Assembly: GCA_949752745.1 (NCBI GenBank) | Contig: OX457024.1 | Span: forward strand, 51,477,810-51,541,809 | DNA from: Protula sp. h YS-2021 | Lineage: Eukaryota; Annelida; Polychaeta; Sabellida; Serpulidae | Length of the DNA: 64,000 nt | Direction of reading: 5' to 3' | In this document: one piece after another, positions 1 through 64,000 of the stretch | Position numbering within the stretch: position 1 is the first letter of the stretch | How the letters are laid out: every line of letters starts with the position of its first letter | Program-made: the position numbers and the translations under genes | The notes under the pieces: model-generated | What the model was told of the DNA's origin: nothing | The model's input: the letters and a program-made list of their open reading frames with translations, nothing else | Databases searched by the model: none

Positions 1-427
1 CATCTCATTATAGCGGCCAACTCCGGTCAGAAGCGTTACCTATAGGCCAGAGACAAAAATAGCACGTATTGGTTCAAACCGGCGTCTTTGAACTGACCCA
101 TTATTTAATTACAATTCCATGCAGTGAATAAACAAAATTCGACATATTTTTGATGGTCCCAGCGATACTGGTTGAACGAAATTTTTCTGTATATGGTTCA
201 AAACAGCCTGCCATATGTCAAAAACCACTAGTAGTCTGTGAAAGTGTCTGGTTCTCTAACAGAAAGACAGCTTTTATTTTAATGTCCATCAGCCCGGCGT
301 CTATACACGATACGCTTATCTCTCCAGAGGTGAGCTGTTACTTAATGCTAGAAAATCCAATCAATTCACATTTTAGATTGATAAAACAACTGTAGGACAA
401 CGCAATTCCTTTAAAAAAATCCCGACC
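1..427. other. Intron sequence, nothing recognised
   Basis: Intron downstream of exon 14. No conserved coding segment, repeat terminus or RNA gene could be recognised. Confidence 0.6.
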
Positions 428-870
428 GCTGTACTGTTCGGCCTGGCGACGAGTGTGTACTTACAAGCTGGCTGTACTGTTCGGCCTGGCGACGAGGGTG
501 TACTTACAAGCTAGCTATACTGTTCGGCCTGGCGACGAGTGTCTACTTACAAGCTGGTTGTACTGTTCGGCCTGCTGACGAGTGTGTACTTACAAGCTGG
601 CTGTACTGTTCGGCCTGGTAACGAGCATGTACTTACAAGCTGGCTGTACTGTTCGGCCTGGCGACGAGGGTGTACTTACAAGCTGGCTGTACTGTTCGGC
701 CTGGCGACGAGTGTGTACTTACAAGCTGGCTGTACTGTTCGGCCTGGCGACGAGTGTGTACTTACAAGCTGGCTGTACTGTTCGGCCTGGCGACGAGTGT
801 GTACTTACAAGCTGGCTGTACTGTTCGGCCTGGCGACCAGGGTGTACTTACAAGCTGGCTGTACTGTTCG
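428..870 (-). repeat. 43-bp minisatellite built from the exon 14/intron junction
   Basis: About ten units of 43 bp. On the minus strand each reads AGGCCGAACAGTACAGCC, AGCTT, then the donor GTAAGTACAC and a short intronic piece. The 23 nt before GTAAGT are identical to the end of exon 14. ACTTAC (the donor on the plus strand) starts at 459, 502, 545, 588, 631, 674, 717, 760, 803 and 846, exactly 43 apart, and all ten are intact. The copy at 846 is the authentic junction. Confidence 0.97.
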
Positions 871-994
871 GCCTCGTGCAGGCGCTTGGCGACGCCCTTG
901 CACACACGCAGCAGTTCCGAAATGCCTTCCATGTGGCAGGCCAGCGTGAAACAATCGTGGGCGTAAATCAAAAGCTCCACTTCCAGATGTAAAG
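852..994 (-). CDS. SPG11: Spatacsin exon 14 of window, start of Spatacsin_C block
   Basis: 143 nt; starts with 2 nt of a split threonine codon and ends in phase 0. The acceptor CTTGTCTTACAG/CTTTAC is strong; the donor is CAGCTT/GTAAGT. The peptide [15 protein letters not shown]...[13 protein letters not shown] is the most recognisable spatacsin segment in the window, nearly identical in pattern to vertebrate ELLILAHHCFTLTCHMEGIIRVL. The last 23 nt of the exon together with the donor are the unit of the adjoining 43-bp tandem array. The next exon lies to the left of the window. Confidence 0.95.
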
Positions 995-3900
995 CTGTAA
1001 GACAAGGTGCGTTACTATCTTATCCATAAATGCTAAATATCAATAGCTTTGAAAGTAATTTTGTACATAACGAGAATGAATTCCAATTATCACGCGAAAA
1101 TTTCTTACGGTTTTCTAGATACTGAGGAGTTTTAACTGCATCTTGTGATCTGCACTGGTGTACACGAAATATGTGTGTAAAGTCAAATTTGTTAAAGGTG
1201 TGTTTTTGCAAAGAAAAACTGGTATCTACCCAATCAAATATCGTGGTTGGCCGCTTGACCGGTGACCACAATAGTAGGTGGCCAGTTGTCCGGTGGCCGC
1301 CCGGTATGGACACCGAAAACCATGATAAATTGGTTCGCGCTTCTTTTTGCATATGCATGTTACTTCCCTAACTGCTTTCCACAAACTAAGGCATTCTGAG
1401 CAATAAAATGGAAGTCTGCATGCTTATTCGCGATTAAAACACGGCTCGGTATTACCTTGTTGTGGGTACGGGATATGGAAGTACTTACTTTGCACGGATG
1501 GATGCACATTGGACGACTGACTAGATACAACCGTCTGCAATAACCTCTGGCCGAGAATGGCCGGGTCATCACACAGCTGTAGCAGCTCATTGACGACCAG
1601 TTTGCCGGCAGACACAGCTTTGCTGCTGCTAGCCGTACTTCTGCTTCCTGCTAAATCACAGATTGCCCAAATACACTTTCATGAGATTGTATGACAAAAT
1701 TCTTAACTAATTAATTATTTAGAACAACGATCAATCATTAAAAACGTATTATTGTCACCTACAGCAGTCACAAGACCGCTGGACAACAACACGCAGAAAA
1801 AAGGGAAGTGGGGATATATTTGTTTTAAAAATTGTGTTTTATTTCATTCTTGTTTATTTTCGATGTGGTCCGTTTGTCTGTCTGATCGAAAAAGAGATCG
1901 GATGACACTGTCAAGACTTTAAGACCGTCAGTTGGTTAGCCGTACCACTCACTGGTACGAATGAAAAGCATCCACGCCTTTATAATCAAGTGCTTGATTT
2001 TCAGCGACCTCATGCTTGGGCATTGCTCCCAAGGAGCATTGGTTCGTGTTCAATATGTCTGTCCGTCTGCAGTAACCAACATCAACAAGGGGAGCCTGGG
2101 CCTTTATTAGAAGACCAGCCCCTGCGTGTGGGAAGGTAGCCCTCACGGATTTTAACTAGCTCATGATAATTAACTAAGATCTCACACCTCTTCCTTTACG
2201 ATCAAAGTTTTGGCAAATTTTAAATCAATCACTGTGAGGGATCGTCAATGGCTTTTAACTAACTTCCCAACCGTGAATAAGCAGTGCCCTTTCTGTGACC
2301 TGGGATTAATCCTCCTTGATAAAGTTTGATTATAAGTTTCAGTGTTTTGAAATGTTTCTTTAACTTAATAGTTAAACGGAAATCACTGTCGTGGTGATGT
2401 TGTAGCATATCTAACTTCTTTAACCCATCAATCAATTCAAAATCAAATGAGATCCAATTATTTTGCCCTTTACAACATTGTCCAGGGACGTTGTGACCAG
2501 CCGAGATCTAGTGAATCACGTATGAATAAGCTTGTATGGTTGCCAAAAAGTGGTAGTCACAGTGTACAAGTTTGTCCAAGGACAAAGTCCCAGCTTAGGA
2601 AAAGCGATAAGACCAATTTCAGCGTGCACGAGCAAGGGATTTTCCTTTCAAATTGAACTTCAAAAGACGAGATGGCAAAGAGCTAACTAAATAATTAATT
2701 TTGACAAAAAGAAAACGCCGCGTCTAAAACAGTTTTGCTTATGTTTGAATTTTTTGTGTGTATGAGTTTGCGGGGTTTGCATTTCGGACCAGTGCGCATG
2801 TTTATTTAACTTGCGTCGATGCGCGATTTGCATTTCGGACCAATGCGTATGTTTATTTAACTTGCCGTTATGATCTGTTCGCATTTCGGACCAGTGCGCA
2901 TGTTTGTTTAGCTTGCGTGGAGTGCGGTTCACATTTCGGACCACTGCGCGTGTTTATTTAACTTGCGTTGATTCGCGTTTCTTATTTTAGACCAGTGCGC
3001 ATGTTTCTTTGACTTTTCTTGATGCGCGGTTATAATTTCGGACCAATGCGCATTTTTATTCAACTTGTGTCTATGCGCGGTCCGCATTTCGGATAAAGAC
3101 GCATGTTTATTCAACTGCCAATTTTTGGCGGATCGCTGAAAAAAATATTTTTCAAGAAAGGGCTATCTAAAGAATATTCATCGAAATTTAAAGAAAATCT
3201 GATCAAAATTGCGGGAGAGGAAGCATTTAGAAAATTGGCTATAAAAAATTATAAATATCGCCCGTTTGGCCAATTTTTGGCGGATCACCAGAAAAACTAT
3301 GTTTCACGAGAGGTATTCCTAATGAACATTTCTGCAAGATCTGAAGACAATCCGATCAAAATTGCAGGAGAAGCATTTTTGAAAATTGGCAACCAAAAAC
3401 TTTTAAAATACCCCCATTTGGCCAATTTTTGGCGGATCGTCAAAAAAGTCACTTTTCAAGAGAGGCTTACCTAGAGAAGAATCGCACAAAATTGGAAAGG
3501 AATTCAATCAAAATTGTGGAAAAAGAAGTATTTTGAAAATTAAACGCCAATAAATTAAAAAATGCCCCCTATTTAGCTAATTTTTGGCGGACCGCCAAAA
3601 AAAAAAGTAAGTTTTCAAGAGAGTCCTACCTAAAGAACATTGGTACAAAAGTTAAAGAAAAACTTACCAAAATTGTGGGAAAAGAAGCACTTTGAGAATT
3701 GGCCAACAAAAAAATTATAAATTCAACCCTATGACCAATTTTTGGCGGATCGCGGATCAGATTTTTCAAGAGAGGCCTACTCTATCTATGTCATAAGACC
3801 AGCCCGACGTAGTTGGCTGGTCTAAAAGCGAAGATGCCCCAGTGTCCCCTGTTTGGTTGGGTGTACGCCCATCATCCTCGGCAAGCCTCGTTTTGAACTA

Positions 3901-5668
3901 CGATTAAAGCTACTATATTACAGTGTTCGCCATCTCATTTTTGTGGGCATGTTGCTTCTTGAGTGGGCGAAACGGCGAGAACGGCTCCAGATAGTAGAGC
4001 ATGATAATTGGTACTGTATAGGGCTTTTTTAGTGGTAAACTTCAATTTTCCTTGGTATCTTTCTGTGAATTTTTTTTTTATTCAAAAACCAATTATGAGT
4101 AAATAACAATAATAAAAATAGTAATACTTTGGTCAACATTAGGAGTTTCGGTCAATTGCAGGGCATTAAAGTGTGCATATTGAATGTATGTACTATGTGA
4201 GTGCGTTATTATGATGTTTTATAATCACGTGCGTTAGGGCTGCGTTATTTTTCTATTCACGTGTCAAAGAAGTTATAACTTTGCTAGGGAGTGATTAATC
4301 TGGGAGTTATTGGAAGAACCAAGAACCACCTAGTTGCTAATTTTTATTTGTTTATTGTTAAGATCTGTGTTTGTGAGATTAGAAAAAGTTTCGTTGAGGA
4401 AGTAGCTGAAAACCTCATTGATGAGCTCAAACGGAAGTTATTCTAACACATTCTAACACTAAGAAATAAGCCAATATACAAGCCAAAAAAAAAAAAAGCA
4501 AATGAATCATGTTATATAGTGCATATATACAGGGCTTTGCACATACAAACATATAAAAATTTGAAGCAAATGTGTACTAGGAGCTAAAAGTAAAATAAAT
4601 TAAAATGAAAATTCCATTGTTAAGTATTGACCGCACTCACAGCACTGGGAGTATTATAATCATGATACAAACTTCACATTAGTTCTATGATTGATTTAAA
4701 GAACTCAGTTGTTACCCATAAAGCTGACAATGCGGTTGTGAAGATCGCCTTACATGCACATTTAAGATCAGAGTGGACCGAAAATTGGCTAAATACATAG
4801 AAAACCTACGATAAACTTAAAGTTATATACACTTCATAACGTATAAAAATACACCAAGGAATCTTGGAAGATTATTCCACAGCTTGAAACAACTGGAACG
4901 ATAACATAGCAATTAGCACAGTTATGCAACGAAAAACACCAAAAATAATACCAAGCACCGCTGAGGAGGTGAAGGTATAAAAGCAGTGTTTAGTGAAGGT
5001 GTAAGCAGCAATCGGTGCAAGCTGTATTTATATTTTTTAAGTTAAGTGACATTAAATCCTGTTAAAAATAACAAGATATTGGGATTTTCAGTAAAAATAC
5101 AGTAAAGCGGTGAACCACCATGGAAACTCGGCCAACGCTACCATTACTTGGAAGTGTTAAAAAAATATCGAACGAATTGACACATTAAATAAATTATTTC
5201 ATTTAGTTGAGTTATGGTTGTACACTCGCATTCATGGGCTAAAATTAAATTATGTACTGTTCGATGTATCAATAGATTCATTTTCTTTCTATTTTTAGCC
5301 TATGTGAAATCAATTTCTTTCATTGACAATTTCGAAAATTTTGGACAAATTTTGAAATAGTATGAAGAAATTGCTTTTAAATCGATCTTAATCTTAATCC
5401 AGGTGTGTGTGCGGTTAACGTCGTCGTTTGATAACAGTCTCACCCTGTTTGAACTTTCTCCCATATTCAGGGGCTGATGAAATTCTTTAACGTAATGACG
5501 TCATACGCCTTCGCTAATAATGTAACATGCGTAAATAGATCATAAATAGTTAAGTTTGAAGTTGATATCTAATAAAAACATGGAAACTGATTGAGCAAGT
5601 TATTACACGAATCCACAGGGATTTCATGAAATCCCTAATTTCACAGATTTCCTGTAACACACACACAC

Positions 5669-5754
<86 letters not shown>

Positions 5755-8700
5755 CGTACATCGTATTATATTATTTCATATTAAAAACCGTATCATTTAA
5801 AATAAGAATTCTGAAGCAGATAATAAACCAGATGTTTTCTAGTAGGCTATTCCGGAACAGACTACCGATAAATCGAATGTCACAGAAATCGATTTTTTTT
5901 ATTACTTTAATCATTTTATGTTGTAGACTATATAAAAAAACTTATTTTCTATGCTTGAAAGAATGAAAATACAAATAAATTTTTAAAAGTTTTGAATTCC
6001 AATAGCTTATTGAATATTGAACTACTGACATATTAATTAACAACCAAATGTAGATCTATTTTTTCAATATTTTTATTTTCCTTTCACTAAAATTTTTATT
6101 GCCCAACCTATTTTCAACCTTTGTTATAAGAAAAGTGAAGCATTATTGATTTCTGTGACATTCGAATTATCAGTAGTCTATGCTGGAATGAACTACCAAA
6201 AATATCTGGTTTTATTTTAAATACCGCGGTGTTATAAGAACACATTTCTTTCATTACCAATAATCATTTCCATCTGTATGGGCGAGGCTACCTTGATTGC
6301 TTTAAGCTACCTGCACTGTGTTGTTCTGGCACTCATGCACCACTTGACTATTTCAAGCTAATGGCTTGCCTCGTTTCAATCCAACTGCCACATGTTCTTT
6401 TAACTTTCAACCCAAGCTACAGCTACCAAATCCATTAAAATCGTCAAGTTTAAAATGGTGAGAAAAAAAATTGCGCGACAAACATTGTCCCCAAAGCGTA
6501 AAAATTGGGCGAACTTTGAAATTTCGCAAATTCACTAAATTGGCGAAAATTTAAAATCGGCTGTAGTACTTTTCATTCTTACCCGGACTACCTTCCTGCA
6601 ATGTCTCGAGGACATTTCACAAAATTTGTAGGAGGAGGTTTCTCGTAACGGTGGAAATCGGTTCACACAATAAGCCAATTCGCACTTTGACTTTTGCCTA
6701 AAAGTTTTTGCGTTTCGGCTGAATTCAGTTGGGATAAGGATATAAAGAAATGATAGAAAAAAAAACGGCAAAAATCAACAAAATTCCATTTTACCAGAAA
6801 CATATTCACATATTGGTTATTAAAGGGACTGAATAATATGTAAAATAGTTTTTAAAAGATCATATGATGGTTTTTTAAATTTCAAAGAGTGCACGTTGAA
6901 AGAAAATTAGAATTTTGATATTTTTCCCTGATCATTTCTTTATAATTTATCCCAAAAAATTTGCAGTCGAAAGAACACCTCCATCGGAAAGACCCGAAAG
7001 TGCTGATTGGGTTATTGGCGAAAATTGGTGAACTGTGAATTGCAAAAATGAAATAATGAGCATTACCTCCCCTAAGTGGGCCATATTTTCACAAAATATT
7101 TTAAAATTTTTTGCTTAACATAGAAGCAAAAAAAAAAAAAGTATACAGCCGGACTCCTCGACGGACGGACGGACGAACATTTTTTTCATCACGCCATAAC
7201 AAAAATTTAACAGCTACGTTGATTTTCAATGGAAAGTTGCCTGTGGCATTTGTAAGTTAATTCTGACAAAACTTCAAAATATAATGTTAAAAAAAGTTGG
7301 TGGATCGCCAAAAAGGAAGTTTTTCAAGAGAGAACAATCAAGTTAATAATGGAATAAATTGAAGAGGAATCCGATCAAAACTGCGGGAAAAAAAGTATTT
7401 TGAAAATTGGCCATCAATAAATTAAGAATTAACTCCCCCCCCCCCCCCCCCCCTCATTTAGTCAATTTTTTGGTGGATCGCCAAAAATAAAAGAAGTAAT
7501 ATTTGGAGAGAGACGTTGCTAGTGAACACTTATGCAAAATTTGAAGAAAATCCGACCAGGATTGTGGCAGGAGAAGCATTTTGAAAACCAAAAATTTTTT
7601 AACTGCCCCCCTTTGGCACATCTTCGGCGGATTGCAACAAAACTAAAACTAAAAAAAATTCATTATTCGCACAAAATTGGAAGGGAATCTGATCAAAACT
7701 GAAGGAGAAGAAGCATTAAGAGAAAGTTTACATACGTACATACGTACACAGGTAGATACAGACGGCTGATGTATCTCTAGTGATGTGATAAGACCAGCCC
7801 AACGAAAACGGCTGGTCTAAACACTGCTGAGGGTGGTACAACACACAACGATAACATGACAGCGGTCATTTCTTTACATTATATTTGAATTTTAAGCACG
7901 TACCGGAAATACCCAGGTGCATTTCAAGAGTATCGACCACGACATCACACAGGAAGCCAGCCACCTAAACACAATTTGTACCGAACAGATTAGAATGTGA
8001 CCGCTGATAAACATTTTACCACAGAAGGAGGGAGGGCGGGCTGCGGCATAACTGGAAGAGAAACAATGTTATTTTCCGTCACACAAATGAATTTGGTGAC
8101 AAGTACACAGCGGTGAAAAAAACTCCGAGCGGGTGAAGGGAGGGTATACAGGTGTTAGATCTGAACATCCTGTGGCGGAAAGATAAAGTTGAGTTAACAA
8201 TACGTTACTTTAACTCAAACTGTCATTTTGTCGCTCAAACGACATTTATCACTCAAGCTCATTGTTTTGTTTTTGTTTTTGTTTTTTTTTTTTCGTTTCG
8301 CATGCTGTTTCTATAATTCACCTGCGAGTCCGGCATAGCCACGCACTGGATGAATGACTTGGCCAACAAATAACGCGTAGCCAGGTCGCTCTTCACCACA
8401 TGAGTCAGCAGCTTAAACTCGTCAATTGCTAGAGCTTCTTTGTACTCTATGCCTAAAAGCTGGAAAAGAGAAACAATCGTGTAACCTTGCTTCATAGAAG
8501 TGCGTATAAATCATCCTAAAACTTAACAAGCTTGATCACTGACCCTATGCCCAGTGTGATCGTTGTCAGATTATATCACAAAATTCTGTATACTTAGACA
8601 GACAAAATAGCGACACCCAAATTGTGGCATTTTTTTAAAAAAAAGGTGTTTTTATTAAGAGTTGTTCACTTGCGAACTCGAAGTCCAATGCGAATATTAA

Positions 8701-8870
8701 ATCGGAGAGCAACTAGGAATATCGAATCGCAAGACAACAGAATTTGAATTACACTAAACAAGTGTGAATTGTGAGCGGACATCAGAGCCGACTGACAACT
8801 GAAGACACTGATGTTACCAAGCAACTCGGCTGACGGACGATTAATCAAAGCAGTGTTGCCACACAGCAAG

Positions 8871-8966
<96 letters not shown>

Positions 8967-11900
8967 ATAGTTTTTTTTTAAATATAAACAAGAATGTTTG
9001 TGGACATTGTGACCAGCGAAGACATCCGTAAGATGAAAGGAGAAACCGACGAATTTTGACCAATTTAGATTTGGAAGAAGGCCCCTTTGGACAACTATCA
9101 AAAACTAGAGCCTCAGTAGGGCAGGATCCCCCGTGAAGCAGCAAAAGTAAAATGCACGAAAAAGTTTCAGGTAAAAATTAACGATTTTTGACAGTTTTCC
9201 TCATGTGAATTATCGGCAGATTTTCAAAATAACAACTTCAATATATATATTTTTCACAATCCAGTGTTTAATATTCCCTGATTTACCCTTAAAGTAGTAG
9301 TTGATCGGTTACACCACGAAGTCAATTTTTCCCCATTTTGACAAGGATGAAAAAAAGACAAAAAAGATGAAATCGGCCTTGACACATATCAATAAGCTAT
9401 ACCTTAGCTATCTGGTACGTGCAGAGCACCAGTTGACAGCTCTGCCTGCCGTAGTGACACCGCTGTGTGAGCAGACTAATACAGCTCGCTCTCTCGTCCT
9501 CCTCTATCAGGATGTCACCCACATCGCTCAGTCTACTAGCAATGCTCACACCTGTGTACACAACAGCATTCAGTGACTGAGAATCCTCACCGAAGGTGTT
9601 TAAATTTCCATTTGAAACTTGGTTTCCAATTGATAATCATTTTGTAGTTACTCTGGAATTTTCCACCTTTACTCCCTTTTTTCCCATTTCGATCTTTCCA
9701 GACAAAGCCTTCGCTATTTCAGCAAAAAGACGAAATTTGGCACAAGTACAGACGATGCTAAGGACTCCCAGATTCCGCATTTTCACCTTGAGCGTTAAGA
9801 TTGAGGTCAAATTAAGGTCAAATTATATTTTCTTCAAAACGGTTTTCAGAAAACTCCTGGACTTTAGTCTGAGCTACTTCAAATTGATACAAATACAAAC
9901 GTTAAGCACAGCCGCCATCCCACCCCTTAAACACCATACTCAAACATGTCAAACGTTTTTATCACCGGGGTTTTTTTCTTTGTTTTGTGAGCAAAAACAA
10001 ATGTTTCCTCGGACAGAAGCACAGCACCCCGCCCCCCTTCCATGGCTAGCCCATCCTTCGTTTTACACAGTTATATTTTGACAATTTTGTGCTGCTTCAT
10101 AGTAATAGCACTCTTTACCTTATATAAAACACCGTATTATTTAAAATAAGAATTCTGAAGGAAATAAGAAACCAGCTATTTTTTGGTAGGTTATTCCGGT
10201 TATCCTGTTATGCTTGTCCACAACACCTTATGAAGTCCCATAACGCCAGTACGTTGCACTATACAGGCCAAATACACTCGGAACCGTCGGACCTACCCAA
10301 AGCATTATCCCACGAAGTTTGAAGCTATCCGACGTTTCGTTCTGCAGTTATAAAATGACGTAACTTTCATGTTTTCACATTATATGACGTCACGCGTCCA
10401 ATAGGCATCAAATACCATATCAACCGGCGGACCCACCGAAGGCATGATCCCACCAAGTCTAAAGCTGATCCGACGTTTTTGTTCAAGAGTTCTCATGTAA
10501 CAAAGTCAAGCGTCTACAACAAATACACGCACTCACAAACACACACACGGGACTTGCAAAAACAAAATGTTTCCACTCTACAGGGGAAACATAATCAGGT
10601 CTCGCTTAAACCATAAACTATCTTTATCTTTAGTTCAAAATGAGGTCAAAATATCAAAAAGGGCTTTTATGACAAACAAGACGTCAAGTGACGGTGCCCA
10701 GGTGACGACGTGAGAGTAACAAAACACGAACTGGCACTGTGATTCTATCTCAATACGGGGGCATTTAGTGACAATTTTAATTCTATTATTAAATATTTGG
10801 CATATCTTTAATATGACTGTCGTCATGGACGGCAAATTCTACTTGTGTTCGTTCCACAAAGGTCATCATAGCTGATCAAGATTAAAGGGTGCCACAGCCA
10901 TTTTCGTTTTGTTTATGGCGACGTGAAGGCACACTGTCCACACTAATATGTTGCCGAAAAGTATACTAAAACGGATAACCGAATTAAGTCTGAATGCGGA
11001 TGTCAACGCGCCACAGCAAGTCCAGGGTGTATCGATTGTGGTGTCAATGTGAAATTTATACATATAACACATTTACTTTACAAAATGTGTAAAATACAAG
11101 GATTAACATATAATTGAACTTACGGAGAGCATCATTGTCCAAGTGCCATAGCCATTTTGTGTTGGTGTCTATTATAACATTTCCTGATATTTTTTCCCCA
11201 ACTTTCAACCTTGGCCTTTCAGCTTCTGAGAACATCTCTAGACAAAACTCCGAAGTACCGATGCAAAATATGTGAATTTTTACCAATATCTGACTCGCTC
11301 CGTCAATTCTTGAGCGATTTCAAAAATACTAAATAGACAATTTGCATATTTAATATATACACATACATTAACTTTGCAAAGTTCTAAAAGCCTTAGCCTT
11401 CTAGTTTCTGAGACCTTGTCTGTAGAAAGCCACGATCTTGATGCAAAATGCGCAATTACTCATTTTTTCTCCTGTTTGACCTGGAAGGTGATCGTTACAG
11501 GTCTTATTGTCCGTTTTTTTCTCGGTATTTTCGCTATTAATAATTTGCTAAAGCTCAAAAAAGCATATGTATTCCCCAGCGCCACAGTCTGTGAAAGGGA
11601 TAAGCTTCTAGCTTGAAACAATTCTACATTATGTAACAAATCTAAAAAAAATCGCCAAAAGTCGGAAAATGGCCGGATATGAAAAAAAATGAAAGTAGTT
11701 TCATAATGTATTTTGTGCCGAAGCGCTAGGTTAATTAGTTTTCGAGTTATTGAGCTATAAAACATAATTGCGTCATAACTCGTAAATGATGACGTCATAG
11801 GTACAACTTTGGCGTGCCGAAAAATTCCTTGCTTAAAAATACTCTCATAATGTATTTTGTGCCGAAGCGCTAGGTTCATTAGTTTTCGAGTTATTGAGCG

Positions 11901-13481
11901 CTATCGCCCGAACAAAGCAAAAAATTGTTCAACCCCCCCCCCCCCCCCCTCCCGCCTTAAGTTAAAAAATTAAAAAAAGTAGAATTTTTGGAGGAACGAA
12001 AAAAATAACATGGGCATCATCTGAACATGTGCCCCCAAGCATGCATACAAGTTTTGAGAGAATTGGCTCGTTAGTTTCTGAGAACTCGCTGCCGACAGAC
12101 GGACGGACACACCAAAAGCTTTATATGCCTAACCTTTTGGGGAGACATATAACAAGACGTTGCAAACCTTTCATATTTGTTTATCCGTGTGTAAAATTTC
12201 AAAATTTCAAAACAATCCGATCCACAGTTTCGGAGAAACACCCGGCACACGACGTTCCATTACACGCACGAAACTAATATAATCTAAGCTTTACCAAACT
12301 TAAAAATACTGTCAGTTTCATAATTTTTCATGATTCCGAGCAAAGATTGTTTTCAATAATAATTAGTTTGGACATTATTTCATGAATCGGAATAAAAACA
12401 CGAAGTTGCACACCTTCAATGTGTGCATGAATGGGTGTATGAAATTCAAAACAATCCGGCGTACAGTTTCGGAGATACAGCGGGGACACGCATGCAAACG
12501 GACAAACAAACGAACAAGCTCACAAATGTAGCCCTCCGTTACACGGGGGATCACTAATAAAGGCAACACGAACAGGTGAGGAATAAATGCCACACACTCA
12601 CTGCTGCCCATTCGTGGTAGGGTCACCATTTGGATGCTAGACCTTCTTTGCCTTTGTTTTCTGGGTCCTTCAATTAGCTTGCGAGAAGCCACATCTAAGG
12701 CATCGGGTGCCACGTCGCCATTCGCCAGCCTGTGACATGTCTGCAAACAAGATGTCAACAGCTTCATTAGGTAGGAAGGTCACACACACCCACTGCATAC
12801 TGCCTCTACAGATGGCGTAATAATTGAAGACATGAAGAACTAATTAATAATCAAGAAAAGGACAGCTATGTTTTGTCTTTGCAGAGAAGGGCGATGAAAG
12901 GCGGCATTCAGTGACTGTCTCGGAGCGCGCAGGCGCGCTCTCCAACACAACTTTGATCAAGATTTTGTCTGCTGAAACTTTGTGCTTCACTCTACTGACA
13001 GCGCGATGGTATTTTTTTAAACATTTTTCTGTGTAGATACAGAATTAGACTTACACGATGTGCGAATCTGTCCTTATTATCAGCACAATAATGCGGGCAA
13101 AGACTAACGCCATGGTTTTTCACCAGATGCTAGAGAAAATATATGATCGTTTCGGATCGACTTCACACTTGATCTCTTCATTCATTGGGTAGGTCGCACG
13201 GTTCTATCAACTACTGACGCATGTTACATTATTGGGAAAGGCATCACTGCGTAAAAATCTTGTGTGCGAAATTTCTCACCCGCTGAACATTGTAGAAAGT
13301 TCAAACTTGGTGACATTGTTGCTTGGTAAGTCCGAAAGATTCTACCAAAATTTTGTCGCCAGTAGAGCGAAGGTGTGCGGCGTGTGATGTCATCACGTAA
13401 AATGTGCATATAAATTGGACAAGATCTTGTGTGCAAAATACCTAAACAAATATCTGGCAATATATATATATATATATATGT

Positions 13482-13522
<41 letters not shown>

Positions 13523-13970
13523 ACAGGGAATCTGTGTAATTAGGGATTTCATGAAATCCCTACGGAATTCGTGTAATGAATAAGCTTATATCAATTGTAA
13601 CACTATTTTGAAAAATTATTCATTCAGGAAGGCTATTTAACGGTTTTCAAAACTGTGTATCCTTTTTCACATCGAAAGGAATTGGAATTTATAACATTAC
13701 CATCCAAAATAACAGAATTTGGCCTGAATTGTGACATAAGTTACGTAGGATAAAAAATACCGCTTAATTCAGGTACTGAAGTATCTCATGAATGATAGTT
13801 CGGCAGTCGAGTGCTTTGAGTATATTAATTCAAAATCTACTATTAATTTCGGTAAAATACTACATTGCAAACACGAAAATTCTCAATAAAAACATCAAAA
13901 TTGATTGAGCAAGTTATTACACGAATCCACTAGGGATTTCACGAAATCCCTAATTTCATAGATCCCCTGT

Positions 13971-14035
<65 letters not shown>

Positions 14036-17000
14036 AAAATCGTATAGACTCCAAAATTTGCATGGGTGTTCCTTGGGTCAGTTCTGCCACCTTTTGACGG
14101 GTGTAGCGAAATTAAGAAAGGGGTATGACGTCATTGAGATAAAATCTTTCTCAGCTGCTGAACATCGGAGAAAGTTCAAACTTGGTGGGAATGTTGTTTG
14201 GTAGGTCCAAAAGATTCTGTCAAAAAGATATCCCGAGTAAAATGAAAGGAAAACGGCAGATGCCGTCATTGGGTAAAAATATCTTGATAACGAAAAATTC
14301 GATCGACTTCAAATTTGGTGTAGTTATTCCTTGGAAAGTCGCACAGTTTTTGTTAAAACTGAACTCATAGAAAACTAAGGAAGGCTCCAATCGCGTGAAA
14401 AGTATTATATGATATATTGTGAACTCACTGAATCTAATACTCCAGCTCCGACCCTCTCCACCTCCAAGGTTTTGTCGGCTGTTTTGGTAACTAAGGATAG
14501 TTATTAAATACGCTTGGGATTTCAGAGTTTTCCACAAGGTTCTCCAATGTTCCTGCATTCTGTAGACATACTTGAAAACATTTCCTTTTCTTCGTTACTC
14601 AGCTACAGCTATTAACGTGTTTTCATTTGGCTGCCAAGCCGTTCAGTATATGGGAGTAACTAGAGCATCAGTCAGGCAGGTTTCCCCGTGTAATACATAA
14701 TGTCATTGGATGTAGTAAATTCAATGAAATTGAAAATCCAGCATTGCTTAACAATTTTTGCTCGATTTAATAAATAAGGTGACCTTTCACAACTACAGTA
14801 TATAAATATATATATTTTCACTGCAAAAAAATTCAGAACGCTAGATCAAATATGTTTCCATAAAAACAGGTTTAAATAAACAAGTTTGTCCAAGAACAGA
14901 GTCCCAGTTTACGAAAAGCGATAAGACCAATTCCAGCGTGCATTTCGGACCAGTGCACGTTTATTTAGCTTGCGTTGATGCGTGGTTCGCATTTCGGATC
15001 AGTGCGCATGTTTATTTAACTTGCGTTGATGCGCGGTTATTATTTCGGACCACAGCGCATGTTTATTTAACTTGCGTTGACGCGCGTTTATTATTTCGGA
15101 TCACTGCGCATGTTTATTTAACTTGCATTGATGCACTGTTTTTATTTTGGACCAGTGCGCATATTTATTTAACTCGCATTGATGCGCGGTTCGCATTTCG
15201 CACCACAGCGCATGTTTATGGAACTTCCGTCGATGCGCACGGTTCGCATTTCAGACCAATGCGCATGTCTATTTCACTTGCAGGGGGAGATGCATTTTGA
15301 AACAAAAGTTTACTAAATGAACAACTAACTAACTGACTACTTGACGCCGTCTGGAAACCTATGCTCTAGCTTGCGTATAACGTAAGCTGTGCTAAGAAAT
15401 ATATTTTTAACAAGTCGTATGTTTGACACTTTTAGCCGATTTCAAAAATAATGCGACGTTGCATATGTACAGTATATATATTTTTACTGAATAACATTTC
15501 AGAACGCTGGATTGAATAGTTTTAGAGAACTGGTCTGTAACAAATTTTCCAAAAAAACCGGCCATTTATGTCAAGTATTTTTGACAATTTTTGGCCGATG
15601 TCTTAAACTAGACTGGCCAGTGCACACAAAGTACAGGCTTATATTACACACTTTCAATCGATACCTACTTAGTTTCTTGTTCTTGTAAACAAAAACAAAT
15701 GTCTCCCCGACTAAACCCATAATTCCCCCCCGCCCCCAAAAAAAGTTTTACTTAATTTTAATTACTGAAATTAAATATTCATTTCAGCAAACATAATTAT
15801 AATTCATTGTAAAAAATTCAAAATAAACAAAACAGATGGTGGTCCCTAAAACAGATATTATTGCATTGTCTTTTTCATCCGAGTCTGGAAGGTGGTCGCT
15901 AACACGGGTTTTACTGTATGCCCTTCTTATCCGAGTCTGAAATTTGGTCAAGACAGGTAGGTTTTACCGTACGTCTTTTTACGCGAATCTGAAGCAGTCA
16001 CGACAACGGGGTCTTACTTTACATCTTTTTATCCAGATCTTGAAGGTGGTCTGAATTTTTTTTGTTAACCATCTTCGCCCACACCCCATCTCCCCAGCTA
16101 TCTAATATAGGTACGACTTTAAACGCAACTCATCCATTTACCTAAGGTAACGGTGACGGTCTGTACCCTAAGTGTAGTTATCGCCATGCTATACTACCTT
16201 GTATTCGTACATTCCCATCGGCCAAAAAGCACTAAAAAGGCATTTTTAATAACTGCGCATTAGATGACGCACCTCGGTGGGAAAAGGGGAGGGGGTGGTG
16301 TATTTCGCTGCCAAAATGGTGAGCTGCTTCTCATACCACAAGATATCAGATGAAATACTTTAATAGCGAAAAATGCTTCTAGGTACTGCAAACAATGCGA
16401 ACCGATAAAATAGCTGCCATACATGGAACACTTTGGCACCGAATCAAGCATGCGGCGAAAAAAATCAATAGCTAGACCTGCTGAGGTTAAACTGCTGAAT
16501 ACAACACTGGCATTCCATGAACTCGTAGATAAAGACTCCATCATGCATCACAGCTGACACTGACTTCTAACTGAGTAAAATGTTGCATAACAGAAGTAGA
16601 TGAGAAATGCACAAAAAGCTCAGTTTCAGGCAATAACAAATAGCAATGGACGCCAGTAAAGCTATTACTGTTTTGAAGCATTCTAAAGAATGCAGAAACA
16701 CTCGAGCATCTTCACAAAAACACTGAAATCCCCAGCGTAGTTAACAACTATGCTTGGTTAACAAAGGAGCCAAAAAATGAGGAGGCGGGCTGGGGGGTGT
16801 TGACCTTATGCACCTTTCTTGATTTTCTATACGAGTTTAATAAGATTTATCTTAATTTCACCACACGCGTCAAAAGTTGAAACAGTCGTCTGACTGAAAC
16901 GAGCCATATCCATATAAAATTTCAAGTCGATATGACTTTCCGTTATCGAGATATTGTGCATACAAGATCTGGTTCAAAATAAACATATTTTAAGTGATGA

Positions 17001-17803
17001 CGTCATACACCGCGCTGGTTCGTTCTACTTGCGAAAAACAGAATCTTTCGAACCTACCAAGATTCAAGCTCACCAAGTTTCAACTTTCTTCGATGTTCAG
17101 CGTCTGAGAAATTTCGCACAAATTTTTTTACGCTATGCCGCCATACATCTGCCCTAATCACGTGACATGCGTCGGAAGTTGAAAGAACCGTCCGGCTGAC
17201 CCAAGGAATACCCCTATAAAATTTGAAATCAATACGACTTTCCCTTATCGCGAATACTTTGCACACAAATCTCGTTCAGAATATATTGATATTTTACTTG
17301 ATGACGTCATACACACAAAAATTTCACAGAATCTTTCGGACTTACCAAGCAATAATCCCAATAAGTTTCAACTTTCTCCAATGTTTAGCGGCTGAGAATT
17401 TGTGCACACAAGATTTTTATGTAATGACCTCATACACCTGCCCTGATCATGTGATATGCGTCAAAACTTGAGAGAACCGTGGAATAATTCGATCGAGTTT
17501 GAAGTCGATCCGACGTTTCGTTCTCGATTTAACTTGCACACAACATTTTGTTCACAACAGACTGACACACATACAAGTGTACACACATACACACACACAC
17601 ACAGAATGTACAAACACTACATGTCTCCCCTTGGTTGGGGAGACATAACAACGCCACGTTTATCGTCAAGCGCGCGCAAGATATTTTCAAATATACGGAC
17701 CAGAGCTGTCTCTGTTCCATGAACAACACGATATGCAGACTAAAATTTTTCGTGTGATTGGTTTTGTGGCGTTGATACTTCTAATTAAAAAAGCTCCTTG
17801 CAG

Positions 17804-17882
<79 letters not shown>

Positions 17883-20800
17883 GGCAATGACTAAATCCAA
17901 GCTATAAATTGTTAGCCTGAAAAGATCAGGCTATAAATAGATGGTCTAACTCAATCAGGTCAACAAAAGATGCCCTGAAAAAAGTCAGGCTATCTACAGA
18001 CAGCCAGGTTTTCGAGCTTAAAAATTACAATCAGGCTGAAATGCGGTCCGATAAATGTTGGCTCATCAACACCAAACTTTATTTAAAAAAAGGAAAAAAC
18101 TGTGTTGGGTGATGCTCTCTTTAAAATCTGTGTTACTTTAAGGTACAGCAAATGTAGTTGTTTTTTCTTTGCATTTTATATTTACTTCAGACCAGCCTCG
18201 GTGGCCCAGTGGTTAGAGTGTCCGCCTCGAGATTGGAAGATCGTCGGTTCAAACCCGGTCGGATCATACCTAAAACTTTAAAATTGGGACTCCTCCTTGC
18301 TATCCTGTGAGGCACTCCACATGTAAGGGTTAGAAGGAGGGCTGAAATGCCCCATTTCAGTGTAATGTGGCAGGGCGATCCCGACATGACCATAGCAGTT
18401 GAAAGGGATCTTAAGAACAAAACAATACAATACATTTGCTTCAGAAATTATTAAAAATGGCATTTTATGAAACTAGAACCTCATTTCGCTAGCGAAATGT
18501 TAAACACTTGACACAAATTAAAACGCAAAAATACTTCCTTCAGTGGGTTATTTCTTGAATAATATCTTAGAAACAACACAGCTTGAATACGTCTTAAAAG
18601 GCGACTAGTGTTTGGTTTTTGTTGACTTAAGGTTTCATTAGCTGATCAGGCATACGCCGTGTTATCTATTTACGCAGTGGGAGCTCGCACAAAGCTGAGC
18701 ACTTCTGTGTTCTGTACTGTGCGTGAAATGCTACGCATTCAGTGGCAAAAAATACACTCTTTTCACATGGCGTTTTAAACAAGAAAACGAAATCGAAGGC
18801 GAAAAAAGTGTCATGCACACGTTCATATCAAGTTCTACCTAAGTCCCAAGTTTCGTGGCCCCAGGGTCCAAAGTGCCAGTGGAGGAGATGACACGAGAAA
18901 TCTGATCGCTGTCAAGAAAAAAAGATACCAACGGCTGCTCGCACAAATTCAAAAACCCCTTGCAAGCCAAAGGCTTGTCAAGTGTTAATAATATCTGGTG
19001 AATAGGAAAATCCTGCATAATTTTAGCACTCAACGTCTGTGTGTTAGTTTGTTGTTCACCAAACCACCTCTCTCCAAGAGTGCTACATGAACCAACTCAA
19101 CACATTACAAGAACTCGCCTTTCGCGCGTTGTAGTACTTTGGTCAGACCCTAAGGAAGTCCACTAACATAATTGACAGGCTCCCTTTAGCTTGAATTCTC
19201 GAGTAAGTAATAAAGATCGTTATCGCCGCCTACTTTGCGGTAATTTTCCTAACATTTAAAATCTTCTTACAAGCAAATTAAACAATCACGGCCAGAAAGC
19301 CCTTAACAATTTGCAATATTTTGTTTTCGGTTCAATCTGTCTTCGGTTGAACTCGACCATAAACCTTTTCAGTGTAACGAGTAGGGCTGTGACGGTACGT
19401 CATGCCCACGGTTCGGTTCGGTACATTTCAATTATTCGGTTCGGTTTTTTCGATACAATTTTGCAAAAAAATTGTTTAAATTTTGCCGAAATGATAACTG
19501 TCTGTATTTAGCTAAATATTTATCGCATAACACCCAATAATGCCTTTTAGCCATGTGATTTGAAACAAAAACGCCAGTTTATAAAATTTATAACGCTAAA
19601 ATTGACAAATTAGAGATCAATAAAGCATCACTCTTTTAATATTTATTCGGTGACGAAGCACCTCAAACAGGTCTACCCAAAGATGAGATTTAATAATGAT
19701 TTTGTTAATCACAAATTTATTGTGCTTATTTAACAAGGTGTTCATTTTTTAACAACAAATATCCCTGAATTCTCATTAAATATTTAAAAAAGTCACAGGA
19801 ACTACAATTAAGCATAAATATCTCAAATAAAAGTCAATATGAATATCATATCACATCACCGAACTTACAATTAAGTTAGAAACACAGTATTATTTAAAAT
19901 AAGAATTTCAAAACAAACAAGAAACAGACTACCGGTAATCGAAGAAATCAATAATGCTTCCCTTTTCTGATAACAAAGGGTGAAAATAAGTTGAACAATG
20001 TAAATTCTTACCTTTTAGTGAAAGAAAAATACAAATATTGAAACCTTCAATTTACATTGGCTGTTTATTAAAATATCGGTAGCTTAGTATTGCATGACCT
20101 ATTGAAATTTAAAAGTTTTAAAAATTTATTTGGATTTCCATTTTTTTTTTTTACATTTTTTATTTACATGGAAAGAAACTAAGTTTTTAATATAGTTTGC
20201 AACACAAAATGATGAAATAAAGAAGAAAATCTATTTCTGACATTCGAATTATCGGTAGTCAATTCCAGAATAGCCTACCATAAAATATCTGGTTTCTTAT
20301 TTGCTCCAGAATTCTTATTTTAAATAATACGGTGTTTAAAGTATAGCCTGTAACAATCATTACAGTTTTGCCCTAACTTGAGTTTCAGTACATCACACAG
20401 CAGTCATTCAGTTTTGTTCTAGCTTAAGAACATTTACAGAGTTTCTTAATTATAACGCCATAAACAAAGCGCTTTACACATATTATAAGAATCCTTAAAT
20501 CTTGAATTATACTTAGGAAACATAACGTTAATGTCGCTGAGGAACAGTTCACATTAAAATGTCGAATGATAAATTCTCAAAATTTACACATATTTCTTTG
20601 AAACGCGCGAAGCCGTACTTTATTATATACCTTCTACTATCAGTGAAAAAATTAAACTGTTAAAAAAAAACAAGCATGTCCAAGGACATGACCCAGCCGA
20701 GTTACCAAACAAGGAAAGAAACGAATACTGTTAGGCCAAAAAATGAAGTATGTAAAATACATTTAATTCGAAATTGGAAGCTACCCGAAAAGGGATGTTG

Positions 20801-23800
20801 GAGAGGTTATGTTTTGACGATTCACGTATTTACCGACATTTACACGATTTTACAAAATTTTTAAAATTCCACCATTTCGGCATTTTCTTGTCATTTGCGA
20901 AAAAAAAAGAAAAGTCCAGGTGGAGAAGCACCTAAGAAACTTTCGATTAAAATTTTATAACTATTTCAAAAGGACGGAGAGAAATGAATGGTTTCACATT
21001 CAGTTATTTACTACCATTTATTCCAGTCTTTGCCAAACTTTAAAGTTCCGCCATTTCGGCAGTTTTTGGCGAACCTCAGGGGAACATCCCTGCATATCAT
21101 CTAAACGATTGGAGTAAAACTGTAGGAGGAGTAGCATTTAAAAATTAGGTCAAACGGGCACAAAGTCTTCCTAGAAGCTGTTGCATATAAACAGCACAAC
21201 TATGTTCATTAAATGTTCAAAAAGTCCCCAACAACGCATAAAAACGAATGTAACCCAAAAAGAGTATAAAAACGTGTATTTTTCCAAAAAGGCAAAAAAA
21301 AGTATAATACGTAAGAAACGTATGGTCTGGCAGCACTGGCTATGAAAGTTACAAAAAGAAAATTCCACACCCCTCCCCCGTCCCCCGTTGGTGGTTCACC
21401 AGAAACGTAATTTTTCAAGAGACGGCATTTCTGCAACATTTGAGGGCATTCCGATCAAAATTTTGGAAGAAAACAAGTATGCGCAATACAAAGTCCCAGC
21501 TTACGAAAAGCGAGAAGACCAATTCCAGCATGGATGAGCAATGGAATTTCCCTAAAAAAAATTGGGCTTCCAAAGACCAGGAGCTAAAGAGCTAGCTAGA
21601 TAACAGCAGCGAACCCAAAACATAGACCAATAAATACATACAAAGATTTATTTCCGAGAAAAATGAGAAACAGATCTTGTCTATCTCTGATAGACTGGAT
21701 AGCGTACGAGAGATACCTTCGAACAACTTATCGAAATTATATCCATAAAGCTGTTGGTCGGGCATTAACAATTATTTCAACAGTGCAAATGTTTGTTTAG
21801 CTTGCGCTGATGTGTGGTTCACATTTCAGACCAGTGCGCATGTTTATTTGACTTGCGTTGATGCGCGGGCGGCATTTTAACGTGCGATGATGCGCGGCTG
21901 GCATTTCGGACCCAAGGTCATCTTTATTTAACCTCCGTTGACGTGCGGTTCGCACTTCAAACCAGTGCGCATGATTTTTTAACTTGTATCGCTGCGCGGT
22001 TCGCATTTCGGAGTGCGCATGTATATTCAACTTCCGTTGATAAGCGTGTCGCATTTCGGATTAGTGCGCATGTTTATTTAGCTTGTGTTGGTGCGCGGTT
22101 AACATTTCGTTTTGGTTTGGTTTATTGGTGTTTTAAGTCCCTTTCAGCGATCTCAGCGCTATATCAGGACTACCCTGCCACATTATACTGAAATGGGTCA
22201 TTCGAGTTTAAATCACTAGGGGGATCATAACTGAGTGCACAGCTAATAGGCACGAGAAGGATTCGAAACCGCACCGGCTATACACCCTAGATCTGAAGAC
22301 GAGCGCTTTACCAACTGAGCTACCTGCCCCCTTCACATTTACGCGCTTCATATTTTAGAGCAGTGCGAGTGCTTGGTATTTCGAACCAGAGCGCATGTGT
22401 ATTTAACTTGCATTGATACGTGATTCGCACTTCGGACAAGTGTGCATGTTTGATGTTGATGTTGGATGTTTATTCTGGACCAGTGCGAATGTTTACTTAA
22501 TTTGCGTTAATCCGAGGTTGTGGGCGCTTCTATTGGACCAGTGCCTATGTTTATTAACACTTGACAAGTCTTTGACTTGGTCAAGGCTTACATGAATTTT
22601 TGCAGGCAGCTGTTGGGCTATTTTTTTCTTGACAGTAAAAATTCATTTTCTTGTCTCAGTTTCTTCTCTGACACTACACGTCCTAGGACCATAAAACTTT
22701 TCACTTATGTAGAACTTGATCTGAGGGTGTGCATCCCGCCTTTTTACGTCTACGATTTCGTTTTCATGCTTAAAACGCCATTCGAACACAGCTGATTTTA
22801 GAATAAATAAATACAGCGCATTTAAAAGCAAAGAACAGCACAGCTTATGGGCGTTACGCGAGCTCTGCCTGCACAGAAAAAAATACTAGTCCGTTCAATC
22901 AATAAAGCCGCTGAGCCAACATAACCAAGCAGATGAACCTTATAAGCTGCTCCATAAGCTCTCTACTTAGCTGTATCACAGACTATGCGGCTCGTGAAAA
23001 AAACTTCATGTTGTTCAAGAAATAATAGGCCGTTCAAAGAAATATTTTGAATTTTTTATGTTTATATGTTTTAATGTTTATCAATTATTGAAGATTTCAC
23101 TTGCGAAATGCGGTTATAGTTAAACTTGCGATGATGCGCGGTTGACATTTGGGGTAACAGCACATGTTAACTTAATTGCGTCGATGTGCGGTTTGTATTT
23201 CGGACCAGTGCACATATTTATTTAACTTGCCTCGAAGCACCGTTCGCATTTCAAACATGCGCGCATATTTATTTAACTTGCGTCGATGCACTTGTTTATC
23301 CAAGCGCTTGTTTATCCAACTTCCGTTGATGACTGGTTCGTATTTCGGACCACTGCGCAGGTTTACCTAAGTTGCTTTGATGTGCGTTTCTTATTTTAGA
23401 CCAGTGCGCATGTTTATTTAACTTGCGTTGATGCGTGGTTAGCATTTCGGACCAGAGCGCATGTTTATTTAGCTTGCGTTGATGCATGGTTCGCATTTCG
23501 GACCACTGCGCATGTTTACTTAAATTGCATTGGTGTTGGGTGCTTATTTTTGATCCAGGGGCGCATGTTTATTTAACTTACGCTAATGGGCGGTTAGCAT
23601 TTAGGACCAGTATGCATGTTTATTTAGCTTGCGTTGATGTGTGGTGCTTATTTTGGACCACTGCCTAATTTTATTTAACTTGCGTTGATGTGCGGTGCTT
23701 ATTTTAGACCAGTGCGCATGTTTATTCAACTTCCGTTGATGAGTGGTTCACATTTCGGACGAGTGCGCATGTTTACTTAGCTTGGGTTGATGCACGGTGC

Positions 23801-26800
23801 TTGTTTTGGACCTGTGCGCATGTTTATTTAACTTCCATCGCTGCGCGGTTCGCCATTCGGTCCACTGCGCATGTTTATATAGTTTGCGTCGACGCGCGGT
23901 TGTTATTTCGGACTACTGCGCAAGTTTACTTAACTTGCTTTGATGCGCGGTGCTTGTTTTGGACCAGTGCGCATGTTTATTTAAAAGACTCACCTAAAAA
24001 TAAAAAATTCTCAAATCCAGTCAAAAATCACAAATCATATACCCAACCCACCTAAGGTTGCCTCAAATCAAAATAAATGAAATCGGATAAAAGCTGTAGG
24101 AGGAAATACATTTTGAAGTTTTCTCTTCAAAAATTCGCGCAAAATACAAAAATTGTCCGATCGACTAAAAAAGCATAAGCAATATGCAGGGCCTCTTAGG
24201 GATACGTCACAACAAAAATTATTGAAATCGGATAAAAATCGTAGGCGGAAATGCATTTTGAAGTTTTTTTCTTCAAAAATTCCCCCAAAATACAAAAACT
24301 GTCCGATCCAGTCTAAAAGCACAAGCTGTATGTACGATCCCCTAGGGATGCCTCATACCAAAAATTAATGGCATCGGATCAAAAATGTAGTGGAAGATAC
24401 ATTTTGAAACATAAATTTACTTAATAAACAAATAACTAACGTACGCCGTATACCCCACCTAAAGTGTAACGTAGGCTGGGCTTAAAATGGCTTCCCTTTT
24501 CTCAAATTTTTGGCGGATAGCGAAAAAAAAAAAAGGAATTTTTCCAGATTTCCAGATAGGCCTACCTACAGAACAATCGTACAAAATCGGAAAGGAATCC
24601 GATACAAATTCTAAGAAAAGAAGCATTTTGAAAATTGGAAGCCACTAAATTAAAAAATGTCCCCCCTACTTTGTGAATTTTTGGCGAATCGACAAAAAAG
24701 TTATTCTTCAAGAGAGGCCAACCTAGAGACACCAAAAAAATAAAAAGGGCAACATTTCGCCAATTTTTGGCGCATCGCCAAAATGAGTAATTTTTCAAGA
24801 GGCTTACGTGGAGAATAATCGTACAAAATTTGAAGAAAATCTGATAGAAATTGTGTGAAAAGAAGCATATTGAAAATTGGCAATCATAAAATTATTAATG
24901 CCCCCCCCCCCCCATTTGGCCAATTTTTTGTCGAACAACAAAAAAGGTATATTTTCAAGAAAGGCCTATGTTAAGAACAGTCGTACAATATTTAAAGAAA
25001 ATCTGATCAAAATTGTTCGAAAAGAAGCATTTTTAAAACTGGCAAAACTTTTTGGCGAATCGACAAAAAAGTTATTCTTCAAGAGAGGCCAACCTAGAGA
25101 CACCAAAAAAATAAAAAGGGCAACATTTCGCCAATTTTTGGCGCATCGCCAAAATGAGTAATTTTTCAAGAGGCTTACGTGGAGAATAATCGTACAAAAT
25201 TTGAAGAAAATCTGATAGAAATTGTGTGAAAAGAAGCATATTGAAAATTGGCAATCATAAAATTATTAATGCCCCCCCCCCCCCATTTGGCCAATTTTTT
25301 GTCGAACAACAAAAAAAGTATATTTTCAAGAAAGGCCTATGTTAAGAACAGTCGTACAATATTTAAAGAAAATCTGATCAAAATTGTTCGAAAAGAAGCA
25401 TTTTTAAAACTGGCAAAACTGGCGGATCTCCAAAATAAGTAATTTTTCAAAAGAGGACTACCTAGAGATTAGTCTGTAAGATTTAAAGAAAATCCGATCA
25501 AAACTGTAGGAGAAGAAGTATTTTGAAAACTGGCAACCGAAAAAAAATTAAATGGCCCCCATTTGGCCAATTTTTGGCGGATGTCCTTTTTATCCCGGTA
25601 TTGAAGTTGGTCATTACAGTAGTTTTACTGTAAGTACTTTGTTTATTCGGGTCTGAAAAGTGGTCAAGAACGCAGGTTTTACCGTACGTCTCGTTATCCG
25701 AAAGTGGAAGTTGGTCACTACAAACCGGTTTTACTTTACGTCTTTCTATCTGGATCTACAATGTGGCAGTTACAAATAGGTTTACCGAAACAGCTTTTTT
25801 GCTAGCCTTAACCAACCCCTCCCCCAGCTATCTAATTCAGGTACGACTCTAAAGGCAACCCTAACCATTTTAGCCAACGGTACGGTAAGGGTTTGTACAC
25901 TAAGTGTAGTTATAGCCATAAGGAATAACTTGTCTTCGTACATTTCCTTGGTCAAAAAGCACTAGACAGATATTCTTCATAACTGTGCCACACAAGACCC
26001 ACCTCGGTGGGACAGTTGAGGAAGGCATTGTGGTGTCAATATAGTGCGCTGCTTGTCATAACACAATGTATTAGATGACCCACAGCGGAAAGTCGATCCG
26101 ATTATCCGTTATCGAGACATTTGTACCCAATGACATCCGGGTACATTTGACAGAATCTTTCGGACCCACCAAGCAACATTCCCACCAAGTATCAACTTTC
26201 TCCGATGTTCAGCGGCTAAGAAATGTAGACATATAAGATTTCAACATGACGACACTTTCTACACCCTGCAAAAGTTGACAGGACCGTCCAACAGACCCAA
26301 GGAACAACCATACAAAATTTGAAGTCCATATGACTATCCGTTATCAAGATATCTTGCACACAAGATCGTGTTCAAAATATATACGTATTTTACGTGATGA
26401 CGTCATACGCCACACTCACTCGTTATACTCGCGACAAAATTTGACAGCCGTTTTCGGACCCACCATGCAACAATCCCACTAAGTTTGAACTTTCTCCGAA
26501 AGTTCTCTCCGGCTGAGAAATTTCGCACACGAGATTTTTACGTAATGACGTCATACATCTTCCATTATAATGTAACATGCGTCAAAAGTTGAAAGAACCG
26601 TCCGACCTAACCAAGGAATGAACAGGTCAAGTTTGAAGTCGATCCGGCGTTTCGTTCTCGAGATATCTTGCACACAATATCTGTTCAGACACACACACAC
26701 ACACAGAACGTACAAACACTATATATGTCCCTTTGGTCGGGGAGACATAATTTTTAAGATGCCAAGGAAGCTGCCAAAAACAAAACAGACGACACACAGT

Positions 26801-29800
26801 TTCTTCGTGGGGCACACGGATATATACTTATTTATCCTGACACAATTCAACCTGGACACTGACAGAAGTCATTCTTGCCGCTGCCAAAAAAAAAACAAAA
26901 GAGCATTCGCGACACAGTTTCCACATGGGGCGCATTGATATATAAACAATTGATTGCTCATGCTGTATACAACTAATGCCAAAGCAAACATGATTCATTG
27001 AACTCTTAATTTTGGAAAAATCAAATGATAGCAAAATGCAAATAGCCAGAATGCAAAAACTAATGTTTCAGATATATTTCGAGTACACATCATATACAAC
27101 AAAGGAACTATTTTCTGCGTGGCATGTAATTAGGCGTATTACTTTTTTACGGATCCAATGTGTTCATCATTGCCTACTAAATTTTGCATCAAATATATTT
27201 TATATTTATTTAACAGAAGAAAGTTGGGTATATTTTACATCCTAGAGGGCATAAAGGTGGCTAGGACGCAAAAGAGCGGAACAAACAAAGAGCGGAAAAG
27301 TTATCAAAAGAGCGGCAAAAAAGTAATCAAAAGAGCGGATTATGAAACCGCTAAAAAAGGCTGATTTTGATACACCGGGAAAAATGGTTAACACAGTTTG
27401 TGCAAAAAAATGATCTCTTATTTCAGACATTTCGAATGCTATCTGTCTCGAGCAAGAAAAACGTCATTAGTTTATTACTTTATTCATTAAAGTTACCACT
27501 GTTGTCTTTTTAGCCGTTGTAGGAAAACATGTGACTATCCGCTCTTTTGATACATAAAACGATCCGCTCATTTGCGTCTTTTTTGCCGCTCTTTTGAGCC
27601 CTTTTCTGCCGCTCTTTTGCGTCCTAAATCCGCTCTTTTGAGCTTTTTCCATAAAGGGTGTCCATTAAAATATGTTCCTCTTCTTTACGTTACTCATTGA
27701 CAGGCTGCGTATTTATTGATTTATTCGATGGAGACAGCGGGACTGTGCTATAAAATATCGGAAAAATTTATGGCAAGTGCTCAGTGAGAAAATAATAAAT
27801 TCAAAAAAGGTATTTATCTATTAACCGACTGACAGAAAAATACAAGTTCAAACTAAAAAGAAAAGAAATTACTCTCATTATGATTTAGCTTATATATCAA
27901 AAATCTGCTTTTATTCTTGATAAAATCAAGCTTCAGAGGCGGAAAGAAAATGAAAACAATGGATCAGGGAATGGTCGAGCAAAATTGAAAGTGGTACCTT
28001 AGATTTATTTATCTGAATAAATTATTACTTAAAAACCAGATTTAGCAGTGAAGACCATAAAAATATTATTTATAATATAGTTAAATGCATTATTTAGTTA
28101 TAATGAATGACTAAAATGCCAAAAAAAAATCAGAAAAAATGCCGTTGAAATAAAGGAAAACATAGTATGACAAGGCGGCATCCCCATGAAAATAGGTCAT
28201 TATTTATGCACACTCCAAACGACCGCAGCGCCGTCTAAAGTTCACATACTTTCTGGAGTCTACACGTAATTGTCCGGTACCGCAGTTATCCGGCAAAGTT
28301 GGGACATTACATATTCCTGATAAGGGTTCTACGTCAACGCGATACATAATATTTTCAGCGCATATGTCCCTAGTTGAAAGATATCTTCTTACTTACCTGG
28401 TGCAAATGTCAGGTTTTCGTAATAAGATCGAGGTGGGACAAACGCACACACAAACACACGTCACGTGCGGAGGACACCACATAAGTCATAGCTATAGCAC
28501 CCCTGACCAAAGTCGACGGGTTAAAAGCGACAGCGCGTTGTTTTTCTATATACGCAATATGAGAACTTACAAGTATTATGCTCAAGTCTCGATTATGATG
28601 TCCGAAGTGCGCGGCGACTTTGGCCGCTTCTAGCAGACGACCAGCCTGGAGCTCGTCACTGAGCAGCGCCTCCAGACTCGACTTCTCCTCGCTTCTCAGT
28701 TCTATGACCGGTTCCTCAGGCAGCGGCAAGGGACGCAGTTTCCGGAGCTGGCTCTTATCGATGCTTATCGGGAGCGACGGAGGGGCGGTCGACGGCGTAG
28801 CGAACGGGATGTCTGAGGCTTCGGGCCGCGCTGTTGCCTACAATGCAATAAATCACAGAAAAGTGGATTTTTTTAAAGACAAAAGTATCTGCCCGTGACT
28901 TTGGGTAATCTGTAAAAGAAAACTACTGACAATCTGCATAATTTACAGTAAACACTCCTCATTTAGAGCTGATTCACACCGAGGAATTTCATTCGTAACA
29001 ACTGATCTTCAAATTAACTTAAATTTGATTTTCTTTTTTTTTTTTTCAAGCATCGTACTTTGGGCAAGTGGACGGGGAGGAACCACCAAGACTTTCAAGC
29101 GACTGTGCCCGGGTGCAAGACACAAACTGACATTGCTTTTTTCTCAAGAAAAAAACAAGCGTGTCCAAGGACATGACCCAGCCGAGTTACCAAACAAGGA
29201 AAGAGAGAAAAACTCTGAAACGACTGTTATGTCAAAAAATGAAGTATGTAAAATGCATTTAATTCGAATTTGGAAGCTACCCGAAAAGGGATCTTGGAGA
29301 GGTTGGGTTTTGACGATTCATGTATTTACCGACACTTACGCAATTTTACAAAATTTTTAAAATCCCGCCATTTCGGCATTTTTTTTTTTTTTTTTTTTTG
29401 TCATTTGCGAAAAAATCAAAGTTCAGGTGGAGAAGGCACGTAAGAAACTTTCGATTAAAATTTTATGACTATTTGAAAAAGACTGAGAAATGAATGGTTT
29501 GACAATTCAGTTATTTACTACCATTTATTCCAGTTTTTTTGTTTTGTTTTTTTTGCCAAACTTCAAAGTTCCGCCATTTCGGCAATTTTTGGAAAATGCA
29601 AATCTCCAATACACATTGCCGATGCGCCAGATTCAACAAGCCATCGTAGAGGGCACAGCCATCAACCGGACATGGACAAACAGCTGTCATGCTCAAATTC
29701 AAGTGAATAAACAAGCACTCAGTGAAATATCAAATCAGTCTGCCTGATAGTTGCAGAGATATGGCGTCGAAAAAAAATACCGCGTTTTCGCTAAGTTCCA

Positions 29801-32800
29801 TCCAGGAACGTCACATATTTGACAATTTCCCATTTATTCAATTTTTCGAACATTTTAAAATTAATACGCCATTGCACATCTACATGATATATTTGCTCAC
29901 TCAGTGAAATATCGAATCAGTCCGCCAGATAGTTGAAGAGACATGGCGTCGACTAAACAATGCATCAAAAAGTGACAGACAGACGGACAACACCCAAACC
30001 AATACCTCCCCTCCGGGAACCAAAGCCCCCGGTTGGGCGATAAAAACTGATAGCGGAACGATCCACTTGGTAAAACCACGACAGAAAACGTTTGTGTTAC
30101 ATTATGACGACTGTGTCGAAATAATGGTCAAATTCCGGTTTTTGACCTTAATCGTGACCGAGGTCAAGGTCGCCGAGATACCTTTCATATAATGTGGTTT
30201 GGCTCCAAAGGGTCTCAAATGAGCTCAACATCGCTGTAACTCTGTTTTCGAGATAATGGTCAACTTCCAATTTGCTTTTACCTTGATCGTGACCGAGAAG
30301 GTCAAGGTCACCGAGTGACCTCTCATCCAAAGTGGTTTAAGCTCAAAGGATCAAAAATGTTTCTCGAACTCGCTCTATCTCTAATCGTTTTCATCTCGAA
30401 CGTGACCGAGGTCGAGGTCAATTCGGCCTGAAGGGTGGAATATCTTTGACCTTTTTTAGATAATGGTCAGCATCCAGTTTCTCAGTTTTACCGCGATCGA
30501 GAAGCTCAAGGTCACCGACAAGCGTCACTAAGGCCCAAACGAGGTCACGTAACCTTTAATTTTGACCTTCATGGTCAAGATTCAGGATGCAAGGTTACCC
30601 TCTGCTCAAATCGTTTATGTATTCAATTGGGATCTGAGCTATTGAACATTCACGTAAAATTTGCATGTAATCCGATCAAAATTGTGGAAGAATAGACATT
30701 CTGAAAATAGGCCAGCAAAAATTATTACCCCACCCCCCCCCCCCCTCCCACTCCCTCTTCTGGCTAATTTTTGGCGGAGCGCCAAAAAGTAATTTTTCAA
30801 GACAGAACCATCTACGGAACAATCTACAAAACTGGAAGAGAATCAGGTCAAAATTATGAGAGAAGAAGCATTCTAATTTTTCAAGAGATGTCTTCCTAGT
30901 GAATAGTTATACAACTTCTGAAAACAATCCGAGCAACCAAGGTGTGGGAGAAGCACTTTGAAAACTGGTAACAAAACAATTTCAGACGCCCTTCCCCATT
31001 TAGGCAATTTTCTGCGGATTGCCAAAAAAAAATAAAATGCAAGAGATGTCTATGTCGACAACTTTCCTACAAACTTTGAAGGGAATCGTATCAAAACTGT
31101 TCCATAAAGCCGTGTTCTTAATTTTTTACAGAGAACTTTTAACACTGAAAATCAATACAAAAATCCGCAGAAAAGTGTTTTTTTTAATTCTACTTATTGA
31201 TTTAATTTGACCGATTTAATAATTTTATTTTACCAAGTGTTTCATATTTTTTTTCGAAATAAATTCTCGCGGCACTTTGTTATCACCTGCATATGAGCGA
31301 GTATTTTACTGCGCCATATGTGAGTGAACAGACTGCTGCGTTCTCGGCTGTCCAGCGTGTCTGTGGATCGACTCAGCCAATCATACGCCAGCTTGTACAA
31401 GAATTGTTGTTCCTTTGCGTCTCTGCTAGCTTCTGCCCGCTCCTGAAAAGTACATGTCTACATCATTGAAAAAAAGCACCAAAACAACTACTTTCGTGTC
31501 TACGTCTACATGCTGTCACTCTCCCGACGTCTAAATAACGTTGCTATGTAGACGTTGCAGACTTGGTGGGCGGAACCCCAGATTTTGGCCACTGCGGCAA
31601 AACACCCCCACATGTTTTTTTTCATAACCGGATTTTATCATGTACACTTCAATAATCAATGAAAACCCTACGCTGTCGGAACGTCAAAATGTTTACTGAA
31701 ATGAATACAGAATTGCGACGTTATGAGCATTAATGTGGAGATCCTGCAAATGAACTGTCCACTCTTCGCGCATAGAAACATTTACTTTTTAGCGAGTTGT
31801 TCTAAGCAGTTAAGTGAAAACCCGAAAAGGGAAAAATGAAAGAAACGAGTTTGGAACAGGACGTACCCACGACAAAACGTACCCACGACAAAACGTATCC
31901 AAGACAGAACGAGGTCAAACATACCCAAGACAGAAGGTACCCGGGACAAACATATGCGGACAGACTGTTCCTACGTCGAAACTAACCTGTTTTAAAAATT
32001 ATTTAAACTCTTAAACTTTACGGGAATTCTTTATTATTATTACTGGCTGCTTGATAACAAACAAATATATCAGCTATAGTTCTCATTTTACTTTCCATTC
32101 ATACCATATCAGTCCCACCGTAACATCAGATTTTTAAAGCTCTTTTTTTTTATATTATCAAAACAGTACTTCATTGCAAGACTTCAAAGCGTCTTCTTAA
32201 AAAATTAGGGGTCATCTAATCCGGAAATCATTCCACATCAAAGCACCAATAGCTAGCTCATAGATGTTACTGCTCAGTACAAACGGCAATCGCTTCTTTT
32301 AATTTCAAGGCTGTTTTACTTGTCACGGGTACTGGGGCCAGGACTCCTTAGGATTACACAAAAAATAGGATTTTGAGAATTTGTATCATGTTACTATGTC
32401 CCTCTTCCGAAAGTTCTGAACTAAGTTTGTAATCTCATTTGAAGATATGGGCCAAAAATACACAAATGAATAAATAAGTAAATACATGAAAATAAAAATA
32501 ATAAATAACGGATTTAAGAGATACAACTGGCAAACCATCTTTCAGTCATTTATAATGTGTATTTTTATTATATTCAAACGCGGGAGGTATACAAAATCGT
32601 TCAGACATTTGCTGTTCAGTCTGACGGCAAGCTATAACACGTAAAACACGCGAGCTGTATTGTCGATAACTAAACCGTCAGCTACCATAGCTTGTCCCTT
32701 ATACTTGGGGTTCAGCCCCAATTTGAATTCAAGGTCCATTTTTGCACATAAAATGCAACTTCTAAAAAAATATAAAAAAAAGTGGACATGCAACAGAATG

Positions 32801-35800
32801 TCTCTGCCAAATCTGGTCGTTCTTGTTTTGTATACGTGTTCGTATTAAAATATGTTGTTTTTATTTTTGTGTATTAATTATACTGTTCCTACATCTACGA
32901 GCCATAAAAAACAGTGATGGAATGGAACCGCACAATAACTGCAGCTCGCTGCAAACGCGAACGATTCTAATGGCTACACGATGACCTGAATCCTGTTTTT
33001 TTCACCTGGAGTGACAGGCACTTAAACGCTGACGGTACAGAGTTACTAATTGGCAAAAAGACATCACGGAATGGTGGTCTGAGCACTTCCAATTCGCTAC
33101 TCACCCGTCCCTCTAACATATCCGACGGAGTCACTGGAAGCCTGCCACAGCTGCCCGTCCTGTCAGAAGGGACTCTATGCCTACATGTGACGATGTAGCG
33201 GAAGTGATAAAACAATTGTCTTAAGAGAAAGGCCCAGGGCCTGATGGCATTTCTTCCGAGATTTACTAGACTGGAGGCGTACATGTAGTTTCTATGTTTG
33301 ATTGTGTGATGTTTAACGTCCCGTTCAGCGACTATGATGGCTATATTCGAATGCACTTGCTAAATGAACAAGTGGGAAAAAAGGAGGAAGAATGAAGACA
33401 TAGTTAAAGACGAGAAGAAACTAGAGCGGCCAGTGCACACGAAACATAACCGTACAGGATTATTTCACACTCTTTCAATTGACACTCATTTAGTTTCTTA
33501 TATTTTTTTAAACAGAAGGTCCCCCCCAACTAAACCATAATTTCCCAATACCCATTTTTCTTTTTATTGAAATAAGTATGGGCATAGAACATGGAAGAAA
33601 AGTATAAAATAAAGTAATTTTTATGATGCATTTTTTTAAAAGCATTAAAAAGCTATTAATAATACAGAAAATAATTATCCTTGTATTACAAATAGTTTTT
33701 GTAGCATGTTTATAAACAAAATGAACGACACTTAAGAAAATTTTCGTACAATTTTTATAACAACTAGATTGACAAAAATAAGTTTTAAAATATTTTCATC
33801 CAGCTGATCAAATATATGTATATATATACAGACGAAACCGGTTAATCGCATAACCTATTTTTTAGACCAAATTATGCGATTTATGAGTTTATCCGGTTTT
33901 TTCTGTTTGAGACAGTATATTTGGCTGTTATGACCTGCCTGTTCCATACGAGGTCATTCGGTACCCCCCTCCCCCCCCCCCAACGAATTTCACATATGTG
34001 TCTTCGTCGAAATTAGTCGGAATTTCTTTTGGGTCGAACCGCCGAACGGCTGTTGATCACTCTGTGGCGTAAGTCCTCGGAAAAAGCCTTTGTTGCCGAT
34101 GGCCTATTTATGGAAGAATATGTCAACAGTATAATCCCTGACAAGACCAAACTGTCATCATATCTCCGGTTTACCCAGCTTACACAAGTTAACGGCTACC
34201 TCAAGTGTCTCGTTTCTGGACGCAGTACGGTAATCTTTTATCCTTAATGTCTTTGGAAAGCGGCCGGTTAAAGGGGTTGGGGCGACAGGGTGAGGAGCAA
34301 AAGGTAGACAATATAAACACTGATAAGACCAAGCTCAATTGTTATGTGTTTAATTTGAGGTGGCGTTTCACTGGTGAATTCGTTATGCAGCGTTATGCGA
34401 TTAAGCGATAATTACCCCAATTTGGCTGAAAAAACGTATGCGACTAACCGGTTTATGCGTTTAAGCGGTATGCATTATTCGGTAAATTTTCTTATATTAT
34501 CAATGGAAATGAGATTTCGAAATTCTATGCGATTAACCGGTTTATGCGTTTATCCGGTACCCGATTAAGTGATTTTGTGATTATATATATGGATTCAGCT
34601 GCTGTAAAATATATCACACAATATTTTTTTAAGCAATGACGTCATGCACCTTTATTAATTTTGTATACGACATAATAATAAGATCTTGTCAAAAATGATG
34701 TGCATATTTTGCGTGATGGCGTCATTCGCGACAAATTTGATGGAATCTTTCGGATCTGCTAAGCAACAATTCCACCAAGTTTGGACTTTTCCGATGTCCA
34801 GCGGTTGATAAATTTCGCACACAAGATTTCGACGTAATAACGTCATACGCCTTCTCTAATAATGCAAAGTGCGTTAAAAGTTGTCAGAACCGTCCAACCT
34901 ACCAAGGAATGAAGAGGTCAAGCTTGAAGTCGATCCAAATTTTCGTTCTCGAGATATTTTGCACACATCATATTGTTCACAACAGCCTTTGTTCCCCCCC
35001 CCCCCCCCACAGAAGATAATCCGGATTGGCTGATGTGAAAACTAGAACCTCAGAGAGAACCGATCCCACGTGTTGACGTATGAAATCGGTGCCAAAGTCG
35101 GTTTGCAAAGTGTCACACTACTGCCACTTTCATCACTATTTTCACAATTCTAACACACGCAATTTCAAATGCAGACAAAAGCTAAGTTTTATAGCTTAAA
35201 AAAAAGTTATTTTTGAAATTTTCAAAATTTGTTTTATCCGTCTCTGCAATCAAAAAAAAACTGAGAAGAACAGTTCTGCAGACACAGACAGACGACGCGC
35301 TGAATTACGCAAAGTTCTACCAAATTTGAAAATACTGTCATTCTCAATGACAATTTTTTTCATGAATCCGAACAAAAATACGACGCTGCACAACTTCTCT
35401 ACGAATTTTTAAAACAATCCGACCTATAGTTCGGAGGAATCCGGGACAGAAGGGCCCTGGACAAAAGGGCCTTGGACATAAGGGCCTTTCCCAAAACGGC
35501 CCTAAATGAAACGTTGGACAAAAGGGCCTTGAGAAAATTTTTTGGGATATGGTTCTCAAAATTATTTTTATTGTTTGTGTAATAAAATAACAACTCCAAA
35601 AACAAAGTTTATTGATTTTATTGCCTGATTCATCGAGGCAAATTTTGGCTGTCTTTTATTACTTTGTCTTACATCCATTGCTGTTGGTCACAGTTCAAAT
35701 AAAGACTTCAAATTCAGAACTCGTATATCGGCAAGACACTGACACACCAACATCATCCGGCTTAGCGCGTGTGTTTAAACAGCACAGTGCAGAGGAACGA

Positions 35801-38800
35801 AACAAAGGACAGAGATTATCTTTTGTGGCACAATGACTCCGAAATCTGGCATCTAAAGACAGTGATGGGAAGTAACTGAAAGAGTCTTTACATTAGTAAA
35901 ACATTAAGGCAGTGATTTGTACAAACAGGGATTAACCTGTGGCACAGTGCTTCGGAAATCTCAAGAGAGTGATGGGGAGTAATTGAAACAAAACATCAAG
36001 GCAGTTATCTTTAAAAACATAATGAAGTTTGTTTTTTTTTTTACTTTTTATTTTATTACATATTTTATTAAATAATTAAAACTCAAAATCCTAGAAAAAA
36101 TTCTCAAGGCCCTTTTGTCCAACTTTTCATTTAGGGCCGTTTTGGGAAAGCCCTTTTTGGGAAAGGCCGTTTTGGGAAAGGCCCTTATGTCCAAGGCCCT
36201 TTTGTCCAAGGCCCTTCTGTCTGGATACCAGTTCGGAGATATAGAGAGGACTGAAATGCGGACAGACGGACAAGCTCATAACTATATCCCTCTGTTACAC
36301 TGGGGGGATAACAACTGCCTGGCCCCTTTTGGCCAATATTTCGTTCGGGGACGTTATGTCCCGGTTCCTTTTGTGTGAGGCCTTACGTCCAAGGCCGTTA
36401 TGCCCAGGGCCCTTCTGTTCCGGATTCATAAATGACAGCTTCTCGTATAAATCTAATCTAACCTTGAAGAATTTTGCGGCAACAACTTGATTAGTTTCTT
36501 GCTGGGACAGGATCTTTTCTGCGCGCTGCCAAAATTCCTCCTGCACTGCGGCACACTGCCATACGTCACTGGACATCAGTCCACGCAGTTCTGTGCTGAG
36601 CTGAAAATTGATGGCGCTTTGATAACCAAATTTTTTAATTATTTAGCATTTAACAAGTTTGTCCAAGGACAAAGTCCAAGCTTACGAAAAGCAATAAAAC
36701 CAATTCCAGCGTGCATGAGCAAGGGAGTTTTCCTGAAAAATTTGGCTTCAAAAGATGAGACGGCAAAGAGCTAGCCCAATAATTAATTTAGCACCGGGCC
36801 AGAACATAGATCGATAAATGCATACAAAGATTTCTTTCCCAGAAAAATGGGAAACAGATTTTTTGTATCTCTGGTAGACAGGAAGGTCTGCCATAGATAC
36901 CTTCAAACAACGCTTGCATTTTGGACCAGTGCGCATATTTATGTAACTTGCCTTGATGCGCGGTTCTTATTCAGACAAGTGCGCATGTTTATTTAATTTT
37001 GCGTAGATGCGCGGTTCTTATTTCGGATCATTGCGCATCTTTATTTACATTGTGTTGATGTGCGGTTCTTATTTCGGATCAGTGCGCATGTTTATTTACC
37101 TTGTGTTGATGTGCGGTTCTTATTTCGGATCAGTGCGCATGTTTATTTACCTTGTGTTGATGTGCGGTTCTTATTCCATACCAATGCGCATGTTTATTTT
37201 ACTTGCGTTCATGAGCGGTACTTATTTCGGACAGCCCAAGTTTTCTTACGTTGCCTTGATACGCGTTTCGTTGATGCAAGGTGCTTATTTTGGTCCAGTG
37301 TGCTTGCTTATTGCGCGTTGGTGCGCGGTTTGCATTTTGGACCAGTGTGCATGTTTATTTAACTTGCCTTGATGAGCAGTTCGAATTTCGGATCATTACG
37401 CATGTTTATTTAACTTGAATTAATGCGCGGTTCGAATTTCGGACCAGTGCGCATGTTTATTTAACTTGCGTTGATGCAAGGTGCTTATTTTGGACCAGTG
37501 CAAATTTTTATTTAACTTGCGTTGGAGCGTGGTTCGCATTTCGAACTACTGCGCATGTCTATTTAACTTGCGTTGATGCGCGGTTCGAATTTCGGAGAAG
37601 TGCGCATGTTTATTTAACTTGCGTTGATGGCCGGTGCTTATTTTAGACCAGTGCAAATGTGTATTTAACTTACGTTGGCGCGTGGTTCGCATTTCGAACC
37701 ACTGCGTATGTTTATTTAACGTGCGTCGATGCGCGGTTCTTATTTCAGGCCAATGCGCATATTTCTTTAACTTGAGTTGATGCGCGGTTCTTATTCTGGA
37801 CCAGTGCGCATGTTTTATTTAATTTGCGTTGATGCGCAGTTCTTATTTTGAATAGTGCGCATGTTATTTAAGTTGCGTTAATGGGCAGTTCGCATTTCGA
37901 CATAGTGCGCATGTTTATTTAACTTGCGTTGATGCAAGGTGCTTATTTTGGTCCAGTGTGCTTGCTTATTTAGCTTGTGTTGCTGTGCGGTTCGCATTTC
38001 GGACCAGCGCGCATGTTTTTTTTTAACTTGTGTTGATGCGTGGTTCGCATTTTGGACCATTGCGCATATTTATTTATCTTGTGTTGATGATCGGTACTTA
38101 TTTTTGACAGGTGCAAATGTTTATTTAACTTACGCTTATGTGCGGTTCGCAATTCGGACCAGTGTGCATGTTTATTTAATTTGCGCTGATATCCGGTTCG
38201 CATTTCGGACCAGTATACCTGTTTCTTTAGGTTGCGTTGATGCGCAGTTCGCATTTTGGGACAAGTGCGCAGGTTCATTTAACTTGCGTTGACGCGCGAC
38301 TTGCGTTTCGGACCAGAACGCATTTTTATTTAAGTCCCGTCGATGTCCGACTCTTATGTCTATTCAACTTGCGTCGATTCATGGTTCTTTCTTCGGACCA
38401 CTGCGCGTGTTTTTTTAACTTGCGTTGATGCGCGGTTCTCATTTCAAACCACTGCGCATGACTATTCAACTTGCGTCGATGCGTGGTTCTTTTTTCCGGA
38501 CAAGTGCGCATGTTTCTTTAACTTGCATTGATGTGCGGTGCTTATTTTGGACCGCATGTTTATTTAACTTCCGTCGATGCGCGGTTCGCATTTCAGGCCA
38601 TTGCCCATGTTTATTTAACTTGTGTTGATGCGTGGATCTCATTTCAGAGCAGTGCTCATATTTATTTAACTTGCGTTGATGCGCCATTCGCATTTCGGAC
38701 CACTGCGCATGTTTATTTAATTTGCCTCGATGTGCGGTTCGCATTTCGGACCAGTGCGCATGTTTCTTTAGGCTGCGTTGATGCGCGGTTCGCATTTCAG

Positions 38801-41251
38801 ACCACTGCGCATGTCTATTCAACTTACGTCGAAGCGTAGTTCTTTTTTTCGGACCAGTGCGCATGTTTATTTAACCTGCGTTGATGCGCGGTGCTTATTT
38901 TGGACCAGTTCGCATCTTTATTTATCTTCCGTCGATGCGCAGTTCACATTTCGGACCAATTCGCATGTTTATTTAACTTGCATCGATGCGGAGTACTTAA
39001 TTTGGACTACTGCGAATGTTTCTTTAACTTGCGCCGATGTGCGGTTGTTAAATCTGACTACTGCGCAAGTTTATTTAACTTGCGTTTATGCGCTGGAGGA
39101 GGAGATTCATTTAATTTTTTTTTTTCAACTTGCGTTGATGCAAGGTGCTTATTTTGGTCCAGTGTGCTTGCTTATTTAGCTTGTGTTGCTGTGCGGTTCG
39201 CATTTCGGACCAGCGCGCATGTTTTTTTTAACTTGTGTTGATGCGTGGTTCGCATTTTGGACCATTGCGCATATTTATTTAACTTGTGTTGATGATCGGT
39301 ACTTATTTTTGACCGGTGCATGTCTATTCAACTTACGTCGAAGCGTAGTTCTTTTTTTCGGACCAGTGCGCATGTTTATTTAACCTGAGTTGATGCGCGG
39401 TGCTTATTTTGGACCAGTTCGCATCTTTATTTATCTTCCGTCGATGCGCATTTCACATTTCGGACCAATGCGCATGTTTATTTAACTTGCATCGATGCGG
39501 AGTACTTAATTTGGACTACTGTGAATGTTTCTTTAACTTGCGCCGATGTGCGGTTGTTAAATCTGACTACTGCGCAAGTTTATTTAACTTGCGTTTATGC
39601 GCTGGAGGAGGAGATTCATTTAATTTTTTTTTTCAAAAATTCCGAAAAAATTCAAAAGTTTTCCAATTCACTCAAAAAGCACAAGCCGTATGCATGACCC
39701 CCTAGAGACGGCTCATATCGAAAATAAATGAAATCTGATAAAAACTGTAGGAGGAAATGCATTTTGAATTTTTTTCTTCAAAAATTCTCTCATCGACTGA
39801 AAAAGACAGGCCATATTCACGACACCCTAAGCATGCCTCAGCCCCAAAATAAATGATGTTTGATCAAAACTGCCGGAGAAAATGCATTCTGAGGTATTTT
39901 CATCAAAAATTCCCCCCGAAATCAAAAATTCCCAAGTCGAGTCAAACAGCATAGGCCGTATGCGAGACCTACCAAAGGATGCCTCATAGCAAACATAAAT
40001 GAAATCGGATAAAAACTGTAGGAGGAAATGCAACTTTTTCTTCAAAAATTCCCAAAAAATACAGAAATTGTCGGATCGACTAAAAAGCGCAAGTCGTATT
40101 CTCAACCCCTTAGGGATGCCTAAAACTCAAAAAAAAAAAAAAAAAAAAGGTTCAAAACTGTAGGGGGAAATGCATTTTGAAGTTTTTTTCTTCAAAAACT
40201 CCCTAAAAATATAAAAATTGCCCGATGGACTAAAAAGCACAAGCCGTATGCACTCACACCAAAAATAAATATCGTATTTTCAACCCCTTAGGGATGCCTC
40301 AAACCCAAAAAAAAAAAAAAAAAAAAAAAGGTTCAAAACTGTAGGTGGAAATGCATTTTCAAGTTTTTTTCTTCAAAAACTCCCTAAAAATACAAAAAAT
40401 GCCCGATGGTCTAAAAACCACAAGCCGTATGCACTCATACCAAAAATAAATGTCGTATTCTCAACCCCTTAGGGATGCCTCAAACCCCCCAGAAAAAGGT
40501 TCAAAACTGTAGCGGGAAATGCATTTTGAAGTTTTTTTCTTCAAAAACTCCCTAAAAATACAAAAATTGCCCGATCGACTAAAAAGCACAAGCCGTATGC
40601 ACTCACACCAAAAATAAATGACATCGAATCAAAATTGTAGTTGTAGATGCTTTTTGAATTATTTTCGAAATTTTTGCTTAAAAAATTCCCCAAAAATATA
40701 AACTAAAAAAGCATAAGCCGTATGCACGAACCTTCAGGGGTGCCTCATACCAAAAATAAATGACATCGGGTCCAAAATGTAAGAGGATATGCATTTTAAA
40801 ATTTCTTCAAAAAATCCCCAAAAATTCAAAAATCACCCGATCGACTAAAAAAGCACAAGCCGTATGCATGACCGCTTGGGAAATCCTCACACCCAAAATA
40901 AATGACATCGAATCAAAATTGTAGGAGTAGATGCATTTTTTTCAAAATTTTTGCTTAAAAAAATCCCCAAAAATACAAAAATTGTCCGATCGACTAAAAA
41001 AGCACAAGCCGTATGCACGACCCTTTAGGGGTGCCTCATACCAAAAATAAATGACATCATGTCAAAAATGTAGGAGGAGATACATTTTTAATTTTTTTCT
41101 TAAAAAATTCGCCAAAAATTCAAAAATCACCCGATCGACTAGAAAAGCACAAGCCGTATGCACGACCCCTTAGGGATGCCTCACACCAAAAATAAATGAC
41201 ATCGGATCAGAATTGTAGGAGGAGATGCATTTTGAAACAAAGTTTACAGCG

Positions 41252-41290
<39 letters not shown>

Positions 41291-44200
41291 GGACGCCATC
41301 CGCAGACCGATAGGAATACCCCAGCTTACGTGTACCGTAAGAGCCACACGTGCGACGGTTACATGTGAGACCCATACGTCTAAGAGATACAAATGTAACA
41401 GCCACATGTGTGACGGTTACATGTGACAGCCACACGTGTGAGAGCTACAAGTGGAAGAGTCACACGTGTGACGGCTACATGTGACAGCAATACGCCTGAG
41501 ACCTACAAATGTAAAAGCCACACGTGTGACGGTTACATGTGAGGTAGCTGCACGTGTGATGGATATAGTGTAATACCTATACGTGTTTGGTAGCACTATG
41601 AAAGCTACACGTGTGATAGCTCTATGAAAGCTACGAGTGTTTCGGCTAATGTTCTATGAGTTTCACATGTAATAGCTACAATAATAACAGCAAAATGTGG
41701 CTGCTACCTGTGTAATGCTCACATATCTAAAAACTAGAGCGGCCAGTGTTTTTGTTAAAACAAAACGGACATGTCTCCCCAGCCCCTAGTCAGTCACTTT
41801 GAAAAGAAAACGACAAATCCAAGTGAAAAAGGTGTACTAAATCCTTTTAAGAAACAAAAATGACATGATTGGTCGAAAATGAGCAGCAACTACTTCGGAA
41901 ACATTTCTCCATTACGGTAGTTCTTCCTGCAAGCTCTGAGCAAAATCCATCCAACTGTTTCCGAGGATCGCGAAAAAAAGACAAGAAGTTAAAATACAGA
42001 ATAACGCCCAAGCGAACATTTGTCATATATGGTCGTTCTTCTTACAAGGTTTGAGCAAACTCCAGTGAACTGTTTCGCGAACACAAAGTCAAAAATATTA
42101 AAAACTATCATAAGAAAAACAATAACAACGTAGGTAAGTTTTCAAATTATTGGATTTCAAAGCATAAATGACGTCATAACTCGTAAATGATGACGTCATA
42201 GGTACAGCGTTGGCATGCCAAAAAAATCCTTGCTTAAAAGCAGTCTCATAATCTACTTTGTGCCGAAGCCCTAGGTGCGTAAGCTTTCGAGTTATTGGGC
42301 TTTCAAACATAAATGACGTAATAACTCGTAAATAATTACGTCATAGCTAAAACGTTGGCATGCCAAAAAAATTCCATTCTTTAAAACAGTCTCATAATGT
42401 ATTTTGTGCCGAAGTGCTAGATTCATTTGTCTTCGAGCTATTGGGCTTTCAAACATTAATAACTCGCAAATCGTGACAACGTTGGCTTGTCAACAAAATC
42501 CTTGCATAAAAATAGCCGCATAATGTATTTTGTGCCTAAGCCCTAGGTGCGTAAGTTTTCGAGTTATTGAGCTTTCAAACATAAATAACGTCATAACTCG
42601 TAAATAATGATGTCATAGGTACAACCTTGGCATGCCAAAAATTCCTTGCTTAAAAGTAGTCTCATAATGTATTTTAGTGCTTTAAAACATAAATGCCGTC
42701 ATATAACGCGTAACTGATGATGGAAAGGGAAAAAAACGAAAAACCGTACTCGCAGTGAGCCGGTCGGAAGAACTATCTTGGATATTGAAATCTATTCCCG
42801 CCTCAACTATTGTAGACGGTACACTTTGAACACTTTTTTCTACACCATGTATATCAGTTGTTTTTTTTTAATTAAAAAAATTCGTTGAAAATTTAAATAA
42901 TAAAAAAGTGGCATACAGGATGTTTTCTGTCAAAAATTTATTCAATCCGGCAAGCAAAAAAAAAAAAAAAAAAAATAGTGCCCCGGCCGGGAATCGAACT
43001 CACGGCTTCACGATTAAAGGTCTAACGCTCTAACTATTACGCAACGGGTGTGCTGACTGCACAATACAACGACACTCATTTTTTCAAAACTTTGCCAGAA
43101 ATTGAAAATTTAAATCCATTTTAGACGATAACAAACAATAGCCCCTCAGTTAACAATTGCACTCTATGGTCGTTCTTCTTGGAAGGTTTGAGCAAAATCC
43201 AATGAATAGTTTCGGAGGTATCGAATACACCGATTCAAAAACACACACAACACTGTCCTTGGTCGGATATGGCTCATAAACAATAGGGCTCTTCATTTAT
43301 CCATATACAAGGTATATTTAAAATATTTAAGCGATTGGCAAAAATTGTAGGCTAGAGCGTGTTCATAAGGTAAGTGTTAAACGGACGGACGGACGGACGA
43401 ACACGGCCATAGCAATAGCCTTCAGCCAATATTGGCTGAGGGCTAAAAATTCGTCCAAAATAGGATTTTTGGAGGAACGACACAAAAATTAACATGGGAG
43501 TCATCTGGACATGTGCCCCCAAACATGCATGCAAGTTTTTAGACAATCGGCTCGTTAGTTTCTGAGAGCTCGCTGCGGACAGACGGACACACAAAAAGCT
43601 ATATGTGTCCCCTTAGGTGTGTAAACTACAATTCTGAACGGTGCACGCGTATCAGATAAGCCTGTGGACGTCGCGCGTGTAACAGCTCCACGCCTGAGAG
43701 CTACACTCCCGAAAGCTTGACGACGTACATACAGAGAAATATGGCGCTTCAGTTTTGAAGGCAACGAAATGAAAACGTGAAGTGGCTTGTCATATAATGG
43801 AAGAACACAGCAAGGGGCACACGCGCATGTCTGAATGGCTCGCTTCTACTTCACCAAGCCAGACGGGTTAAAAAACAAGTGACGGTCGACCGACAATAAC
43901 AAGACACTGACGCAGGACACTGACACACACAACTGAATTATAGCACACAAAAAAACTTTCTAGTTGAGATAGGGCTAATTGATTTACAATTTAATTTGGA
44001 TGCAGTGTATAATAATGCACAATTTGCTGCTGTAATGGAATCTGTCTAATTTAATTATAACATATGACAAAAAAATGCCCATGAAAAAACCGATCTTAAC
44101 CACCTACCGAACATCAGTATTCAAACAATAGTTAAAAAAACTGTTTTAACCTCACTTGCCCCGAAATTAAAGCACCCAAATCAAGATAATTTGCTAAACA

Positions 44201-46059
44201 TTGCTCTTAGGATAAATTTTCCAGGCCCTTTCAGCGTCCCTAGTTAAACTAGAGCAGTGTGCATAGCCCACATATTCCCTACAGCCTCCCCCCCCCCCCC
44301 CCCATCATTTAAACACGGCCATCAATAGTCAATCTAGAGCTGAAATTTTCCAAGTCCAGCTGGTCCATTTTCCTTGTAGGAACCTGGCCTATTCACAATA
44401 CTGATCTGTGTTTGTTCCCATAGAAGCTACATACCAAGTTTCATAAAAATCCTTGCAGGAGTTTTTAAGTTATCGCGTTAACAAGCTCTTGATGACAGAC
44501 CGACCGACAGACCGACAGACACGCGGTCGATCGCATATATTCCCTGTAGGGGATAAAAAATTGGTTTCTATAGGTTTTTTGGCGCCGAAAAATAGGTTGT
44601 AATAGGTTGTTGGGGCGTCCAAAAGGTAACTTTTTATAAGGTCTGACGTTCTATCATAATAGTTTTAATAGGTTTAAGGGTTTTAAAACATATTTTAATA
44701 GATTTTTTTAATTTCAACAGTTATTTATATACAATAAATATATTAATTTAAACAATACAGATATTCTAACAAGAATGTCCAGGGACACTGTGACCAGCTG
44801 AGACCAGTAAACGACGTATCAATAGGCTTGTATGGTCCCCCAAAATGGTTTTCATATTTTTAAACCCGGTTTTAGAAAATCTGTACAAATTTGTATTGGA
44901 CTCCGGTCAAAATTATGGGAGAAGAAACATTTTGAAAATTTTTAAATATTTTTAAATGCCCCCCCCCCCAATTTTTGGCGGATCGCTAGAAAATTACCTT
45001 TCAAAAGAGGACCGCCTAATGAACACTCATGAAAAATTTGAAGACAATCCGATCAAAATCACGGAATATTTTGAAAGGCTTTGAAAGTTGGCTACCGAAA
45101 AACACCAAGAGAACAATCGTACAAAATTCAAAAGGAATCCAATCTAAATTAGGGGAGATGAAGTATTTTGAAATTTGGCTATCAGCAGATTAAAAAAATG
45201 CCCCACCCTATTTAACCAATATTGGGCGGATCGCCAAAACAAATAATTTTTCAAGAGACGCCTAATTAGAGAACCATCGTACAGAACTGCACAGGAATCT
45301 GACCCACATTGTGGGAAAAAGAATCATTTTAAAAATTGGAACCCAATAAATTAAAAAATGCCCCCTTTTGGCCATTTTTGGCGGATGGCCAAAAAAGTAA
45401 CTTTTTAAAAGAGACTTACGTAAAGAACATTCGTGGAAAATTTAAAGAAAATCTGATAATTTTAAAGGAAGAAGTAGGGGAAGAAGCATTTTGACAATTT
45501 CACCCAAAAGATTTAAAATGCTCCCCCATTTAGCCAATTTTTGGCGAATCGCCAAAACAGTAATTTGTCGAGAGAGGCCTACCTGGAGGACAATTGTACA
45601 AAATTTGAAAGGAGCATTTGGGAGAAGAAGCATTTTGAAAATTAAGATGCCAAAAGATTAAGAAATGGCCCCATTTGGCCAATTTTTGGCAAATTGTAAA
45701 AAAAAAAAATTTTTCAACAGAGACCTACCTAGAGAATATTCGCACAAAATTTAAAGTAAATCTGATCAAAATTGTGGGAGAAGAAACATTTTGAAACTTG
45801 GGAACTTCAAAGTTTTAAATGCCCTCCTTTGACCATTTCGGCGTATCGCCAAAAAAAGTATTTTTCAAGACAAGCCTACCTAGAGAACACTCGTACAAAA
45901 TTTGAAAGGAATCCGATCAAAATTGAAGAAGAAGAAGAAGCATTTTAAGTGAAAGTTTGCATACGTTCATACCTAGGCACGTACATATGGACTAGGGATA
46001 TCCTCTATTGATGTGATAAGACCAGCCCGAGGACTTTTTTTTTTCTTTTTTTTTTGTGT

Positions 46060-46090
<31 letters not shown>

Positions 46091-48466
46091 TTTTTTTTTT
46101 TTTGATAATATTTTTTGTAAGAAATGGATAATTTTCCAAAAAATAAATAGGCGACAAAATATTTAATTAGCAGTTAAAAAAACAGGTTTTAATAACTTTA
46201 ATTGGCCACTTTCGTAAAAAAAAATAGGTCCATTTTGAAAAAAAAATAGGTGTAATAGGTTTTAATAGGTTTAATAGATTCCGCTGGAGGGCCTGCTATT
46301 TTCTTTGCCATCTCAGATGCAGAACTGACGCCCAAATCGGAACACACGTTTGTGGATGTGGGAAGTTTTTCCCTTTGAAAATTCCCAACCGCTATTTGAA
46401 CTAGAGCTTCAGTGAGGCAGGATCCCCCGTGTAACATAATGTCATTGGATGTTAGTAAATTCATTGAAATTGAAAACCCTACGTTGCCTAACAATTTTTG
46501 GTCGGTTTAAAAAATAAGACGACTTTGCAAATCTTCAATATACGTATTAACCGCAAGTAAAACCAAAAAGCATTAGCATTAACAGTTTTGGAGTTACGGC
46601 CTGGACAAAATGTCACATCTTTGTACATTCGAACTAAATTTTCATCTATTTTCAAAATACTGTCATTTTTTTCTTTTCTTTTCTTTTCAAACTATACCCC
46701 TCCGTTACACGGGGGATAATCAGATTATGTTATCAAATCTATGCGTTATCAAACATCTTTATATTTATATAATTTACAATCAAAATCAAAAGGCCAAGAG
46801 GGGTGTCTTTTGTTGCCAAGTTCGTTTACCACTTTTCTCATGTTGCACCGCTAATTAAATTTAGTGTTGAAAAGGGTACCAATCTTATGTGGCTCAAGTA
46901 TACTTTCATTGATCTGAATATATCAGAACGCAAGATTTAGTTTCAAGATTTTTTCCACTTTTCCACTACTTTTGTTTTATATATATATATATATATATAT
47001 ATTTCATATGCAATGGGCCAAGAAAATGTTCATAATAATTAATTTCAACCAAAATAGTCACCTGGTTTATTGTGGTATCTTCGGCTGGCAATTTGAGGTT
47101 TTCTTGAGCTACCCGAGCTTTGTTCCAACACCCTTTACTTTGCAAACTCTCCACCACCCTTGTCCATTCCTCAACAAACTCGGAGCTGTTGATATCCAAT
47201 AGCCGTCCGTACTTTACATCAATGTTTTCATCTTTCACAAGGAGAGCAATTTTATGCAGTAACGGGATATTTGGAACTGTAAAAAACGAAACATATGATG
47301 CTGTAACAGGTTGACGAGAACCTGAGCACTTTTCAGCTTCGTCATTCTGGCAATCTTTGACAGATCGTCGAAAAAAGTAAAAGCCTTGAGAAGATATGAC
47401 TGACATCACAAGAGATTCAGCCAAACGTCTCAGGATGAGCCAAACGTCGCAGAGTCAGCCAAACGTCTCAGAATCAGCCAAACGTCTTTGAGCCAGCCAA
47501 ACGTGTCAGAATCAGCCAAACGTCTTAGAGTCAGCCAAACGTCTCAGAATAAGCCAAACATCGCAGAGTCAGCCAAACGTCTCAGAGTACCAACATTTTT
47601 TTTTAAATCTGTGACTAATCCAGTTCTGGCACATGAAAATAATAGCTTAGTAAAAGATGACATGGGAAGCACTTACTTCAAATATGTTCATAATTCGACT
47701 AAATACCCAACCGTCTTAAAAATGTTCTGATATATGGAATGCCGTTTTCACATTTATCAGGGAATTATTGATATCAAGAATTAATTTTTGATCTCAAAAA
47801 TTGATTTTTTAGCGTCATAAAAACAGAATTGATACATGAACTTTTAAAGCCCAAATTATAACTTTCTTGCATTATCGCCAGCTTAAAAATGATCGGAGAC
47901 ACCCGCAACTAACATTTAAAACGGCAACATTAACCAAAGAAATATTTTGTGCTATGTTTCCTATTATCGCCCAATGCTCCCCATTATCGCTCACCCGAGA
48001 AATATCATATTCTCATATTTTAGAGTCACAGAATTGATTCCTGCATTTTTAAAGCCAAAAATTGCAACTTTCTTGCATTATCGCATACTTGAAAATGATT
48101 GGAGACATACATAAATGATATTTAAAACAGTTAAATTAACAAAAGAAATGTTTTGCACTATGTTTCTATTATCGCCCAATGTGCCTTATTATCGCCCACC
48201 CAAAAAATATCATATGTCTCATATTTTAGAGTCATAGAATTGATTTCTACACTTTTAAATCAGAAATTACAACTTTCTTGCATTATTGCCCACTTAAAAA
48301 TGATCGAAGACATCCATAACTAATATTTAAAACGGCTGCATTAACAAAATAAAGACATCGATGTATCATATTTTCGGGTTATAGAACTGATTCCTAATTT
48401 TCGACATCTTACTTTTTTTTTGGGGGGGGGGAGTGGTTATATATATATATATATATATATATATAA

Positions 48467-48546
<80 letters not shown>

Positions 48547-51500
48547 ATAATTCTACTTTTCAAGCTATCTTAAATTCAATTTGAATAGCAAAATTCTATT
48601 TTCGACAGTGTTTTGTCCTACTAGCTTAGACATCCAAAAATGATTTTCTGGTTTTGTACAGATGTTTTCAGGCCAGCCAAATCGACACAAAATGGTCAAC
48701 CACAAAAAAGAGTGATTGTGCGAACTTTGTTCACATCCTTTAAAGAACGGAGTAGGCTATTTTTGAGTAAGAAAAAAAATGAACAGACTAATGGCATTTT
48801 GAGGTCACTCGAGCCAGGATCTGTCGAGATCCTCGGGGCGAACTGACGGAGGAGATGAGATAGACATAGATGGATAGGATGGATGACAGATGTTTTACTC
48901 ATGGGTACACTCCAGGGTAACCTACGTCACCTGTGTTACAAAATAACGACTCACCCAAACCACTTGGAAAAGCGATATGAGCATCGTTATTTCGTTGTTT
49001 GCAGAGGCGCAAGGCTTATTTATAAATACAGATTGAGGCAATACAACGATGCTACAGTAATTAAACTGTCTGAAAACCAAGAAGTATTTCCGTTGGGAAA
49101 ATCGATTTAATCTAATTGAGCCAGTGAATTCTTTCATATCCGGCCCATGTTTTAAAATTGCATTCCAAATTGCCTGTTATTACCGCACATTCGCCTGTTG
49201 ATACCACGAAACGTCTCACGTAAAATCTATGTCAAAACACAACCGAAAGGTCGAAATCAAGTTCATGTTCAATTCTGTACCAGCAACCGTGTTAAATTAG
49301 GAATAAAATGGACCAGCGATCGTGGAAAATGTCTGGATTTACCGGAGGTCTTACTAGTTTGCTCTGATCCATCACTCTAGCGCATCACAACTTTCTTTAT
49401 CAAATGGACAAGTAGAAATAACTAGAACATTTGTTTGACTTTCCTGGTCAAATCCACGGGTTTGTGCATGTCCTCTTAGTGGTCTGCAAAGCTATCACAA
49501 TCACACTTTTCAAATGAGCACACTTTATACGAGCGTATTTTTAAAGAAATTCTCGATTCGGTGTGTGTTCTGTCTGTGCCACCCAGTAGTACATACTGCG
49601 TCTGTGTGTATGTTCACTCATCGCATGTCTAAAAGGAGTTTTAAACTAGCTCTGCAAATATATCAAACAGTTTGCCCCATTCATGTACCGGGGTATTTAG
49701 AACGTCGGTGTTGCTTTAGGTGTGCCCCTAAACCTAATATTTTGACGGATTTGTCTGCCTAGTCCTTGAAAAGACCTTGAAAAAGTACAAATAAAGTATA
49801 AACAAATTGGTTCTTGAGAACAATAACAATAGTCAATGAAGAGCTGAATTTTTCGAAGTCCAGCTGGTCCATTTTCCTTGGACGAACCTGGCCCATTTAC
49901 AATACCGATCTATGTTTGTTCCCATAGAAGCTACATACCAAGTTTCATTAAAATCCTTGTAGCAGTTTTTAAGTTATCGTGTTATCAAGCTGTTGATGAC
50001 AGACCCACCGACAGACCGACACACGGTCGATCGCATGCAATGCATGAAACAGAGAAAAAGCTATCATGAATTCACGTGCAATTTATCATCTGACCTTACG
50101 CTCAGCATGAGCAGGCCAGTGCTGGCAACATTACCTTGTGTAGTAGTCACTTGGTCCAGGCTATCGAGAAGGTGCGTTTGGTCGAGTACTTTAAGTACCT
50201 TGTAAATCTGAGTACTTCCACTTAGCAAGAATAGTACAGTATCAAGAACTCGGTCCTCTATCCAACTCAGAGCAAATAACCCGCAGTCCAAATTTTCTTT
50301 CTTCTCCTTTGTCTGAAAAAAGAGGAAATGCGTGAGTAGCGTTGTCGCCTGATTGATGACCTGGTCCGGCCGCCTTGGCCGCATTGCTGAGACGTCTGGA
50401 GTACACGCATTCCCCTTTACCTTCCTTGATAAAAAACGCGGGGTAAAAACACTTAAAATCCAAACCCGAGGAAGAACAGTCGTGACTGAGAAAGCTGTGG
50501 GGTTTGCTAAACGGTTATTCCCCCGGTCATCAGCCAATTGCCATTATCCAGTGAAATGCCCCCTCCCTTTCAATGTTTGCATACCCAGTACTCATCCCCC
50601 CCCTGCCCCTCAATATTTTTTTTTAATTATAAGTATGTAAAGTGTATGCATTTTCAAAGAGTTTATAATATTTTATCTGTCTTTGATATTAAACATGAAA
50701 TCAATCTTTCATGATTTTGTAAACTCACATTTTTCTAAGAATTTTGTTTGGATTTCAAATCTGAATTGTACTTAAAGTACTTACAACCAGAACTCGGACT
50801 GAACTTCCACCTTGGTGATATTAGTGAACTAAGTGACAGACACTGTGGCATAAGATTGATTTTCATACTGACTGATGCTTGATTTTAATTCGTTAATTCA
50901 GTTAAGTTTAGTTAGTATTGATACTTCAGTGACATGCATTTATCCACATCGGAAGTCTTGGGCCAATATCATGGGCCAAAAGGGCTAAATCAATATTGAT
51001 AACATGCACCGTGGCAATGCACTCCCGTATAAAGATATCACAATCATTATCTCACCGCGGACGACACTTCGCCTGTCGCATGCATTCGGATGTCAACGTG
51101 ACGCTGACAAAGGCTTTGTGACGAAACCATTTTCTATTTTGCGTTACGAAAGTTGTGATGTAATATACATGCGGCATCACAGCACTGGAGTGGTATTATG
51201 CTCTGTCCTTATATTTAAGACGTGCTTATTCTTGAGATTAGATGGTTCATCCTTAATTTATATCCTTATTTTCAAAGGATTTTGTTAAAGGAAAATGCGG
51301 GTATCTGCGCCATCTAGCGACCGAAATGCGCATTACATTGAATATCACTGAGTTTGAATCCATGTTTACACAGTATAAATAACTACTAAATCCGTCTAGA
51401 TCGAAAAAATTCTTTTCAAAGGGAAATAGGGTCGTGTCCAGAAATGATCTGTATTGATATTTTGTTCCTAGAAGGGCCTGTGTTGATATATTGTCCATTA

Positions 51501-54500
51501 AAATTATATTACACTGTTTTCACCATTTATCCATTGAGTCAATGGGATTTTGTCAAAAAGATTGTATAATTCTCTTATTGATACGGTGACATATATTTTT
51601 TATTTGCTTAAAACATTTCGTATGAGGTGTTCTTTAAACAGGGAAAAAATGAGGCAATTGTCAATTGTGGTTATGTGTGAATTTTGCATTTTTATTGAAA
51701 TTTCTTGGTTTTCCCAATGGTTTCTATAGTAAAAGTACGCCACCTTTCAGTGCCTTTATTTCTCTTATAACATCGGTGACCCTCCTTTTTCTTTTCAATT
51801 TTTGAACGTATACCCTGAAAGCATTAAACTGAAATTATGAAGGAAATCACAATTGTAGGCGAGATACCCGCATTTCCCTTTAAGTTTGAGGATAGAGCAG
51901 AATAGCTTTTTTATCCTTATTTTAAAAAATAAGGACATCCTTAAAAATAAGGACAGAGCAGAATACCCCTCCAGGAGAGTATCTGACAGTATTTCTGCTC
52001 TGTATTTCTCTGCCTGAGAAGTTTATTTCTACCCTGTTTGGCCATTTAAGGTATGATTACATGTGATTGCATTCTTATTTGTACTGCCCTACAAGGGGCA
52101 TAAATAAATAAAGCTGTGTGGAGGACTACCAAGGGAACACTCCTGCTAAATTTTGAAAGAATCGGACCAGAAATGTAAGAAGAGCAGCATTTGGAATATA
52201 TACTGGCGTCAATTCAGATGTAAAAAAAAAAAAAGTTCGTCAAAATTGCGGCTAATTATTGGTAAATCACCAAAAAGTAACGGCCAGGAGGTAGTAGTGG
52301 CCAGTTTTTGACGAATGGCCAAAAAAGTAAGAGCCAGTTAGATAATAATATTATGCCCCCTCCCTTCAATCAAAATTTCAAGACATTCAGCTAAAAGCCT
52401 AGGAGAAAATTGACTTTTCAACTAAAAAGCGTAGGTATATACGCACATACCAAACGATCCTCTACGCCTCCCCACCCCCCCCCCCCCCCCCAACAGGCTC
52501 AGAAGCTCAGGACGAATGCGTCACTTAGCCAATTTCTGGCGGATCTCCAAAGAGTATTCACAAAAATTTAAAAGTAATCCGATCAAACTTGTGGCTGAAG
52601 AAGCATTTTGACAACTAACTTCCTAAATTTAAAAATGCCCTCATTGGGTCACTTCGATCGAGAAACAGTCCATCCGATTTAAATGGTGTGAGAAGAAGCA
52701 CTGCTCCAATAAGCCTTTTTTCAAAAGAAGTAACATACATACATGAAAACAATCCGATCGAAACTGCAAGTGCAGAAGCATTTTGACGACGGATGCCTCC
52801 GCTGACTACACAAATCCGACAAAGTTGGCTAGTCTAAAAAAGTCACATTTTTAACTTCTGGCCGAAATGCTTGTGGCCCCGATCCCTGGACTAAATTTTT
52901 CTGGCTCAAATCTCATTGGCTCAAAATGTCTTCATACTTGCCAGATGTATCTAATGTGGTTACACTTTGATCAAAATCAACGTTATAATTACGGCTATGT
53001 AGTTATACCTGTGTTAAAAGACGTTGAAAATGCAACAGCAGTTTCATTAATGTGCTGTCTTCTTCGCACTGTGAAAGTTTACTCAGGAACTCCAAAAACG
53101 GCAACACCACGGATTTCTGCAAACAAACAAAACAACAAACAGTTTACTAAAGACCAAACAGAACGATTTACGAATTTGATCACACATGCGAGAACCAATT
53201 TAAAACTAGAGCAGTACTTGGCTTTTTCTAAGGTGCCATTGAATGAACTTTTCTACACTATTGTCATGTACAAAAAAAATATATAATGATACTTCATGGC
53301 ACGCGGCCCAGTATAATCCCAGTTTGTTGTGACCATTTCACATTGCTAACACTTAAATCCTGACGTATCCCCTTCAAGCGTTTATGGTCGAGGTCGTAAC
53401 CCCCCCCCCCCCTCCTCCTCACTCGACCCACTTAAGTTTTAGTCAAACGCGTGTCAGGGTATGGGGACATGGGGGAGGGATACGAATGTCCTTACCCGCA
53501 ACCCAGAAATTAAACGACGGGCCACGGCATGTTAGGGGCGTATTCACAGGCCCTAGCACGTCCAGTAATTGATTATTTTTCATTGCAAACTTGTTTTCAT
53601 TTGGTTTCCCTGCTGTTCCATACATGGGAGTGATTATGTAACGGTTAGCATTGCTTGCAGTATCTGGAAGTATTTTTCACTTTTAAATGGGTAATCAGTT
53701 CACCATTTTGACACCAAAAAGTTCATCATTTTGACACCAAAAATGCCGTTCCCTCGGTTCCCATCGAGCGAGGGAAGCGGACATTAGTACCCTCTTGACT
53801 ATTATTAGTGTCATGTCACCCCTGCCAGGGAGCCATATAGTGTTTGTACGTTCTGTGTTAGTGTATGTTAGTACGTGTGTGTGTCTGTCTGTTGTGTGCA
53901 CATCTCACTAGCTAAAAGTCGCGATTACGGGAGACGGCATTCAGAAGTCAATAAGCTCTCATTTTCGTGGAACTGCAATTGCCTACGTTCCCTTAAAAGT
54001 CATGGGAGAAAAAGGTACCCTTAAACCATCAGACATGTCAGACTAGATGATCCGGCGGACAGATTCCGCCCATACAAACAGTTTTTTTACCCATATTATT
54101 TGTCAATGGAAACTTTAACATCGAACCGAGGAAAACAAGTTTTTTTTTTTTTAAAATTTTTTACCAATCATTTACGACTACATTTTGTCGAAATTTGTAA
54201 CTGTTAGTGACATCTTTTTAATTGATTTCGCCAGATTGTGGGTGATATCGTTTAACTGATTGATCAAACAGAAGACAAATAATCCAGCACCTGATCCATG
54301 TATCAAAAATAACAAGAGATGTTTAAAAATACTTTTTATTGTAAAATAGAGTGGCTGCTTCAGAAAAATACCTTTAAAATTAGCAAGATTCTATAAATTT
54401 TAGAAAGTTTGTAAACTATTCCAAGAAGTCAGGACTAAGCCTCAACGCAGAAAGTTCCGATCCGTCAATTTTTCACCCATTTCAGAAATAATACCTTTGA

Positions 54501-57500
54501 AACATATTTTTTGTCACTGAATAAAGTTGCCAAAAACTGAATCTTATATTGTTTGAGAACTTGGTGTGTGTGTGTATCTCTGTGTTTGTAGGGGTAAACT
54601 TATCTCTGTGTTTGTAGGGGTAAACTTATCTCTGTGTTTGTAGGGGTAAACTTATCTCTGTGTTTGTAGGGGTAAACTTATCTCTGTGTTTGTAGGGGTA
54701 AACTTATCTCTGTGTTTGTAGGGGTAAACTTATCTCTGTGTTTGTAGGGGTAAACTTATCTCTGTGTTTGTAGGGGTAAACTTATTCCACATTTCATAGT
54801 AAAATCATTAAAAATTATAGAATTCGACTCAGACGTACTTTTTTACCCCTGACCTAGATTTCTTTCGTTGCAAAACTTTACTGCGGACGGACGGACACGC
54901 GACAAGAGGACAGCCGCAACTACTGGTATAGCCTAGGTGGTCCCAGGCCACCAGGACTAAAAAAGAAACAAGGCTGGAAGAAAACAATAGAGGAAGATTT
55001 TACCGGGAGGAACAGCTGAAATGCGGTGAACAGTGTAGGAGCACTGTTTGTTTCAAGAGTTTCACGCCACAGGTACTGCAGATCTCTAAGAGTCCATTGT
55101 GTTTTGCCGCCTGGACACACCTCCCTGCTGTCACCAGGCAGTGAGGACGAAGACGGAAGTGATGACGACAGCGGAAGTGATGACGACAGCGGAAGTGATG
55201 ACGACAGTGGAAGTGATGACGACAGCGGAAGTGATGACGACAGCCAGCTGCACAAATACGCCAAGTCACTTTGTCCCTAAAGGTACAACAGCAATTGTCA
55301 GCAAATCTCATTCATTAATTTAAAAACAAAGCAACCGCTTCGATTTGAATTATAAGTGAAAAACATCTTTTCCACAATTTTTGGACAGTTTTTGGAATTT
55401 ACAGAAATGTATCTTTAGGTATATTCTTACATTTGCACGTATAAACTACAAGAATGTCCAGAAGCATTGTGACCAGCCGAGATCTAGTAAATCAGTAGGC
55501 TTGCATGATCGCCAAAAAGTGGTTGTCATATTGTTAAACCCGGTTGTTGAAAATTCGTACAAACTTGCACAGAAATCCGGTCAAAAATGTGGGAGAAGAA
55601 GCATTTTGAAAAATTTAAAATGCCCCCATTTAGCCAATTTTCTTTTGGATCGCCAAAAATAGTACTTTTTCAAGAGAAGAAAGCCTGTTGAGCATTTATG
55701 TAAAATTAGAAAGTAATCCGATCAAAAATGTGTAAGAACAAGCCATCGCCGAAGGCGCAGATCCCAACCGGACACAACAAGTCGCCATTTACGTAATTTT
55801 TGACCAATGTGAAAAATAATACGACGTTGCTCAACTTCAATATATATATTCACTGTGCAAGGTAGCATATGCCCAGGATAAATAGTTTCGGAGAACTCGC
55901 GTGGAAAGCACCCAAGTCTTACACTGCAGTTATCTAAAAAAAAAAATCACAATTTTTGACAAGTCGATATTTTAGCAATTTTTTTACCGATTTGAAAAAT
56001 AACACAACGTTGCACAACTTCAATATATATATTTTCACTGTGCAAGGTAACATATGCCTAGGATAAATAGTTTCGGAGAACTCACGTGGAAAACATTACA
56101 GTTACGTCCAAAAATCACAATTTTTGACAAGTCGCCATTTTGGCAATTTTCGGCCGATTTGAAAAATAACACGAAGTTGTACAACTTCAATATATATATA
56201 TATCTTCTCTGTGCAAGGTAGCATATGCCTAGGATTAATAGTTTCGGAGAACTTGGAAACAAAACAGCATCCAAAGTGTGACACACGGACGGACGGACGG
56301 ACAGACGGACGGAAGGACAGAGGGTAATCCTATAGACCCCCCAGGGCTCGCCCGGTTGGGGTCTAAAAACTTTTGGAAAATTGGCTACGAAAAATATCAA
56401 AGGGCCCGAAACTAGGGTCTCAGTAAAACGGGATTCACCGTGTAACATAAATTATACAGTAAAACCTTCATCTCCGAACACGTCCCAATAGTGAACACTT
56501 TCTATAATGGAGGAGTTATCTCGGTCCAAAATTCCCCTATTCACTTTTTCACCGATTTCAAAAATAATACGACGATGCACATCTACAATATGTATATTTT
56601 AACTGTGTAAGGTTGCAGGTCCCCACGGCAAATGGTTATATGCGAAGTGGTGCGGACTAAACACAAGTCCAATGTAAAGTTTGGCAAATTTTGTCAATTT
56701 GTCATTTTCTAGTTGAATTTTGTCTTTAAAGCATGTAAAAACATTGTAAAGCTTATAGTACTTGTTTTACTTTGGGGACGTTTTGGCTTTAATTCATTTG
56801 GGGCAGCAGAAGTTATTATGAATTAATACTGATATGACGCGTTTGAAGTGCTGCCTAGAGAACAGCTAGAATTCCCCTAGTAAATTACTGGTGAATTACT
56901 TGTGAAATACTACTGAATTACTTGCATTTTCTGCTCATTTCTTTAACAACAACAAAAAAAAAAAAAAAAAAAAAGGATTGTGTCTTACGATAATTTATGA
57001 AAAGTTCAATTTTTGTTCTAACATCCCTACCCTCCCGAAAATGAGTTAATGTAACTGGAAGGCAGGACAGAACTGACCGCTGCCCCTTTATATAAACCTA
57101 ATTATCCTTTGAGGAACCCCGGTGGCAAGCGATCAGTATTAAAACAGATAATTCCATGTAAGCAGCATTCAACATTTTATGTGATTCGGACTTTCACGAC
57201 TTTGACCAGTTATTTAAACTCCCGAACAATTGTCAGATAGAAAGGCCTAGTCAGTGTGGATGGGCATGTCTCCCCCCCCCCCCCCCCACCGATCGCGCCC
57301 CCCCCCCCCCCACCGATCGCGCCAACACTTGTTCTTGTTACTGGTTGCGAAATAGCAGGAACAATAGCATGATATGTCATCAACTCCCAAAATTTCTATT
57401 ATCCCATTTCTTTCCACTTACTGTTGATCTCAAATACACTGGCAGACACGTGTTCCCGTACCCAACCCGATCTTAAATACACTGGCAGACACTTGTTCCC

Positions 57501-60500
57501 ATACCCAACCCGATCTCAAATACACTGGCAGACACGTGTTCCCGTACCCAACCCCATCTCAAATACACTGGCAGACACTTGTTCCCGTACCCAACCCGAT
57601 CTCAAATACACTGGCAGACACTTGTTCCCACACCCAACCCGATCTCAAATACACTGGCAGACACGTGTTCCCGTACCCAACCCGATCTCAAATACACTGG
57701 CAGACACTTGTTCCCGTACCCAACCCGATCTCAAATACACTGGCAGACACGTGTTCCCGTACCCAACCCCATATCTTATGTTTACTTCGTGTAAACAGGC
57801 CGTGAGCGTTTGTTTTATGGTAAGTTCACCGTCCAGGTAGAAGGGCAGCGGAAATCTTCCCTGGCTTATCATTGGTTGAAACAACCTCCCAACCTCGGCC
57901 CATGACTGGCAAACTTTCGGCACCCTACAATTCTCCACACTGATCGCACGAGACATCCTGTCGCCATATCGCCATGCCGCCATATGTCACGCCTTGTGAT
58001 CATGGGCCAAGCGCCTGTCCTCGACGGAGTTGCTGTTTGTATATAAATCGCTTTCCCTTTCGTTAGCAAATTCAGTCATGCAGCATGGCGAGCAGCAACT
58101 TCACGTTCTTTCGGCGATCAAAATTCTGTTCTCCCTCTTAATCTTTGCTTATATATGTATACCATTTTTTTTGCACGCTAGCCCTTCTTCCCCACCCTCA
58201 TCGTATTCTAATGTATAAATTATACACTTGCCCGCCCTCTTCCCCTACTCCCCCCCACTGTTACATTAATTGCATAGAAGTTATGTGTATGTCATGTTTT
58301 CTCTTGTGGTTGCTTTTGTGCCAATCCGACCCCCCCCCCCAACCTTTTGTGCCCTTTCTCCTATCGGACTTACTATTGTATAAGTTAATTCTGAATTATA
58401 CGTTTTGTTAAAGATGGACTTTTGGCACCTTGAGTGCCTTCGCTTTGAGTTACTCTCTGTTACGTATTGTTCATTGGAGAAAAGAACAAAAAAAATACAG
58501 TTTACTTTTATTCGAATTCACCCGGCCGTATTTTGCCTGATTCTGAGCGAGGGACGGGATTAAGTTATTCGGACATAGGGGCTGGATGGAGCAGCCGCTT
58601 AAGACTCGAAGTTTTAAGCAGTATTATATTATCTGCTTGGGACTATCACCAAATTCTGATACCTACGTCACATTTCTCCGTCTACGTCTACTGAACCTGC
58701 GTCAAAGGTAGAGGATAACTGTCCACCGGACAAATGGCCACCGATCACGCGGCCATCTGTCAAAGTCACTACTGGCCATCAGTATAAGAAATGCCCGCAT
58801 TAAGCCAATTTTGGAGGATCGTCAACAAGATTGTCCAGGGACAATGTGATTAGCTGATTATCAACAGGCTTTATTTTCGCCAAAAAGTGGTAGTTACATT
58901 TCGAAAACCCGTTACCGAAAATTTTTCAAAGACCGGCAATCACTGGTGGTTCTCCCCAAAACATTCAAACGGCGGCATAAGGCCAATTTTTGGAGGTGCG
59001 CAAAAAAAAAAAATCACATGAAGACATGAAGAATAATTTTTTAAAAGTTCAAACTGCAGCAGGCAACCGGTTTTGGACTTAACGGAGAATAAGCATTCTG
59101 AAAATTGGATACCAAATTTCTTTTTAATCCCCCACCACATTTAGCCAATTTCCCTGCGCATCTCCAAAAAAAAAAAAAAAAAAAAACTTTTCAAGACAGG
59201 ATCGCGTAATGAACATTTATAGAAAATTTCTAGGCAATCCGATCTAACTTGTTGGAGCAATACCATTTTAAAACTGGCAACCACCAAATTATAAATGTCC
59301 CTCACTTCGCGAATTTTTGGTGGATCGCCAAAAAAAAAGAGACATTTTCAAGAGAATGTCATTTTCAAGACAGCCTGGTGAACATTTATGCAAAATTTGA
59401 AGGCAATCCGATAAAAATTGTGGAAGCAAAAACCTTCGGAAAATTGGCTAGCAAAAATTTTTTTTAAATACCTCTATTTGTCCAATTTTTGTCGGATAGC
59501 CAAAAAATTTGAAGACAGACCTACCTAGTAAATATTCGTACAAATATTAAAGGTAATCTTAAAGGGAGTAGAAGCATTTTGAAAATTGCTTAACAAAAAA
59601 ACTATAAATGCCCCCCATTTAGCAAATCTTTGGCCGATCGACAAAAAAAGTAATTTGTCAAGAGAGAACCGTCTATGGAACAATCGTTCAAAATTGGCAG
59701 AAGCATTTTGAAAACTGTCTCCCCCAAAAATTAAAAATGCCCACCCCCCCTCCCCCCATTTGGTCAATTTTTTGTGGATCAACAGAAAAAGGTAATTTTT
59801 CAAAGGATGCCTTCCTAGTAAACATCTATGCAAAATTTGAAGGGAAATCAAATTTGTGGGAGAGGAAGCATTTAGAAAATTTGCAAGGAAATAATTTAAA
59901 ATGGCTCCCTTTTAGCCAATTTTTGGCGGACTGCCAAAAAAGTTATTTTTTAAGAGAGGCCTACCTAGAAAACATTCGTTACAAAATTTGAAAGGAATCC
60001 GATCACAACTGAGCAAGAAGAAGCATTTCAAGTAAAGTTTACATACGTACACACGCACATACGTAGATAAAGACGACGGATGAACATCTCCTTATGTGAT
60101 AAGACCAGCCCTACGAAATTGGCTGGTCTAAAATGTAATTTTTAAATGAAAAGATCATTCTTTAAAAGAACATTCTTTTAAAACTAGAAGAAATCTGGTC
60201 AACACTTCACGAGAGAAATCAGTTCCGAAAATGGCTTACAAAAAGGTCTAAATACTGCCACTTGACTAATTTTTAGCTACCCGCCAAAAAAGTGCCGTTT
60301 CTTGAGAGAACTTGCTGAGGCAATTTTTTATAAAATTTTCAGGTAATGTGATCAAAATTGTGGGAAAAGAAGCATTTCGAAAATACCACTATTCAACCAA
60401 TTTTTGGCGTCTCGTCAAAAAAGTCTAATTTTGAAAAGTGGCTACCAAAAAAAATGCCTTCATTTAGCCAATTTTACCGGCGTCGTGTTGGTTACGCGGG

Positions 60501-60732
60501 AAACGGTTTTTTAAGCATTGTGAAAATCTTCTAATGGAAATGAAAATAACTTTGAAGCCCGGGTCTGGAATGCACACCTTATAACAAGCCGCTATGACAG
60601 CCAGCAGAGGATTCCGTGACTGGGCGGCCTGTTTACACAGCGTCTTGGCAGGCTGTGGAGTTTTCTCACATTCTCGCACCAAATCGAGCAGGTTGTTGCT
60701 GCCTGTTTGGAACCACGCAGGTCTCATCTCGT
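852..60732 (-). CDS. SPG11: Spatacsin (SPG11 orthologue) gene, internal fragment, 14 exons
   Basis: Spliced CDS, in transcription order: 60732-60578, 55276-55004, 53116-53009, 50312-50135, 47276-47062, 36600-36463, 31442-31287, 28837-28571, 12740-12602, 9551-9403, 8459-8322, 7964-7913, 1650-1489, 994-852. All introns are GT-AG, exon phases agree at all 13 junctions, and the joined frame is open for 757 codons. The protein recalls vertebrate spatacsin at several blocks in the right order: [25 protein letters not shown] then [29 protein letters not shown], and [15 protein letters not shown], which lies in the C-terminal Spatacsin_C region. Spatacsin is a large alpha-solenoid-like protein. With spastizin (ZFYVE26) and the AP-5 adaptor it acts at late endosomes and lysosomes in autophagic lysosome reformation and Golgi retrieval; human loss causes hereditary spastic paraplegia 11. 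The match is from memory of the family, not from a database search. Start codon, stop codon and promoter lie outside the window. Confidence 0.93.
995..1488. other. Intron 13, nothing clear
   Basis: 494 nt between exons 13 and 14. A short run of GGTGGCC/GACCGGTGACC words near 1240-1310 resembles words near 58725-58790 and may be a remnant of a repeat. Confidence 0.5.
1489..1650 (-). CDS. SPG11: Spatacsin exon 13 of window
   Basis: 162 nt; starts with 2 nt of a split codon and ends after 1 nt of a threonine codon. The acceptor reads GATTTAG/CAG/GAAG: two AGs three nt apart are both phase-compatible, so the first base is 1650 or 1647. Donor GCAAA/GTAAGT. The peptide has a short serine-rich stretch, then [20 protein letters not shown] and LLQTVVSSQ, equivalent to vertebrate FLQLTTLCQDRTLVGMKLLDKI. 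Confidence 0.9.
1651..2470. other. Intron 12, right part, nothing recognised
   Basis: No gene, terminus or tandem repeat recognised. A 65-codon open frame on the minus strand at 1949-2146 shows no family resemblance and is probably chance. Confidence 0.5.
2471..3826 (+). mobile_element. Nested Helentron-like elements, families 1 and 2
   Basis: A family 1 head (ACATTGTCCAGGGACG, then GTGACCAGCC) at about 2475 is followed at about 2563 by a family 2 head (ACAAGTTTGTCCAAGGACA, CCCAGCTTAGG). Next come six to seven 51-bp satellite units (2765-3110), then about four units of roughly 150 bp with the phrase TTTTTGGCGGATCGC. It ends in the family 1 hairpin GACCAGCC (3797-3804), GGCTGGTC (3815-3822), TAAA. 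Non-coding. Confidence 0.75.
3827..5404. other. Intron sequence with promoter-like motif only
   Basis: AT-rich intron DNA with no coding signal. A TATAAAAG box near 4976 and a Kozak-like ACCACCATGG at 5116 with a 22-codon frame are noted under findings. Confidence 0.5.
5405..5540 (+). repeat. Fragment of the TGACGTCA repeat
   Basis: Contains the family phrases TTGAACTTTCTCCC, GGGGCTGATGA and AATGACGTCATACGCCTTC found in the longer copies at 17.0, 26.4, 34.8 and 63.8 kb. Confidence 0.65.
5567..5658 (-). mobile_element. Terminal fragment of a GTTACAG MITE
   Basis: Matches the right end of the full element at 13520-13973: TTGAGCAAGTTATTACACGA, the palindrome GGGATTTCATGAAATCCC, and the terminal CTGTAAC. 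A CA run then a long TA tract follow directly. The other end was not found. Confidence 0.75.
5666..5752. repeat. TA microsatellite
   Basis: Uninterrupted TA dinucleotide tract of about 85 bp, next to a MITE terminus. Confidence 0.98.
5782..6237. mobile_element. MITE with ~100-bp inverted ends (AATAAGAATTCTG type)
   Basis: The left end CCGTATCATTTAAAATAAG, then TTCCGGAACAGACTACCGAT and GAATGTCACAGAAATC, recurs inverted at the right end (GATTTCTGTGACATTCGAAT ... ATTTTAAATACCGCGGTG). No coding capacity. Sister copies lie at 10126-10201 and 19880-20338. Confidence 0.82.
6238..7285. other. Intron sequence, nothing recognised
   Basis: AT-rich; one CGGA run near 7160-7175. No gene or clear repeat terminus. 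Confidence 0.5.
7286..7821 (+). mobile_element. Family 1 Helentron-like fragment with 3' hairpin
   Basis: Three degenerate ~150-bp core units (GATCGCCAAAA, AATCCGATCAAAA, GAAGCATTTTGAAAA), a 20-nt C run, then the terminal hairpin GACCAGCC (7792-7799) / GGCTGGTC (7810-7817) followed by TAAA. The 5' head is missing. It ends about 90 nt from exon 12. Confidence 0.8.
7913..7964 (-). CDS. SPG11: Spatacsin exon 12 of window (micro-exon)
   Basis: 52 nt; starts in phase 0 and ends after 1 nt of a codon. Acceptor TTGTGTTTAG/GTGGCT, donor CACCTGG/GTATTT. It encodes [17 protein letters not shown], the counterpart of vertebrate TVAELVAEEVTRELL. It was found by reading and is too short to stand out as an open frame. 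Phase agreement with exons 11 and 13 is the decisive support. Confidence 0.85.
7965..8321. other. Intron 11
   Basis: 357 nt; contains only the splice signals of exons 11 and 12. Confidence 0.7.
8322..8459 (-). CDS. SPG11: Spatacsin exon 11 of window
   Basis: 138 nt, 46 codons, phase 0 at both ends. The acceptor TTTCTCTTTTCCAG/CTTTTA is excellent; donor TCGCAG/GTGAAT. It encodes [18 protein letters not shown] and [17 protein letters not shown], equivalent to vertebrate ELGCSYTDVAAQDGEAMLRK...AQAFISTQGL. Exon 12 follows after an intron of only 357 nt. Confidence 0.93.
8871..8963. repeat. TA microsatellite
   Basis: TA tract of about 90 bp in intron 10. Head-like sequence ACAAGAATGTTTGTGGACA follows at about 8988. 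Confidence 0.98.
8985..9160 (+). mobile_element. Fragments of family 1 head and family 3 head
   Basis: ACAAGAATGTTTGTGGACA then TGTGACCAGC resembles a diverged family 1 start. At 9105 AACTAGAGCCTCAG and GGATCCCCCGTG form a family 3 start. No matching 3' ends adjoin. Confidence 0.55.
9403..9551 (-). CDS. SPG11: Spatacsin exon 10 of window
   Basis: 149 nt; starts with 2 nt of the split serine codon from exon 9 and ends in phase 0. Acceptor TGTACACAG/GTGTGA, donor GCTAAG/GTATAG. The peptide [15 protein letters not shown]...[16 protein letters not shown] matches the well conserved vertebrate block HGKNYCRQVLCLYDLAK. The two alternative frames contain early stops, and the longer plus-strand open frame here is a shadow. 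Confidence 0.92.
9552..10125. other. Intron 9, right part, unresolved repeat-like DNA
   Basis: The 161-codon plus-strand open frame at 9596-10081 has no recognisable domains and low-complexity composition. I see no gene. Confidence 0.5.
10126..10201 (+). mobile_element. Solo end of the AATAAGAATTCTG MITE
   Basis: ACACCGTATTATTTAAAATA through GGTAGGTTATTCCGG; only the left terminus is present. Confidence 0.75.
10240..10535 (+). repeat. Diverged copies of the TGACGTCA repeat
   Basis: Two imperfect copies of GTCGGACCTACCCAAAGCAT / GGCGGACCCACCGAAGGCAT with CCCACCAAGTCTAAAGCTG and GATCCGACGTTT; one carries ATGACGTCACG. Confidence 0.6.
10536..11690. other. Intron 9, nothing recognised
   Basis: Several short open frames on both strands but no recognisable domain, repeat terminus or RNA. 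Confidence 0.5.
11691..11910 (+). repeat. ~140-bp unit with ACTCGTAAATGATGACGTCA
   Basis: One and a half units of the repeat also found as a tandem array at 42120-42720: TAATGTATTTTGTGCCGAAG, CGAGTTATTGAGC, ACTCGTAAATGATGACGTCA. Confidence 0.75.
11985..12290 (+). repeat. Dispersed repeat with GGGGAGACAT end
   Basis: ACATGTGCCCCCAAGCATGC, TCGTTAGTTTCTGAGAACTC and a GGACGGACACAC run match 43445-43610. A TTTTGGGGAGACATA end resembles family 4. Confidence 0.6.
12400..12555 (+). mobile_element. Family 3 Helentron-like 3' end
   Basis: Ends CCCTCCGTTACACGGGGGAT (12532-12551), the reverse complement of the family 3 subterminal motif ATCCCCCGTGTAAC. It stops about 50 nt from the donor of exon 9. Confidence 0.65.
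12602..12740 (-). CDS. SPG11: Spatacsin exon 9 of window
   Basis: 139 nt; starts in phase 0 and ends after 1 nt of a serine codon. Acceptor TTGTTTGCAG/ACATGT, donor GCAGCA/GTGAGT. It encodes [18 protein letters not shown], then a basic stretch [11 protein letters not shown]. The position matches vertebrate LHCRALASGEASMEDL followed by the arginine/serine-rich linker. It is separated from exon 8 by a 15.8 kb intron. Confidence 0.9.
12741..13155. other. Intron 8, right end, nothing recognised
   Basis: No gene or repeat terminus recognised. Confidence 0.5.
13459..13519. repeat. TA microsatellite
   Basis: TA tract directly abutting the left end of the MITE. Confidence 0.95.
13520..13973. mobile_element. 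Complete GTTACAG MITE, 454 bp
   Basis: Starts GTTACAGGGAATCTGTG and ends inverted ATCCCCTGTAAC. Both ends share about 55 bp including the internal palindrome AGGGATTTCATGAAATCCCT and TTCGTGTAAT. It is flanked by TA tracts on both sides and has no coding capacity. Confidence 0.88.
13974..14032. repeat. TA microsatellite
   Basis: TA tract directly abutting the right end of the MITE. Confidence 0.95.
14645..14815 (+). mobile_element. Family 3 Helentron-like 5' end
   Basis: TAACTAGAGCATCAGTCAGG, then TTTCCCCGTGTAA and AATGTCATTGGATGTAGTAA, shared with the complete copy at 46398-46720. The 3' end is missing. Confidence 0.7.
14878..15395 (+). mobile_element. Compact family 2 Helentron-like element
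   Basis: Head ACAAGTTTGTCCAAGAACA with CCCAGTTTACG, seven 51-bp satellite units (14938-15287), GGGGGAGATGCATTTTGAAA, an AACT run, and the 3' hairpin AGCTTGCG/TATAA/CGTAAGCT (15368-15388). It is a complete short copy, about 0.5 kb. Confidence 0.85.
15604..17648 (+). mobile_element. Family 4 element, complete ~2.05 kb copy
   Basis: Starts AAACTAGACTGGCCAGTGCA; carries ATGTCTCCCC at 15699. It has about three 65-bp units (TTATCCGAGTCTGAAATTTG type, 15870-16050), about 800 bp of unique DNA, two TGACGTCA units (16860-17470) and a CA run. It ends in the perfect hairpin ATGTCTCCCC/TTGGTT/GGGGAGACAT (17621-17646). A paralogue fills 62162-64000. Non-coding. Confidence 0.82.
17803..17879. repeat. TA microsatellite
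   Basis: TA tract of about 75 bp. The following 180 bp hold three loose copies of TCAGGCTAT. Confidence 0.95.
18188..18440 (+). mobile_element. tRNA-derived SINE (type A)
   Basis: tRNA-like head with an A box (GTGGCCCAGTGGTTAGAG) and a B box (GGTTCAAACCC), then a central part CCCCATTTCAGTGTAATGTG and a tail AAGGGATCTTAAGAAC ending in an ACAATA run. The head cannot fold as a functional tRNA throughout, so it is a retroposon rather than a tRNA gene. Confidence 0.85.
18527..18992 (-). repeat. ~480-bp dispersed repeat X
   Basis: Minus-strand copy of the sequence at 22556-23046: both hold AACACTTGACAAG at the start, TTTTTTTCTTGACAG, GTAGAACTTGAT, AAAACGCCAT, and TTCAAGAAATAA near the end. Diverged; no coding capacity. 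Confidence 0.7.
19040..19860. other. Intron 8, mostly unrecognised; one hAT-like end
   Basis: TAGGGCTGTGACGGTACGTC and TTCGGTTCGGTACATTTC at 19381-19450 resemble terminal sequence of hAT-type MITEs. No partner terminus was seen. Confidence 0.4.
19880..20338. mobile_element. MITE with inverted ends (AATAAGAATTCTG type)
   Basis: The left end ACACAGTATTATTTAAAATA is inverted at the right as TATTTTAAATAATACGGTGT-like sequence, with inner GACTACCGGTAATCG matching ATTATCGGTAGTC. About 459 bp, the same family as 5782-6237. Confidence 0.82.
20668..21120 (+). repeat. Repeat C (ACAAGCATGTCCAAGGACA head)
   Basis: About 450 bp shared with 29148-29600: ACAAGCATGTCCAAGGACAT, GACCCAGCCGAGTTACC, GAAGCTACCCGAAAAGGGAT, GGAGAAGCACCTAAGAAAC. 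The head matches the family 1 and 2 start word. The 3' hairpin is not identified. Confidence 0.75.
22112..22332 (-). mobile_element. tRNA-derived SINE (type B), inserted in satellite
   Basis: On the minus strand the head GCAGGTAGCTCAGTTGGTAA and the B box GGTTTCGAATCC are followed by CCCATTTCAGTATAATGTGG and GAAAGGGACTTAAAACA. The head differs from the SINE at 18.2 kb, but the central part and tail are shared. Confidence 0.88.
22556..23046 (+). repeat. ~490-bp dispersed repeat X
   Basis: Second copy of the repeat at 18527-18992, interrupting the 51-bp satellite array. Confidence 0.7.
24488..25575 (+). repeat. Family 1 core array with a 371-bp tandem duplication
   Basis: Six to seven ~150-bp core units. 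24678-25048 and 25049-25419 are near-identical copies offset by exactly 371 bp, with only about one base difference in the parts compared. The apparent 60-codon open frames repeated in both copies are a by-product. Confidence 0.88.
25576..26750 (+). mobile_element. Family 4 element, shortened copy
   Basis: About three 65-bp units (25590-25790), part of the unique region (CTAAGTGTAGTTATAGCC, CACCTCGGTGGG), two TGACGTCA units (26398, 26547), a CA run, and the end ATATGTCCCTTTGGTCGGGG/AGACATA. The 5' start and much of the middle are missing relative to 15604-17648. Confidence 0.78.
26751..27239. other. Intron 8, small direct duplication only
   Basis: GCTGCCAAAAA and CACACAGTTTCTTCGTGGGG / GACACAGTTTCCACATGGGG show one ~125-bp direct repeat. 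No gene seen. Confidence 0.5.
27240..27655. mobile_element. Inverted-phrase element (AAAAGAGCGG)
   Basis: Four plus-strand copies of AAAGAGCGG at 27268-27340 face five inverted copies (CCGCTC.TTTT) at 27537-27645. Both ends carry GGACGCAAAAGAGCGG, giving an inverted-repeat element of about 410 bp with no coding capacity. Confidence 0.75.
27656..28570. other. Intron 8, left of exon 8, nothing recognised
   Basis: AT-rich DNA without recognisable features apart from the donor of exon 8. Confidence 0.5.
28571..28837 (-). CDS. SPG11: Spatacsin exon 8 of window
   Basis: 267 nt, 89 codons, phase 0 at both ends. Acceptor TTGCATTGTAG/GCAACA, donor ATACTT/GTAAGT. The first half is a proline/serine-rich linker ([17 protein letters not shown]). 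The second half is the conserved helical block [20 protein letters not shown] ending HNRDLSIIL, equivalent to vertebrate LIGRLLDDGCVHEASRV...PDVALVL. It is much richer in G+C and CpG than its flanks. Confidence 0.93.
29148..29600 (+). repeat. Repeat C, second copy
   Basis: Same as 20668-21120, starting ACAAGCGTGTCCAAGGACAT, with a poly-T insertion at 29380-29400. Confidence 0.75.
29620..30050 (+). repeat. ~185-bp direct repeat
   Basis: CACTCAGTGAAATATCAAAT, CAGTCTGCCTGATAGTTG and GAGATATGGCGTCGA recur at about 29900-29955. The block ends with CCCCCGGTTGGGCGATAAAA, a possible 3' hairpin. Confidence 0.6.
30080..30620 (+). repeat. GGTCAAGGTCACCGA repeat
   Basis: Three to four ~135-bp imperfect units, each with GATCGTGACCGAG, a TCAAGGTC block and TTCGAGATAATGGTCA. 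TCAAGGTC occurs near 30163, 30299 and 30507. Confidence 0.8.
30650..31085 (+). repeat. Family 1 core units
   Basis: Three ~150-bp core units (AATTTTTGGCGGAGCGCC, AATTTTTCAAGA, GAAGAAGCATTCT) with a C run. Both element ends are missing. Confidence 0.75.
31287..31442 (-). CDS. SPG11: Spatacsin exon 7 of window
   Basis: 156 nt, 52 codons, phase 0 at both ends. Acceptor GTACTTTTCAG/GAGCGG, donor ATGCAG/GTGATA. It encodes [15 protein letters not shown], then [15 protein letters not shown], the equivalent of vertebrate LLLTLAGHWLA...EKQIWLCRI. Coordinates may be off by one nt. Confidence 0.9.
31443..32995. other. Intron 6, right part; one short word array
   Basis: 31855-31975 repeats ACGACAAAACGTACCC-like words six times. 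The rest is unrecognised AT-rich DNA. Confidence 0.5.
33000..33285 (+). pseudogene. Non-LTR retrotransposon reverse-transcriptase remnant
   Basis: Frame-broken coding remnant: WWSEHF near 33065, then VAEVIKQLS and [14 protein letters not shown] at 33190-33275, typical of the linker and first RT motif of RTE/Jockey-like LINEs. At least one stop and frame changes interrupt it. No endonuclease or later RT motifs adjoin. Confidence 0.75.
33286..33360 (-). mobile_element. SINE tail fragment
   Basis: GTTTAACGTCCCGTTCAGCG resembles the tail of the type B SINE (TTTTAAGTCCCTTTCAGCG) in the same orientation. The tRNA head is absent. Confidence 0.6.
33419..33545 (+). mobile_element. Family 4 5' end fragment
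   Basis: AAACTAGAGCGGCCAGTGCA, CTCTTTCAATTGACA and CCCCCCCAACTAAACC match the start of the copies at 15.6 and 62.2 kb. Confidence 0.75.
33840..34582. mobile_element. Inverted-phrase element (ATGCGATTAACCGG)
   Basis: ACCGGTTAATCGCATAACC on the left and ATGCGATTAACCGGTTTATG with TGCGTTTATCCGGTACC on the right, both next to TATATATA. This resembles termini of pogo/Tigger-type elements. The interior shows no transposase domain. Confidence 0.55.
34610..34995 (+). repeat. TGACGTCA repeat, one unit
   Basis: AATGACGTCATGCACC, GATGGCGTCATTCG, CAACAATTCCACCAAGTTTG, AATAACGTCATACGCC; ends in a long C run. Confidence 0.75.
35330..36310 (+). repeat. Family 3 3' part split by a TIR element
   Basis: Sequence related to 12400-12555 (CAATCCGACCTATAGTTCGGAG) is interrupted at 35436 and resumes at 36230 (AGTTCGGAGATATAGAG), ending CCCTCTGTTACACTGGGGGG. 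Confidence 0.7.
35437..36229. mobile_element. TIR element with GGACAAAAGGGCC ends and 8-9 bp target duplication
   Basis: About 790 bp. The left ~115 bp (AATCCGGGACAGAAGGGCC, GGACAAAAGGGCCTTGGACA, AAACGGCCCTAAATGAAA) recur inverted on the right (GGCCCTTTTGTCC, CATTTAGGGCCGTTTTGGG, CCTTCTGTCTGGATACC). AGTTCGGAG flanks both sides (35428-35436 and 36230-36238). A duplication of this length is usual for Mutator-like elements; no transposase is present. Confidence 0.8.
36310..36427. mobile_element. Second GGGCC-type terminus beside exon 6
   Basis: GGACGTTATGTCCCGGTTCC, GCCTTACGTCCAAGGCCG and GGGCCCTTCTGTTCCGGATT match the terminus of the element at 35437-36229. It ends about 35 nt from the exon 6 donor. 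Confidence 0.7.
36463..36600 (-). CDS. SPG11: Spatacsin exon 6 of window
   Basis: 138 nt, 46 codons, phase 0 at both ends. Acceptor CAATTTTCAG/CTCAGC, donor TTCAAG/GTTAGA. The peptide includes [19 protein letters not shown] and [10 protein letters not shown], corresponding to the vertebrate block ARIDFWKKCHENF...SSKAASSFF. A GGGCC-type terminal inverted repeat ends only about 35 nt from the donor. Confidence 0.92.
36905..39620. repeat. 51-bp satellite array
   Basis: Unit consensus GCGCATGTTTATTTAACTTG CGTTGATGCGCGGTTCGCAT TTCGGACCAGT. The unit length is divisible by three, so long false open frames appear on both strands (17-residue repeats). A larger block at about 38800-39120 is repeated at 39309-39629. 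Confidence 0.95.
41253..41290. repeat. AACT microsatellite
   Basis: About nine AACT units just before the 3' hairpin of the family 2 element; shorter runs occupy the same place in the other copies. Confidence 0.95.
41343..41720. repeat. ~29-bp array rich in CACGTG
   Basis: Degenerate units alternating CACACGTGTGAC and CTACATGTGAC. About six contain the E-box CACGTG. Confidence 0.8.
41730..41830 (+). mobile_element. Family 4 5' end fragment
   Basis: AAAACTAGAGCGGCCAGTG followed by ACATGTCTCCCCAGCCCC. Confidence 0.65.
42120..42720 (+). repeat. ~140-bp tandem array with TGACGTCA
   Basis: Four units of CTCGTAAATGATGACGTCAT, GGCATGCCAAAAA, TAATGTATTTTGTGCCGAAG, CGAGTTATTGGGC. Related to 11691-11910. 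Confidence 0.85.
42985..43065 (-). repeat. tRNA-like sequence, probably SINE head
   Basis: The minus strand reads GCGTAATAGTTAGAGCGTTA then GAGTTCGATTCCCGG, good A- and B-box sequences. The T stem and acceptor stem do not pair well, so it is not a working tRNA. A T run precedes it on the plus strand. Confidence 0.55.
43066..44245. other. Intron 5, mixed fragments
   Basis: 43380-43400 is a CGGA run; 43445-43610 repeats the sequence at 11985-12130. The rest is unrecognised; no gene seen. Confidence 0.5.
44246..44557 (+). mobile_element. Family 5 element, complete 312-bp copy
   Basis: Starts AAACTAGAGCAGTGTGCATA with ATATTCCCTACAG. The interior has AAGTCCAGCTGGTCCATTTT and a GACAGACCGACC run, and it ends ATATTCCCTGTAGGGGATAA, whose second half inverts the 5' motif. 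A truncated copy lies at 49816-50048. Confidence 0.8.
44769..46030 (+). mobile_element. Family 1 element, ~1.26 kb
   Basis: Head ACAAGAATGTCCAGGGACAC with TGTGACCAGCTGAG, about seven ~150-bp core units with C runs, then GATGTGATAAGACCAGCCCG. The right arm of the hairpin is replaced by a T-rich tract (46030-46105). Confidence 0.85.
46398..46720 (+). mobile_element. Family 3 element, complete ~320-bp copy
   Basis: Starts GAACTAGAGCTTCAGTGAGG with ATCCCCCGTGTAAC at 46422 and ends CCCTCCGTTACACGGGGGAT (46699-46718). The terminal GTTACACGGGGGAT is the exact reverse complement of the 5' motif. No tandem core. Confidence 0.85.
46979..47001. repeat. Short TA tract
   Basis: About 23 bp of TA, 60 nt from the donor of exon 5. 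Confidence 0.9.
47062..47276 (-). CDS. SPG11: Spatacsin exon 5 of window
   Basis: 215 nt, starting with 2 nt of a split valine codon and ending in phase 0. The acceptor TTTTTTACAG/TTCCAA is strong; the donor is AACCAG/GTGACT. It encodes [33 protein letters not shown] and [14 protein letters not shown], matching in order the vertebrate segment that ends LARKVAELAELP. A short TA tract lies about 60 nt beyond the donor, and a 19-bp minisatellite lies about 130 nt upstream of the acceptor. Confidence 0.93.
47405..47592. repeat. 19-bp minisatellite upstream of exon 5
   Basis: About ten units of CAGAATCAGCCAAACGTCT in the intron preceding exon 5. Confidence 0.92.
47870..48345. repeat. ~205-bp tandem repeat, three units
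   Basis: TTGCATTATCGCC, AAAATGATCGGAGACA, TATTATCGCCCAATG and TTAGAGTCACAGAATTGATT recur at about 47872, 48076 and 48281. Confidence 0.85.
48438..48544. repeat. TA microsatellite with an inner palindrome
   Basis: TA tract of about 105 bp broken once by ATATAACCATATAT, preceded by a G run. Confidence 0.95.
48545..49815. other. Intron 4, nothing recognised
   Basis: Several open frames of 60-80 codons on both strands, none with a recognisable domain or flanking splice logic. Confidence 0.5.
49816..50048 (+). mobile_element. Family 5 element, truncated copy
   Basis: Matches the interior of 44246-44557 (CCAGCTGGTCCATTTTCCTT, GTTCCCATAGAAGCTACATA, CGGTCGATCGCAT). Both termini are lost. It ends about 85 nt from the exon 4 donor. 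Confidence 0.8.
50135..50312 (-). CDS. SPG11: Spatacsin exon 4 of window
   Basis: 178 nt; starts in phase 0 and ends after the first nt of a codon. The acceptor CTCTTTTTTCAG/ACAAAG is strong; the donor is CACAAG/GTAATG. The peptide contains [17 protein letters not shown] and [10 protein letters not shown], equivalent to the vertebrate block PALWLKEQV...ESEHLF. Amphipathic helices fit the solenoid character of the protein. Confidence 0.9.
50313..51184. other. Intron 3, left part, nothing recognised
   Basis: No gene, RNA or repeat terminus recognised. Confidence 0.5.
51185..51974. mobile_element. Outer TIR element carrying a nested TTAA element
   Basis: Left CTGGAGTGGTATTATGCTCT, GTCCTTATATTTAAG; right, inverted, AAAATAAGGACAGAGCAGAA, TACCCCTCCAG. 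Without the insert it would be about 200 bp. Confidence 0.72.
51289..51879. mobile_element. TTAA-flanked TIR element, 591 bp
   Basis: TTAA at 51285-51288 and 51880-51883. Inverted ends are AGGAAAATGCGGGTATCT and AGATACCCGCATTTCCCT. A TTAA duplication is the mark of piggyBac-type insertion. There is no transposase, so it is a MITE. Confidence 0.8.
52090..52845 (+). repeat. Degenerate family 1 core units
   Basis: Four to five diverged ~150-bp units and a long C run; ends AGTTGGCTAGTCTAAAA, a mutated hairpin arm. Confidence 0.65.
53009..53116 (-). CDS. SPG11: Spatacsin exon 3 of window
   Basis: 108 nt, 36 codons, phase 0 at both ends. Acceptor GTTTGCAG/AAATCC, donor ACACAG/GTATAA. It encodes [20 protein letters not shown] followed by a leucine-rich helix ending QRLLTQ. 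The position and helical character correspond to the vertebrate segment just after GFQLFF. It is short and hidden behind a longer plus-strand open frame, so it is easily missed. Fit of phase with exons 2 and 4 is the main support. Confidence 0.85.
53117..54574. other. Intron 2, right part, nothing recognised
   Basis: One C run at 53400-53412; no gene, RNA or clear terminus. Confidence 0.5.
54575..54782. repeat. 26-bp perfect tandem array, eight units
   Basis: Unit TATCTCTGTGTTTGTAGGGG TAAACT repeated eight times without a mismatch, in the intron about 220 nt beyond the donor of exon 2. Confidence 0.98.
55004..55276 (-). CDS. SPG11: Spatacsin exon 2 of window, with coding minisatellite
   Basis: 273 nt, phase 0 at both ends. 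Acceptor TACCTTTAG/GGACAA, donor CTCCCG/GTAAAA. It begins [12 protein letters not shown] and ends [11 protein letters not shown]...TAFQLFLP, which matches the vertebrate block around WTLEDL..LWR and GFQLF. Between them lies a serine-leucine-proline tract encoded by five 18-bp units (55155-55244), read SSSLPL on the coding strand. On the plus strand the same DNA reads as a GSDDDS acidic repeat, which is a shadow. The tract looks like a lineage-specific insertion in a loop between two conserved helical blocks. Confidence 0.9.
55155..55244 (-). repeat. 18-bp coding minisatellite in exon 2
   Basis: Five units of GGAAGTGATGACGACAGC (plus strand), one with a C-to-T change. Each unit encodes six residues, SSSLPL in register on the coding strand. 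Confidence 0.95.
55449..55770 (+). mobile_element. Family 1 5' fragment
   Basis: ACAAGAATGTCCAGAAGCAT, TGTGACCAGCCGAGATCTAG, GATCGCCAAAAAGTGG and two core units; then replaced by other repeat sequence. Confidence 0.8.
55786..56364 (+). repeat. ~160-bp tandem units ending in a GACCCC hairpin
   Basis: Three units (ACAATTTTTGACAAGTCG, AACTTCAATATATATA, TGTGCAAGGTAGCATATGCC), a CGGA run, then AGACCCC (56334-56340) and GGGGTCT (56358-56364) followed by AAAAA. Confidence 0.75.
56380..57425. other. Intron 1, unrecognised with C runs
   Basis: ACTAGGGTCTCAGTAAAACG at 56410 is a diverged family 3 start. Two 14-15 nt C runs with CACCGATCGCGCC between them lie at 57272-57313. No gene seen. Confidence 0.5.
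57427..57775. repeat. 43-bp tandem array, eight units
   Basis: Unit CTCAAATACACTGGCAGACA then CGTGTTCCCGTACCCAACCCGAT in two parts. ACACGTGT and ACACTTGT variants alternate irregularly (four of eight have CACGTG). The open frames across it are repeat artefacts. Confidence 0.95.
57776..58825. other. Intron 1, possible solo LTR, otherwise unrecognised
   Basis: A TATATAAAT box at about 58041 and TTCAGTC about 30 nt on resemble a core promoter. TGTCACG at 57984 and CGTCACA near 58672 could be LTR edges, but no target duplication is visible. Confidence 0.3.
58827..60128 (+). mobile_element. Family 1 element, complete ~1.3 kb copy
   Basis: Head ACAAGATTGTCCAGGGACA with TGTGATTAGCTGAT, about seven ~150-bp core units, TACGTACACACGCACATACG, and the intact hairpin GACCAGCC (60103-60110) / GGCTGGTC (60121-60128) followed by TAAA. 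Confidence 0.85.
60129..60475 (+). repeat. Further family 1 core units
   Basis: Two to three diverged units (AATTTTTAGCTACCCGCCAA, ATTGTGGGAAAAGAAGCATT) between the element end and the region of exon 1's donor. Confidence 0.65.
60578..60732 (-). CDS. SPG11: Spatacsin exon 1 of window
   Basis: 155 nt; starts with the last 2 nt of a codon and ends in phase 0. The acceptor ACCTGCAG/ACGAG is the least certain boundary of the model, as no long pyrimidine tract precedes it. The donor is TATAAG/GTGTGC. The peptide runs from [18 protein letters not shown] through [15 protein letters not shown] to [12 protein letters not shown]; the last block matches the vertebrate spatacsin segment NPTLAVLASC. The preceding exon must end in phase 1 and was not found up to 64000. 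Confidence 0.85.
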
Positions 60733-61140
60733 CTGCAGGTACATCCAAAACAACGTCTCACTAATCGAAGTATTTGACACATACAACAGAAAAACAATGA
60801 GCATTCAAATCTCTGCATGAAAATTATTCGAAGTTGCGCCATTTATTGGCGATCGCTGAAATATTCCGGGAAATACTTAGCTGATAGAACACTTTGCTGA
60901 CATATAACGTACATATCCAGTCTAAATCCACGGATTCACATAACCAGTGAATAAAAATCTACTGAATCGACTGATCTGTTCTGTTTAATGGCGCCTGCTC
61001 CTTTCAGTGACAGATTTCCACCGATCCCAGATTGCACGGAATAAGAGTCAATTTGGACAGACTGTTTATTCCCCATAAAATACACAATGTCGCTACACAT
61101 TTTAGGGATGCGGAAGATCTGCGTTTGAAATGGATGTGAA
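60733..61140. other. Intron upstream of exon 1, nothing recognised
   Basis: No conserved spatacsin segment that would supply the required phase-1 upstream exon. Confidence 0.5.
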
Positions 61141-61245
61141 GTGTCCAGAAAAGAACTGTCTGTTGCGAAGTGTCAGGAGGCGAAGTGTCAGGAGGCGAAA
61201 TGTCAGGATGCAAGGTGTCAGGAGGCGAGGTGTCAGGATTCTAGG
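61141..61245. repeat. 15-bp minisatellite
   Basis: Seven units of AAGTGTCAGGAGGCG with small changes. Confidence 0.9.
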
Positions 61246-61866
61246 TGTCGTGGATTCCAACCGATACTATCAGTAATCATTTTGCTTTTGCAATGGCAAA
61301 TGGGTGGATGTATTCAATACTGAATGGGGTACGGAAAAATGGTAGCGAAAAAAAAAACAAACAAATAGCCGAAAATAATGTTAAAGTACTAAAAACGGAA
61401 AAAAAAATGGTAACGTTCTCAGCTGTGCAATTAAGATCAATTTTTGTCAAATAAACTGCCTTGCATGCTTACTCAAAATTCTGCTTTGTGCATATTTCTT
61501 GATGCTTTATAATACCTTTGTTTATCTTATGGGAGGATGAGAAGTGTCCTTGCACACATTACAGCTAATCCTTGTATTACCCAGATGTCACCACAGCAAT
61601 ATATAAGCAGGAGAGCAGGCCACAACATTCGGAACAAGTCACATTCAACTTGGAAGGCCACTGACTGCAGAACTACGTTTGTGATACGCCATATAAAGAT
61701 TAAATATCTTGATGAATTTTTCACCGTGTTAAACTCGTTTTACATTTTTTCGTTTTTGACACTTTACCATTTTTCAGATTACCATTTTTTCCGTTTACCA
61801 TTATTTCGATTGCCATTACTGCCGTTACTATATTTTTCTCCACCCGTACCGAACACATATATATAT

Positions 61867-62024
61867 GTTACAGCGTATCTGTCAAATCAGCGACTTTTCA
61901 AAGTTTCTAGCTCTAAAACCAGCAGTTTTACAAAACCGCTGAAAATTCCAGCGGCTTTGCAAAGCCGCTAAGTGAACACTTCAGCAGCTTTGTAAAGTCG
62001 CTGATTTGACAGATCCGCTGTAAC
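61867..62024. mobile_element. Small GTTACAG MITE, 158 bp
   Basis: GTTACAGCGTATCTGTCAAA and TCAGCGACTTT are inverted at the right end (AAAGTCGCTGATTTGACAGA, TCCGCTGTAAC). TATATATA on both sides. The interior repeats AGCGGCTTTGCAAAGCCGCT-like palindromes. Confidence 0.88.
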
Positions 62025-62036
62025 ATATATATATAT

Positions 62037-62110
62037 ACAGCAGAGGTTCGTTAATCCGAATAGTTCGGGACCAGCAGTTTGTTTGGATAAACACATGTTA
62101 AATGTAAATT
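62037..62110 (+). mobile_element. pogo/Tigger-like terminus
   Basis: TATACAGCAGAGGTTCGTTA then ATCCGAATAGTTCGGGACC next to TA resembles the CAG...GTTAATCCGA ends of pogo-type elements; the other end is not seen. Confidence 0.4.
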
Positions 62111-62161
62111 TAACTGATTCTGTTAACTGCTCCGTTGCCAACCAGAATATCCAAAGAATAT

Positions 62162-64000
62162 TAACTAGAGCGGCCAGTGCACGCAAAACGTAAGAGTACA
62201 GGCTTATATTATACACTTTCAGTCGATACCATTTAGTTTCTTGTTTTTGTAAACAAACACAAATGTCTCCCCCACTAAACCCGTAATCCCCCCCCCCCAA
62301 AAAAAGTTCCTTTTTTATTACTGAAATAAAATATTCATTTCTGCAAACATAACCATAATTCATTGTAAAAAATTCAAAATTAACAAAACATATGGTGGTC
62401 ACTAAAACATATATAAATGGACGTCTTTTTCATCCGAGCCTGGGAGGTGGTCGCTAAAACGGGTTTTCCTGTGGGCCCTTCTTATCCAGATCTGAAGTTG
62501 GCCACTACAGCAGTTTTACTGTACGTTACAATTTTATCCGGGTCTGGAAGTTGGTCAACACAGGCAGGTTTTACCATACGTCTTTTTACCTGAATCTGGA
62601 AAGGGTAACGACAAACGGGTTTTACTTCACATCTTTTTATCCAGGTCTTGAAGGTGTTCTGGACTTTCCTTTTTTTTTTTTTTTTGCCAGCCATCATACT
62701 CCACACACCCACCTCTCCCCCCAGCTATTTACTGTAGGTCCGACTACGAACGCAACTCTGACCCCTTTACCCAAGGCAACGGTAACGGTGTGTACCCTAA
62801 GTGTAGTTATAGGCATGATGCATCCCCCTCGCCAAAAAAGCACTAGAAAGGCATTCTTCATAACTGCGCATCATATGACGCACCTCGGTGGGAGAAGGGG
62901 GGAGGCATTTCGGTGCCAAAATGGCGAGCTGTTTCTCACAAGATATCAGATGACCCATTTTAATAGAGAAAAATGCTTCTGCAAACAATGCTAATCGATG
63001 CAAAATAGCTGCTATATATAGAACACCTTGGCAACCGAATCAAGTATGTGGCGACGAAATCAATAGCTAGACCTGCTTAGACCTATAAATACGAGAACAG
63101 CATTCCACGAACTCGTAGATAACGACTTCATCATGCACCACGACTGATAACGACCCCTGACTGAGTGGCATGTTACGTAACAGCCGTAGATGAGAAACGC
63201 ACAAAATGCTCAATTTCATGCAAAAACAAATAGCAATGGACCGATAGTAATGTTGTTAATGTTTTGAAACTTTCTAAAGAATGCAAGAACACTCGAGAAT
63301 CTTCTGGAAAGCGCTGAAATCCCCAGCGTAACTAACATATGTGCTCAGTAAACAAAGGAGCCAAAAATGGGGAGGCGAGGGGGAGGGGTGTTGACGTTAT
63401 GCACCTTTCTTGATTTTCCATACAAGTTTAATAATGTTTAACCAAAACCGTGCGACTTATCCGAGGAATAACTACACCAAATTTAAAGTCGATCCGGCAT
63501 TCCGATGTCAAGATATTTTGCTTAACAACAGATAATTTTTTACCCGTCAAAAGTTGAAGCAGTCGTCTGACTGAACCAAGGAATATCCACATAAAATTTT
63601 AAGTCGATATGACTTTCCGTTATCGAGATATTACGCATGTAGGATCTCTTTCAAAATATATATATATTTTACGTGATGACGTCATACGCCGCATTCGTTC
63701 GTTCTACTCGCGTAAAAAATTTAATTTCTTTCGAACCTACCAAGCAACAATCCCACCAAGTTTCACCGTTCTTCGATGTTCAGCAGCTGAGAAATTTCGC
63801 ACAAGATTTTTACGTAATGACGTCATACCCCAGCCATAATCATGTGACATGCGTGAAAAGTTGACAGGACCGTCCGACTGATCCAAGGAATACCCATATA
63901 AAATTTGAAGTCGATAGGACTTTCCGTTCTTGAGATATTTTGCACACAAGATCTTGTTCGAAATATATTGATATTTTACGCGATGACGTCATACGCCGCA
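62162..64000 (+). mobile_element. Family 4 element, runs off the window
   Basis: Starts TAACTAGAGCGGCCAGTGCA with ATGTCTCCCCC at 62263. It carries 65-bp units (62420-62650), the unique part (CTAAGTGTAGTTATAGGC, CGCACCTCGGTGGG) and TGACGTCA units (63677, 63817, 63985). Collinear with 15604-17648; the 3' hairpin would lie beyond 64000. Confidence 0.85.

Follow-up and report, generated by a model that had tools for sequence, protein, structure and literature searches.

The minus strand of the window, the whole stretch of 64,000 nucleotides analysed, carries a spatacsin exon whose 5' splice site is present ten times, raising the question of which site ends the exon and whether the extra copies are tolerated or act as a device that tunes splicing. 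We think it probable that a minisatellite has formed over the 5' exon-intron boundary of spatacsin, of the type known in amphioxus as a mirage, with the first donor being real and copies 2-10 being decoys. The array, here termed array A, consists of 10.4 copies of a 43-bp unit at 428..874 (minus strand), as delimited by Tandem Repeats Finder (94% matches and 0% indels at period 43), the splice-site positions and the unit consensus. In the consensus unit, GTAAGTA separates 23 exonic nt from a spacer of 13 nt, so that a full copy holds 23 nt from the end of the exon and 20 nt from the start of the intron, 5' splice site included. The intron-side end of the array is a partial copy. The first-pass annotation had described the unit as the exon-intron junction itself, with ten intact GTAAGT sites 43 bp apart, and both descriptions are accurate: GTAAGT is intact in 10/10 full copies on the minus strand, starting at plus-strand coordinates 851, 808, 765, 722, 679, 636, 593, 550, 507 and 464, with a distance of 43 at 9/9 spacings. 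Individual units differ from the consensus at 0-4 positions. The unit bridges the exon-intron boundary of a real exon and the splice signal recurs in the copies, as in mirages, and the boundary is that on the donor side, as for the human CBS repeat. Array A as a dispersed repeat was ruled out, as 172 array bases matched one locus, in the form of three overlapping matches, among the best-scoring candidates of a search of 863 Mb in 218 contigs in which only the best candidates were scored.

The exon carrying the reiterated donor spans 143 nt (852..994, minus strand) and was recognised by matches to a spatacsin chain and to Pfam. Donor positions and frame reading identify the first GTAAGT (846..851, minus strand) as the sole one of ten giving spatacsin; splicing at any of the nine other intact donors (459..808, minus strand) would run into a premature stop. 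With the first donor used, the junction reading gives an intron of 812 nt (40..851, minus strand) ending in ...GGCCTATAG, followed at position 39 by the start of the next spatacsin exon, VTLLTGVGRYNEM... (1..39, minus strand; spatacsin matches and junction reading), which continues beyond the window. Joined at the first donor, the exon pair corresponds to approximately residues 2116-2172 of the solved spatacsin PDB chain 8yad_B (E 3.1e-12) and matches Pfam Spatacsin_C (E 3.8e-21). The junction is gap-free in the spatacsin alignment, the single one-residue gap lying further upstream within the exon. More spatacsin-like pieces are present in the correct order across the window and outside it, ten with E <= 0.01, the weaker pieces being unreliable individually. 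This mapping, for which the query was what we take to be a C-terminal spatacsin stretch, covers the C-terminal part of the gene. The gene start probably lies outside the window, as much of the spatacsin protein lies upstream of the exon. Designation of the exon as exon 14 in the first-pass annotation could not be confirmed, since it is the C-terminal gene part that was mapped. The spatacsin protein to which the exon aligns, around residues 2116-2172, has 2443 residues.

Reading of the frame at the later donors indicates why a single donor is productive. With donor 2, an extra 43 nt puts the transcript out of frame and a stop follows inside the next exon, and donors 3-10 all reach one common stop, the TAA of the third GTAA in the array; for donor 3 this stop arises by joining to the next exon, which itself starts with GTAA. 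A premature stop is therefore encountered at 9/9 later donors (2-10), rendering all nine unproductive, and donor 1 alone remains open. The earlier frame argument, including closure of the read-through frame in the third GTAA and the assertion that only the first site gives spatacsin, holds on the DNA. Such a read-through stop is automatic: when GTAA recurs at a period that is not a multiple of 3, one copy in every three falls in the frame in which it reads TAA.

The same gene contains a second donor array. Array B lies two exons on, just outside (left of) the window, where Tandem Repeats Finder detected 33.2 copies of a 74-bp unit in the adjacent 10 kb (L009 3117-5576). It begins at the end of a spatacsin exon, ENKLKLAILDYLERY...KHVPL, of ∼169 nt by the likeliest acceptor, which matches Spatacsin_C (E 1.9e-14). 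The unit comprises 47 exonic nt and 27 intronic nt, GTGAGT is intact in 33/33 copies with 32/32 spacings equal to 74, and the units are 99.2% identical to their consensus. Read-through past donor 1 meets a stop within the first intronic segment and thus only the first donor gives protein. The units of arrays A and B differ in both length and sequence.

We propose that the last 23 nt of the exon and the first 20 nt of the intron were tandemly amplified into the intron, in which case the first copy would have stayed the real exon end and donor while copies 2-10 would be intronic decoys carrying an identical U1 target. Exon definition would then run from the acceptor to whichever donor is closest and transcribed first, giving normal spatacsin mRNA. 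In transcripts spliced from a later donor the premature stop would precede further introns, and such transcripts would probably be removed by nonsense-mediated decay. Length of array A is presumably unstable, and length variation is a usual mark of mirages. Counting against this explanation, nothing in the U1 sites favours the first donor, as the sequence from -3 to +7 is identical at all ten. Where there is a choice of two 5' splice sites, SRSF1 can promote use of the intron-proximal one (PMC5585400). With ten look-alike donors in one array and thirty-three in the other, a single one being productive in each, the gene offers a natural experiment on how the spliceosome chooses between identical 5' splice sites. 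Invariable use of the first donor would mean that site strength counts for less than exon definition or the order of transcription; otherwise array length would be a mutable control of dose.

Comparison with known systems places the spatacsin arrays closest to the amphioxus mirages, with which they have in common boundary-spanning tandem units and repeated splice signals. Mirages are described as tandem units over an exon-intron boundary, many with splice signals, occurring in Adh3, the globins BflGb6 and BflGb9, troponin C and PGBD5; the units measure 10-72 bp in Adh3 and as much as 150-160 bp in BflGb6 (PMC3087553, PMC3902484). RT-PCR suggests that splicing is not disturbed (PMC3087553), and the Adh3, globin, troponin C and PGBD5 mirages are reported or suggested there to be harmless to splicing (PMC3087553, PMC3902484). 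In contrast to the spatacsin arrays, which repeat the donor in up to 33 copies, BflGb6 repeats the acceptor side, in haplotypes of 3 and 6 copies. The human CBS 31-bp VNTR, situated at the exon 13-intron 13 boundary (PMC5188458, PMC1395315), resembles array A in its donor-side position; however, it is placed in non-coding sequence (PMC5188458), whereas array A repeats a coding exon end and its later donors bring a stop. Boundary tandem repeats in human segmental duplications alter splicing, with 27 intron modifications (PMC2812944), mostly as new introns in recent paralogues. The evidence also differs in kind: RNA and length variation are documented for amphioxus mirages, a variable number of units with a bearing on enzyme activity for the CBS VNTR, and transcript support for the segmental-duplication repeats, whereas arrays A and B are described here from the DNA of one assembly. 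An earthworm case was dropped, as the repeats lie inside introns (PMC12783039). Among the literature matches listed, from which subscription papers were largely absent, there was no spatacsin array and no non-lancelet mirage, which is weak evidence of absence. The 11 contigs of 33-114 Mb in the host genome do not fit lancelet karyotypes, and the host is probably another kind of animal. If the array host is not a lancelet, mirages are suggested to reach beyond a few lancelet genes.

Donor arrays also occur at other genes. Twenty GTAAGT clusters were selected from a listing that extended to 14 Mb on contig 1 and fetched, and in 4/20 an open frame with Pfam support terminates at the first donor. 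These are an IntS14 beta-barrel exon (L049/L064; Pfam 6e-12), a GBP-domain exon (L042/L066; 9.4e-13) of a protein that we take to be atlastin-like, a GPR180/TMEM145 exon (L052/L065; 1.1e-19) and a NIDO exon of a nidogen-like protein (L038/L067; 9.5e-9). In each of the four the Pfam match halts at the donor or close to it with the domain model still incomplete, which is what an exon end should look like. Two further open frames (L035 and L037) end at the donor without a Pfam match and are plausible exon ends, inclusion of which raises the count to 6/20. In the remaining 14/20 no exon was recognised at the first donor; several of these arrays visibly extend upstream of the first listed donor, and three (L040, L044 and L050) gave no Pfam match. 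In the pieces read, the GPR180/TMEM145 array contains 15 GTRAGT sites 41-43 bp apart and the IntS14 array 13, and several decayed donor copies are found in the atlastin-like array (GTAAAT, GTATGT) and the L035 array (GTAAGC, ATAAGT). Donor arrays were found in 0/15 arbitrarily placed 10-kb pieces. They were found in 5/5 of another set (L015-L019), a proportion uninformative on frequency because these pieces were chosen from listed clusters. Array A is a mirage-type minisatellite in a genome with recurrent arrays at several genes.

Recurrence at several genes raises the possibility that arrays are directed to donors, a feature of the 5' splice site such as bound U1, R-loops or microhomology seeding minisatellites in this lineage, an explanation we regard as improbable. 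In its favour are the presence of two donor arrays within one gene and the 4/20 fetched arrays at Pfam-supported exon ends, or 6/20 with the two Pfam-less open frames. The array A spacer, in addition, has a 7-nt word, or 8 nt if the A after it is counted, in common with exonic sequence immediately 5' of the copied 23 nt, which looks like an exon segment that was copied and then lost 13 nt. Shuffled spacers reached 7 nt in 334/20000 cases against the nearest 60 nt and in 1079/20000 against the whole upstream exon, and derivation of the unit from a copy of exon and intron together, shortened by 13 nt, is suggestive only. The frequencies, however, argue against targeting. Enrichment of GTAAGT in tandem arrays as a whole was rejected, as three GTAAGT at 20-50-bp spacing occur at 3733+4663 places versus 5465+5440 for the reversed control. 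In the 94-kb spatacsin region, arrays with a period >= 10 and copies >= 3 span 14.1% of bases, and 2/14 mapped spatacsin exon ends, four of which rest on weak matches (E >= 1), lie inside arrays versus 2.0 expected by chance. Extrapolation from 66 in 150 kb gives ∼380,000 GTAAGT genome-wide and, if true GTAAGT donors number 50,000-75,000, which is our guess, 13-20% of GTAAGT arrays would be expected at donors versus the 4 (or 6)/20 observed. No clear surplus of donor-sited arrays emerges from this small sample, the frequencies roughly fitting chance in a repeat-rich genome. Misassembly of array A or of its copy number is more improbable still and we give it very little weight. One amphioxus mirage was apparently misassembled in a draft genome (PMC3087553), but the array A copies are non-identical, a single locus was found among the best-scoring candidates, this locus sits on a 114-Mb contig and independent arrays of like kind occur at other genes.

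The tunable device put forward in the first-pass annotation corresponds to a length-variable attenuator of the CBS type, in which later donors are partly used, the resulting transcripts decay and more copies mean less spatacsin. We consider this unlikely, although it is the less improbable of the alternatives to tolerance. A precedent is provided by the human CBS 31-bp VNTR, in which more units accompany lower CBS activity (PMC5188458), and a stop follows every non-first donor in array A and likewise in the 33-copy array B. The distribution of variable columns in array A, 7/13 in the spacer versus 3/30 in exon plus donor (Fisher p 0.004), is also in the direction expected, but this test was devised post hoc and, taken by itself, the donor, with 0/7 variable columns, gives p 0.17. 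No concentration of variation in the spacer is observed in array B (2/47 exonic, 0/7 donor and 1/20 spacer columns), and the atlastin-like and L035 arrays contain decayed donors. Extension of the idea to a genome-wide class of heritable, fast-mutating attenuators at hundreds of exon ends, in which the proportion of productive mRNA would depend on the number of copies, is more doubtful again. Between the two readings offered earlier, tolerated drift is the better supported because like arrays occur at other genes, two with decayed donors, because the spatacsin exon ends inside arrays number 2 versus 2.0 expected, and because RT-PCR in amphioxus points the same way; the tunable device, which has the human CBS VNTR as precedent, is less so. 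The best reading of the sequence is therefore that minisatellites caught a donor and are tolerated, the exon-anchored first donor probably being the one used. Silent tolerance is not assured since human CBS activity falls with more copies (PMC5188458), and a splicing leak dependent on copy number is possible at array A.

Other repeats were observed that were left out of the counts or lie apart from the donor arrays described. At L015 3119-3505 a 32-bp array with GTAAGT and GTGAGT extends from the end of a long open frame; the open frame ending at its first donor gave no Pfam match above cut-off and the array was excluded from the count. L016 and L017 contain 29-34-bp arrays directly after the open frame of a small one-helix membrane protein and were excluded as donor arrays at an exon, as the membrane protein may terminate at the TAA within GTAAGT (the first GTAAGT in L016). 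L018 and L019 were excluded from the count, there being no clear coding exon. Within the window, short arrays at 55140-55244 and 47413-47588 lie just upstream of spatacsin-like exons, perhaps on the acceptor side, and related 51-bp arrays (GCGCATGTTTATTTAACTTGCGTTGATGCGCGGTTC...) are found at 36916-39602, 23304-23985, 14940-15281 and 2769-3116.
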